A DNA stretch of 51,363 nt. Source: Candidatus Bathyarchaeota archaeon (GTDB lineage: Archaea > Thermoproteota > Bathyarchaeia > TCS64). Of this stretch, positions 1-51,363 are shown piece by piece (positions within the stretch are counted from its first letter, which is position 1; every line of letters starts with the position of its first letter). The stretch is from positions 1-51,363 of the forward strand of contig JADHWM010000004.1 of the NCBI GenBank assembly GCA_016783485.1, in the 5' to 3' direction. The notes beneath the pieces were generated by a model, which was not told where the DNA came from, made no database searches, and worked only from the letters and a program-made list of their open reading frames with translations. A program made the position numbers and the translations under genes.

Positions 1-708
1 GGAAACCTCGTCCTCCTGGCGATCACCCTGCTGGGGCTCGAGCCAAGCTACGCATTATCCTTCTCGGTTTATCTGCACGTCGGCACAGGGCTCGCCGCGC
101 TGGTATATTTCCGGAGGGAAGTCGCTAGAATCATCATACGGGGGTCTGAGGATGACCGAAGGCTCTTCCAGTTCTTGGCTTCAGCGACTTTCGTGACGGG
201 TGTTGTTGGTTATCCTCTTTTCGCGTTCGTGGAGCTGGCCAGCCTTTACGGGGAGGCGCTGCTGGCGCTGACTGGTGTGGCGCTCCTTGCCACCGGGCTG
301 ATGCAGAAAGGTAGGGAGAGTCGCGATATGCCTCCACCAAACGGCCTTGGACTAAAAGACGGTCTCATCCTGGGCGTCGTTCAAGGGCTGGCAGTTATCC
401 CCGGACTGTCTCGCTCCGGGGTGACGACCACGGCCCTCCTAATCAAAGGGTTCCAGGGCAAGGAGGCCTTCCGGCTCTCCTTCCTCATGAGCATCCCTGC
501 CGTGTTCGCTGCCGCTGCGGGACTAGCGATGGTCGAGGGGATCCCACCTATTGATAGTGGCATCCTTGTGGCTTTATCGGCGTCGTTCATATCGGCTCTA
601 GTGTCGATCGATCTCCTCATCAAGCTGGCTCAGAGAACGCGGTTTTGGAAGCTCTGCGTCGTATTGGGTTTAATTGCTCTCCTCGCTGTTCTCCCGTCCC
701 TCTTTTAA
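1..708 (+). CDS. uppP: Undecaprenyl-diphosphatase (UppP/BacA family), 5'-truncated by window edge
   Basis: Frame 1 is open from base 1 (GNLVLLAITLLGLEPSYALSFSVYLHVGTGLAALVYF...). Contains the PGLSRSGVTTTALL motif typical of UppP. Confidence 0.9.
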   Translation, partial: GNLVLLAITLLGLEPSYALSFSVYLHVGTGLAALVYFRREVARIIIRGSEDDRRLFQFLASATFVTGVVGYPLFAFVELASLYGEALLALTGVALLATGLMQKGRESRDMPPPNGLGLKDGLILGVVQGLAVIPGLSRSGVTTTALLIKGFQGKEAFRLSFLMSIPAVFAAAAGLAMVEGIPPIDSGILVALSASFISALVSIDLLIKLAQRTRFWKLCVVLGLIALLAVLPSLF

Positions 709-907
709 AACGGATTGTTCATTTGGGAAGAACGGTTAATGATGGAAGTGCGCGTAATAGTTTCCGCACGAAGTGGAGTAACGACTGAAACATCGAAGGT
801 TAATCTGGCGGCAATTCCGCATAGATTTACCCGGACTATAAACGAAGCTGTTGATAGGGGCCTCAACCAATAGAATCTTTTTGAACCGATAGAACCTTAG
901 TCTTCAA

Positions 908-2338
908 GTGGTCCTCTTGAAGGTCCTGTTCATCGAGCCCCCCAAAGACTTCTGGTTCGTCATGGGCGAGTACCTCCCTCCCCCCACCGCGGCTATCCAA
1001 CTCGCTGCATATCTCGAGGCAAAACGCCCTACTGACGAGATCACCATCCTTGACTGCCAAGCCGAGCGCCTCGACTGGGGCGACGTGGGGAAGCGCATCG
1101 AGAAGGAGGACCCCCACATCGTCGCGGTCAGCAGCTTATCCACGTGTAACGCATACACCGTCATAAGGACCCTCGACCTCGCAAAGAAGGTCGCTCCCGA
1201 TGTTTTCACGATAACCGGTGGTCAGCACTTCACCGCTCTCTCGGAGCCCAGTCTACATCAGTATCCTGCTATCGACGCGATCGCCCGGGGCGAAGGGGAG
1301 GTGACTCTCGTGGAAGTTGTTGACGCTCTCGATGAAAGCAGCAAGTTCACAGACATCCTGGGGCTCACGTTCAGGCATAAGGACAAAGTTGTCTCGAACC
1401 CCGATAGACCATTGCTCACTGATCTCGACTCTTTACCCATGCCCGGCTATCACCTCGTTGAGCAGAACCTCGACCGATATCACTTCAAAATGATGGCCGG
1501 GGACATGCGCTACGTCATCATAGAAGGGAGCAGGGGTTGTACCCACGACTGCAGGTTCTGCAGCCAGTGCCGCTTCTGGGGGCGCAGATGGAGGGCAAAG
1601 TCCGGTAAACGCATCGCCCAGGAGATGGAGTACGTAAGGGAGCGGTTCGGTGCAGAGTTCGTGTGGCTCACTGATGACAACTTCGCCTTCGGCCCCCGTT
1701 CCAGGGAGATGTTCGACGAGCTCACCCAGCGCAACCTAGGGGATCAGCTCTACTGGTTCGTTCAGGCAAGGGTCGACGACGTCGCAAGAAACAGCGAGAT
1801 TATCCCCGAGATGAGAAAGTCCGGCAACCAGTGGGTCCTACTGGGAGTCGAGAGCGGGGACTCCGAGGCCCTCGCTAATTACGGCAAGGGCACCAATCCC
1901 GGGCAGGCTCATGAGGCCGTCAAAATCCTCAAGGATAACGACATCTTCGCCCAGGCCACACTGATAATCGGGAACCGCAAGGACACCCACGAGTCGATTG
2001 CAGGCCTCCGGCGATACGTCGAGGACCTCGACCCCGACATCGCTATCCACATGATCCTTACGCCCTTCCCCGGTACCCCCCTCTACGAGGAGGCCGATGC
2101 GAAGGGCTGGATAGAGGACAGGAACTGGGCCAACTACGACATGATCCATGCCGTGATGCCCACCGAGACGTTGTCGACCCGGGAGGTTCAGGAGGAGCTC
2201 TTCCTGTGCTACAGGAGCTTCTTCGGTAAACTGCCCCGGCAGATACGCGGCGTCATCTCCTCCAACAGATTCAAGCGGAAGACCTACCGCTATATGGCGA
2301 GCCAGCAGCTACTTCGGCAGCTCAGGGGCCTCATATGA
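908..2338 (+). CDS. B12-binding domain radical SAM protein
   Basis: GTG start. N-terminal cobalamin-binding-like region (FIEPPKDFWFVMGEYLPPPTAAIQLAAYLE) and CTHDCRFC (CX3CX2C) radical SAM motif. Confidence 0.9.
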   Translation: MVLLKVLFIEPPKDFWFVMGEYLPPPTAAIQLAAYLEAKRPTDEITILDCQAERLDWGDVGKRIEKEDPHIVAVSSLSTCNAYTVIRTLDLAKKVAPDVFTITGGQHFTALSEPSLHQYPAIDAIARGEGEVTLVEVVDALDESSKFTDILGLTFRHKDKVVSNPDRPLLTDLDSLPMPGYHLVEQNLDRYHFKMMAGDMRYVIIEGSRGCTHDCRFCSQCRFWGRRWRAKSGKRIAQEMEYVRERFGAEFVWLTDDNFAFGPRSREMFDELTQRNLGDQLYWFVQARVDDVARNSEIIPEMRKSGNQWVLLGVESGDSEALANYGKGTNPGQAHEAVKILKDNDIFAQATLIIGNRKDTHESIAGLRRYVEDLDPDIAIHMILTPFPGTPLYEEADAKGWIEDRNWANYDMIHAVMPTETLSTREVQEELFLCYRSFFGKLPRQIRGVISSNRFKRKTYRYMASQQLLRQLRGLI

Positions 2339-3030
2339 GGGAGAGATTTGATGGTCTGCCCCTTCCTGAACTCGTCTTATCAATAGTTGGGATGATCCTA
2401 GTCCTCAAAGCCCTAGAGAACAGCCTGTCACCGGTCACACAACAAGATCCCGTCCACCTCATCATTTTCGTCGCATTATGCGCTTTGGGGGCAGTCGCCA
2501 CCCTCTTCCCCCGTAGATGTTCCCCCGAGATCCGAGTATCCGGCGACCTCCCCCCCTCAAGATACACGGACGTTCTCGGCATCAGAGTCATCCATGGTCA
2601 CCACTCCGACTGCAGTGGATTCAGCAACCACGAGATACGCCTCGGTGAGAAACGAATCTGTGCCGGCTGCCTCGGCCTCCTCGCCGGCTCCCTTATAGCA
2701 ATAATCATCACAGTGACCCAGGCCATTCAAAGTATATCCGTCCCCCCTCAGTCCGGACTCCTTGGACTAGCCTTCGTAGCTGCAGGTCTAGCCTACAGCG
2801 TTTTGATCCCCGGGAGCCCTCCCGTCTTTCGGACGGCCCTCAATGCCTTTTTCGTGACGGGCTTCGCCCTCGTATATCTCGTCCTCACGAGCATGCGCGG
2901 CCTGGGTCTTATGGGCATCAGCCTCAGCGTGTTCTGGATGTACACGAGGATACGGCTCTCCCGCTGGAGCCACGAGAGGCTCTGCGCTGGCTGTGATGAG
3001 CCCTGTAATGAAAAAATGGGTGGAAACTAG
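2335..3030 (+). CDS. Membrane protein, DUF2085-like
   Basis: ATGA overlap with the upstream gene. HGHHSDCSGFSNHEIRLGEKRICAGCLGLLAG followed by several hydrophobic helices. Confidence 0.6.
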   Translation: MRERFDGLPLPELVLSIVGMILVLKALENSLSPVTQQDPVHLIIFVALCALGAVATLFPRRCSPEIRVSGDLPPSRYTDVLGIRVIHGHHSDCSGFSNHEIRLGEKRICAGCLGLLAGSLIAIIITVTQAIQSISVPPQSGLLGLAFVAAGLAYSVLIPGSPPVFRTALNAFFVTGFALVYLVLTSMRGLGLMGISLSVFWMYTRIRLSRWSHERLCAGCDEPCNEKMGGN

Positions 3031-3350
3031 CGCTTTGAGAGCGCGTTGTAGACGATGAACAGCCCGAGTAAGATGACGGGTATCGGCCACAGTCTGTCCC
3101 ATGACGCCCACCAGAAGGTTCCTTGGAGGAGTTGTGATGCTCCCGCGAGGATGATCATCAACCCGATGAAGATCCCGAACCAGTTCCCCCCTCCGGACCC
3201 GAAGCAGAGATCATCGTTTCTCCTGCTCCGCCGGTAGTGCCTGGACCTGATCTCCTCCCTCAGGGGCGCTTCGCAGCTCTTGCAGTTCACGGCGTCGTCC
3301 TCGTTCTCTGCTCCGCATTTAGTGCAGTAAACCAAGTCAACCACTCGCAA
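3027..3350 (-). CDS. Zinc-ribbon membrane protein
   Basis: N-terminal YCTKCGAENEDDAVNCKSCEAPL zinc ribbon and two C-terminal hydrophobic segments. Confidence 0.65.
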   Translation of the reverse strand: MRVVDLVYCTKCGAENEDDAVNCKSCEAPLREEIRSRHYRRSRRNDDLCFGSGGGNWFGIFIGLMIILAGASQLLQGTFWWASWDRLWPIPVILLGLFIVYNALSKR

Positions 3351-3395
3351 AGGAGTAAAACTTCATCAGATAAAAGAACGTTTTGGTAACCGTCA

Positions 3396-4169
3396 TCAGA
3401 TGAAGAGATCCATGCCCCTGGGTCGAACGAGTTCTAAGGCGGACGCGGACTCGGAGGGCTCATACGCGTAGCCCCTGATGATAGCCGCTGGGATGCCTTC
3501 ATCCGCTTGTCCGATGGCCAATTCGGCGGCCGCTGCGAGTTCATCGGCTACCGCTGTCCGCTTCACTTTGAGCTCGTACCCGAAGAGGTCGTGCTCTCCG
3601 CGTCTGTCCCGGATGACGTTGAAGCCCGAGGCTCCCACGGCCACGTTCACCTCACCATCCCTGTGCCCCCTCCCGTGGGTGTCGCAGACGATCGCAGCAA
3701 CCTCGATACCGGCTAGTTCCCTCACCCTGTCGCGGAATGCTCGGGCTGATCCATCGGGATCCTCCGGGAGCAGCGCCACCACTTCCTCCCCCGGAACGTT
3801 GGACTTGTCGACGCCAGAGTTGGCGCATACGAATCCCTGCCACGTCTCGGTTATGAGTACCCCTGGCGCCATCCGTCTTATCGCCCTCGAGTCACTTAAC
3901 ACAACCTCCACGAGTCGAGGGTCTTTACCGGTGAACTCCGCGTATCGTAGTGCAATTTCTGAAGGCTCGACGGAGCTAAGATCCACTGTCCTCCCCTCCG
4001 CCCTTGAGACGATGACGTGGGACAGGACCACCACATCCCCGTTCCGGAGGGGATTCCCCTGGGAATTCAAAGCCTCCAAGATGAGGGCGGCTAGGTCGTC
4101 CCCCTCCTCGATAATTGGTAAGCCTTCGATCCCGATGATCTCGATCCTCATGAAAATCTCCTGAGACAA
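3396..4169 (-). CDS. cofE: Coenzyme F420-0:L-glutamate ligase
   Basis: GDVVVLSHVIVSRAEGR, FVCANSGVDKSNVPGE and DTHGRGHRDGEVNVAVGASG are typical of CofE. Confidence 0.9.
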   Translation of the reverse strand: MSQEIFMRIEIIGIEGLPIIEEGDDLAALILEALNSQGNPLRNGDVVVLSHVIVSRAEGRTVDLSSVEPSEIALRYAEFTGKDPRLVEVVLSDSRAIRRMAPGVLITETWQGFVCANSGVDKSNVPGEEVVALLPEDPDGSARAFRDRVRELAGIEVAAIVCDTHGRGHRDGEVNVAVGASGFNVIRDRRGEHDLFGYELKVKRTAVADELAAAAELAIGQADEGIPAAIIRGYAYEPSESASALELVRPRGMDLFI

Positions 4170-4267
4170 CCAAACTCTTGATGGTTAAAAGGGAGACGGT
4201 TGAAACCGGGGAAGGGGTCTGAGACCCTTTTTATGCGGGAAAGCCTCAGCACAAAGGGGGTTGAACC

Positions 4268-5044
4268 GTGTCTAACATCCTCAGCATCCCCGCAAGGGGC
4301 AACGAGAAGCTCGAGAAGTTGCTCGAGTTCGTGGACGGCGACGTGGAGCTCCAGACGCTTTGGCGGTGCTCCAACGTCCTCGCAGTGGACCGCCTGGGGC
4401 TCAACGATCACGGCCCTGTCCATGTCAAGATCGTGGCCAACGGGGCCTTGAAGATGCTCAGGATCATGGTGGAGAGGGGCGTGGAGCCCGGCATCGTGAA
4501 GGAATACGGTATGACGGCCGAGGACTCCGAGGTGGTCGTGGTCCTCGCATCCATTCTGCACGACCTGGGAATGGCCTTTGCGAGGAAGGCCCACGAGATC
4601 TACAGCGTGCCCCTCGCCCTCGGCGTCCTCAAGAGGTGCCTCCCCCTGTGCTACTCGACGGAGGAGGCCACCATCGTCGCATCCGAGGTCCTCCACGCGA
4701 TAATAAGCCACCACGCCCCAAATCAACCACTCACAGTGGAGGCGGGGATCGTAAAGGTCGCAGACGCCCTCGACATGGAGAAGGGGCGGGCCAGGATCCC
4801 CTACGAGAAGGGGAGGATAGACATCCACTCCGCATCCGCCATTGCTATCGAGAATGTCACCATCGAGGAGGGGGAGGACAAGCCCATAACCATCAGCATC
4901 GAGATGACCAACCCCGCGGGCATCTTCCAGGTGGACAACCTCCTCGGGGCAAAGATCGAGGGAAGCGGCATAGAACAGTACATTCACGTAGAAGCGAGGA
5001 TAAAAGAGGGAGACGAGATCCGGGTCGTGAACTTCGACCTGTGA
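4268..5044 (+). CDS. HD-domain phosphohydrolase
   Basis: GTG start. LASILHDLGMAFAR (HD motif), HAIISHH and KVADALDMEKGR. Confidence 0.8.
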   Translation: MSNILSIPARGNEKLEKLLEFVDGDVELQTLWRCSNVLAVDRLGLNDHGPVHVKIVANGALKMLRIMVERGVEPGIVKEYGMTAEDSEVVVVLASILHDLGMAFARKAHEIYSVPLALGVLKRCLPLCYSTEEATIVASEVLHAIISHHAPNQPLTVEAGIVKVADALDMEKGRARIPYEKGRIDIHSASAIAIENVTIEEGEDKPITISIEMTNPAGIFQVDNLLGAKIEGSGIEQYIHVEARIKEGDEIRVVNFDL

Positions 5045-5047
5045 TCC

Positions 5048-5401
5048 TTATACAGGCAGTCTTCGCTCGACGGCGATGGTGCAGCGGGTTGCTAGGGCCG
5101 CAATGGCCCCCAGGGCTGCGAGGTAGGGGACGAACAGGGCGCCAATCACCCCCACCGTGACCGGGATCTCGAGGAGGGTGTCTCCTCTCTCGTTTCTGAC
5201 GATGAGTCGGCTCACGTTTCCCTCTGCGATGAGCTCTTTCACCCGTCCTACGAGGTCGTCGGCGGAGACCTGGAATTCCTCCCACTCGGAGGCCTTGACG
5301 GCGGCTCCGCATTTGGAGCAGTATCTGGCGTCCTCGGAGAGCTCCTTTCCGCACTCCATGCAGTAGACCATTGTTATCATCCACAGATTCTCGAGGGTCA
5401 A
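5048..5401 (-). CDS. Zinc-ribbon protein with DUF4342-like C-terminus
   Basis: YCMECGKELSEDARYCSKCGA, then VGRVKELIAEGNVSRLIVRNERGDTLLEIPVTVGVIGAL. Confidence 0.6.
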   Translation of the reverse strand: MTLENLWMITMVYCMECGKELSEDARYCSKCGAAVKASEWEEFQVSADDLVGRVKELIAEGNVSRLIVRNERGDTLLEIPVTVGVIGALFVPYLAALGAIAALATRCTIAVERRLPV

Positions 5402-5475
5402 AGATAAATGCGTCGAGGCGTCGAGACGGCTGTTTGGCTTAGTCCAGAATCCTTATATTTTGGAGCCATTCCTAG

Positions 5476-5509
5476 GTAGAAGTCTACTAGGTTGAAGTCT
5501 ACTATGTTG
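5476..5509 (+). promoter_or_regulatory. Candidate PadR auto-operator: two 15-bp direct repeats plus inverted repeat at the padR start
   Basis: AAGTCTACTAGGTTG / AAGTCTACTATGTTG (5480-5494 and 5495-5509). GTAGA-AG-TCTAC inverted repeat at 5476-5487. TTATATTTT TATA-like box about 25 nt upstream. Confidence 0.5.
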
Positions 5510-6043
5510 AGGGCAGGTCCCTTAGCCTCGGGAGCGGTGAGCCCCCTCCAGTTCCTCCTGTTGCTTCAGTTGAATGAAGGTCCAAAGTATGGCTATGAGA
5601 TGCTAAAGTTCCTGAGGGACGAGTTCGAGGGCGTCTGGGAAGTCAGAACGGGGAGCTTGTACCCCGCCCTGAGGAGCCTCGAGTCCAGGGGATTCGTAGA
5701 GACCGCCATGAAGGATGAGACCGAGTTCTACACTCTGACACCCAGCGGGGAAGACCTCCTCAACAGCTTCAGCGAGAGGATCGAGCTCCGGAGCAAGTTC
5801 ACAAACAGGTTCTTCAGAGCCATGTTCAAACTCATGCCCCCCAACATACGGAGCGGGGTCCTAGAGATCTTCCGCAAGCTCTCCGAGGACGACATGGACT
5901 TCTACTCCGCACAGATGGACCTCCTCAACGAGTCCATGGACAAGGAGTCGATGCTAGAATGCCTCGACGAGGTCAAGTCCATCATGGAGACCCGTCTCGA
6001 GATGATCGAGCGTGTAAGGCAGAAGATCGAGGAGGGGAGCTGA
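5492..6043 (+). CDS. PadR family transcriptional regulator
   Basis: PLQFLLLLQLNEGPKYGYEMLKFL...WEVRTGSLYPALRSLESRGFVE is a PadR winged helix. ATG at 5504 is an alternative start. Confidence 0.85.
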   Translation: MKSTMLRAGPLASGAVSPLQFLLLLQLNEGPKYGYEMLKFLRDEFEGVWEVRTGSLYPALRSLESRGFVETAMKDETEFYTLTPSGEDLLNSFSERIELRSKFTNRFFRAMFKLMPPNIRSGVLEIFRKLSEDDMDFYSAQMDLLNESMDKESMLECLDEVKSIMETRLEMIERVRQKIEEGS

Positions 6044-6732
6044 TGTCCGTGGTCATGGAGACCGTGGGGCTCGAGAAGGAGTACCCCCAGGGTGGCAGCG
6101 TCCTTAGGGTGCTGAAGGGCATCGACCTCAAGGTGGTTAAGGGGGAGTTCATGGCCATAATGGGGCCATCCGGGAGCGGCAAGTCGACCCTCCTCAACAT
6201 GCTGGGGGCCCTCGACAAGCCCTCGGCCGGAAAGATAATCGTCCATGGCACCGACCTCTCCACGCTGAATGACAACGAGCTCGCGGATCTCAGGAACAAG
6301 GAGATAGGCTTCGTGTTCCAGTTCTTCAACCTGATCCCCCGCTTCGACGCCCTGAAAAACGTCGAGCTCCCCATGGCCATTGCAGGGGTCCCCTCCCGGG
6401 AGAGGCGGGAGCGGGCCGGGAAGCTCCTCGAGCTCGTGGGTCTCAAGGAGCGGATGGATCACAAGCCCGCGGAGCTGAGCGGCGGGGAGCAGCAGAGGGT
6501 CGCCATCGCTAGGGCCCTCGTGAACGAGCCCTCGGTCCTGCTCTGCGACGAGGTCACGGGGAACCTAGACTCGAAGACGGGCTTCGAGGTGATGGAGCTC
6601 CTCCTATCCTTCAACAAGGAGCAGGGGAAGACGTTCATCCTCATCACCCACGACCCCAACGTCGCCCAGATGGCGCAGCGCCTAGTCCAGCTCCAGGACG
6701 GAATAATCATTGGAGAGAAACAGCTATGGTGA
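6043..6732 (+). CDS. ABC transporter ATP-binding protein (MacB/LolD-like)
   Basis: Walker A GPSGSGKST, signature LSGGEQQRVAIARAL, Walker B LLCDEVTGNLD. TGATG overlap with padR. Confidence 0.92.
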   Translation: MSVVMETVGLEKEYPQGGSVLRVLKGIDLKVVKGEFMAIMGPSGSGKSTLLNMLGALDKPSAGKIIVHGTDLSTLNDNELADLRNKEIGFVFQFFNLIPRFDALKNVELPMAIAGVPSRERRERAGKLLELVGLKERMDHKPAELSGGEQQRVAIARALVNEPSVLLCDEVTGNLDSKTGFEVMELLLSFNKEQGKTFILITHDPNVAQMAQRLVQLQDGIIIGEKQLW

Positions 6733-8639
6733 GAAACTTGAAACGTGAAAGAGCATCGATGTTGATACTGGTCATCGCGATCGCGATGGCCTCCCAGATC
6801 CTGATGGTAGAGGCACCGGACTATCTCCCGGTCCTCCGAATATCCACCGACGACGTCTACCTCACCGCGGGTGAGGAGAACCAGATCAAGTTCACACTGA
6901 CCAACGTGGGCTCGTGGAGCATCTACGAGGCCAAGATCTCCCTCTCTGTCCCGGCGACCACGCCCGGGATCTCGTTGCTGGATGGCTACCACCAGGTCTA
7001 CAACCAGATAAACGACGGCGCCTCGAAGACCTTCTACACCCAGGTTTACGTCGACGAGGATACGCCGCTTGGCGCGTACAGCCTCACCCTCCAAGCCACG
7101 TACATGCAGAAGGTCCAGTATGGGGTCGAGATGCTGGAGTCAACGACTCTCCAGATAGGGATCGTGGTCGACAGCGTCTCCAAGCTCAGCTACAGGATGA
7201 GCGCGGAGGCCGACAACCCCGTGTTCACCGCCGGTGCCGATAACCAATTGAACGTCAAGCTTGAGAATCTCGGGGATGCAACAGTCTACGAGATCGACTC
7301 GACAGTCACATCGACCTCTCCCTACATCGTGGTGCTGCAAGGCGCAAGGTTCACCCACACCAGTCTAGACGCCAACATGAGCGTGCTGCACCCCGCGACC
7401 GTGAGAGTGTCCAGGAACACGCCCCTAGGGGTCTACACGTTGTCGGAGACCGTGGTCTACGAGGACGCGGCGGGTCAGACCTATTTCGAGAGTTTCGTCG
7501 TAGGGATCACGGTCAACAGCTCAACGCTCCCCAACCCGTTGCTGAGCGTCAGCATCGGGGACCCCCGATTGATCGCGGGAGCCGAGAATCCGGTCACCGT
7601 CAACCTCGTCAACATCGGCGACGAGGGCCTCAGCGATGTCGAGGTCTCTCTGGTCTCCGCATCGCCGTACATCGCAATCTTGGAGGGCGGCCGCATCAAC
7701 ATCGACGAGCTGGACCCTGACGAGGGCGTCGCCATGGACGTCGTCATCGCCGTCTCTAGGAGCGCCCCCGTGGGAGTCTACACTCTTTCTACCTCGTCCT
7801 CCTACCAGGGGTCCGACAGCCAGGGTTACATGGAGGCCTCGACCCTAGGTGTCAGCGTGGAGTCGGTGAAGGTCCCCGTCCAGACCTCGGTCGTGATGCG
7901 CAGCTATGCCACATCGATCGATCCCGTGAGGCCCGGGGACGAGTTAGAGCTGGTCGTGGAGCTGGAGTGTCTGGGCTCCGACGCCCACGACGTGAAGGCG
8001 GCCCTCTCCCTCGACCCCCTCACAGGGATATCGACGATGAGCCCCACCCTTGTCTCATTGGGTGAAATGGACGCCGGGGAGCGGTCAGAGGCCAAGTTCG
8101 ATCTGCTGGTGAGCGGCAACGTACGGGCGGGGCAGTACCCCGGTATCGCCAGCATCACCTACCTGGACGCCGATGGGGTGCCTAGGAGTCTCAGGGAGAC
8201 CGTGACGCTGAGCGTCAGGGGGATAGTGGAATTCACACTCATAAACGCCGGCACCGTTTCGGTCGGCGTCGGGGAGTCCAAGGAGCTCGAGGCGGACATG
8301 CTCTTGGTGGGCACCGAGAGCGTCCAGTTCGTGAACATCGAGGTCGTCGAGGACTCTGTCTTCGAGCGCACCGCTGAGAGCGATGAGTACATCGGGGCGG
8401 TGGACCCCGACAGCCCCATCCCCTTCGAGGTCTGGTTCAGGGTGGCGGACGGTACCGATGTGGGGGAGCACACCTTGACACTGAAGATCACATATCAGGA
8501 CGACCTGAACCAGGAGCACGTCGAGACCCTGAGGCTCACCGTGGACGTGGAGGAACCCTCATCGCAGTCCGACATGCAATCCAGCTCCACCGGGGGTTTC
8601 TGGGTCTGGCTCCGCAGACTCTTGGGACTGGGACCATAG
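6726..8639 (+). CDS. Secreted protein with tandem CARDB/NEW3-like Ig-fold repeats
   Basis: N-terminal hydrophobic segment. Repeated F.AG..N...V.L.N.GD..v......S.SPYI..L.G and PLGVYTLS blocks. Confidence 0.75.
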   Translation: MVRNLKRERASMLILVIAIAMASQILMVEAPDYLPVLRISTDDVYLTAGEENQIKFTLTNVGSWSIYEAKISLSVPATTPGISLLDGYHQVYNQINDGASKTFYTQVYVDEDTPLGAYSLTLQATYMQKVQYGVEMLESTTLQIGIVVDSVSKLSYRMSAEADNPVFTAGADNQLNVKLENLGDATVYEIDSTVTSTSPYIVVLQGARFTHTSLDANMSVLHPATVRVSRNTPLGVYTLSETVVYEDAAGQTYFESFVVGITVNSSTLPNPLLSVSIGDPRLIAGAENPVTVNLVNIGDEGLSDVEVSLVSASPYIAILEGGRINIDELDPDEGVAMDVVIAVSRSAPVGVYTLSTSSSYQGSDSQGYMEASTLGVSVESVKVPVQTSVVMRSYATSIDPVRPGDELELVVELECLGSDAHDVKAALSLDPLTGISTMSPTLVSLGEMDAGERSEAKFDLLVSGNVRAGQYPGIASITYLDADGVPRSLRETVTLSVRGIVEFTLINAGTVSVGVGESKELEADMLLVGTESVQFVNIEVVEDSVFERTAESDEYIGAVDPDSPIPFEVWFRVADGTDVGEHTLTLKITYQDDLNQEHVETLRLTVDVEEPSSQSDMQSSSTGGFWVWLRRLLGLGP

Positions 8640-8649
8640 GGGATAGCCT

Positions 8650-9843
8650 TTGAGAATCTGGGATATCGCGGTGATGTCGCTCGATAGCCTGAAGGAGAGG
8701 AAGTTCAGGTTCGCCCTCAACCTCATTGGCATCCTCATCGGATGCACTGCGGTGACGGGTCTCGTCTCCATCACCCAGGGGCTCAGCAACGACATCAACT
8801 CGCAGCTGGAGGTCTTCGGCCCCCAGAACATCATGGTGATCCCCGGCCAGATACAGCAGGGCAGGGGCATCGTGGGTTCCACGTTGAATTGGAGGGACCT
8901 CGAGATCATCTCCAAGGTCGAGGACGTCAAAGTCGCGACTCCCATTATCGCGAACAAGATTGTCAGCTTCACCGTGAGGGGGCGGCCTTTCATGGTGGAG
9001 ATGTTCGGCGTCACCAACGAGTACTTCGAGATCAACAAGAACAGCGAGGTCGATGACGGCAGACAGCTGCTCAGGACGGACACATCGGCCGTCGTGATCG
9101 GGGCCAACATCGCTCAGCCCCTCGACGAGGACGAGCCCATCGTCGGGGTCGGGGACAGATTAAAGGTCAAAGCGAAGGTGAACGGCGTGGAGAAAGAGCT
9201 CTCCCTCAGGGTCGTCGGCGTCTACGGGAGGACCGGGGGAAGCTTCGGGGCCGACCTCGACAACTCCATCGGGATACCCTTGAGGACCGCGCAGCAATTC
9301 TGGGAGATCGGGGGCGAGTTCGACTACTTCATGGTCCAGGCCGAGACCATCGAGCTGGTCAGCGATGTCGTGGAGAGGATCGAGGACAAGCTGGGCGAAG
9401 CGGTCACAGTCATTAGCTTCGAATCGGCCCAGGACCTCGTCGGGGACGTGCTGGGCACCATCGAGGCGGTCCTCGGGGGCATCGCGGCGATCTCCCTCAT
9501 CGTAGCCGGCGTAGGTATCATCAATACCATGACGGTGTCGGTGATGGAGCGGACCCGGGAGATCGGTGTCCTCAAGGCGATAGGCGCCAAGAGCAGGGAC
9601 GTCCTCTTCATGTTCATCTCCGAGGCCATAGTCACAGGCCTCGTCGGCGGCATCACCGGAGCCCTCTTCGGCGTCTTCTTGGCACAGGTGGTAGGGGGCT
9701 ACATCAATCTGCCCCCCGACCCCAGCTTGGGCCTCATGGTCTTCGTCGTCGGCTTCGCCGTCGCGACCAGCGTGATCTCCGGGCTCTACCCCGCATGGAG
9801 GGCATCGGGTCTGCACCCGGTGGAGGCGTTGAGATATGAGTGA
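8650..9843 (+). CDS. ABC transporter permease (MacB/FtsX family)
   Basis: TTG start. SLKERKFRFALNLIGILIGCTAVTGLVSI, GVGIINTMTVSVMERTREIGVLKAIGAKSRDVLFMFISEA. Confidence 0.92.
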   Translation: MRIWDIAVMSLDSLKERKFRFALNLIGILIGCTAVTGLVSITQGLSNDINSQLEVFGPQNIMVIPGQIQQGRGIVGSTLNWRDLEIISKVEDVKVATPIIANKIVSFTVRGRPFMVEMFGVTNEYFEINKNSEVDDGRQLLRTDTSAVVIGANIAQPLDEDEPIVGVGDRLKVKAKVNGVEKELSLRVVGVYGRTGGSFGADLDNSIGIPLRTAQQFWEIGGEFDYFMVQAETIELVSDVVERIEDKLGEAVTVISFESAQDLVGDVLGTIEAVLGGIAAISLIVAGVGIINTMTVSVMERTREIGVLKAIGAKSRDVLFMFISEAIVTGLVGGITGALFGVFLAQVVGGYINLPPDPSLGLMVFVVGFAVATSVISGLYPAWRASGLHPVEALRYE

Positions 9844-10549
9844 GAACAAACGCGGATTCTTGGGAAAGATCATGGGTTTGGCCACATCGCCGAGGGATGT
9901 CTTCTCGGACATCGAGGAGATTGACCTCAAAAGGGGCATCGCCATAATCCTTGTCATCGCTGTCCTTTCAGGATGGGCTGGGATGACCTACTTCACGAAG
10001 ACAGAGCTGCAACTCCCGGGCATAGGATCGAGCCCTGGTGGATTCCATGGAGGCGGTCCCATGTTCAGCCCGGGGGCTCAGGACTCTAGTGGGCTCGATC
10101 CCGGGGAGATCCGCAGCCGCCTCACGCCCTTCATCGCGGTCGGTGGCATTCTAGGCGCAGTGACCAGATGGCTCGTACCCAGCGTCCTGATACTGTTAGC
10201 GGCGAACATATGGGTGGGGAAGGGGAGCTCCAAGAGGATGCTCGCGATGACCGGCTTCGCATCGGCGCCTCTGATCATCCAGCAGCTCCTAAGGGTCATC
10301 GACGCCTACACGATCAGCGTAGCCGACATTGCGTCCCTGACGGCGACCCAGGCGGCCTCCTCGGGCCTGCTCGGTAGACTCGTGAACCAGGCGTTCACAG
10401 TATTCAACCTGTTCGGGGTCCTCACAATAATGCTGACAGCGGTCGCTGTCTCGGTCAACTACGAGGCTACTCCCCGGCGAGCCGCCTTTGTCACAGTCTT
10501 GGCATATGTCGTGTATATGATCCTCCGAGTCTATCTGCCTATAATCTGA
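9836..10549 (+). CDS. Yip1-domain-like membrane protein
   Basis: GLATSPRDVFSDIEEIDLKRGIAIILVIAVLSGWAG and multiple TM helices. Overlaps the permease stop. Confidence 0.6.
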   Translation: MSENKRGFLGKIMGLATSPRDVFSDIEEIDLKRGIAIILVIAVLSGWAGMTYFTKTELQLPGIGSSPGGFHGGGPMFSPGAQDSSGLDPGEIRSRLTPFIAVGGILGAVTRWLVPSVLILLAANIWVGKGSSKRMLAMTGFASAPLIIQQLLRVIDAYTISVADIASLTATQAASSGLLGRLVNQAFTVFNLFGVLTIMLTAVAVSVNYEATPRRAAFVTVLAYVVYMILRVYLPII

Positions 10550-10564
10550 GAGTCTTCCAGGGGC

Positions 10565-11005
10565 TCACTGCCGGGTTTCCGCTATGAGGCTTCGGAGGGC
10601 TTCCACAGTCTTCGCACAGTCGCCTTCCTTGACCAGAATATGGTCCCTGAGGAATGTCGAGAGCGCGTATATGCTGACTCCCTCGTTCGCCAGCCTCCGG
10701 GAAACCACCGCCATGAAACCGACGATGGATAGATCCAGGACGATGTCGAACGTGATGAGGCGGTAGGGCCCATCCTCCCGGTACTCCTCGAACCTTTTCC
10801 TGAGCACCGCCCAATCCTCCGCCTTGACAACCAGGGAGACCTCGGCGACATCGAACGTCAGGGAGGAGAAGGGATCGAGATCGGCGATTATGCCCCTCGC
10901 TTTGTCATCCTCGCTCCTGTCGATGCTCACGATCATGAAGGAATCCGGATGGAGGGTTATCTCCGTCTCCGCTAGGAGTCTTCTTATGTTCTCGTCGAGG
11001 GCCAT
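10565..11005 (-). CDS. ACT-domain protein
   Basis: MALDENIRRLLAETEITLHPDSFMIV...SLVVKAEDW...LDLSIVGFMAVVSRRLANEGVSIYALSTFLRDHILVKEGD. The longer ORF start at 11362 looks spurious. Confidence 0.7.
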   Translation of the reverse strand: MALDENIRRLLAETEITLHPDSFMIVSIDRSEDDKARGIIADLDPFSSLTFDVAEVSLVVKAEDWAVLRKRFEEYREDGPYRLITFDIVLDLSIVGFMAVVSRRLANEGVSIYALSTFLRDHILVKEGDCAKTVEALRSLIAETRQ

Positions 11006-11130
11006 CTCGACGGACCTATGAGTCGAACGACTAAAAAGTTGAGCGGCTTGGCCGCCTACTGATACGAAAACTTGCACGCGGAGCGAACGCCGAGGACACC
11101 CGGCTCTATCTCGTGAAGGCTTGATGACCG

Positions 11131-12033
11131 CTAGATCTCGATCCGCATCCCGTCGAAGGCTGCCTCGAACCCCCTTTCTTCGAGGATTGATGCAGCCTGG
11201 TGCCCAGGATCCAGCAACGGATTCGTGTGGTTGAGATGAGTGTAGACGACCCTCCCGATGCCCCTCCCCTGGAGGATCTCGACGCTCTCCTCCACGGGGA
11301 CGTGGCCCAGGTCGTACGAGGTCTTCGCCAATCCGCTGACCCTGGCCAGCTCGTCGTCCCACCAGAAGGTGGCGTCTAGCATGAAGAGGTCGGCTCCTTT
11401 CACCCGCGTCAGGACCTCGTCTGAGAGCCGCCCGATGTCGGGGGTGTAAATGAACCTCGCCCCGTCGGATTCGATCTCGTAGCCGTAGGTGCTGCTGGGG
11501 AAGTGTGATCCGTCGTCGAGCCTGTCGGTGTGCTCGATCTGGAACCCCGAGACCTTCAGTTCGGGCAGCGGCTCCACGGTCTTCTCCTCCTCGAGCTCGA
11601 TGGGCTTAACGTAGTTCCTAGCCAGCCTCCCTATGTCCCCGAAGAAACTGCACCTTCCCTGGGACCCGAACATGAACCTGATAAGGTCGGGAGGAGCGTA
11701 GACGGGGATGGAGAAGCTCTTTCCCGTCGAGAACTCAGCGACGCCGACGGTGTGATCCCCATGCCCGTGGGTCAGGAAGATGGCCTCTATCCTGCTCTGG
11801 CGTCCGTGCTCGGCCTCCTCCGGCCTGGGGGTGAGTCCGGTCTTCTCAAGCTGGAACTTGAGGTCTGGGGTGGCGTCAAAGAGAACCTGCTGCCCCCCGT
11901 CGATGGAGACAGCGACCGATGAGCGCGTCCTGCTTTGCCCCGAGGTCGTGCGCGCCCGGGTGCAGTTGTCGCAGCAGCAGTCCCACTGGGGGACGCCCCC
12001 GTTGGAGCCTGAGCCGAGAACTGTGACGATCAT
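11131..12033 (-). CDS. MBL-fold metallohydrolase (PqqB-like)
   Basis: MIVTVLGSGSNGGVPQWDCCCDNC and LTHGHGDHTVGV metallo-beta-lactamase motif. Confidence 0.8.
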   Translation of the reverse strand: MIVTVLGSGSNGGVPQWDCCCDNCTRARTTSGQSRTRSSVAVSIDGGQQVLFDATPDLKFQLEKTGLTPRPEEAEHGRQSRIEAIFLTHGHGDHTVGVAEFSTGKSFSIPVYAPPDLIRFMFGSQGRCSFFGDIGRLARNYVKPIELEEEKTVEPLPELKVSGFQIEHTDRLDDGSHFPSSTYGYEIESDGARFIYTPDIGRLSDEVLTRVKGADLFMLDATFWWDDELARVSGLAKTSYDLGHVPVEESVEILQGRGIGRVVYTHLNHTNPLLDPGHQAASILEERGFEAAFDGMRIEI

Positions 12034-12110
12034 ACAGGTTTCTGGTCTTGGCGGGTTCTTAAAAGCTGAGTGGGCGGGCTAGGCTACCCTTTTACGGGGA
12101 TGCGGGTTAT

Positions 12111-12686
12111 ATGGGCTCGATGGCGGAGGTCTACAAGCCGGCCGAGGACACCCTCCTCCTGCTGAGGCACGCCGAGAGATTGGTTGAGGGCGATGTTCTC
12201 GAGATGGGCACGGGGAGCGGATACATCGCTATCGAGCTCTCCCGCTTGCCTCGGGTGAGGAGGGTTGTGGGGGTGGACATCGATCCCAAGGCCGTCGGGA
12301 TGGCCCGGAATAACGCCCTCGAGGCGGGGGTCTCGGACGAGGTCGGGTTCTTGGAGAGCGATCTTTTCCAGAATCTCGGGGATTCCAGGTTCAACTGGAT
12401 TCTGTTCAACCCGCCTTATCTGCCCAGCGAGGGCGCCATCGACGAACTCTCCTGGGCCGGGGGTGGAACAGGTGGGGAGCTGCTCATGAGGTTTCTGAGC
12501 GAGGCTCCACCCCACCTCTCCCCCGGTGGGTGCATCCTTGCTGTTGTCTCCTCCCAGACGAATTTCGACTTCGAGAAAGCTGAACAGCAGTATAAAACAG
12601 AAGTCCTGGAAGAGGTTTCTCTTTTCTTCGAGACCTTGTTGTGCGTGGTGTTTGTCCCGTCAGCCTTTCCTGAGGCCGAGGTATAA
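12111..12686 (+). CDS. HemK2/PrmC-like class I methyltransferase
   Basis: VYKPAEDTLLLL, LEMGTGSGYIAIEL, FNPPYLPS (NPPY motif). Confidence 0.85.
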   Translation: MGSMAEVYKPAEDTLLLLRHAERLVEGDVLEMGTGSGYIAIELSRLPRVRRVVGVDIDPKAVGMARNNALEAGVSDEVGFLESDLFQNLGDSRFNWILFNPPYLPSEGAIDELSWAGGGTGGELLMRFLSEAPPHLSPGGCILAVVSSQTNFDFEKAEQQYKTEVLEEVSLFFETLLCVVFVPSAFPEAEV

Positions 12687-12977
12687 TCCCCCGACGAACG
12701 CCGCTCCGAATGGGGCGTGAACGATAAAGTCTGTCAACCAGGTCTGGGCTCCCGCTGTTTGGCCCAAAAGTTCATTGGCGAAAACCTGGAGCGCCCCGTA
12801 GTCGATGGTTATGATGTTCTCGTAAGCAAGATACTGCAGACTTAGGAAGAATAGCCCTATGATGACGGCGATGAGCTTCGCAGCTTTCTTGACCGCGAAG
12901 CCTACAAGGAAACCGCCCACACCACCTATGCCGAGCTCCCCAATTAAGGGAGTCCAGAGATCAGATAGCGAAATCAT
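12660..12977 (-). CDS. FUN14-family membrane protein
   Basis: GELGIGGVGGFLVGFAVKKAAKLIAVIIGLFFLSLQYLAYENIITIDY. Start placed at the internal ATG (MISLSDL). Confidence 0.7.
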   Translation of the reverse strand: MISLSDLWTPLIGELGIGGVGGFLVGFAVKKAAKLIAVIIGLFFLSLQYLAYENIITIDYGALQVFANELLGQTAGAQTWLTDFIVHAPFGAAFVGGLYLGLRKG

Positions 12978-13113
12978 ATCGAAGATATACCTTTGCGGCC
13001 TAATATTTAACGGATTAGGACTAGGGAAACGGAGTATGATCGTCTGAACATTTTTCCGTATTGCGAAGCAGCCCGGAGCCCCTCGCAACGATTCATTATC
13101 TTGGCGCGATCCC

Positions 13114-13683
13114 TCACTCGACGATGGGGTTGATATAGTCGACGGAAATCAGGCATCCGAGACACCATTTTTTCTCGTACCGGTGGCACTCAGAGCATAG
13201 TTTCCCACAGGGGGTCTCCTCTGAATGGGCGGGGGCGACTTTTATCCCGATATCCCCGTGGATCGGCGTGCCCAGGTAGTGGGTGTACACGATGTCCACG
13301 TCGTGGAGGTCTCTGAACGACTCGATGGTGGAGTTGATGGTCTTATCCTCCTCGCCCCAGACCGCGATGTGTATGTTCGCCTTCTCCGGGGTTCTGAAGA
13401 TGTTGAGCACCCTTGGGCAGCTCTTAAGCATTTGCTCAACGTTCCTTCTCGTCTCCTCGTTCCTCACTTCTAGCCCCACGCAGGCCATCTTGTAACCCGC
13501 TACCGCGAGGTTCAGCCCAGCCTCTATGATGACTGAACGGCCTTCAAGAAGCTGTTTCACCCTGCTTGTGACGGTAGGCCGCGAAGACCCCACTTTCTCT
13601 GCTATCTCGGTGATCGATGTTCTCCCGTCTTTCTGTAACTCGTACAAGATTTTGAGGTCGAGTTTGTCAAATTTGATAGTCAA
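13114..13683 (-). CDS. Lrp/AsnC-family regulator with C-terminal cysteine cluster
   Basis: KLDLKILYELQKDGRTSITEIAEKVGSSRPTVTSRVKQLLEG wHTH; C-terminal CGKLCSECHRYEKKWCLGC. TTG start chosen after AGAGGAG; the ORF can extend to ATG at 13770. Confidence 0.75.
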   Translation of the reverse strand: MTIKFDKLDLKILYELQKDGRTSITEIAEKVGSSRPTVTSRVKQLLEGRSVIIEAGLNLAVAGYKMACVGLEVRNEETRRNVEQMLKSCPRVLNIFRTPEKANIHIAVWGEEDKTINSTIESFRDLHDVDIVYTHYLGTPIHGDIGIKVAPAHSEETPCGKLCSECHRYEKKWCLGCLISVDYINPIVE

Positions 13684-13747
13684 TTCCACTCCTCTTGTAC
13701 TGGTCCAACATGTATATATGTCGTTTTGTAAATCAGATACAATCTGT

Positions 13748-13775
13748 AAAAGATGATGCCTTGGTGGCATCTTTT
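13748..13775. repeat. Inverted repeat between the Lrp-like gene and the Ccm locus
   Basis: AAAAGATGATGCC-TTGGT-GGCATCTTTT (GATGCC/GGCATC with outer AAAA/TTTT). Confidence 0.6.
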
Positions 13776-13915
13776 CTCTTAGAATCCTTAATGTATTCGG
13801 TCATATTGTCCAAATGTTACCTTTATTAACCTTGTTTTTGAATGTTGTTTTGCATTTTATATCATGAGAAAATATAAAAGTCTATAAGTGGGTTTGTCAC
13901 TGGAATCTGGATACA

Positions 13916-15586
13916 TTGCATCCGCTCAGGTTGATTGGGATCATGGCACGAAAAGTTTCAGGGTCGATTCGCATCACTCTCCTGCTCTCTCTGATGGTAT
14001 CGATCTTGGTCGCTCCAGCCTCAGCACAGGAAGGCGATCAGGCTTTGATCGTTGGGTCCATCTCTTCGGGTGGTCTCCCCGTGGAGGAGCTGGAGATCAT
14101 AATCAACATGGCGATGGGCGAGACCTATATCCCGATCTTCAACGCCACCACCGACTCCGAGGGGCGGTTCGAGGTCTTCGATGACCTGTTCGGTAACTCG
14201 TTCCTGCTCGAGTTCCAGTACGGGGGAATATCGCATCTCGAAGCCTTCGTCTCGGTGAACGACACCTACACAGTTGATTTCGATCTCTCAGGTGGCCTAG
14301 AGTTCGTGGTCCTCGGCCTCGATGGACGGGGAGTCGAGGGAGTCCATGTGAATCTTGTTAACAAGATCGGCTATGCCGTGGGCCATGCTGAAACCGATTC
14401 GTCTGGTTCGGGAAAATTCGAGGGTTTAAACATGGGGGATCCCTTCGTGCTTGTCTTCGACTACGAGGGTGTGCCCTACTCTGAGATCATCGAATTCGTC
14501 AACAGCACCACCGCCAGCGTCGAACTGCATCTCCTCGAGACCACAACTAGCGATGAGCGCATTGAGGCGAATATGCACCACGTGGTCGTCGAGATGGAGG
14601 GCGATTATCTCAGCGTTTGGGAGGGCATAACTTTCCGTAATCTGGGGGATCAGATTTTCAACAACAGCTGGCTCAAGATTTGGCTCCCCCCTGCGGCAGA
14701 AGAGATTGACAGCGATGTTATGGACTGCTGCGTCCAGACCACGGAGGAGGGTATCCTCATCGATCCCATGGACCCAATCTTTCCCGCTGGCACATTTGAG
14801 ACAAAAGTGGAGTACAAGATCAAAGCCAAGTCCTCCAAACAGGTCCTCGCCGCGAGGATGGAGTACGATACCCCCTCCTTTCTATTCCTCATCGCGAAAA
14901 TGCCGGGTGTCACGCTTGAGAGCCCCGTCGGGCTCACATTTGATAGCGAGAGAAACCTGGGTGGGACAGACTACCTCATCTACCGGGGCATCGATCTCAC
15001 GGCTGGTGAGACTGTCAGCGTGCAGTTCAATGGGCTGGTCAGCTGGACCGACGTCCTCCTGAGAAACCCCCTGATATGGGCTGGAGGGCTCCTTGTGGCC
15101 CCCATTGCACTCTTGGTGTATTTTTTCGTCTTGAAGAAAGACGGTGGCTCAGAGGAGCCCAAGCAACAGTCGGTGGCACCATTGAGCGAGGCTTTGGAAA
15201 CTCCCCGATCTGAGAGGGAGGAACCCCCGTCGGCGGGCGAACGCTCAATCGAGGATCTGGAGGTGGAACGGAACGCGTTGAGGTCCGTCCTGAAAAAAAT
15301 CGAGGAAGATCACCGGAAGGGCGAGATATCCGATGAGGCGTATCGTAGTCTGAAGTCAAAGTACCGCGATAACCTCAAAGAAATCGAAGCTGAGTTGCAG
15401 AGTCCCCCGGTGGACGACGAGCGGGAGGGCCTCATGGCTGAGGAGTTAGCGATTGGATCCGTGCTTGAGAAGATCGCATCGGATCATGAAGAAGGGCTGC
15501 TCTCCGAAGGGGCATATAATCGGCTGAGGGAAAGGTACGAGGAGCGCCTAGCCGAGGTCAGAGCGAAGCTCGGGAAGAACAGTTAG
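13916..15586 (+). CDS. Secreted/membrane-anchored protein with Ig-like N-terminal domain, one TM and two C-terminal helical-hairpin repeats
   Basis: Signal peptide ending APASAQ. TM LIWAGGLLVAPIALLVYFFVL. Repeats LEVERNALRSVLKKIEEDHRKGEISDEAYRSLKSKY and LMAEELAIGSVLEKIASDHEEGLLSEGAYNRLRERY. Confidence 0.65.
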   Translation: MHPLRLIGIMARKVSGSIRITLLLSLMVSILVAPASAQEGDQALIVGSISSGGLPVEELEIIINMAMGETYIPIFNATTDSEGRFEVFDDLFGNSFLLEFQYGGISHLEAFVSVNDTYTVDFDLSGGLEFVVLGLDGRGVEGVHVNLVNKIGYAVGHAETDSSGSGKFEGLNMGDPFVLVFDYEGVPYSEIIEFVNSTTASVELHLLETTTSDERIEANMHHVVVEMEGDYLSVWEGITFRNLGDQIFNNSWLKIWLPPAAEEIDSDVMDCCVQTTEEGILIDPMDPIFPAGTFETKVEYKIKAKSSKQVLAARMEYDTPSFLFLIAKMPGVTLESPVGLTFDSERNLGGTDYLIYRGIDLTAGETVSVQFNGLVSWTDVLLRNPLIWAGGLLVAPIALLVYFFVLKKDGGSEEPKQQSVAPLSEALETPRSEREEPPSAGERSIEDLEVERNALRSVLKKIEEDHRKGEISDEAYRSLKSKYRDNLKEIEAELQSPPVDDEREGLMAEELAIGSVLEKIASDHEEGLLSEGAYNRLRERYEERLAEVRAKLGKNS

Positions 15587-15610
15587 ACAGCTGCATCGAT
15601 GTGTTGAACC

Positions 15611-17530
15611 ATGATTGGATTCGTGAGCCTGGTCATTGCCGCCATCGTCACGGAGTTGACGGTGATTCTCTACGTCGTAGGATTGTACAGGAAACGATCG
15701 GACCTGGAGAGATTCGGGGACCGCGGTGTCCAGGCGTCATTCGCGTTGTTCACCCTTGCCTCCCTCTATCTGCTCTATCTCCTCCTCACCCATGATTTCA
15801 ACAACCTCTACGTGGCCACCCACAGCAACAGGAGTCTCCCCTTCGCCTATCTGGTCTCTGCGTTCTGGGCGGGGCAGGAGGGATCCCTTCTGCTCTGGGG
15901 CTGGTTGACTTCCCTCACGGCTCTCATAGTGGCGAGGAAGCCCAGATCGGTTGACAAGTTTAAACCCTACGTCGCGACCATCCTCGTCATCATACAGCTC
16001 TTCTTCGTGCTAACCATGATCTTCGCCTCCAACCCCTTCGAGAAGATGAGCTTCACACCGGCCGATGGGCAGGGGCTCAACCCTCTGCTGATGGACCCGG
16101 GGATGGTGATACACCCCCCGACTTTGTTCGTTGGATATGCCCTTATTGCGGTCCCATTCGCGTACGCCATGGCGGGGCTCATCACAAAGGACGAGGATTG
16201 GCTCAAACACATTAGAACCTGGGCAGTTGTCGCCTGGCTGTTCCTATCCTTGGGAATCGCCCTAGGCGGATGGTGGTCGTATCACGTCCTCGGGTGGGGG
16301 GGTTACTGGGCGTGGGACCCCGTCGAGAACGCTTCCCTGATGCCCTGGCTCATCATCACGGCGTTCCTCCACTCCATGGTGATCCAGGAGGGTAAGAAGG
16401 GGATGAAGCTCTGGAACATGGTCCTCGTCACCTTCAGCTTCCTCCTCGTCATCTACGCCACGTTCCTCACCCGGAGCGGCATCATCCAGTCGGTCCACTC
16501 CTTCGCTGGATCGGCTGTAGGCCAGTACTTCGGAGTCTTCTTGGCGATCTCGACTCTCTCCACCGTTGCTCTCATCGCGAAACGCCGTAATTGGCTCAAG
16601 AGCAGGAACATCTTCGAGGCCTACCTCTCCAAGGAGTCGGCGTTCCTGTTCAACAACCTCCTATTCACGGTGCTCACCCTCCTGATCATGCTGGGGACCA
16701 CGTTCCCCATCATATCCGAGGCGGTCAGGGGATACCAGGTCATGGTCGGCCCCGGATACTTCCAGCAGACGGCTTCGCCCTTATCGATTATACTGGTGTT
16801 CCTCATGGGCTTGTGCCCCTTGATCGCGTGGAGGCAGGCCTCCGTCGCGAGCCTCAGGAGGAACCTCACTTTCCCCGTGATCACGACCGTTGCCACAACC
16901 GTGATCCTCTACTTCTTCGGCGTGAGCCAGCCGGGGGCGATGATCGTCTCGGCATCCATCGGCTTCTCCCTGGGCTCGATCCTACTGGAGTTCTACAGGG
17001 CCACCGACCCCGACGAGCCCATGCCTTTAGGTGGGCGGGTATCGACGCTGATAGGGGCGGTGAAAAGGAATCAGAGGAGATACGGCGGACACATCGTCCA
17101 TCTCTCGATAATCCTGCTCATCGGGGGCATAGCGGGCTCCAGCATCTATGAGAACTCCAAGATGGTGACCCTGGGCATCGGGGAAGCCTTCGACATCGGC
17201 CCCTACACCATCGAGATGACGGACATCTATTCTGTCCAGGAAACGGAGAGGCAGATATACTCGGTTCAACTCGATGTCTACAAAAATGGGGTGAAGATCC
17301 ATGAGGCGGACCCATCCATCGCGTACTACTTCCAGAGAGAGGCGTCGTACCGATATCCCTGGGTAAAAGCTCAAGGTCTATCGGAACTCTACTTTATCTA
17401 CGAGAGCTCATCCGCGGGCAGGGCGACCTACACGTTCAAGATCGTTCCTCAGATACTCTTACTCTGGATCGGTACGCTTGTGGGGCTCATCGGCGGCGCA
17501 GTAGCCGTCTGGCCCGTAAAAAAGAGGTAA
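15611..17530 (+). CDS. ccmF: Cytochrome c maturation heme lyase CcmF
   Basis: SAFWAGQEGSLLLWGW, IHPPTLFVGY, and WWD motif GGWWSYHVLGWGGYWAWDPVENASLMPWL. Confidence 0.93.
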   Translation: MIGFVSLVIAAIVTELTVILYVVGLYRKRSDLERFGDRGVQASFALFTLASLYLLYLLLTHDFNNLYVATHSNRSLPFAYLVSAFWAGQEGSLLLWGWLTSLTALIVARKPRSVDKFKPYVATILVIIQLFFVLTMIFASNPFEKMSFTPADGQGLNPLLMDPGMVIHPPTLFVGYALIAVPFAYAMAGLITKDEDWLKHIRTWAVVAWLFLSLGIALGGWWSYHVLGWGGYWAWDPVENASLMPWLIITAFLHSMVIQEGKKGMKLWNMVLVTFSFLLVIYATFLTRSGIIQSVHSFAGSAVGQYFGVFLAISTLSTVALIAKRRNWLKSRNIFEAYLSKESAFLFNNLLFTVLTLLIMLGTTFPIISEAVRGYQVMVGPGYFQQTASPLSIILVFLMGLCPLIAWRQASVASLRRNLTFPVITTVATTVILYFFGVSQPGAMIVSASIGFSLGSILLEFYRATDPDEPMPLGGRVSTLIGAVKRNQRRYGGHIVHLSIILLIGGIAGSSIYENSKMVTLGIGEAFDIGPYTIEMTDIYSVQETERQIYSVQLDVYKNGVKIHEADPSIAYYFQREASYRYPWVKAQGLSELYFIYESSSAGRATYTFKIVPQILLLWIGTLVGLIGGAVAVWPVKKR

Positions 17531-17537
17531 CCTCTAA

Positions 17538-18056
17538 ATGAATATGGATAAGGCATCAGCTTTCATTGCGCTCATAATATTCGGTAGCCTGACCCTAGCC
17601 TACGGCACGGCTTCGTTTGCGAGAGATCCAGTCGCCGATATCACGAAGGAGCTGATCTGCGTATGTGGGTGCGGGAAGGTCACTTACGACTGTTACTGTG
17701 ACCTCGCGAAGGAGTGGAAGGAACAGATCACCCAAGACGTTGCGTCGGGAAAGACCGCGCAGCAGATCATCGCCAGCTATGTAGAGACATACGGGGATTC
17801 CGTCCTCGCTACGCCGAAAAAGTCGGGGCTCGAGCTCTCGATCTGGACTTTACCGATATTTGCTGCTGTTTTCGGTACCGTGGTGATCTACACCTACGCG
17901 AAGAAAAAGTCCCCCATCCCCGACTCTGAGGTCGATTCGAGGATTCTGGAACCTGATTCGAAGAAGAGGAAGAAGGGCGACGCATCAAAGTCCGTGGCGC
18001 GCTACGACAAATTACTCCGGAAGGAGTACGAGAAACAGAAGAAGAAAAGGCGTTAA
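17538..18056 (+). CDS. ccmH: CcmH-like protein with atypical Cys motif
   Basis: ELICVCGCGKVTYDCYCDLAKEWKEQITQDVASGKTAQQIIASYVETYGDSVLATPKKSGLELSIWTLP. CcmH-like layout with signal peptide and C-terminal TM. Confidence 0.8.
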   Translation: MNMDKASAFIALIIFGSLTLAYGTASFARDPVADITKELICVCGCGKVTYDCYCDLAKEWKEQITQDVASGKTAQQIIASYVETYGDSVLATPKKSGLELSIWTLPIFAAVFGTVVIYTYAKKKSPIPDSEVDSRILEPDSKKRKKGDASKSVARYDKLLRKEYEKQKKKRR

Positions 18057-18082
18057 ACCCTTCGAGGAATGGTTGTGGCTCG

Positions 18083-18316
18083 ATGACGTACAGAATCAGT
18101 TTCAGGGAGAGCCGCTGCGTCCTATGTCGATTCTGTGAAGTTGTCTGCGCCCTCTCCATGGGGGACGAGTTTGAACCAGATGCCTCCCACATCAGAGAGA
18201 TCCGGGGCAACGCCGACACCGCGGAGTTCGTATGTGATCCCCCCGAGGCATGTCGAAGCGAGCCGAGATGCGTAGACTCATGTGATCAACGGGCGATCCG
18301 CTACTCTGAGGCATAA
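18083..18316 (+). CDS. Small ferredoxin-like iron-sulfur protein
   Basis: CVLCRFCEVVC (CX2CX2CX3C) plus CDPPEACRSEPRCVDSCDQRAI. Confidence 0.65.
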   Translation: MTYRISFRESRCVLCRFCEVVCALSMGDEFEPDASHIREIRGNADTAEFVCDPPEACRSEPRCVDSCDQRAIRYSEA

Positions 18317-18567
18317 TTCCTCCAACACACCCATCACCGGCTCCTTCCTTGACCAAGGGGGCTGTGCAACGTGGTGCTCGCGCTGATACCCGTCTACGCT
18401 TGCTTCACGTTCCTGGAGCAGTTCACGTACCAGCACGTCCCACAACCATCTCTAGGCTCGACATTGGGGACTCAAGGGCGGAGGCTTCGCTCGTCAGAGT
18501 CTCGCCGCACGCGGATGAATCAGCAGATGTTTTCGGTCACCCTGAGGTCGTAACGACGGGATTTCCC

Positions 18568-19251
18568 TTATTCCTGGAAGACATGCCCGAATAACAAGAA
18601 CGATGCAACTCCGATGGCAAGCAGGAAGGCCAGAAGGAGCTGTATCTCGGGCAGAACCTCCATCAACGTATAGCCCGCGAGTATCCGCCCGGCTGCTTGG
18701 GTGCTGGGTATCAGGACAGGTACGGAGACCGGGAAGAAGAGGAACGAGAGCAGCAGAGTCTTTCCCTCGGAGTACATTACGAGGGCCGAGACCACCGAGC
18801 CCACCAGGGCCAAGTCCATCACCCCCACCACGAACAGAACGAGGAGCGCCGGGATCGCGGCGACATTGAGGTTGAGGAAGATGATCGACGACATGATCGT
18901 GGTCAGCAGGACCAGGAGGAGGACCACGAGGCTGTATATCACCTTCCCCATCAGCACGACGAAGGGCGGGGTCGGGAGGCTCCGGAGCCCCTCGATGGTC
19001 CCCCTGTCCACCTCCCGGGCGAAGCTCGTGGTGAGGGTGAGGATGCTGGAGAAATAGATGACTATCCAGAGGGCCGCCGAGAGGACCTCGGGGGTCTTTA
19101 TCAGGGAGCCCCTCCAGGCGAAGCTGCTCACCAGGATGGAGGTCATCGCGAAGGCGATGATGCTCAGGAGCTCGTGGGCGCGCCTCAGCTCCACGGTGAG
19201 GTCCTTCACCGCCAGGGCGAGGGCGAACATTAGGTTGTCTCCCTCCCCCAT
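18568..19251 (-). CDS. ccmB: Heme exporter permease CcmB
   Basis: LAVKDLTVELRRAHELLSIIAFAMTSILVSSFAW; ARE.DRGTIEGLRSLP; six hydrophobic segments; directly after ccmA. Confidence 0.85.
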   Translation of the reverse strand: MGEGDNLMFALALAVKDLTVELRRAHELLSIIAFAMTSILVSSFAWRGSLIKTPEVLSAALWIVIYFSSILTLTTSFAREVDRGTIEGLRSLPTPPFVVLMGKVIYSLVVLLLVLLTTIMSSIIFLNLNVAAIPALLVLFVVGVMDLALVGSVVSALVMYSEGKTLLLSFLFFPVSVPVLIPSTQAAGRILAGYTLMEVLPEIQLLLAFLLAIGVASFLLFGHVFQE

Positions 19252-19892
19252 CAGAACTCCACGTCCCTCTCAATCGCTCCGTTCCTCAGGAAGACCCCCC
19301 TCCCGCAGAGCCTCTTCGCCCAGTCCAGGGAGTGGGACGAGATGAGGATCGAAGCTTCCCGATTAGACTTCAGGTGCTTCACGAGGAGCTCCGAGGCGTC
19401 GACGTCGAGGCCCGAGAAGAGCTCGTCGAGCACCAGGACCCGGGGATTACCCAGCATCGCCCTGGCGATGTCCGCTCTCTTCCTCAACCCGAAGGACAGG
19501 TGCCGGGCCTTGGTGTTCCGCCACTTCTCCATGGCTGTCATCTCGATGACCCTGTCGAAATCCCCCGGGGAGGCGGAGAAGAACTTGCCGTAGAACCTCA
19601 GGTTCTCGTCCACTGTGAGCTCGTCGTACATGAAGCTCCGGTGACCCACGAGCCCCACGAGGCTCTTCACCTCCTCCGGGCTCTTCTGGACGTCGCAACC
19701 CATCACCTGGACAATGCCAGAGGAGGGTGAGATCTGCCCCGCGACGATTTTCAGCAGCGTAGATTTTCCGGCTCCGTTGGGGCCCAGGAAGGCCACAGAT
19801 TCGCCCAGGCCGACCTCAAGGTCGATGCTGCGGAGAGCGGGTAACAGGCCGTAATTCTTGGTCACCCCTTGAAGCTGGACGGCCTGAGACAT
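19251..19892 (-). CDS. ccmA: Heme exporter ATP-binding protein CcmA
   Basis: Walker A GPNGAGKST, LSFGLRKRADIARAMLGNPRVLVLDELFSGLD; adjacent to ccmB and ccmE. Confidence 0.88.
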   Translation of the reverse strand: MSQAVQLQGVTKNYGLLPALRSIDLEVGLGESVAFLGPNGAGKSTLLKIVAGQISPSSGIVQVMGCDVQKSPEEVKSLVGLVGHRSFMYDELTVDENLRFYGKFFSASPGDFDRVIEMTAMEKWRNTKARHLSFGLRKRADIARAMLGNPRVLVLDELFSGLDVDASELLVKHLKSNREASILISSHSLDWAKRLCGRGVFLRNGAIERDVEF

Positions 19893-19920
19893 CGTAGAAC
19901 TAGCGGTGGGGGGTTCTTTA

Positions 19921-20400
19921 TCAACCTTTTTTCCAGAGCATGGTGACTCCGAGGTAGCCTAGGGCCAGCACGGCCACAAGCATCGCCGCGATGAAGAATG
20001 TGTTGCTCTGGGGATTTTCCTCTGTGGACTCGTACTTTGACGGGCACTTGACGAGGAGCTGGTCCGACTCGATGTACCCGTCACTCGTGACGCTCCCGAT
20101 CACCACCACCTGCGTGCTCTGGTCAAAGTTCTGGGGGAGGGAGCCCTGGAAGACCACGGAGAGGCGCTTACCCTCGTCCTCGATGTCAAACTTGACGATG
20201 CCGCCCTCCTCCGGGGCAACGGAGTCAAAGTCAGGGACGCCGATAACCTGGATGTCTCTTCCTATGTACCTGTCGGGCTTGCTCAGGATCTGGGTCACCG
20301 AGATGTAAGGATTCACATAGGTGCTCAGGCCGTTGTAGGCGAGGAAGGCGCTGGCCACTAGGAATACCGCGACGACGCCGTACTTTTTAGGAAAGTTCAC
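19921..20400 (-). CDS. ccmE: Heme chaperone CcmE, CXXXY variant
   Basis: N-terminal TM, OB-fold-like body, C-terminal LLVKCPSKYE with Cys where classical CcmE has His (HXXXY). Confidence 0.9.
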   Translation of the reverse strand: MNFPKKYGVVAVFLVASAFLAYNGLSTYVNPYISVTQILSKPDRYIGRDIQVIGVPDFDSVAPEEGGIVKFDIEDEGKRLSVVFQGSLPQNFDQSTQVVVIGSVTSDGYIESDQLLVKCPSKYESTEENPQSNTFFIAAMLVAVLALGYLGVTMLWKKG

Positions 20401-20404
20401 TTTC

Positions 20405-20524
20405 TCAACTCTCGATCTCTTCTAGGCTTCTCTCGATGTCCGCGCCCCGCTTCCGGAGCCACAGGGCGGTCCCCAGCAGGCTGGCCCATGTGAGGGCTAG
20501 GACGATATAAGGCTCAATCGGCAC
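20405..20524 (-). CDS. ccmD: CcmD-like micro-protein (39 aa, GTG start), absent from ORF track
   Basis: V/MPIEPYIVLALTWASLLGTALWLRKRGADIERSLEEIES: one TM then a charged tail, overlapping the ccmC stop and directly before ccmE. Confidence 0.75.
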   Translation of the reverse strand: MPIEPYIVLALTWASLLGTALWLRKRGADIERSLEEIES

Positions 20525-21194
20525 TCTGAACCGCCTCCGCTAGTTTGAGTTGCAGCTTGTCGCTGCTCAACTGGACCTTGTAAGCCTTCCATATTAACCA
20601 ACCCGTGAAGAGCAGCCCCGAGACCATGTTCATGAGAAGCGCTTGAACCATGGTTCCCGTGAGACCGAGCCCGCCTCCCTCGGATAGCCTCGGGTGGAGC
20701 GAAGGCCATATGATGAACGATACGTAGCTGAGGGGAACAGTGAGCACGGCGAGGATATTATAGACCGCAGACACCGAAGCCCGCCTCTCCACGTTCTCCA
20801 CCGACATCCTGAGGAAGAAATAGCCCAGGTAGGCCAGCCAGAGTATGAGGGTCGCCGTTTCCCTTGGGTCCCAGTTCCAGTAAACCCCCCAGGTTGCGTT
20901 GGCCCAAATAGCCCCCCCGATAAGGGTTATCATCCCGTAGAGCAGCCCGAGGAGGGCGCATGACTGGGAAAAAGCGTCCAGCCTGTAGTCCTTCTTGACC
21001 AGGTACGCTATTGCCGTCGCCGCAGATAAAATCAGCGTGATGTAAGTCGCGATGGCCCCCGGCAGGTGGAAATAGAAGACCCTTACAAGCTCTCCCAATT
21101 CGACCTCCGCTGGAGCGATGAACAGCGCAAAATATATCGCCAAGAGATTGGCTACAGCAGTGATCCCGAGATATATATCGTCCCTGAACTTCAT
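20514..21194 (-). CDS. ccmC: Heme exporter/WWD protein CcmC
   Basis: VFYFHLPGAIATYI, WANATWGVYWNWDPRETATLILWLAYLGYF (WWD), IIWPSLHPRL. Confidence 0.92.
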   Translation of the reverse strand: MKFRDDIYLGITAVANLLAIYFALFIAPAEVELGELVRVFYFHLPGAIATYITLILSAATAIAYLVKKDYRLDAFSQSCALLGLLYGMITLIGGAIWANATWGVYWNWDPRETATLILWLAYLGYFFLRMSVENVERRASVSAVYNILAVLTVPLSYVSFIIWPSLHPRLSEGGGLGLTGTMVQALLMNMVSGLLFTGWLIWKAYKVQLSSDKLQLKLAEAVQSAD

Positions 21195-21385
21195 TCCATC
21201 ACATCGTGGACTCTGAAATGTTAGCCATTTGGCTTGTCCGGGCTACCGTTTTCGTGCGCCGATTAATAAACTCTTTCTCTGTTGCCCAGAAGCATAAATA
21301 GGATATTTTATTCGGTTCGGATGGTATTTATCCCAGCTGTACCCTCATTAGCGATACCCCCCAAGTCCTCTAGGAAGGTAGATCG

Positions 21386-22252
21386 TTGGACGCATGGAGC
21401 TACGTCGAGATATCCAAGCCAAAGCTGGTCTTCCTCCTGGTCGTCACATCGCTGGGCGCAATGTTTGTGGCATCTATCAAAACTGATATTCCCATCACCT
21501 TATCTCAGGTCGTGTTCGGGAGTCTCACGGCGATCTTCGGCAGCGCGGGATGCAACGTTCTCACGTCCTACATCGACAGGGACATCGATGCATTGATGGA
21601 CAGGACCCGGGAGCGGCCCCTGCCCTCTAAACGAATAGACCCGGCGAGGAACGCGTTGATCTTCGGCCTGGGGCTGACCGGCGTCTCACTCGCCTTGGCT
21701 GCCTCCCAGAACATCATCGCTTTCACGTGCATCCTCCTCGGCGTCCTCGACAACGTCCTGGTCTACAGCCTATGGACAAAGAGGCGGAGTTCCTTGAACA
21801 TCATCCTGGGCGGTTTCAGCGGGGGATTGGCCCCCCTTTATGGTTGGGCCTTCGTCACGGGCACCATAGACCTGACTGCGCTCATCCTGGGGAGCATCGT
21901 CGTCCTCTGGATACCCAGCCACATCTGGTCCCTGGCGCTCTACTATCGATCCGACTACGAGAAAGCGAACATCCCGATGCTCCCCATAGTCGTAGGGACT
22001 GAGACGGCGATCAAATGCATAGCCTCCACGGTCATCCTGATGGTGGCGGCGTCCTTCGCCCTATACCTTTACGGGGGCTTCGGCTTGCTCTATCTCTCGG
22101 TCTCGGTCATCACCGGTGCAGCCGTGTTGGGGGGCTACGTGTACCTCTTCTTCAGCCCCTCCCAGGAGCTCGCCTGGACGCTCTTCAAGATCTCGAGCCC
22201 CCAGCTGTTTCTCCTATTCACCGCGGCCGTCCTTGACGTCTCCCTGGCTTAG
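21386..22252 (+). CDS. ctaB: Protoheme IX farnesyltransferase (UbiA family, CtaB/Cox10)
   Basis: YVEISKPKLVFLLVVTSLGAM, NVLTSYIDRDIDALMDRTRERPLPSKRI, DYEKANIPMLPIVVG. TTG start. Confidence 0.88.
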   Translation: MDAWSYVEISKPKLVFLLVVTSLGAMFVASIKTDIPITLSQVVFGSLTAIFGSAGCNVLTSYIDRDIDALMDRTRERPLPSKRIDPARNALIFGLGLTGVSLALAASQNIIAFTCILLGVLDNVLVYSLWTKRRSSLNIILGGFSGGLAPLYGWAFVTGTIDLTALILGSIVVLWIPSHIWSLALYYRSDYEKANIPMLPIVVGTETAIKCIASTVILMVAASFALYLYGGFGLLYLSVSVITGAAVLGGYVYLFFSPSQELAWTLFKISSPQLFLLFTAAVLDVSLA

Positions 22253-22305
22253 AGCGACGTCGGATGACCCTGATAATGATTTATTAGAATCACCCGATAA
22301 CCATC

Positions 22306-22608
22306 GTGGGGCCCGAATTGAAGATGACTTTCTACACGAAGGAGAACTGCAGCCTCTGCGACTTTGCCTGCGAGATGATAATAAACCTCAGGGAAGATTC
22401 CTCAATCGAGCTTGAGACTGTAGATATCACCTAGTCCCCGGATGCCTAGGAGGCATATCGCGAGAAGATACCCGTGATTGAGGTCGGGGGGGAGATTCTC
22501 TGGGGCAGGATCGATTAAGGCGAGCTCAGAGACTTTTTGTTTGGGAATGATGAGAAAAAAGTGGGGAACATTCTACATGATCAGCTGGAACGCGCGCACA
22601 ATTCATAA
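22306..22608 (+). pseudogene. Glutaredoxin-like (DUF836-type) gene with three in-frame stops
   Basis: Continuous frame: VGPELKMTFYTKENCSLCDFACEMIINLREDSSIELETVDIT*SPDA*EAYREKIPVIEVGGEILWGRID*GELRDFLFGNDEKK. Stops are TAG 22432, TAG 22447, TAA 22516. Confidence 0.8.
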
Positions 22609-22645
22609 CAATATTTAAGATACACTAATGTAAGCAATTGTAGTC

Positions 22646-23695
22646 ATGTTCTTCAAAAAAGGAAAGTCGATGCTCTTTTTACTTTTCATATTGATGTCTA
22701 TCACAGTCGTTCTGGGCGACCCGGAGAGCGCCGAGGACTACAAGGGCCCGGTCCACTGTGCGTCCTGTCATATGGACCCGATGGAGGATTGGATCTACTC
22801 CTCCCACCAGAAGGCCTTCAACGATCCTGAGTTCCAGGAGGAGTACCAGAAGCTGGGCTCCCCCGAATCTTGCCTCAGCTGCCACACAACGGGATTCGAC
22901 GAGGAGGACGGCACATACATCAACGAGGGGGTGACCTGTGAGGAGTGTCACGGCCCTGGGGACACCATGAACCTCGACACTTCACCCGAGCTATGCGCAA
23001 ACTGTCATTCGGGACCCTACCCCACCTACGAGGAGTGGAAGGACAGCGGCCCCAGCCACCTGGAAGCCACGTGCACCCTCTGTCACGACCAGCATACCAC
23101 GGAGCTCTTAGCCGAGACCCCCACGGAGACCTGCTCAAGCTGCCACGGGACGCACCTCGAGGCCGTAGAGGAGACCAAGCACGGCGAGAGTGGTGTCGAG
23201 TGCGCCGAATGTCACATGTACATCACTCCCCCCGACTTCGAGAAGGGCATCCCCGGTAGCACGGGTCACGACTTCGTGATGACCAGCGAGGAGCTGGACT
23301 GCCAGACATGCCACAACCGGACGCTCTCGAAGCACGATGTGCTCGGGACGGACGAGTTCGCCTGCCTCTCCTGCCACGGCGAGATCCACAGCCTCGAGCT
23401 GAAGCTCATCAACGAGGATGTCCTCCCGAGGGAGGACTCCGTACGGCTCTGCGCCCAGTGCCACAACGAGCGCTACACCTCCTGGAAGCAGGGGACCCAC
23501 GGGAAGCCGGAGGACCCGGAGGCCCAGTGTGTCGAGTGCCACGACCCTCACGACCCTGTGGTAGCGAACATCCCGACTCTGCCGGTCGTCCCTGAACGCA
23601 GGCCACCGGCGGGACCCTCGATCCCCTTTACTGCTGGTTTCATCGTAATCGTGGGGGTCCTAGGATTCGCAATCATACTCTTGAGGTGGAGATAA
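22646..23695 (+). CDS. Undecaheme c-type cytochrome, membrane anchored
   Basis: Signal peptide, 11 CXXCH motifs counted, C-terminal TM FIVIVGVLGFAIILL. Confidence 0.93.
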   Translation: MFFKKGKSMLFLLFILMSITVVLGDPESAEDYKGPVHCASCHMDPMEDWIYSSHQKAFNDPEFQEEYQKLGSPESCLSCHTTGFDEEDGTYINEGVTCEECHGPGDTMNLDTSPELCANCHSGPYPTYEEWKDSGPSHLEATCTLCHDQHTTELLAETPTETCSSCHGTHLEAVEETKHGESGVECAECHMYITPPDFEKGIPGSTGHDFVMTSEELDCQTCHNRTLSKHDVLGTDEFACLSCHGEIHSLELKLINEDVLPREDSVRLCAQCHNERYTSWKQGTHGKPEDPEAQCVECHDPHDPVVANIPTLPVVPERRPPAGPSIPFTAGFIVIVGVLGFAIILLRWR

Positions 23696-23696
23696 A

Positions 23697-24575
23697 ATGT
23701 CCAAACTTAATAGAAGAGACTTCGTGAAGGCCCTGGCTGCCGTCGGCGTCGTCGCTACACTTGGTAAGATCTCGGGAAAAAGCGTCAAAGACGTCACGAG
23801 TGAGGTGAGCAGGAAGAGCGCTAAAGGGCTATACCCCTCTGCTGAGCATGGAGCTCGCTACGCGATGATGATCGACTCCGGAGCCTGCATCGGGTGCAGG
23901 ACCTGCCTCCACGCGTGCAAGCTGGAGAACAACGTGCCCGATGAGCCCAGCAACATGGAGTGGATAGACCTCTTCGAGATGGAGAACACGAGGCCCGTCT
24001 CTGAGGTCCACGGTATGCCCCCAGCGGATTCCAGCGTCGACTACACTGAGTCCCCGAGGGAGGGCCACTGGTACCTCAGCTTCAACTGCTTCCACTGTGA
24101 GAACCCCCCGTGCACGAAGGTCTGCCCCACCGGAGCCACATATCAGGACGACGACGGCCTCATACTGGTAAACTATGACCTCTGCATCGGGTGCAGGTAC
24201 TGCATGGCCGCCTGCCCCTACAACGCGAGGCAGTTCAACTGGTGGGATCCCGTGTACCAACCCTCAAGGGTTAGTCCCATAGATGGAGAGATAGTGCCTT
24301 TGAACCCAAAGGTCCCGCTGCGGACCAGAGGAGTCGTGGAGAAGTGCACATTCTGCGTCCACAGGATCCGCGACGGCAACCCTGTGCCGAGGTGCGTCGA
24401 GGTCTGCCCGGTCAACGCCCGACACTTCGGGGACCTCAACGACCCCGAGAGTGAGGTGTCACGCCTCCTGGAGACGGTACGCACCCACCGCATCAAGGAG
24501 GAGCTGAACACTAAGCCCATGCTGTACTACTTTACGCGTGGTGTCAAGTGGAAGGACGATGGTGAGAAGATATGA
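23697..24575 (+). CDS. 4x[4Fe-4S] oxidoreductase subunit (NrfC/DmsB/HybA-like) with twin-Arg signal
   Basis: NRRDFVKALAAVGVVATL; CIGCRTCLHAC, CENPPCTKVCPTGA, CIGCRYCMAACPYNAR, CTFCVHR...CVEVCPVNAR. Confidence 0.92.
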   Translation: MSKLNRRDFVKALAAVGVVATLGKISGKSVKDVTSEVSRKSAKGLYPSAEHGARYAMMIDSGACIGCRTCLHACKLENNVPDEPSNMEWIDLFEMENTRPVSEVHGMPPADSSVDYTESPREGHWYLSFNCFHCENPPCTKVCPTGATYQDDDGLILVNYDLCIGCRYCMAACPYNARQFNWWDPVYQPSRVSPIDGEIVPLNPKVPLRTRGVVEKCTFCVHRIRDGNPVPRCVEVCPVNARHFGDLNDPESEVSRLLETVRTHRIKEELNTKPMLYYFTRGVKWKDDGEKI

Positions 24576-25837
24576 CTGAACGCCAGGAGAAGATAATGAG
24601 ACCCCTGCGGACCACGAGCAGGGAGTTCTGGCCATTCGTCACAGCCCTCGCACTCATCACGGTCGTGTTCATCTACGCATACACGATCCAGCTCTCCAAA
24701 GGCCTGGGGGTCACTGGCCTCAACGACATCACCATCTGGGGAGTTTACATCGTCAACTTCATCTTCTTCATTGGGCTGAGCCACGCAGGTATCGCTATCT
24801 CTGCCGCTGTACGCATCATGAGTCTCCACAAGTACGCCCCTATCGCGAGGATGGCTGAAGTTCTCACACTGGCGAGCCTGATGATGGCCGGGTCTAGCAT
24901 CGTCATCGACCTGGGACGGCCTGACAGGGCGTATCTCATGGTGGTGAACTTCGCTTCCAGGATCGGCGCCTCTCCGCTTCTCTGGGACATCACCGCCGTC
25001 GCGACTTATCTAATCCTCAGCACTACCTACCTCTACCTCCCCATGCGGGAGGACCTCGCCATCTGCAGGGACCGCTTCACGGGCTGGAGGAAGAGGATGT
25101 ACGAGATCACCCTCCCCGGATACGAGGTGGGGGAAGAGAAGGTGATCAAGCGCCTCGCCTGGTGGATGGCCGTGACAATACTCCCGGTGATGGTGATGGT
25201 TCACACGACGGTCTCATGGATCTTCAGTCTCCTCAGCAACAGGCCCCTCTGGTTCGGTGCGGCAGCTGGACCCTACTTCATCGCCGCCGCCGTGGCATCA
25301 GGTATCGCCTCGGTGGTCGTCATAGCCGCCATACTTAGGAAGCTCTTCCACTGGGAGGACCTGCTCCCCCCGGCGATCTTCAGGGGGCTGGGGAACTTCC
25401 TGTCTGTGATAACCCTCATCTACCTCTACCTCATGCTAGTGGAGCAGTTCACTGCGCGGTACGCCGGGCCTGCAGGGGAGTTCTTCGTCTCCGAGGCCTG
25501 GCTCTTCGGCTCCTACGCCACGCTGTTCTGGTCCCTTACGACGATTGGGCTGGTCCTTCCATGCGTGTATCTCCTCGTTCAGGCATTCAGGCCCGGGAAG
25601 ATCAACATCACCTTGACCTCGATCTTCTCACTATTCATCGTCATCGCCATGTGGTTCAAACGCTACATCATCATCGTGCCCACCCTCACGGTAGGGGGTT
25701 CCCCGCTGCAAACGTACGCGCCCAGCTGGGTCGAGATAACTATACTCGGAGGCTCCTTCGCGGCTCTGGCGTTAATCTACACCATACTGCTGAAACTGAT
25801 ACCCATCATCGAGATGGAGGAACCCCCCCATGAGTAG
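24572..25837 (+). CDS. NrfD/PsrC-family quinone-interacting membrane subunit
   Basis: FWPFVTALALITVVFIYAYTIQLSKGLGVTGLNDITIWGVYIVNFIFFIGLSHAGIAISA; follows the FeS subunit with overlap. Confidence 0.92.
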   Translation: MTERQEKIMRPLRTTSREFWPFVTALALITVVFIYAYTIQLSKGLGVTGLNDITIWGVYIVNFIFFIGLSHAGIAISAAVRIMSLHKYAPIARMAEVLTLASLMMAGSSIVIDLGRPDRAYLMVVNFASRIGASPLLWDITAVATYLILSTTYLYLPMREDLAICRDRFTGWRKRMYEITLPGYEVGEEKVIKRLAWWMAVTILPVMVMVHTTVSWIFSLLSNRPLWFGAAAGPYFIAAAVASGIASVVVIAAILRKLFHWEDLLPPAIFRGLGNFLSVITLIYLYLMLVEQFTARYAGPAGEFFVSEAWLFGSYATLFWSLTTIGLVLPCVYLLVQAFRPGKINITLTSIFSLFIVIAMWFKRYIIIVPTLTVGGSPLQTYAPSWVEITILGGSFAALALIYTILLKLIPIIEMEEPPHE

Positions 25838-26078
25838 GCTTCTAGCGCTGCTGATGTACGTCGCCAGCAACCAGAGTCAAGCCAACGGTTTGTCCTTGGG
25901 ACAGGTAGTGCTCATTGTCATCATATCCCCGGTGATAGTCCTTCTGCTGGCGACCCTCCTGGGGAAGCCGAGGAGCATGAAGGTGACCGGCCTCTTCCTG
26001 GCCTGGCTAGCGTTTGTGTTCAGCGTCTTCATTGGCGCTGTGTACGCACTCAGTTTCATCACCGGCCTCTTCATCTGA
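25830..26078 (+). CDS. Small two-TM membrane protein in the FeS/NrfD operon
   Basis: Overlaps the NrfD stop; two hydrophobic helices in 82 aa. Confidence 0.6.
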   Translation: MSRLLALLMYVASNQSQANGLSLGQVVLIVIISPVIVLLLATLLGKPRSMKVTGLFLAWLAFVFSVFIGAVYALSFITGLFI

Positions 26079-26119
26079 AATCACTAAGGCGACCCGTTAA
26101 GAGACTACAACAGGTTAGC

Positions 26120-26156
26120 CTTTTTCCTCATAATGACACGGTTTTTGTCCTTTTTC
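26120..26156 (+). terminator. U-rich archaeal-type terminator cluster
   Basis: Three T5 runs (26121-26125, 26142-26146, 26151-26155) after the last + strand gene and before a convergent gene. Confidence 0.5.
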
Positions 26157-26269
26157 ATATGCATGGGTGACGGCCTGACTTGATTTCCGTTGGGAAATGA
26201 GCCAGGTGAAAATGCCCACCCTCTAGGCTTCAGGCAGTCACTCGCACCGCGAAAAAGATTAGGAAAATG

Positions 26270-27139
26270 TTAGGCCCCGAATCCATGGCAGAGGGAGCAC
26301 TCCGCTGTGCCTCCATGTCCTGTCTTGTCGACGTGACATGAGAGGCATCCGTCCCTCATGGGTTCCGAGCTGTGGGGGACGTGGCAGTCATTGCAGTCAT
26401 CGTGGGCAGATACGGCGTGGAGCCCCCCGCCGAGGCTCTCCGTGTGGCACGCAACGCATTCGGTGTGCTGCTCCTCGAGGTGGGGGTTGTGGCAGTCATC
26501 GCAGGCTGTGTTGCTGTGAGCGGCACTTGGGAAGGAGACTCCCATGGTCTGCTGGCCCTCGTGGCACCTCAGGCAGTCATCCCTCTGAGGGATCAGTTCG
26601 TGCTCTGTCGCCGTGAACTCATGGCAGACTATGCAGTGGACATCCATCACCTCGCACGCAGCGTCATGGTCGTGGCTGTGGCACTGGTAGCACGTCTCCT
26701 CGGGGGGTTCGAAGACGTGGAGCTGGAGCCCATGGCAGCCAATACACTCTGGCTCCTCCTCCTGCGTGTAGATGTGAACCTTGTGACCTGCAGTATTAGA
26801 CACCTGCAGCCACTGGGGGTCGTTGGTCGCGTGACAGCTCTCGCAAGCCTCGTTGGCGATCACAGTCAATTTAGTGACTTCCTCCGGCTTCTCGAAAATC
26901 ACCTCTCTAACGTGGTCCAGACTTTCCAAAATGTCAGACTCGTGGCATGCATGGCAGTTTAGGTCATGCATGGCGCTCGCGTCCCATGTCTCATAGGCTT
27001 CATCCATCAGATGGCAGGTGGTGCAGAACTTTGGGTTGTGCTGAGTGTAATCGTAGACGAAATACGACGGAATGGCCAGTATGACGATGACGACAATCAA
27101 GATTTTCTTGTACTTTCCGATGAACTCAGTTATTTTCAT
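26270..27139 (-). CDS. NapC/NirT-like 12-heme c-type cytochrome
   Basis: N-terminal anchor IGKYKKILIVVIVILAIPSYFVYDYT followed by 12 CXXCH motifs counted. Start placed at ATG 27139 (MKITEF). Confidence 0.9.
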   Translation of the reverse strand: MKITEFIGKYKKILIVVIVILAIPSYFVYDYTQHNPKFCTTCHLMDEAYETWDASAMHDLNCHACHESDILESLDHVREVIFEKPEEVTKLTVIANEACESCHATNDPQWLQVSNTAGHKVHIYTQEEEPECIGCHGLQLHVFEPPEETCYQCHSHDHDAACEVMDVHCIVCHEFTATEHELIPQRDDCLRCHEGQQTMGVSFPSAAHSNTACDDCHNPHLEEQHTECVACHTESLGGGLHAVSAHDDCNDCHVPHSSEPMRDGCLSCHVDKTGHGGTAECSLCHGFGA

Positions 27140-27602
27140 CAATCTCACCAAGGATTGACCCTCTAGACGCGCGCGCATATTGATCTTGGAGTCTCATCGT
27201 AGTGCATGCAACACTTCGACATTTAAAAATGTTCGTTTAACAGAATGCTGATTTATGATTCGTAGAAATAAACCATTACACATGCGGCTTCTTTAGATTT
27301 AATGATGAATATCTAATTATCTATTTAATTTTACATGAAATGATATGATTTTTCATAATTGTACATATTATTTTGATGTGTAAGACCCCATGAAAGCACG
27401 CTTAATTTAAGATTGCAATATAATACACAAAAAAAATTACCATTTGAAAAATGATACGATGAATTAGATACCATATTGGATAACGAATCGCCTCTTCTCA
27501 TACATTTTATAATATACACTCCAGAAAATAACAAAAACCGATATATATTTCGGCCCAAAGACTAATCTTATCTTCAGAGTAACCTTTTGGGGAGAAGAAC
27601 AA

Positions 27603-28385
27603 TTGAGCATAATGGACGGTATCCGAGCTAACACAGTAGCGGACATAATGGTGGATGCGGTTACCCTGAGCGCGGACGACACCCTCGAGACAGCCATCAA
27701 ACTGATGAACGCGGGAGAGCTAGACCGCCTAGTCATCACGGAGGGCGGGGACCCCGTGGGGATTCTCACCCAGAGGGATGTCATCCGGCTCGTCGCACAG
27801 GGGTTGGATCTCAAGACCGTCCAGGTCAACAGCGTGATGACCCACCCCCTCATCACCATCGAGCACGACGCCGGCATCGACGACGTGATCAAGCTCATGG
27901 AGGAAAAGAAGATCCATCACATCCCCGCATTAAAGGATGGAAAGTTGGTGGGGATCATCGACTCCCAGAGGATCAGGTCTCTGGGTCTCCTCGACGCCCT
28001 CTCGATATTCACAATTAGCGCCCACGCCCATTACACTCCCTACCTCTACACCAAGATGACCAAGGTCTACGACGAGCTCGCTGACAGGCTCGAGGGGGTC
28101 ACCGATGTCGAGGAGATAGTGAACATCGTGAGCGAGGAGCTCAGGAGGCAGGAGCTAGTCGACGAGATCACCGTGGATCAGGATGGCGACGAGATCACCC
28201 TAACCGTGAAGGACTGCATGTACAGCAAGTCGGTCCACCCCTTCATCGAGGGGGATAAGGAGCTCTGCGTCATGGGGCTCATGACCGCCATGGCCATTCA
28301 GAGGTCCACGGGGAAGAGGGTCAACTTCGTCAACTTCTGCGACATCACAGAGAGGGGGTCCGTGACGAGGATCATCTCCAAGTAG
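27603..28385 (+). CDS. Tandem CBS-domain protein with C-terminal Cys-containing domain
   Basis: TTG start. VADIMVDAVTLSADDTLETAIKLM...GDPVGILTQRDVI, VNSVMTHPLITIEHDAGIDDVIKLM...LVGIIDSQRI. Confidence 0.88.
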   Translation: MSIMDGIRANTVADIMVDAVTLSADDTLETAIKLMNAGELDRLVITEGGDPVGILTQRDVIRLVAQGLDLKTVQVNSVMTHPLITIEHDAGIDDVIKLMEEKKIHHIPALKDGKLVGIIDSQRIRSLGLLDALSIFTISAHAHYTPYLYTKMTKVYDELADRLEGVTDVEEIVNIVSEELRRQELVDEITVDQDGDEITLTVKDCMYSKSVHPFIEGDKELCVMGLMTAMAIQRSTGKRVNFVNFCDITERGSVTRIISK

Positions 28386-28418
28386 AGTGTTATAGGGGAT
28401 TAGCGGAGAATAACATAT

Positions 28419-28979
28419 ATGCCTGAAGACAACCTGAACGAAGAGATTGAGGGCGAAGAGGAAAGCAAATTCTCCCGCCGCATCTTCCTGAAATTCTTCA
28501 TGGGGGTCTCGGCAGTTTTGACGGTGGTCCCCTTTGTACCCATGATCCAGTACTTTTTCACGAAGGAAACCCCAGGCTCAACCTCCCAGAAGCTCGTGAA
28601 CATTAACGACATCCCCCCTGGCACGACCCATGTCTTCTTCTACCCCGGGGCGGAGGACAAGCATCGTTCCTTTCTGATCCACCTCACCGAGGAGGAGGTC
28701 GCCATGGCCGAGGCCCAGGGGAAAGCGGAGTATATCACCGATGGCTTCGTCGCATACAACACCATCTGCAGCCACCTCCAATGCCCCACGGAGCTCCCCG
28801 AGCACGAGTCTGTGGTATGCCCGTGCCACGGGGCAGTCTTCAGCAAGTTCGACGGATCGGTCGTCTCAGGGCCACCCCCCAGGGCGCTCCCGATTGTCAC
28901 CCTCGAGTTGGATCAGTCGTCGGGGGATATTTTCGCGACGGGCATGATTGGGAATATTGGGATTGGAAGGGAAACGTAG
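28419..28979 (+). CDS. Rieske 2Fe-2S protein
   Basis: NTICSHLQCP and VVCPCHGAVFSKFDGSVVSGPPPRALP; N-terminal TM. Confidence 0.93.
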   Translation: MPEDNLNEEIEGEEESKFSRRIFLKFFMGVSAVLTVVPFVPMIQYFFTKETPGSTSQKLVNINDIPPGTTHVFFYPGAEDKHRSFLIHLTEEEVAMAEAQGKAEYITDGFVAYNTICSHLQCPTELPEHESVVCPCHGAVFSKFDGSVVSGPPPRALPIVTLELDQSSGDIFATGMIGNIGIGRET

Positions 28980-28985
28980 GGAGAT

Positions 28986-30299
28986 ATGGATCGTATGCAG
29001 AAAGTTGAGAGTCTCGTTGGCCGGGTCAAGGACCTGCTGAGATGGATCGACGACAGGTTCAACGCCACGGTCCTCGCCAGCGTCAAGTTCGACATGCCCC
29101 CGACCTTCTCATACGTCTTCTCCAACCTGGGAATGGCCACAATCCTGTGCTTCGCCATAGCCTGCATGACGGGTCTGCCCCTGCTGCTCTACTACAAGCC
29201 ATCGCCCTGGGACATGGCCTACGACTCCATCCGGTTCTTGACCGAGAACGTTGCCTTCGGCCACCTCCTCAGGGGGATTCACTACCACGCCTCCAACGGG
29301 ATGGTGCTGTTCTCGATCATCCACGCCATCTACGTCTTCTTCAAGCGGCTCTACAAGGGGCGGTTTGACTTCCTCTGGATCACCGGGGTCCTCCTGGGGG
29401 TCGTAACGATTATTCTCGCCTTCACCGGCTACACCCTGATCTTCAACGACAGGGCCGTGGAGGCCCAGAACATCATGCTGGGGATGGCGGAGACGGTTCA
29501 CCCGATCATGAAGTCCCTTCTGGCAGGGACGGGCCTCAACGACAGGGCCCTGAGGCTCTACGGCTTCCACATCGGGATCATACCCGCGATAATGCTTGTG
29601 CTGATAGGCCTCCACTTGCCCAGATCTCTGCGTATAAGCGCCCCCATGGCCATCGGTGTAGTGGGGGTCCTCTTCGTTGCCACTGGCATCTTCCCCGCGG
29701 AGCTGGGGCCAAAGTTTGACCCGCAGGTCACCCCGGAGTTCATGCCTCCCGAATGGTATTTCCTCTGGGTCTTCGCTCTCCTCAGAACCTGGGCCCCAGT
29801 CCTCTGGGTGGGGATAGCACTCCCCGGAGCCCTCGTGGTGATAATGATGGCGATCCCGTGGCTGGACCGGGGGAGGCGACCGAAGCTGACGGATCGGCCC
29901 GAGTTCGCCGTGATAGGCGTGACCTCCATCGTCTACTGGATCTACCTCACATTCCGAGCCCTGATAGGGGTGGGCCCGCCAGCCCAGCAGATACTCCCCG
30001 CGGAGGTGGTGGGCGTCTTCCTGTTGATCCTCGGGGCCTCGACCTTCGTCTTAAGGCTGCTGACCCCATGGCTCAAGAACAAGCCCAGGGCCAAGAAGAA
30101 GCCATCCACCGGGTATCTTCAGGGGAACCTACCCTTGGTGATCCTGGCGCTCGTGATCTTGGCCCAGGCCGCGCTCCTGTGGGCGTTCTCCTCTGCGTTC
30201 ATCCAGGGTAACACGGAGATTGCAGCCCTCTCCATGGGTTTTGTCATCATAGGGCTGGGCGTAGCGCAGCACGTCTACGCAGCCTCATACCCTAAATAA
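28986..30299 (+). CDS. Cytochrome b (bc-type complex)
   Basis: HYHASNGMVLFSIIHAIYVFFKRLYKG, PPEWYFLWVFALLR (PEWY), multiple TM helices. Confidence 0.93.
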   Translation: MDRMQKVESLVGRVKDLLRWIDDRFNATVLASVKFDMPPTFSYVFSNLGMATILCFAIACMTGLPLLLYYKPSPWDMAYDSIRFLTENVAFGHLLRGIHYHASNGMVLFSIIHAIYVFFKRLYKGRFDFLWITGVLLGVVTIILAFTGYTLIFNDRAVEAQNIMLGMAETVHPIMKSLLAGTGLNDRALRLYGFHIGIIPAIMLVLIGLHLPRSLRISAPMAIGVVGVLFVATGIFPAELGPKFDPQVTPEFMPPEWYFLWVFALLRTWAPVLWVGIALPGALVVIMMAIPWLDRGRRPKLTDRPEFAVIGVTSIVYWIYLTFRALIGVGPPAQQILPAEVVGVFLLILGASTFVLRLLTPWLKNKPRAKKKPSTGYLQGNLPLVILALVILAQAALLWAFSSAFIQGNTEIAALSMGFVIIGLGVAQHVYAASYPK

Positions 30300-30303
30300 C
30301 CAA

Positions 30304-30348
30304 AGTTTTTGTGGGTTCAAGCCCCGGTTTTTGTCTGGTTCTTTTTCC
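30304..30348 (+). terminator. U-rich terminator after the Rieske/cyt b operon
   Basis: T5 runs at 30307-30311, 30329-30333 and 30342-30346, in a convergent intergenic region. Confidence 0.5.
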
Positions 30349-30403
30349 CGTAGGCTTTTCATGAAGAGACCTTGATAAAATCTGAATAGGAGGACTCAAT
30401 TTT

Positions 30404-31225
30404 CTAGGCGCCCTTGTATCGATAGTAGTAGATCGCCACGACTATCGAGAGGAGGACGATTATTATGGCTCCGCCGTATGCGACGTAGGTCATCAGCGAG
30501 GTTCTCTCCTCATTTTGCCCCATGCTGTTGAGCAGCACGTTGTACTCCGCCTCGAGATCTTCAAACTTTGCCTCTGCCTCGAGGGTGGCTCCCTGGAGGT
30601 CGAGGATGAGCCTCCTGTCGTGGATGTCGTCGTCGGTGTGGCACGTGGCACACGCCTTTGACTCGACCTCGAACCTGTGGTTATCACCGTACATGTGGCA
30701 GTCGACGCACGTGACGTCCGAGTTGGAGTGGATCCCCTCCTGGAACTTTTCGAATTTTTCGTTGCCCAACTCAGCGGTGTGGCAGCTCCCACAGAGCTCG
30801 GGGGCGACGTTCACCGCCATCGCCAGTCCCGCCTCGTGGCAGGACTCACAGGTCACTCCCTCGAATGCGTACTCTCCCGAGGCGGCGTCGAATCCCGTGG
30901 TGTGGCACTCGAGGCACCCGGAGGGGCGCCCCCGGGATTGCCACTCGCTCTGGAACGCCTCGTCCGTGAAGGCATTGGAGTGATCGGTTCCGTCCCACTC
31001 GTCGAAATTATCGGAGTGGCAAGTCTGGCAGGTACTGGGGCCGACGTAGTCGTCGACGCTCTGAGCCATCAACATGGTGTTCGCCCCCAGCAGAAGGATA
31101 CCCGAGAGTGATACGGTGATCAGAACGGCGCTGACCATGAATCTTATGAAGATTCTCCCGTTGTGCTCAGAGATACGCATTTGAACACGTCCTCTGGAAT
31201 CTAAGGAGTTATCCTGTATTAGCAT
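30404..31225 (-). CDS. Hexaheme c-type cytochrome, membrane anchored
   Basis: 6 CXXCH motifs, signal anchor, C-terminal TM IIIVLLSIVVAIYYYRYK. Confidence 0.88.
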   Translation of the reverse strand: MLIQDNSLDSRGRVQMRISEHNGRIFIRFMVSAVLITVSLSGILLLGANTMLMAQSVDDYVGPSTCQTCHSDNFDEWDGTDHSNAFTDEAFQSEWQSRGRPSGCLECHTTGFDAASGEYAFEGVTCESCHEAGLAMAVNVAPELCGSCHTAELGNEKFEKFQEGIHSNSDVTCVDCHMYGDNHRFEVESKACATCHTDDDIHDRRLILDLQGATLEAEAKFEDLEAEYNVLLNSMGQNEERTSLMTYVAYGGAIIIVLLSIVVAIYYYRYKGA

Positions 31226-31387
31226 TTTTGCATTTTCTTTCGTGCCTTTCTTTTTACTGAAGGGAAAGGAATATATCCTCTAGCTTTTTCACGTGCGAAA
31301 TAATCCCGAGAACGGTTCACAGAATGATGGTGAATCAGCTATTGGCTCCCAAGAATCTGTATGGCGGATCTCGTATTCTCCAATGCT

Positions 31388-31419
31388 CCTATGTTTATGG
31401 ATAGACTCAAAAACATAGG
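31388..31419. promoter_or_regulatory. Perfect 9-bp inverted repeat overlapping a putative core promoter
   Basis: CCTATGTTT (31388-31396) and AAACATAGG (31411-31419), about 10 nt before the ATG at 31429. Confidence 0.5.
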
Positions 31420-31428
31420 GCATGCTTC

Positions 31429-31875
31429 ATGGTATCGATCCGGATGCGGAAAAAGGCAGACAAGCGGATGACCATGCACACACTGGTCACGAGCCTGATT
31501 GCCCTTATCGTCTTAACCGCGTCTCCGATCCCCCAAAGCCGGGCGATACCTGAATACTCGAGGGAGCTCCCCGAGGCGCTGAAGAATTTCTGCCAGGTCT
31601 GCCACGTGAGAGCCTCAGGGGGACCAATGAACAGCTACGGAGACGACTTCACATCGAATGGCAGGAGCGTTGGAGCCATCGGCGAGCTCGACTCGGACGA
31701 CGACGGCTTCAGCAACGAGGATGAGCTGGCAGCGGGGTCTCTACCCGGAGACCCCAATTCCACGCCGACGAGTAAGAAGAGGGGCATCAATCCGATTTTA
31801 CTGATGGGAGGGGCGAGCCTACTCCTCATAGCAGCCGGTTTGGCGTTGAGGCGAATAAGTACTCAAGCATCCTAG
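31429..31875 (+). CDS. Small mono-CXXCH membrane protein with Ca-binding-like Asp repeat
   Basis: Signal peptide; ALKNFCQVCHVRASGG; DSDDDGFSNEDELAAGSLPGDPNSTP; C-terminal TM. Confidence 0.75.
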   Translation: MVSIRMRKKADKRMTMHTLVTSLIALIVLTASPIPQSRAIPEYSRELPEALKNFCQVCHVRASGGPMNSYGDDFTSNGRSVGAIGELDSDDDGFSNEDELAAGSLPGDPNSTPTSKKRGINPILLMGGASLLLIAAGLALRRISTQAS

Positions 31876-31944
31876 CAGAGCAAGCCCCTGAAAGGGTGTT
31901 TTTCTATTAGGCAATCTTATTATTCCACCTCTCCGGGCTAGGTA

Positions 31945-32970
31945 GTGGAATCCCACAGGAAAATAGTCCAGACGTCGGTGAGTCACGTGGTTAAAAAGAA
32001 AGGACTAGCGCTCCTCTCGGGCGGTCTCGACAGCACCCTCGCAGTCAAGGCGATGGTGGACCAGGGAGTCGATATTGAGGCGGTCCACTTCACGACCCCG
32101 TTCTGCAACTGTGACAAGTGCTCCGTGGACCAGGTGGGTGAGCAGTTCAATATCCCCGTGCACCACCTCTTCATGGGACAGGATTTCCTGGACCTGCTGG
32201 CGGATCCCCCCCACGGATACGGGAGCCAGATGAACATCTGCATCGACTGCCGGATCCACATGTTCCAGAAGGCCAAGGAGCTTGGGGACGAGATCGGGGC
32301 CGAGTTCTACGTGACCGGGGAGGTCCTGGGCCAGCGCCCATTCAGCCAGCGGCGCAAAGCGATGGAGCTCATCGAGGCCAAAGCCGGGCTTAAGGGAAGA
32401 ATCCTGAGGCCCCTGTCGGCCAAGCTCATGGGGAAGACCGAGGTAGAGGAGGAGGGAGTCGTCGACAGGGAATCCCTTTACGCAATCCAGGGTCGCCGGA
32501 GGATCCCCCAGATGGAGCTCGCAGAGGAGCTCGGGGTCTACGACTACCCCTGCCCCAGCGGGGGCTGCCTCCTCACCGACCCCCAGTTCGCGAGGAAGCT
32601 CAGAGATTACATCAACCACGAGGGGAAGCCAGAGCTGGAGGACATGGTCCTCCTGCGTCTGGGCAGGCATTTCAGGCTCGGGCGGGCCAGGGCCATCGTG
32701 GGGAGGAACGAGACGGAGAACAATGTTCTCAGTGCCTTGGCCGAGAGGAAGGGATTCCCCCGTTTCGAGGTCACGGGTCACATGGGGCCCGTTTCGATTC
32801 TCATGGGGGAAGCCGAGGCGGAGGCCGTCGAGATGGTGGCCGCCCTCACCGCGAGGTACTCCGACGCGCCGAGGGATGAGGCCGTGGATGTCGAGTTCAA
32901 AGACGGTGACATCAGGGTCCTGAGGGTCTCCTCAATGGGTGACGAGGAGATCGAGAGTCTCAGGATTTGA
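31945..32970 (+). CDS. PP-loop thiouridylase-like protein (ThiI/MnmA-like)
   Basis: LLSGGLDSTLA PP-loop, FCNCDKC, NICIDCRIHMFQKAKELGDEIGAEFYVTGEVLGQRP. Confidence 0.75.
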   Translation: MESHRKIVQTSVSHVVKKKGLALLSGGLDSTLAVKAMVDQGVDIEAVHFTTPFCNCDKCSVDQVGEQFNIPVHHLFMGQDFLDLLADPPHGYGSQMNICIDCRIHMFQKAKELGDEIGAEFYVTGEVLGQRPFSQRRKAMELIEAKAGLKGRILRPLSAKLMGKTEVEEEGVVDRESLYAIQGRRRIPQMELAEELGVYDYPCPSGGCLLTDPQFARKLRDYINHEGKPELEDMVLLRLGRHFRLGRARAIVGRNETENNVLSALAERKGFPRFEVTGHMGPVSILMGEAEAEAVEMVAALTARYSDAPRDEAVDVEFKDGDIRVLRVSSMGDEEIESLRI

Positions 32971-33126
32971 GTCCCAACCCGCCGGTGATAACGCCTTCGA
33001 GGATAATCAACGCGAACTGAAACGACCTATTCCTTACTATGTGTACGATTTAATTCAGATTTTCTTTACACTCTGATTATTATTATGATAATTCTTATAA
33101 CTAAAGACAATATACTTCGTATGGCT

Positions 33127-33230
33127 GTTGGGCCCTCGAAGAAAGGGAATTGAGGCGGCGCCTTTGACCGCTGGTCATTTCTCTCGCCCCGGGGGGTAAC
33201 CTCATAAAACCCGCCTGCAGGGGGCCCAAC
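33127..33230 (+). ncRNA. Candidate structured RNA of about 104 nt (strand inferred)
   Basis: Perfect closing repeat GTTGGGCCC (33127-33135) / GGGCCCAAC (33222-33230); internal TGACC-GCT-GGTCA hairpin; GC-rich island preceded by TTATAA about 30 nt upstream. Confidence 0.5.
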
Positions 33231-33254
33231 CCGCTATTTCCCGTACAATAAGTC

Positions 33255-34067
33255 TCACTGGACTCTGGGATAGGAGCCCAGTATTTTGATGAAGTTGGTG
33301 GATTCTCTCAACTCTTCGAGGGCCTCCTGCATCAACGGCTCATCCCTGTGCGCCTCGATGTCGATGAAGAAGGTGTACTCCCAGGGCCTCCCGGGGATGG
33401 GACGGCTCTCGATCTTCTTCAGGTTGAGGCTCCTGCTGGCGAAGGCCCTTAGTGATTCGAGGAGTGTCCCCGGCCTGTGATCGACGATGTAGGCGATGGT
33501 GCTCTTGTCGTTGCCGGTAGGGCCTATATCCTCGTCTCCAATCACGAAGAACCTTGTATAGTTCTCATTGTCGGACTCCAGGCCGCGGGCGAGGACAGCC
33601 ATATCGTAGACCTCTGCAGCCCTGGTGCTCGCTATGGCGGCTGCATCGCGGAGGCCCTCGTCCCTGATCATCTTGACGCTCCCCGCCGTGTCGTACCAGG
33701 ACACCGCCTCGAGGCTGCGGCCATCCAGGTACGCGCGGCACTGACCCAGGGCCTGGTGGTGGGAGTAGACCCTCTTAACGTCCCCGAGGGTGACTCCCTT
33801 GTTCGCGATGAGGCAGTGGGTCACCCTGAGTACAGTCTCCCCCTGGACCTTCAGGCTCCGCTCCAGGAGGAGGTCGAATGTGCGGACTATGCTACCCTCG
33901 AGGGAGTTCTCCGCCGGGACCAGGCCCAGGTCCGCTTCCCCATTCTCCACGGCGTCGAAGACGTCCTTCAGGTACGGCCTGGGGACGGGCTGGGCTTTTT
34001 CCCCGAAGTGCATGATGATGGCCTCCTCGCTGTAGGCGCCGAACTCCCCCTGGAAAGCGACCCTCAT
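33255..34067 (-). CDS. pheA: Prephenate dehydratase
   Basis: MRVAFQGEFGAYSEEAI, SHHQALGQCRAYL, C-terminal ACT with KIESRPIPGRPWEYTFFID. Confidence 0.92.
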   Translation of the reverse strand: MRVAFQGEFGAYSEEAIIMHFGEKAQPVPRPYLKDVFDAVENGEADLGLVPAENSLEGSIVRTFDLLLERSLKVQGETVLRVTHCLIANKGVTLGDVKRVYSHHQALGQCRAYLDGRSLEAVSWYDTAGSVKMIRDEGLRDAAAIASTRAAEVYDMAVLARGLESDNENYTRFFVIGDEDIGPTGNDKSTIAYIVDHRPGTLLESLRAFASRSLNLKKIESRPIPGRPWEYTFFIDIEAHRDEPLMQEALEELRESTNFIKILGSYPRVQ

Positions 34068-34345
34068 GCCTGATCCTCCAGCTCTGCCTGTGTGCAAAGC
34101 GCTATGATCTCCCTGAACACCTTCTCCACGCTCCCGGGGTCGATCCCCGCCTCCTCCGCGAGGGCTCGGACCTGCTGGTAGACTCTCGCTTCCCGGCTTC
34201 TGTCCACGATTGGCCTGCTGTGGCGGTGCTTCATGGCTCCTATCTCCATCGCGACCCTTACCCTGTCCGCAAGCCTTTCCACGATCTCGACGTTGAGTCT
34301 GTTGATCTCGTCTCGCAGGGGACCGATCTCTTCCTCGTACGTCAC
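34064..34345 (-). CDS. Chorismate mutase (AroQ type)
   Basis: GTG start. LRDEINRLNVEIVERLADRVRVAMEIGAMKHRHSRPIVDRSREARV. Confidence 0.88.
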   Translation of the reverse strand: MTYEEEIGPLRDEINRLNVEIVERLADRVRVAMEIGAMKHRHSRPIVDRSREARVYQQVRALAEEAGIDPGSVEKVFREIIALCTQAELEDQA

Positions 34346-35448
34346 TTCTCGTCCCCCCCTGATACCCTGGGGATCAGCCCCGCCCTTATCGCGTGGTCTG
34401 CGAGGGTGAACGCCACCATCCCCTCGACCACGGGGACGGCCCGGGGTACTATGCAAGGGTCGTGCCTACCCTCGACGAGCAGCTCCGTCTCCTCCATCCT
34501 TGAGAGGTCGACCGTCCTCTGGGGCTTCCTTATCGAGGGCGTGGGTTTGACCGTCACCCTGCAGGTGATGGGCATCCCGTTGCTGATGCCCCCCAGGATC
34601 CCCCCGGCGTTGTTGGTCTCCATGGTTATCTCGCCCTCCTCGAACGCGTACCCGTCGTTCGCTTCGGATCCCTTCGCCCCTGAGTAGGCTGTCCCGAGGC
34701 CGAACTCGACGGCCTTCACGGCGGGTATCGCGAAGAGGGCCTTCGATATGTCCCCCTCCAGGGTGTCGAAGACCGGCCCGCCCACCCCGGGGGGCATGTT
34801 CAGGGCGATGCACTGGATCGTCCCCCCGAGGCTGTCCCCCTCCTCGGCCGCCCTCTGGATCGCCTCTATCATCCGGGTTGCCGCCTCGGGGTCGGCGCAT
34901 CTCACCGGGTTGCCCTCCGTGTTCGCCTTGATCTCATCGACGCTCGTGTCGCCCACTTTGATTCCCCCGATCTCGACGGTGTGGGCGAGGACCTCCACCC
35001 CCAGCGCCTCCCTCAGCAGGGCCTTCGCAACAGCCCCGGCCATCACGAAGCCAGCGGTGATCCTCCCGGAGAATCTCCCCCCGCCCCGGTAGTCGTTGAA
35101 GCCCCCGTATCTCACGTGGGCGGTCCAGTCGGCGTGGCCCGGCCGGGGGGTCCATCTCCTCTCCTCGTATCCCGAGGAGTCCCTGTCCCTGTTCCAGACC
35201 AGCATGCAGATGGGCGCCCCCGTGGTGCGGCCACCGTGTATCCCCGAGAGCACCTCGAGGCGGTCCGCCTCGTCCCTGCTCGTGGTCAGGCCGCTCTGGC
35301 CCGGGCGTCTCCTGTCGAGCTCTCCCTGGATCTCCTCCGGGTCGAGCCTGAGCCCCGCCGGGCATCCGTCCAGAACGACGCCCACGCATCTTCCGTGGCT
35401 CTCCCCGAAGCTGGTCATCCTGAGCGCTTTCCCTAGGCTGTTATCCAT
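34342..35448 (-). CDS. aroC: Chorismate synthase
   Basis: TSFGESHGRCVGVVLDGCPAG, RRPGQSGLTTSRDEAD, PGHADWT, GGRFSGRIT. Confidence 0.95.
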   Translation of the reverse strand: MDNSLGKALRMTSFGESHGRCVGVVLDGCPAGLRLDPEEIQGELDRRRPGQSGLTTSRDEADRLEVLSGIHGGRTTGAPICMLVWNRDRDSSGYEERRWTPRPGHADWTAHVRYGGFNDYRGGGRFSGRITAGFVMAGAVAKALLREALGVEVLAHTVEIGGIKVGDTSVDEIKANTEGNPVRCADPEAATRMIEAIQRAAEEGDSLGGTIQCIALNMPPGVGGPVFDTLEGDISKALFAIPAVKAVEFGLGTAYSGAKGSEANDGYAFEEGEITMETNNAGGILGGISNGMPITCRVTVKPTPSIRKPQRTVDLSRMEETELLVEGRHDPCIVPRAVPVVEGMVAFTLADHAIRAGLIPRVSGGDEK

Positions 35449-36715
35449 CGTTTTTCCTCCCGATTCTTGCGCCGAGGGCCTCGAGGTCCTCCCAGAAATC
35501 CGGGTAGGACTTGGAGACGCACTCGGCGTCCTTGACTGTGGTCTCTCCTCTCGCTGCGAGCCCCAGGACCCCGAAGGCCATGGCGATCCTATGGTCGTCG
35601 TGGGGGTCGATCACTGCGCCTGCAGGCGCCCCCCCGTGGATGGTTATCGTCTCACCCGAGGATTCCGTCTTCACGCCCATCCGGCTCAACCCCTCCACCA
35701 TAGAGGCTATCCTGTCTGATTCTTTTAACCTGAGGCGCTTTAATCCCCGGAGCCTGCTCTCTCCCTTCGCGGCGGAGCAGAGGGCGGCCACGACGGGGAA
35801 GAGGTCGGGGCTATCCGTGAGGTCCCAGTCTATTCCCCTCAGCTCGGCGCACTCGACGCGGATTCCTTGTCCACGGAATTTGGGCTCTGCCCCCATCTCC
35901 CCTAGGACCTCAACAATCGCTGCATCGGCCTGTCTGCTCCCTCGGTGGAGGCTCTCCACGGATACTTTCCCTGCTAGAGCCCCAGCCGCTAGCGTGTAGG
36001 CCCCAGAGGACCAGTCTCCCTCCACGGCGAACGTGGTGGGCGTGTATGCCTGTCGCTTGACCGTGAATTCCCTGTATCCCTCTGACGTCTCCGCCTGGAC
36101 CCCGAAGGCTCTCATCGCGTCCAGCGTCATCCCGACGTAGGGCGCAGACTCCAACCTCGTGGTGACCTTCACCCGGAGCCGCTCCCGAGAGAATGGGGCG
36201 ACGAGGAGGAGGGCCGAGACGAACTGCGAGCTGATGTCCCCCCTGATAGAGACCTCGCCTCCCTCGAATCCCCCCTTCCCGTGAACCTTCACTGGGGGAT
36301 TGCCGCCCCGGCTCTCGCAGTCGACGCCCAGCTGCCTCAGCGCGTCAAGGAGAGGCTCCACCGGCCTGCCGGAGAGAGAAGGCCCCCCCTTCAGGACGCT
36401 CGGCCCCTCCGCGAGGGCGCAGACCGCGGTCATGAGCCTGAGGGTAGTCCCTGACTCGCCGCAGTCGAGGTCTTCCGTCGGAGGGCTGAGCTTTCCCCCT
36501 TCGATGATCCAAGATCCTTTCAGCCTCTCGACGCCCACCCCGAGGGCCTGGACGACCCTGAGGGTCGCCTCGGTGTCGTCGGCGGAGAGGGGGGTTTCCA
36601 CCCGGCTCCTGCCCTGGGCGAGAGCGGAGCAGATTACGGCTCGGTGAGTCATGCTCTTTGACGATGGAGCCGCGATCCCCCCATCGATCTCGCTCCTCCT
36701 GACGGTGACCCTCAC
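35441..36715 (-). CDS. aroA: 3-phosphoshikimate 1-carboxyvinyltransferase
   Basis: PSSKSMTHRAVICSALAQG, GESGTTLRLMTAV, DISSQFVSALL, KESDRIASMVEGL. Confidence 0.95.
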   Translation of the reverse strand: MRVTVRRSEIDGGIAAPSSKSMTHRAVICSALAQGRSRVETPLSADDTEATLRVVQALGVGVERLKGSWIIEGGKLSPPTEDLDCGESGTTLRLMTAVCALAEGPSVLKGGPSLSGRPVEPLLDALRQLGVDCESRGGNPPVKVHGKGGFEGGEVSIRGDISSQFVSALLLVAPFSRERLRVKVTTRLESAPYVGMTLDAMRAFGVQAETSEGYREFTVKRQAYTPTTFAVEGDWSSGAYTLAAGALAGKVSVESLHRGSRQADAAIVEVLGEMGAEPKFRGQGIRVECAELRGIDWDLTDSPDLFPVVAALCSAAKGESRLRGLKRLRLKESDRIASMVEGLSRMGVKTESSGETITIHGGAPAGAVIDPHDDHRIAMAFGVLGLAARGETTVKDAECVSKSYPDFWEDLEALGARIGRKNDG

Positions 36716-36717
36716 CT

Positions 36718-37230
36718 TTATCGGCCCTCCCTGAGGAATTCTATGATCTCCCGAGCCACCTGCGCCTGGGTCTTCCCACTTGTCTCCACGGCTTTATCGG
36801 CGGCCTCCAGGTATCTGGGCATCCGCTCAACCAGGAGGCGGGCTATGGGCTCCACCTTCTCCTCGACGCTGAGGAGGGGCCGCGTATCCCCGTCGGCCTC
36901 CACCCTCTGTAATATGATCTCGGGGTTGGCCGTTAGGAGGATCATCCTCGAGTTCCTCCTGAGGGCTCCCAGGTTATCCTCGTCGAGGACGGTTCCCCCG
37001 CCGCATGCGATCACGACGCCGTCCCGGGCCGCTATAATCCGGGTGGCCTCCTTCTCGAGTTCCCTGAACCCCTTTTCGCCTCGTTCCTCGAAGATAGCGG
37101 GTATGTCCATCCCGGCATAGGCGACAATGGTGTCGTCGAGGTCCACGAACTCCATACCCAGGGCCTCGGCCACGAGCCTCCCCACGGAGCTCTTCCCCAC
37201 CCCCATGAAGCCGAAGATCGCGACGTTCAC
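36718..37230 (-). CDS. aroK: Shikimate kinase, P-loop (bacterial AroK/L) type
   Basis: IFGFMGVGKSSVGRLVAEALGMEFVDLDD...FRELEKEATRII...VIACGGGTVL. Confidence 0.93.
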   Translation of the reverse strand: MNVAIFGFMGVGKSSVGRLVAEALGMEFVDLDDTIVAYAGMDIPAIFEERGEKGFRELEKEATRIIAARDGVVIACGGGTVLDEDNLGALRRNSRMILLTANPEIILQRVEADGDTRPLLSVEEKVEPIARLLVERMPRYLEAADKAVETSGKTQAQVAREIIEFLREGR

Positions 37231-37231
37231 G

Positions 37232-38080
37232 TCAACTCCCTCTCAGAGCCCCCACGACTGCCGCCTTCATGGTCTCCACCGGGGGGTCTTCGCCGGTCCA
37301 CATCTTGAACGCAGTCGCCCCCTGGTAGACGAGCATATTGACCCCCGGGAGGGTGGCGGCCCCGGCTTCCTCCGCCTCCCTGAGTAGCCTCGTCTTGATG
37401 GGGTTGTAGACCATGTCGAAGACGAGAAGGCCCGGGTGAAGCATCTCCTTTTGGACGGGTGTATCATTTGTTCTGGGGTGCATCCCCAGGGGGGTCCCGT
37501 TGACCAGTGTATCCGCCTCCTCGATGGCGGCTCGGAGGGTCTCCCTCTCGAGGGGAATCGATCTCACGGTCGCCCGGCACTCGGGGTTCGCCGATAAGCT
37601 CGTCGCCAGCTCCTCCGCCCTCTCTAGGGTCCTGTTGGCGATGGTGAGCTCCCGCACCGCCGTGGAGAGATGATAGCCGATGGCCCTGGCGGCTCCCCCC
37701 GCACCGACCATGACGACTCTCGCCTCCTCGACCCTCCCGTAAGCCTCGGTTAATCCCATCAGGGCTCCGGTGCCATCGGTGTTGTACCCCTTCAGCCGGC
37801 CGTCCTCGTTGACGATGGTGTTCACGGCCCCTATCCTCAGGGCGGAGGGGTCGACCCCGTCGAGGTGCTCGATTATGGCGATTTTATGGGGAATCGTGAC
37901 GCTACCACCGGCAAAATCGGTTCTACGAAGTTCTGTGGCCACGAGGGCACCCAGCTCATCCGGAGGCACTGATTTAAGCTCGTATCTATAATCGAGCCCC
38001 AGCTCCCGGAAAGCGGCGTTATGCATCACACCGCTCATGGAGTGGCCCACAGGGTAGCCCAGGAGATAGCAGACCCTCAA
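37232..38080 (-). CDS. aroE: Shikimate dehydrogenase
   Basis: LLGYPVGHSMSGVMHNAAF, VTIPHK, GYNTDGTGAL, VMVGAGGAARAIGYHL. Confidence 0.95.
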   Translation of the reverse strand: MRVCYLLGYPVGHSMSGVMHNAAFRELGLDYRYELKSVPPDELGALVATELRRTDFAGGSVTIPHKIAIIEHLDGVDPSALRIGAVNTIVNEDGRLKGYNTDGTGALMGLTEAYGRVEEARVVMVGAGGAARAIGYHLSTAVRELTIANRTLERAEELATSLSANPECRATVRSIPLERETLRAAIEEADTLVNGTPLGMHPRTNDTPVQKEMLHPGLLVFDMVYNPIKTRLLREAEEAGAATLPGVNMLVYQGATAFKMWTGEDPPVETMKAAVVGALRGS

Positions 38081-38081
38081 C

Positions 38082-38759
38082 TCAGACCCCCATGAGCGCG
38101 TAGATCTCCCTCATCTCGGCGAGGGTGAGCTGCCCGGGGGCGCTCTCCCCTCCCGCGTGGGAGCTGGCATAAGTGAACTCCCCTCCCATGAGGGGTGAGA
38201 GCACCCTCGACAGGATGCCGTCCCGCCCCATGCCGAAGCACACGAGCCCGCCCTCCCGGTGAGACCCGAAAAGGCCAAGGTAGACGAGGTTGTCCCTCGC
38301 GCTCTGTGCGGTCCCTATGATCTTGCAGACGTCTGCGCCGTGCTCCACCATGCGGCTCGTGGTCTCCCGGAGTTCCTCGCCCGATGGTGTCTCCTCGAAA
38401 TCGTGGTGTGAGACCACAAGACTCGCCCCGAGGGCCTTCACCCTTGATCCCAAGTCGTCCAGGTCAGGCGTGTTGAGCTCGAGATCGGCGTAATCGAACC
38501 CCGCCTCGACCGCATCGAGGATCGCGGCCACCCTGTCCGGCTCACTCAACCTCGAGTAACCCCCCTGATCCCTCCTCCTATTAGTGGCGATCAGGGGAAG
38601 GTCAGTCGAATCCCTGATACTCCCCGGGTCGCCCGGGGACTCCATGTAGTCGAACCTGACCTCGATGAGATCCGGACCCTGGGACACCGCGCCTTTGAGC
38701 CTCTGTAGTGCTTCAGCCGTGTCCTTGGCAGTGATGACGACACATATCCTGGGGCTAGC
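38082..38759 (-). CDS. aroD: 3-dehydroquinate dehydratase type I
   Basis: EVRFDYME, PLIATNRRRDQGG, LVVSHHDFEETPS, KIIGTAQS. TTG start at 38759 preferred over ATG 38801, which overlaps aroB by 47 nt. Confidence 0.88.
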   Translation of the reverse strand, partial: ASPRICVVITAKDTAEALQRLKGAVSQGPDLIEVRFDYMESPGDPGSIRDSTDLPLIATNRRRDQGGYSRLSEPDRVAAILDAVEAGFDYADLELNTPDLDDLGSRVKALGASLVVSHHDFEETPSGEELRETTSRMVEHGADVCKIIGTAQSARDNLVYLGLFGSHREGGLVCFGMGRDGILSRVLSPLMGGEFTYASSHAGGESAPGQLTLAEMREIYALMGV

Positions 38760-39837
38760 CAACTCCCTCCCTCCCGAGCTCCCGGACGATGAGAGTTTCA
38801 TCGATGGGCCTGATGACCGGGGCCGTCCCGATCCCCGTGGGGAGGACGAACCTGACCGATCCCCCCTCGACCTTCTTGTCCCTCTTAATCGCGTCGAGGA
38901 TTTCTACCAATTTCAGGTCGGGTATGCCGGTCTCCAGCCCGAGGCTCGCCAGGAGGTCCCGCTGCCTCTCCAGTTCCCCCTCCTTCATGAGCCCGAGCCC
39001 CACGGAGACCCTCCCTGCGAACCCCATGCCAATAGCTACGGCTTCCCCGTGCCGCATCCAGGGCGCCGAGAGGGTCTCCACGGCGTGGCCGAGGGTGTGA
39101 CCGTAGTTCAGTGCGGCGCGGATCCCCTCCAGGTCCCTCTCGTCCTGCTCGACGTATCCCGCTTTGATCGTCGCGCATCTCCTCACGACCTCGGTGAGGG
39201 CGCCCGGCTCAGCGTCCTGAAGGGCGTCTCCTTTTTCCTCGACCTTCCTGAAGAGCTCCGGGTCGGCGATCACACCGTACTTGACGACCTCTGAGAGGCC
39301 GGAGCGCAGCTCCCTCCCCGGTAGGGAGGCGAGGAGCTCCGGGTCGGAGACGACCAGCCCAGGCTGCTTGAACGCCCCGATGAGGTTCTTCCCCATCGGG
39401 TGGTTCACCGCGGCCTTCCCCCCGATGGCGCTGTCCACCTGGGCGAGGAGCGTCGTGGGGACCTGGACGAGGTCAATTCCTCTGAGGTAGATCGCCGCAG
39501 CGAAGCCGGCGAGGTCTCCCACCGCCCCACCCCCGAAGGCGATGAGCGTGGACCTACGGTCGAAACCGCGGTCCAGGAGCTCCCCGATGAGGCGGGCAGT
39601 CTCACCCCATGATTTCGCTTCCTCCCCGTCGGGGACAAGCACGATATCTGCCTTGAAGCCCGCCGCCTCCAGCGAGTTTGCGAGGGCTCCCCCGTGGAGT
39701 CCCCAGATGTTCTCACTGGTGACGACCGCGCATCCCGAGGCCGATGGGAGCCTCTCCGCGATGAGGCTTCCGACCCCGGATATCAGGCCTGGTGCGACGT
39801 AGACAGGGTAGCTTCTCTCTCCGAGACGGACCGTCAC
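38755..39837 (-). CDS. aroB: 3-dehydroquinate synthase
   Basis: IAFGGGAVGDLAGFAAAIYLRGIDLVQVPTTLLAQVDSAIGGKAAVNHPMGKNLIGAF. Confidence 0.95.
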   Translation of the reverse strand: MTVRLGERSYPVYVAPGLISGVGSLIAERLPSASGCAVVTSENIWGLHGGALANSLEAAGFKADIVLVPDGEEAKSWGETARLIGELLDRGFDRRSTLIAFGGGAVGDLAGFAAAIYLRGIDLVQVPTTLLAQVDSAIGGKAAVNHPMGKNLIGAFKQPGLVVSDPELLASLPGRELRSGLSEVVKYGVIADPELFRKVEEKGDALQDAEPGALTEVVRRCATIKAGYVEQDERDLEGIRAALNYGHTLGHAVETLSAPWMRHGEAVAIGMGFAGRVSVGLGLMKEGELERQRDLLASLGLETGIPDLKLVEILDAIKRDKKVEGGSVRFVLPTGIGTAPVIRPIDETLIVRELGREGVG

Positions 39838-39875
39838 CGACCAGATACCGGAATCCAGAGCCTAACACGCACCCG

Positions 39876-40712
39876 CTAAATCCTTCGACCCACGGCTTCG
39901 GCGACGGGTCGGATGCCCTCCATGAGGCTGACGAACCCCGCCGGCCTCAGGGACTGGGCGCCGTCGCTCTTCGCCTTCTCGGGCTCATTGTGGACCTCTA
40001 TGATGAGGCCGTCTGCCCCCGCCGCGATGGCGGCCCTCGCCATGGGGGCCACTAGCTGTCTGTGCCCCGTGCCGTGGCTCGGGTCGACTACCACGGGGAG
40101 GTGGGTGACCTCCTTGAGCAGGGGGACTGCTGCGAGGTCCAGGGTGAATCTCGTGAGCTTCCCGAAGGTCCTGATCCCCCTCTCGCAAAGGATCACGTTC
40201 GCGTTTCCCCCGGCAAGGATGTACTCCGCCGCCCCAAGCCACTCCTCGATGGTGGCCGAGAGGGCCCTCTTCAGGAGCACAGGCTTTTCCGCCTCCCCGA
40301 CTCGTTTCAGGAGGGGGTAGTTCTGCATGTTCCTCGCCCCGATCTGGAGGACGTCTGCGTAGGACTCCACGAGCCCCACGTCTCCCGGGGCGACCACCTC
40401 GGTCACGACGGGGAGCCCCGTCAGATCCCTGGCTTCGGCGAGGATCTTCAATCCCTCCTCCTCTAGCCCCTGGAAGCTGTAGGGGAGGGTCCTGGGTTTG
40501 AAGGCCCCGCCCCTGATCATGTGGGCTCCGGCCTCCTTCACCGCGGAGGCCACCTCAAACAACTGCTCTCGGGACTCGACCGAGCAGGGGCCGGCGATGA
40601 CGACGACCCTGTCTCCGCCGATCTCGTGTGCTCCGACCCGGACTTTCGTCGCATCCATGCCCTCCCTCTTTGCTGCGAGCTTGATCCTTGGCGATATCTC
40701 TATTCCAGCCAT
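39876..40712 (-). CDS. aroF: DAHP synthase (AroF-type, KDO8P-synthase fold)
   Basis: [61 protein letters not shown]. Confidence 0.94.
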
Positions 40713-40719
40713 GTTTCCT

Positions 40720-41667
40720 TCATCTCCTCTCGATTACCCTGTGAACGGCCTCCGCTATCGCCTCAGGGGTCAGCCCCACGTGGGCGAGGAGTTCGGGGTA
40801 GCTCCTGCTGGACTCCCCGAAGCGGTCCCTTATCCCGATCCTCTCCATGGGCGTGGGGGCCGTCTCCGCGAGGGTCTCGGCCACGGCGCTTCCCAGGCCT
40901 CCTATGATGCTGTGCTCCTCGGCCGTGACGATGGCCCCCGTCTCCTTGGCCGTCTTCTCTATGGCGCCTGTGTCCAGGGGCTTTACCGTGTGCATGTCGA
41001 TCACTCTCACGTCGATTCCCTCCCCTATCAGCTTTTCCGCGGCCGTCAATGCCCGGGAGAGCATGATCCCGTTCGCGATGACCGTTGCGTCGGAGCCCTC
41101 CCGAAGGACGTTGGCCCTGCCCATCTCGAATTCGATGTCCTCGCCATAAATCGTGGGGGTCGAGCCCCGCATCAGCCTGATGTATACTGGGCCCCTGTAT
41201 TCCAGGGCGGCCCTGAGGGCCTCGACGGCGGAGGGCGCGTCTCCCGGGACCACGACCCGCATGTTGGGGATGGTCCTCATGAGGGCGACGTCCCCGTACA
41301 TCTGGTGGGACTCCCCGTCCGCGTGGGGCGAGAGGCCCGCGTGGGTGCCCACGATCTTTGCGTCGAGCCTCTGGCGGGCGATGCTGTTGGCGATCTGCTC
41401 CCAGCCCCTGCCGATTATGAACATGGCGAACCCGACGGCTATGGGGGTCTTCCCGGCTGCGGCGAGCCCCGAGGCGATCCCCAGCATGTCCTGCTCGCTT
41501 ATCCCCACCCGGACGAATCTGGAGGGAAAGCTCTCTGCGAAATACGTGGTCTTCGTGGAGGACGCGACGTCTGGGTCCAGGACCACGATGTCCTCCCGCT
41601 CCCGGCCCAGTTCGACGAGGGCCCTCCCGAAGCTCTCGAGCTGCGACGATTGCTCCATGGGATTCAC
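40720..41667 (-). CDS. Transketolase C-terminal subunit
   Basis: [79 protein letters not shown]. Confidence 0.92.
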
Positions 41668-42600
41668 CTATGCGAGCTCAGCGAGGGCTCTGGCGAGCTC
41701 TGATGCGTCGGGGACGGCCTTGCTGAACTTGTTCCCCTCCATGAATGAGACTCCTTTCCCCTTGGTGGTGCTGGCGATGATGACGCTGGGCTTTCCCTCG
41801 GTTAAGGCGCAAACGTCGAGGGCGTCCAGGATGCTGGAGGGGTCGTTGCCGTCGGCCTCGATGACCTCCCAACCGAAGGATCGCCATTTCTCTCCGATGG
41901 GCTCGAGGGCCTTGGTCTCCTCGGTCCTCCCGGTTAGCTGGAACTGGTTCCTGTCCACGACGGCGACGAGGTTGTCGAGGCCGTGGTGCCCCGCCGTGAG
42001 GGCGGCCTCCCAGATCTGCCCCTCGTTGAGTTCCCCGTCACCGATGATAGCGTAGACTTTGTGGGTGGCCTCGTCCATCTTTGCTGCTAGAGCCATCCCC
42101 ACGGCGATGGATAGCCCCTGGCCCAGGGACCCCGTGCTCGCGTCGACCCCCGGGATAGTGTTCTCGGGGTGGCCCTGGAGGAGGCCGCCGAGCTTCCTGA
42201 GGGAGTTCAACTCCCCCGGGGGGAAGTAGCCGGCCTCGGCGAGGACGGCGTAGAGGGCGGGGGCGGCGTGCCCCTTGCTGAGGACGAGGCGGTCTCTCCC
42301 CTCCCAATCGGGGTTCGAGGGGTCGTGCCTCATCCTCACGAAGTATAGGACCGTGAGGACGTCGATCACCGAGAGGCTGGCCCCGAGGTGCCCCGAGCCG
42401 GCCTCCGCCACCATCCGGAGAACCCTCTGCCTCAGGCCCTTGAGGACTGAGCCCAGGGGCTTGAGCCCGGCCGTGGTCTGGACCATGGTCCCCAGGAGGG
42501 AGGGCTCCTCCCCGGCCGTCAGGTCGGTTATGAAGCGCCCCAGCTCCGTGAGCTCCACACCGGAGAAGTCGGAGGCCTCACCGTAAGTGATGAGATTCAT
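41668..42600 (-). CDS. Transketolase N-terminal subunit; N-terminal wHTH is encoded further upstream in frame
   Basis: GSGHLGASLSVIDVL, LSKGHAAPALYAVLAEAG, GSLGQGLSIAVGMALAAK, IIGDGELNEGQIWEAA. Frame remains open to 42843 and encodes a wHTH-like segment. Confidence 0.9.
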   Translation of the reverse strand: MNLITYGEASDFSGVELTELGRFITDLTAGEEPSLLGTMVQTTAGLKPLGSVLKGLRQRVLRMVAEAGSGHLGASLSVIDVLTVLYFVRMRHDPSNPDWEGRDRLVLSKGHAAPALYAVLAEAGYFPPGELNSLRKLGGLLQGHPENTIPGVDASTGSLGQGLSIAVGMALAAKMDEATHKVYAIIGDGELNEGQIWEAALTAGHHGLDNLVAVVDRNQFQLTGRTEETKALEPIGEKWRSFGWEVIEADGNDPSSILDALDVCALTEGKPSVIIASTTKGKGVSFMEGNKFSKAVPDASELARALAELA

Positions 42601-42876
42601 CTCTTTGAGGATCTCGGCGTTCCTCCTGAGGGTCGAGAGGGGAACGTTGTATCTCCTCGAGATGCCGCGGAGAACCGACGTGATAGAGGTCGGGACCCGG
42701 GGTACGTTGGAGAGGATGAGGACCTGATTCTTGTTAACGGTCTTTAGAATGATTCGACGAAGGGCCTCTAGTTGGCCGTTGGATATTGGAATTGGTGCAT
42801 TTATGCCACCACCAGATAGGCAACCAATGAATCCCGAAGTTATTTAAGGTTAATGGGCAGGCGGGAATGGCTAAGG

Positions 42877-43698
42877 TTATTCCCAGCCCAGGGGCTCCAC
42901 ATCGAAGGTGAAGATGTTGGCCATCTCCTTCGCCTTCTCCCGGAGCTCCTCGAGGGTTCCCACCATGAGCTTCCCGTAGCTCGTCCAGACGCCGGCGGCC
43001 ACATCGTGGTGCAGCTCGTCGATGGCGTGGAGATTCACCTGGGACCCCATCAGCGTGGCGAGCTTGTTGAGGCTGCCGGGGACGTCGCTGAGCTTGGCGG
43101 TGATCTTCACGAGCTTCTCCCCCTCGGGGTAGAAGTCGAGGAACAGGGCCTGAATCCTGGGCCAGGCCTTGAGGATGACGTGGGCTCCCGCCCCTCTGAT
43201 TCCCCCGGGGAGCTCCGGTAGGCGAAGATACAGTCCCTCCTCCTCGCTCCCCTCGATCCGATATGTCTCGGTGAGCTCGAAGGCCCTGGGGAAGAGCTCC
43301 GTGATCTCCCTGGAGGTGACGAAGCCCCCCATCCCCTCGATCTCCTCGGCGATGGCGTCGGGGTCGGCGTCGACTCCCTGAAAGTCTGCGATGAACTCGG
43401 AGATCCAGATGTTCCCGAACCCGAAGGCCCCCCCGCTCAGAATGTTGACCCCCCTCTCGGAGAAGAGGGCGGTCATGGATGAAAGGGAGCCCCTCACGTC
43501 CTCGAGGAAGACCTGGTAGTAGATGACCTGCGGGGTCAGCTTGAGGGAGGAGATGAAGAGGCGCTTCGAGCCCTTCTCCTCGACGCCGAACAACGTCTGC
43601 CCGGGGAAGAAGCTGAGGGCGTCGCCGACCCTCTCGTCGATGAGAACCTTCCATCCCTCTTCAGCTGGCTCGACATTGGAATGACCGCAAACAATCAT
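42877..43698 (-). CDS. Double ACT-domain protein
   Basis: VIYYQVFLEDVRGSLSSMTALFSERGVNILSGGAFG and LVKITAKLSDVPGSLNKLATLMGSQVNLHAIDEL. Confidence 0.75.
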   Translation of the reverse strand: MIVCGHSNVEPAEEGWKVLIDERVGDALSFFPGQTLFGVEEKGSKRLFISSLKLTPQVIYYQVFLEDVRGSLSSMTALFSERGVNILSGGAFGFGNIWISEFIADFQGVDADPDAIAEEIEGMGGFVTSREITELFPRAFELTETYRIEGSEEEGLYLRLPELPGGIRGAGAHVILKAWPRIQALFLDFYPEGEKLVKITAKLSDVPGSLNKLATLMGSQVNLHAIDELHHDVAAGVWTSYGKLMVGTLEELREKAKEMANIFTFDVEPLGWE

Positions 43699-43812
43699 GA
43701 TGATTCCTCGGCGGGATGCAAGAAGAATGAGCCTCTTGATATTTTAGAGTTCCCCGTCCATGCGGCGGTCTGGACCTCCATCTGCAAAAGAGATGGGATC
43801 CACGACCCCCCT

Positions 43813-44508
43813 CTATCTTTCCAGCTTCCTCACGCCATCCGGGGTGCCCACGTAGGCAAAGTCCGCATAGCCCAGAAACAACCCCGTCTCGAGGACGCCC
43901 GGGATGGATTTTAGCTCTCGCTCGAGCCCAGCAGGGTCGTCTATGGGGCCGAAATCGGCGTCCAAGATGAAGTTGCCGTTGTCCGTCGTCACCGGGCCAA
44001 GCTTTCCCCTTCTAAGGGCCACGGAGGCCCCGAGTTTCCCGACCCTATCCGCTGTGGGCGCCGCTGAGAACGGCAGGATCTCGATGGGCAGGGGGAATCC
44101 CGTGCCCAGCTTCTCCACGATCTTAGTCTCATCGGCGATGAGGATGTAGGTCTTCGAGGCGGATGCCACGATCTTCTCCCTGAGGAGGGCGCCTCCCCCG
44201 CCCTTGATGGCGTTCAGGTCTCCGTCGATCAGGTCTGCCCCGTCGATGGATAACGTGAGTTCCGGGTGGTCGTCCAGGGTCGTCAGGGGGATCCCCGCCT
44301 CTAAGGCGTCTGCGGCTGTCTGGTTGCTCGTGGGGACGCCCTGGACCTCCGTGAGCTTCCCCTCAGAAAGATAAGCCCCTATTATCTGGATCAGGTGTTT
44401 CGCCGTGCTGCCCGTCCCGAGGCCTATCACCGTCCCGCTTTTAACGTGTCGAGCCGCGGCCTCGGCTGCCCTCCGCTTCGCCCCGTCCACCCAGCTCATG
44501 AAGCCCAA
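43813..44508 (-). CDS. rpiA: Ribose-5-phosphate isomerase A
   Basis: VIGLGTGSTAKHLIQIIG, SIDGADLIDGDLNAIKGGGGALLREKIVA. Confidence 0.95.
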   Translation of the reverse strand: MGFMSWVDGAKRRAAEAAARHVKSGTVIGLGTGSTAKHLIQIIGAYLSEGKLTEVQGVPTSNQTAADALEAGIPLTTLDDHPELTLSIDGADLIDGDLNAIKGGGGALLREKIVASASKTYILIADETKIVEKLGTGFPLPIEILPFSAAPTADRVGKLGASVALRRGKLGPVTTDNGNFILDADFGPIDDPAGLERELKSIPGVLETGLFLGYADFAYVGTPDGVRKLER

Positions 44509-44510
44509 CC

Positions 44511-45272
44511 TCAGGCTTCGAGCTCGAGCCTGTCGAGCTCCTCGAGCTCCTTGATGACCTCGCCCCTGAGCTTCTCCAGCCTGGCGTCGACGTCGGATCG
44601 GGGCCTCCTGCGCCTGGGACTTTCCTCGGCCTCCTCTTCTCCGGCCTCTTCCTCTCCTTCGGGCTCCGCTTCCTCTTCTTCCTCCTCGGTCTCGACGGGT
44701 GCCCTCCGGCTCGGCCTCTCCACTCTCTCGGCTCTCGCCTCGATCTTGAGTTCCCTCATGATGGCGTCGATGCGGCTCTGGGTGTTGTCGAGGGTGGCCT
44801 CGAACTTTTTCACGATGTCTTCCTTAATCGCCTCGAGCTCGTGGAGGGAGACGACGAGCTCCGCCTGCTCCAGCTCCTCGCTGGCCCTCTTCAGCTCGGC
44901 CTCGTATCCCCTGGAGAGGCTCGTCCTCTCGTCCGCTGTGATCTCCCCGTCGTCCTCGGCCTCGAATAGGCGCTTCAGTATGAGGCTGAGGAGCTCGCTC
45001 TGGAGGGTGAGGGTCCTGATCTTGCTCTGGGCCCTGTCCACCTCAGGCTTCTTGAGACTGCGCCTCGTCGTGGGGGTCCTGTAGCTCCTTGATCCGAGGC
45101 GGGGCTCCCTGAGGCTCGACGGCATATAATCCCTCTCGGGGTCGGTCCGGGGCTTCTCCCTCCTCAGGTCGCTCGTGCCGCCGCTGGCCTTGATGAAGAG
45201 GTAGATCGCCATGCCCGCGACGACGATCGCGGCCAGACCTACGTATATGTCCAAGGTGGATAGCGGAGCCAT
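44511..45272 (-). CDS. Membrane-anchored coiled-coil protein
   Basis: N-terminal TM IYVGLAAIVVAGMAIYLFIKA, long charged helices, Glu-rich tract EEEEEEAEPEGEEEAGEEEAEE. Confidence 0.5.
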   Translation of the reverse strand: MAPLSTLDIYVGLAAIVVAGMAIYLFIKASGGTSDLRREKPRTDPERDYMPSSLREPRLGSRSYRTPTTRRSLKKPEVDRAQSKIRTLTLQSELLSLILKRLFEAEDDGEITADERTSLSRGYEAELKRASEELEQAELVVSLHELEAIKEDIVKKFEATLDNTQSRIDAIMRELKIEARAERVERPSRRAPVETEEEEEEAEPEGEEEAGEEEAEESPRRRRPRSDVDARLEKLRGEVIKELEELDRLELEA

Positions 45273-45482
45273 TCCTACTCATTTTCCTTTAAACAACCGA
45301 TTATATATAAGCCCTAGCCCACGAAACCCCTTTCCGGGGCTGTCTCTCCGAGAGGAAATGTTTTCGGGTGCAGTAGGGGAGATCGCCGTCAGGAGTCGGA
45401 GCCCTTGGGGCGCCGGTGGATAAAACGTTATCCCTTCAAAAGATCCATTGATAAATCGGGGGATAGAGCCCGGGGGATTAGG

Positions 45483-46424
45483 ATGAACGCCTCTGATAAG
45501 CGTCGAAAACTGGGTCTCGGAAAGGTGAGCCGCGAGGTCCTGGAACGCTCCGTGTTCCCCCACCTGCCCCTGGCCGACACTCCCCGGCTGGACGGCGGAG
45601 TCGTCCGGTGCCAGGGCGAAGTCGTCGTGGCCCACAGCCCCTCCATAGGCGTGCCTCTGGAATCCCTCGGCTTCTTCGCATTCCACTATGCTGCCTCTAA
45701 CGTCGCAGCCCTCTTCGCCCGCCCCAAACATCTGGTGGCAGGCCTGTACCTTCCCGTGGGCTCGGAAGAGCGCGACCTTGAGACCATCGCCGGAGGCCTC
45801 GGAGTCGAGGCGAGGAGATACGGCGTCACGGTGGTTGCGGGCCAGACGGCGACCTACGCAGGGATTGAGACGCCTTTAGTGACGGCTACATGCCTCGGGG
45901 AACGCGTTGGGACCCCCGTTGACCCTGCTCCCGGGGATGTCATCTATGTAATTGGTGAGGTTGGCGGCGAGGCCGCATGGCTCAAGGGGCTATCCATGGG
46001 GGTCGCCGGCGATGAATGGAAGGGTTTCACGCCGCTCCCCATCATGCTGAGATTGCAGGAGGTCGTCGGCGTGACTTTGATGCACGACATATCGGAAGGA
46101 GGGGTGAAGAGAGCCCTGCTGGAGGTCTCCGAGGCCCTGGGCGTGAGGTTGGCTGTGGCGACCTATGATGTTCGCTTAGCCGAGGGTGTCCTGAGTCTCG
46201 ATGAGGATCCCCTGAGGCTGCCTACCTATGGAGCCATGATCGCCCTCGCCGGCTCTGGAACGAGGGAGGGCGTCGAGGAGGCTTGCGGTGAACTGGGCGT
46301 GCCGTGCTCCATGGTGGGTGTTGTCGAGGCGGGGGAGGGTCTCGTCGTGGACGGGGAGGCGGTGAGGCGGTTGGACAGAGTCGATCTGGATTGGCTATAT
46401 GGGTCGTTCAGCGATAAGCGGTAG
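45483..46424 (+). CDS. AIR synthase-related (PurM/HypE superfamily) protein
   Basis: Start at MNASDKRRKLGLGKVSREVLERSVFPHL; GVTVVAGQT, PGDVIYVIGEVGG, LMHDISEGGVKRALLEVSEALG. Confidence 0.8.
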   Translation: MNASDKRRKLGLGKVSREVLERSVFPHLPLADTPRLDGGVVRCQGEVVVAHSPSIGVPLESLGFFAFHYAASNVAALFARPKHLVAGLYLPVGSEERDLETIAGGLGVEARRYGVTVVAGQTATYAGIETPLVTATCLGERVGTPVDPAPGDVIYVIGEVGGEAAWLKGLSMGVAGDEWKGFTPLPIMLRLQEVVGVTLMHDISEGGVKRALLEVSEALGVRLAVATYDVRLAEGVLSLDEDPLRLPTYGAMIALAGSGTREGVEEACGELGVPCSMVGVVEAGEGLVVDGEAVRRLDRVDLDWLYGSFSDKR

Positions 46425-46480
46425 ACTACACACCCGGAGATGCGTTTTTCCCTCTTTTCGGTTGTTAGGTTAAACCTTAT

Positions 46481-46594
46481 ATCCTCAATGGGGTGAGTCC
46501 ATGAGAAGGGGGAGCTGGGCGGCAGCCCGGCTGAGAGGACGTTAATTCGTCGACCCTTTGAACCTGACCCAGGTAATACTGGCGGAGGGATAAG
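46481..46594 (+). promoter_or_regulatory. TPP riboswitch (THI element)
   Basis: CGGCTGAGAGGACG ... GACCCTTTGAACCTGACCCAGGTAATACTGGCGGAGGGATAAG matches the CUGAGA and ACCUGA-UCUGG-AUAAUACCAGCGNAGGGA core, directly before thiT. Confidence 0.93.
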
Positions 46595-46598
46595 AAAA

Positions 46599-47114
46599 AT
46601 GAGTGATAGCTTAAGCACGAAGGTTCTCGCAGAAGTAGCGATTCTGGTTGCATTGGCAACCGTCTTGAGTTACATACGGTTTGTAATGTTCCCGCAGGGG
46701 GGCAGTGTCACCCTTGCGAGCATGGTTCCACTGGTGATTCTATCATACAGGCGTGGCTGGAAAGTAGGAATATTCGCCTGCCTCGTCTATGGGCTTATAC
46801 AGTTCTATCAGGACCCGTGGATGCTGAACTGGGCGCAGTTCATCCTGGAATATCCTATAGCCTTTGGCGTAATAGGCTTGGCCGGCCTGTTCAAAGGAAA
46901 TGAGCTGATCGGTGCAGTCGTCGGCCTAGGGTTAAGATTCCTGGCCCACACGCTTGCTGGCGTAGTATTCTGGAGTGAATACGCCCCCCCGGGTATGTCT
47001 CCCGTACTCTACAGCGTCATCTACAACGGCTCCTACATGCTTCCGGAGATCGTCATAAGCGGGGTCTTCGTGTATGCACTATTGAAACGTGGCATCCTAG
47101 AGTTGAACCTCTAA
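46599..47114 (+). CDS. thiT: ECF thiamine transporter S component ThiT (YuaJ family)
   Basis: FPQGGSVTLASMVPLVILSYRRGWKVGI, LAHTLAGVVFWSEYAPPGMSPVLYSVIYNGSYMLPEIVI; TPP riboswitch upstream. Confidence 0.93.
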   Translation: MSDSLSTKVLAEVAILVALATVLSYIRFVMFPQGGSVTLASMVPLVILSYRRGWKVGIFACLVYGLIQFYQDPWMLNWAQFILEYPIAFGVIGLAGLFKGNELIGAVVGLGLRFLAHTLAGVVFWSEYAPPGMSPVLYSVIYNGSYMLPEIVISGVFVYALLKRGILELNL

Positions 47115-47116
47115 AC

Positions 47117-47131
47117 CCTCCTTTTTTCTTT
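47117..47131 (+). terminator. U-rich terminator after thiT
   Basis: CCTCCTTTTTTCTTTATT immediately 3' of the thiT stop. Confidence 0.45.
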
Positions 47132-47287
47132 ATTGAACAACAATTCCTAGAAGGTTCGTGAGGCGATCTTGATTTTAGTTAACCTTGGTAGACTTGAAAC
47201 AGTGAACCATCTTCATGTCGCTCGAAATGCCCGATTTTAACCTATAACTATAATAAAACCGGTGACGAGTTCCTAGGTGGTGCTTTT

Positions 47288-48789
47288 ATGGCGTTCCTTG
47301 AGGTCTCAGGTTCGAATCATCCAGATTATTCGGGGGTTTCAACTCCTAATCATGCAAGAGGCGTTTCAAAGGCAATCCCACGTAAAAGGTTGGCTCTCCT
47401 CGTCCTTTCGATTCTTATGTTCGGAGCCTCTGCGTCTCTTCTCTCTGGCGTCTGGGCTGCGACATTAGATTCCGAGTCGCCCATGGAAGCCGATATCACG
47501 TTTGTAGTATTCCCCAACGGGGACTTCGAGATGAGGGCTCATGGAACCCTCGAGCAAAGTTTCGAATTCTATCAGACTGTGTCGCCCATACGAGAGATGC
47601 TTTTTTCCTACCAAGGCGAATCCGTCGATACGGATCTACATAGTGAGTCGGGCAGCATCGTTTTCAAGCTGGCGCCTCAGTTTGCCATCTTCCTCGCGAG
47701 CCTCGACCTCGAGATAGGTTTCCATGCGGAACGCCTGAGTTCAGAAATGACGATCCAGCTGGGCTTTCCTGGAATGGTGGACCTAGAGATGAGTGTTGAG
47801 ACGATCTCCCAGGAAGGGACCTTCGAGGGCTCCGTCGACGTGGAGGCCACCGCAACGATCTGGTACTCAATATTCCCGGAGGAAACGATCAGCATGTTCG
47901 TGCTTGGATTTCCCCTCTTCAAAGCTGAGATTGAGTCCCAGCTCCTCGAATACTCCGACGGAAACCTTGAGCTCAGTGAACTCGCTATCATCGAGAGCGA
48001 GCTGGGCGAGGTCTCCGCCACGATCACTGCGAAGATGACCGTGGAGGGGGATTTCGGCGCCGGGATCACCGCCTTCGGGGAGAGCTATATGGCGGATTAC
48101 ATGGATGCTCCCGCGCAGCCTTCGATCCCCCCTGAGTCGTGGACGACTACCATGAGATCGGGGGACGTGTACATAACCTTTGACAGCGAAGACCTGGCTT
48201 TCATTATTGAATTCGAGGCTATGGTGGAGGGGGACGTTGACGAGCAGTTCAACTCTCTGAAAGACCTCATTCTGGAAGAACTACTGGAGGAATCCGATTT
48301 AGACCCTGATGCGACCCGAATAATTTACACCCTTATCCTGCCCACAGAGTTCAGCGTCGTCGATCTTGGAATCTCCTACAACGCGACCCTGGACGGGGAG
48401 GCGGCCACCATTGAATTCGAGGTAGACGGTCTGGTCCTGAGGCCCCCCTCCCCCCCCTACCCTCCCCCCTCCGGGAAGTGCTCCTCTCCTTCTTGGAGGA
48501 GGCCTCGGAAGGGGTGATAGGAGACAAACTAACCCTCACCTTAGAGGTCGCTTCCCCGGGGAAGGAATACATCGAGATCATGGTCCCGGACGAGACAACC
48601 GAACCCCTCTCACAGGAGCCCCAAAAGGTGGTTTGGACCTTCGCCGATCTGGAGAACCTGGATAAGGTCACCTTTGAGGTCAAGGAAACGTCGTCCTCCC
48701 CACTGCCCACGACCCTGCTGATACCCGCCGTCGGCGTCGTGGCTGTCGCCGCGGTGGCCGTATGGTACTTCATGTCCAGAAGAAGCTGA
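47288..48789 (+). CDS. Secreted, C-terminally TM-anchored protein split by a poly-C frameshift (ORFs 47288-48517 and 48478-48789)
   Basis: First ORF has a signal-like N-terminus and loses sense after C6TC8 tracts (48443-48469). The second frame supplies LLSFLEEASEGVIGDKLTLTLEV...TTLLIPAVGVVAVAAVAVWYFMSRRS. Confidence 0.65.
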
Positions 48790-48964
48790 GAAAGCGATCT
48801 CCCGTGACAAGAATGAATCTATGCAGCGATTTCGTCATTATTTGAGTGTAATTTGTATCCCTAACACTCCATATCCAGCATCCCTGTCGATATAGTTCTC
48901 CTAACCGACTATGGGGATGCAAAACAACATTTATACGTCGAGCTCTTTTCCACTATCTACACCG

Positions 48965-49057
48965 ATGAAGGTATCCTCCGGCGATCCGCACGATCTTCCT
49001 GTGGGGCTGGCCAACCCAGTCCTGCCGCTGGTCGACGGTATACCTAAGCGGGCCTGA
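48965..49057 (+). CDS. Candidate 30-aa leader peptide upstream of proBA
   Basis: MKVSSGDPHDLPVGLANPVLPLVDGIPKRA*, five Pro codons. ATG about 35 nt downstream of a TTTATA box and 27 nt before the proB ORF. Confidence 0.4.
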   Translation: MKVSSGDPHDLPVGLANPVLPLVDGIPKRA

Positions 49058-49083
49058 TCCCCGGACCGGGATTAGGCTTCGGG

Positions 49084-49908
49084 GTGGTTTTGATGAACAG
49101 AGAGTATATTGATCGTAAGAGTTCCCTGGAGAAGACGAAGCGGTTCGTGGTCAAAGTGGGCACCAGCAGCCTCACCGACCACAGCTCCAAGCTTGACATA
49201 GGCAAGGTGGCGAACCTGGTGAGCATGCTGATGAGGGAGAGGGAGCGGGGGAGGACCCCCATCCTGGTGAGCTCTGGCGCCATAGGGGCCGGCCTCGGCA
49301 AGCTGGGGCACCCGGAGAGGCCCCATGAGATCCACGAGCTCCAGGCCGCGGCGGCGGTGGGCCAAGCGATACTGATGCAGACCTACGAGATATTCTTCAA
49401 CAACTACGGGCAGCTCATCGCACAGCTCCTCCTCACCATGGACGACTTCACATTCGAGGAGCGCCGCGAGAACCTCTCCAACACCCTGGAGACCCTCCTC
49501 AACTGGGGGGTGATACCCATCATCAACGAGAACGACACCGTGGCCACCGAGGAGATCAAGGTGGGGGACAACGACACCCTCGGGTCCTACGTCGCCCTGG
49601 GGGCGAAGGCCGAGCTCATGGTGATCCTCACCGACGTGGACGGGCTGTACACCGGTAACCCCGCCAACGGCGAGGGGGAGCTAGTGGAGGTCGTGGAGAC
49701 TGTGACCGAGGAAGTTGAGAGCTGGGCCAGCCATGCGGGTAAGGGGTTCGGCGGCATGTACACCAAGGTCCAGGCCGCTAAGAGGCTCTCCCAGGAGGGG
49801 GTCGCCACGGTCATCGCTAACTGCAACACCCCCGACGCCCTGGCCAAGGTCTTCAAAGGGGAGATAGGCACCCTGTTCCTGCCTCACGGAGGAACCGCCG
49901 ATGAGTGA
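49084..49908 (+). CDS. proB: Glutamate 5-kinase
   Basis: FVVKVGTSSLTD, LVSSGAIGAGLGKLG, PIINENDTVATEEIKVGDNDTLGSYVALGAKAELMVILTDVDGLYTGNP. Confidence 0.95.
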   Translation: MVLMNREYIDRKSSLEKTKRFVVKVGTSSLTDHSSKLDIGKVANLVSMLMRERERGRTPILVSSGAIGAGLGKLGHPERPHEIHELQAAAAVGQAILMQTYEIFFNNYGQLIAQLLLTMDDFTFEERRENLSNTLETLLNWGVIPIINENDTVATEEIKVGDNDTLGSYVALGAKAELMVILTDVDGLYTGNPANGEGELVEVVETVTEEVESWASHAGKGFGGMYTKVQAAKRLSQEGVATVIANCNTPDALAKVFKGEIGTLFLPHGGTADE

Positions 49909-51220
49909 TATAATCCAGAAAGCGAAATTTGCCCGGGAAGCCTCCTACGCCCTCGCGAAGCTGCCGGGGACGGTCAGGGATCAGGAGCTGGGAAAGGTGG
50001 CCGAGGCGATCTGGCGCCACAGGGAGGCGATCCTGGAGGCCAATGCGAGGGACCTCGAGGCCGCCGAGGAGATGCTCCGGAAAGGAGAGATCACCGGGGC
50101 CATGATCAAGCGCCTCGAGCTGAACCCGGAGAAGATCCGGGGGATCGTCGAGATGGTGCGGGGGGTCGCCTCCCAGGAGGACCCCCTGGGGAAGACCGAG
50201 TACGCCATGGAGCTGGACGAGGGCCTCGAGCTTTTCCGCGTCTCTTCACCCATCGGGGTGATCGCGGTGATATTCGAGTCGAGGCCCGACGCCCTGGTGC
50301 AGATCGCGAGCCTCTGCCTCAAGTCGGGGAACTGCGTCCTGCTGAAGGGGGGGAGCGAGGCCCGGAACACGAACCAGAGGCTCTTCGAGGTCATCAGGGA
50401 TGCGGCGGACGCCGTGCCCGGGGGCTGGATCCACATCGTGGAGGCGAGGAGGGAGGTGGGAGAGATACTGAAGATGGACGACTACGTGGACCTCATCGTC
50501 CCCCGGGGGAGCAACGATTTCGTCCGGTACATCCAGAGCAACACCCGGATACCCGTCCTGGGGCACGCCGACGGGGTCTGCCACGTCTACGTGGACTCCG
50601 AGGCGGACGTCCCCATGGCTCTGGATGTCTGCTACGACGCCAAGGTACAGTACCCCTCTGTCTGCAACGCCGTGGACGCGATACTTGTCCACGAGGCCGT
50701 CGCCCCCTGGTTTCTCCCGGGGATGGTGGACAGGTTCCTGCGCAGGGGCGTGGAGGTGAGGGGGGATGCCCGGGTCCGGGGAATCGTGGAGGAAGGCGTC
50801 CTCGAGGCGACAGATGAGGACTGGGGGGCGGAGTATCTCGACTACGTCGTCGCGATCAAGGTCGTCGACAACGTGGAGGAAGCGATCAACCATGTTAACA
50901 AATACGGCTCCCACCACACCGACGCCATAGTCACGTCGAACGAGGGGACCGCGCTCGGGTTCTTGGAGTCCGTGGATTCTGCCAGCGTCTTCTGGAACGC
51001 CTCGACCCGGTTCGCCGACGGCTACAGGTACGGTCTAGGCTCGGAGCTGGGGATCAGCACGGGGAAGATTCACGTGCGGGGGCCCACGGGGCTCGAGGGG
51101 CTCACCACCTACAAGTACTACCTCAGGGGCGGGGGGCATATAGTCGCTGACTATGCCAGCGGGGGGAGTAGGCAGTTCACCCACAGGTCTCTCGACAGGG
51201 AATGGAAGAGGAAGCTGTGA
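49901..51220 (+). CDS. proA: Glutamate-5-semialdehyde (gamma-glutamyl phosphate) reductase
   Basis: PIGVIAVIFESRPDALVQIASLCLKSGNCVLLKGGSEA; QYPSVCNAVDAILVH; ASVFWNASTRFADGYRYGLGSELGISTGKIHVRGPTGLEGLTTYKY. Confidence 0.96.
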   Translation: MSDIIQKAKFAREASYALAKLPGTVRDQELGKVAEAIWRHREAILEANARDLEAAEEMLRKGEITGAMIKRLELNPEKIRGIVEMVRGVASQEDPLGKTEYAMELDEGLELFRVSSPIGVIAVIFESRPDALVQIASLCLKSGNCVLLKGGSEARNTNQRLFEVIRDAADAVPGGWIHIVEARREVGEILKMDDYVDLIVPRGSNDFVRYIQSNTRIPVLGHADGVCHVYVDSEADVPMALDVCYDAKVQYPSVCNAVDAILVHEAVAPWFLPGMVDRFLRRGVEVRGDARVRGIVEEGVLEATDEDWGAEYLDYVVAIKVVDNVEEAINHVNKYGSHHTDAIVTSNEGTALGFLESVDSASVFWNASTRFADGYRYGLGSELGISTGKIHVRGPTGLEGLTTYKYYLRGGGHIVADYASGGSRQFTHRSLDREWKRKL

Positions 51221-51363
51221 GGCGGCGCAGGCCGTTTCAATAATTGTGGGTTAAATGGTTTTAATTCGTTTTCACGTTTATCCTTGATATTCTGTCGTTG
51301 TCGAGTGTTTTAACAAGATTACATGGTTTATCTGGGAGAACCGTCTCAATCATCATTGGTATG

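Follow-up and report, generated by a model that had tools for sequence, protein, structure and literature searches.

The stretch of DNA examined here (the window), 51,363 nucleotides from a Candidatus Bathyarchaeota archaeon, changes abruptly from AT-rich to GC-rich sequence between a PP-loop gene and the convergent 3' end of pheA, and the GC-rich segment is bracketed by a perfect 9-bp inverted repeat (GTTGGGCCC, 33127-33135, and GGGCCCAAC, 33222-33230); the question raised by this locus is whether the segment specifies an RNA in its own right and, if so, of what kind. The initial annotation, made from the window alone, had pointed out both features, had proposed a novel, possibly pseudoknotted RNA or else an element of the pheA 3' untranslated region, and had suggested a comparison with Rfam and a search for covariation in related archaeal genomes. 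The changeover in composition and the repeat are both present, and the repeat forms part of an 11-bp closing helix, P1 (Table 1). Folding energy is a poor guide to what lies within it: the z score is -2.1 for the plus strand of 33127-33230 and, for 33120-33240, -1.8 on the plus and -0.4 on the minus strand. Values of about -2, which a chance inverted repeat might produce, are too weak to serve as sole proof of structure, and we relied instead on comparative evidence.

A search of the whole window with Rfam at the gathering cutoff returned one match, a TPP riboswitch located elsewhere, and no tRNA or tmRNA was found in the window. That riboswitch (RF00059, 59.5 bits; 46498-46607, plus strand) ends at the start of an open reading frame (46599-47114) whose product resembles a ThiT-type thiamine transporter. 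The element itself matched no Rfam model at E values up to 10. Relatives were sought among archaeal genomes by DNA search and then with covariance models. The DNA search located a second copy in the window's own genome (G000) on contig C110, with 81% identity over the core, as well as a copy in genome G012 with 82% identity; the three have in common UUGAGGCGGC...GCUGGUCAUU...AACCUCAUAAAA, and the sequence of the outer stem differs among archaeal copies, yet its pairing persists. With covariance models, eight copies were found in G001 and two near-identical ones in G011, G012 proved to hold two and G013 one; model R2, which includes the window copy among its building sequences, matches 33132-33223 with 74.8 bits and an E value of 1e-16. 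A third, damaged copy in G000 (C110:25922-26010, plus strand) lies about 450 bp from the intact C110 copy in the opposite orientation, and its broken pseudoknot suggests that it has likely decayed.

The archaeal distribution is narrow and unstable. Of the 27-28 genomes that belong to the same archaeal family, 5 carry the RNA, with one to eight copies each, and covariance models used with stricter filters gave no further match among 257 genomes of the class or 400 genomes drawn from the phylum. The lineage of this family is archaeal, since two of its members match the model for archaeal SRP RNA above cutoff. At the orthologous PP-loop/pheA locus, G001 retains just the last 34 nt of the RNA, and G002 retains P1 and P3 around a ruined core that the model does not recognize; the loss or wreckage of this copy in two sister species indicates that the window-locus copy has been present in the genus for a long time and can be dispensed with there. 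Two genes flanking a G012 copy on contig C196 resemble tyrosine recombinases by eye without a Pfam match, and we make no such claim for them.

The RNA also occurs on many viral contigs, most of them phage-like. When IMG/VR was searched with a degenerate core pattern, 65 contigs were retrieved, all of which match the covariance model at an E value of 1e-8 or better, and a looser pattern retrieved at least 110 viral stretches, while a control pattern of equal composition, the same pattern reversed, had no matches in the same collection. Almost every viral locus holds a single copy; L148 contains in addition a second, degenerate match at 11578-11653. No Rfam model matched 10 viral loci at the gathering cutoff or 15 viral loci at E values up to 1, and one viral copy searched at E values up to 10 gave two chance-level matches far below cutoff, so that neither the window element nor the viral loci tested can be assigned to any Rfam 15 family. 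Searches by blastn for named homologues among INPHARED phages and PLSDB plasmids, with a method insensitive for RNAs this short, returned chance matches or none, and the only named phages reached by tblastn with the flanking proteins were distant ones, all at less than 60% identity.

An alignment of 90 distinct archaeal and viral sequences (A7) was used to evaluate the fold. With the pseudoknot counted among them, the four core helices are paired in 97.5% of cells, compared with 72.6% in shuffled and 35 to 57% in slid versions; the alignment was fitted to a model that holds the nested helices, which are therefore somewhat favored, but the pseudoknot lies outside that model and is not. Cells in which both partners have changed number 441 against 123 in shuffles, with none of 500 shuffles as good, and 15 of 20 core pairs change on both sides; compensatory change thus exceeds both the shuffled and the slid controls. 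P4 is 94.7% paired, with changes on both sides in three of four pairs; the pseudoknot 99.1%, with more than 10 variants (including UGCGG/CCGCA, UGUGG/CCACA, UGUAG/CUACA, UGCGU/ACGCA, and UGUUU/AAACG); P2 98.9%, with an invariant CGG/CUG base and variable upper pairs; and P3 96.8%, with all six pairs changing on both sides. In a mutual information analysis blind to structure, the 12 top-ranked column pairs were all predicted pairs, three of them from the pseudoknot. The next-ranked columns, 88 and 119, with C-G in 51 viral copies and A-U in 7 from archaea, possibly form a tertiary pair. An unpaired A, GUYA (weighted frequencies of 0.99, 1.00, 0.95, and 1.00), UAA, and UAAAA are nearly invariant throughout the alignment; because the viral set was retrieved with a pattern fixing some bases (e.g., CGG, CUGGU, and UAAAA), their invariance is partly built in, but the archaeal set, found without that pattern, shows the same bases.

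Table 1. Features of the RNA and its surroundings in the window
Feature	Position	Strand	Basis or remark
Upstream neighbor: PP-loop/ThiI-type protein with NFACT-R_2 domain	31945..32970	+	Pfam
TATA element TTATAA of the RNA's putative own promoter	33095..33100	+	Ends 27 nt before P1
Whole structured RNA as closed by P1; predicted transcript about 104 nt	33127..33230	+	Covariance model and closing helix
P1 5' strand, GTTGGGCCCTC	33127..33137	+	Pairs with 33220-33230
J1/4, purine-rich internal loop GAAGAAA	33138..33144	+	Most copies A-rich, e.g., UAAACAAA in G012
P4 5' strand GGGA	33145..33148	+	Three pairs here plus A-C mismatch (A148 faces C187)
Pseudoknot 5' strand TGAGG	33151..33155	+	Pairs with CCTCA, 33200-33204
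P2 hairpin: CGGCG (33156-33160), variable loop, CGCTG (33169-33173)	33156..33173	+	
GUYA after P2, nearly invariant (GTCA here)	33174..33177	+	
J2/4, 7-10 nt segment	33178..33186	+	UUUCAUC-like in many phages, different in archaea
P4 3' strand CCCC	33187..33190	+	Pairs with 33145-33148
P3 hairpin: GGGGGG/CCCGCC (33191-33196 with 33210-33215), loop TAACCTCATAAAA	33191..33215	+	One G-G mismatch
Pseudoknot 3' strand CCTCA, within P3 loop	33200..33204	+	Covariation
Invariant UAAAA of P3 loop	33205..33209	+	Essentially 100% in 90 sequences
P1 3' strand	33220..33230	+	Pairs with 33127-33137
Downstream convergent neighbor: prephenate dehydratase, pheA	33255..34067	-	Pfam PDT and ACT

The comparative sequence evidence thus identifies the plus strand of 33127-33230 as a member of a family of structured RNAs that has no counterpart in Rfam. 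In the predicted fold, which covariation strongly supports, P1 closes the molecule, P4 encloses P2, and P3 stands alongside; the loop of P3 (UAA-NNN-CAUAAAA) pairs with UGNNN just 5' of P2 to give a pseudoknot set amid nearly invariant unpaired bases. The J2/4 sequence UUUCAUC of many viral copies is complementary to GAUGAAA, in which a start codon precedes AAA, and archaeal copies differ at this place. Among the four inner pairings proposed at the outset, TGAGG with CCTCA was correct and is the covarying pseudoknot, whereas TGACC with GGTCA, GGCGG with CCGCC, and AGAAA with TTTCT are not kept in relatives and have no place in the conserved fold. The central proposal of the initial annotation, a novel plus-strand RNA with a pseudoknot behind a TATA element, is supported by the covariation across the 90 sequences, by the want of any Rfam match, and by the conserved spacing of a TATA-like element in the archaeal copies. 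A chance repeat, or a 3' untranslated or terminator element of pheA, can be dismissed as having a negligible probability: the covariation and mutual information results refute it, almost all of the 90 sequences are unrelated to pheA, that gene adjoins no other copy examined, and the RNA lies on the strand opposite to it.

Signals around the archaeal copies point to independent transcription. The TTATAA noted initially upstream of the RNA is a TATA-like element at a spacing conserved among archaeal copies: in a scan of 14 such copies anchored on P4, 12 have a TATA-like hexamer inside the scored window of -55 to -35, compared with 0 or 1 of 14 in each other 20-nt window, and the hexamers range overall from -57 (L007) to -41. 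The eight G001 copies have in common an extended upstream motif, CCTTTAANCGGTGATG or a close variant, and some protein genes are preceded by it too. In the form (C)CTTTAANCGGTGATG, this promoter-like motif lies upstream of the eight copies and of other genes; G001 contains 30 matches to it and G013 contains 40, whereas a reversed control gave 1 and 8, respectively. Its loci include G001 contigs C3, C4, C41, and C46 (L020-L023) and G013 contigs C48, C72, and C99, and it may mark a shared regulon or a mobile-element promoter. Archaeal P1 duplexes are long, with a mean energy of -19.8 kcal/mol, whereas viral ones (-8.2 kcal/mol) barely exceed permuted flanks (about -7.5 kcal/mol). A convergent gene or open reading frame lies downstream of the window copy and of the copies at G001 C3:1941, G012 C235, G013 C69, and G000 C110, and the C110 copy is followed 3' by a small inverted repeat and then a T-run. 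The TATA spacing, the long P1 helices, and the convergent downstream genes together give the archaeal copies the appearance of separate transcription units, and we infer that the RNA is transcribed there from its own promoter as a free molecule of about 100 nt.

The viral copies are intergenic, often adjoin DNA polymerase or HNH genes, and have phage-typical neighbors (DNA polymerase, HNH endonuclease, Sak4, DUF2800, RecT, and terminase); about 8 or 9 of 92 flanking phage genes belong to HNH endonuclease PHROG families. On ten viral contigs (e.g., L113, L125, L128, L132, and L137), the gene just 5' of the RNA encodes a member of one family of HTH-HNH endonucleases of about 193 amino acids and stops 2 to 22 nt short of the RNA's conserved AUUG. 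The downstream gene is on the same strand in 62 of the 72 phage copies for which one could be called, and neither promoter nor terminator signals are strong (TATAAT-like sequences in 22/77 versus 10/77; T-runs in 15/78 versus 5/78); these properties, together with the weak viral P1, suggest that the phage copy may be part of an mRNA. One could regard the RNA as a cis-regulatory aptamer of phage operons, riboswitch-like or a protein-sensing leader, with the archaeal copies captured or repurposed. Pairing between a junction strand and the loop of the hairpin that follows, combined with numerous invariant unpaired bases, is a typical trait of RNAs that bind ligands; a PolA-family polymerase gene lies downstream of 13 to 15 copies; and in one phage group the 3' strand of P3 holds a Shine-Dalgarno-like AGGAG or GGAGG a few bases 5' of an ATG. 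We nevertheless consider this unlikely, if deserving of some weight, because the downstream genes are very diverse, a convergent gene faces some viral copies (e.g., L135 and L147) and, among archaeal copies, that of the window and several more, and two copies stand before tRNA genes. Downstream genes are also swappable at the P1 end: in 36 near-identical phage contigs (e.g., L043, L084, and L089), the RNA and its upstream gene are constant and are followed by three different downstream sequences, one encoding a 138-amino-acid protein, which start exactly where P1 ends, as if the end of the RNA were an insertion point.

The two copies upstream of tRNA genes, at a distance of 10 to 13 nt (L148, 13447-13547, minus strand; L057, 1734-1827, plus strand), recall the setting of phage theta ribozymes (PMC10879173), and self-cleavage that processes phage transcripts would suit the size of the core, its pseudoknot and many invariant loop bases, and a location between codirectional phage genes. 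The order of strands differs from that of the HDV-like fold, however, no Rfam ribozyme model matches, and cleavage would have no obvious use in archaeal copies with promoter signals, long closing stems, and convergent neighbors; we judge a ribozyme improbable. An intercistronic element governing mRNA stability or processing, with no partner beyond ribonucleases, is slightly more doubtful still. The P1 strands of one phage group do contain the stop codon of the upstream gene and the start codon of the downstream one, but unpaired bases that are nearly invariant from phages to archaea exceed the needs of a mere barrier, and the archaeal copies look like separate units.

The explanation that we favor, and that we hold to be about evenly balanced between right and wrong, is that of an RNA borne by mobile elements, free in archaea, and acting in trans through its invariant pseudoknotted core. 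The archaeal RNA would be produced from its own promoter. A widely conserved partner, more probably a protein or ribonucleoprotein than a small ligand, would dock on the core, and the P2 loop and the J2/4 segment would be free to vary. The RNA is not tied to one gene, since neighbors differ between loci, and its distribution, with gains and losses among archaeal genomes, is that expected of accessory cargo on phages and mobile elements; a role in the life cycle of the element or in conflict with the host would fit such a mode of spread better than would a housekeeping function. More tentatively, and with somewhat less than even confidence, we suggest that this is a new class of phage-borne RNA, carried by viruses of bacteria and present in archaea as promoter-driven genes, and that its nearly invariant core engages a factor conserved in bacteria and archaea alike. 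The setting might be a conflict between virus and host or between elements.

The family appears to be widespread and undescribed, and the novelty claimed here is that of the family; a literature search of incomplete coverage found no description of it, and an account outside Rfam may exist. A covarying RNA on more than 100 environmental virus contigs that is absent from Rfam would constitute a common, apparently undescribed part of phage biology, and its separate, quickly gained and lost archaeal copies would place it among the few structured RNAs common to phages and archaea. As a short, synthesizable molecule, it is a target for direct partner pull-down.

In the ZTP (pfl) riboswitch, a separate 3' hairpin has a loop that pairs with a junction strand of the first helical domain. 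The RNA described here has the same order of helices as RF01750 and the same junction-to-loop pseudoknot, a likeness of topology only, but the conserved aptamer sequence is absent, with no match to the RF01750 model, and the conserved bases differ; ZTP riboswitches, moreover, occupy the 5' untranslated region of the gene that they regulate, whereas the window copy faces convergent pheA and archaeal copies have no gene to control. Theta and other HDV-like ribozymes (PMC10879173) are likewise small pseudoknotted RNAs found in phages, but the nested double pseudoknot and conserved core of that class were not found here, where the 3' strand of the pseudoknot lies within a hairpin loop and most copies are not near tRNA genes. 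HNH genes beside some phage copies bring to mind the RNAs of RNA-guided nucleases (HEARO/IscB, TnpB reRNA, and RAGATH-18; PMC11061315), but most copies have no adjoining nuclease, no TnpB- or IscB-type partner was noticed beside the RNA, none occurs in the top PHROG families of the 92 immediately flanking phage genes, and no Rfam model of these RNAs matches. Type III toxin-antitoxin RNAs (ToxI; PMC5772629) are also pseudoknotted and linked to phages; the present RNA stands as a single copy at almost every viral locus, and neither tandem repeats nor a ToxN-like gene were noticed at the copies inspected. Stand-alone noncoding RNAs of phages and mobile elements identified by comparative genomics, such as the c4 antisense RNA (PMC2864571), are likewise phage-located, covarying, and mostly of unknown function, but no Rfam 15 member matches the present family, which occurs also in archaea as copies with promoter signals.
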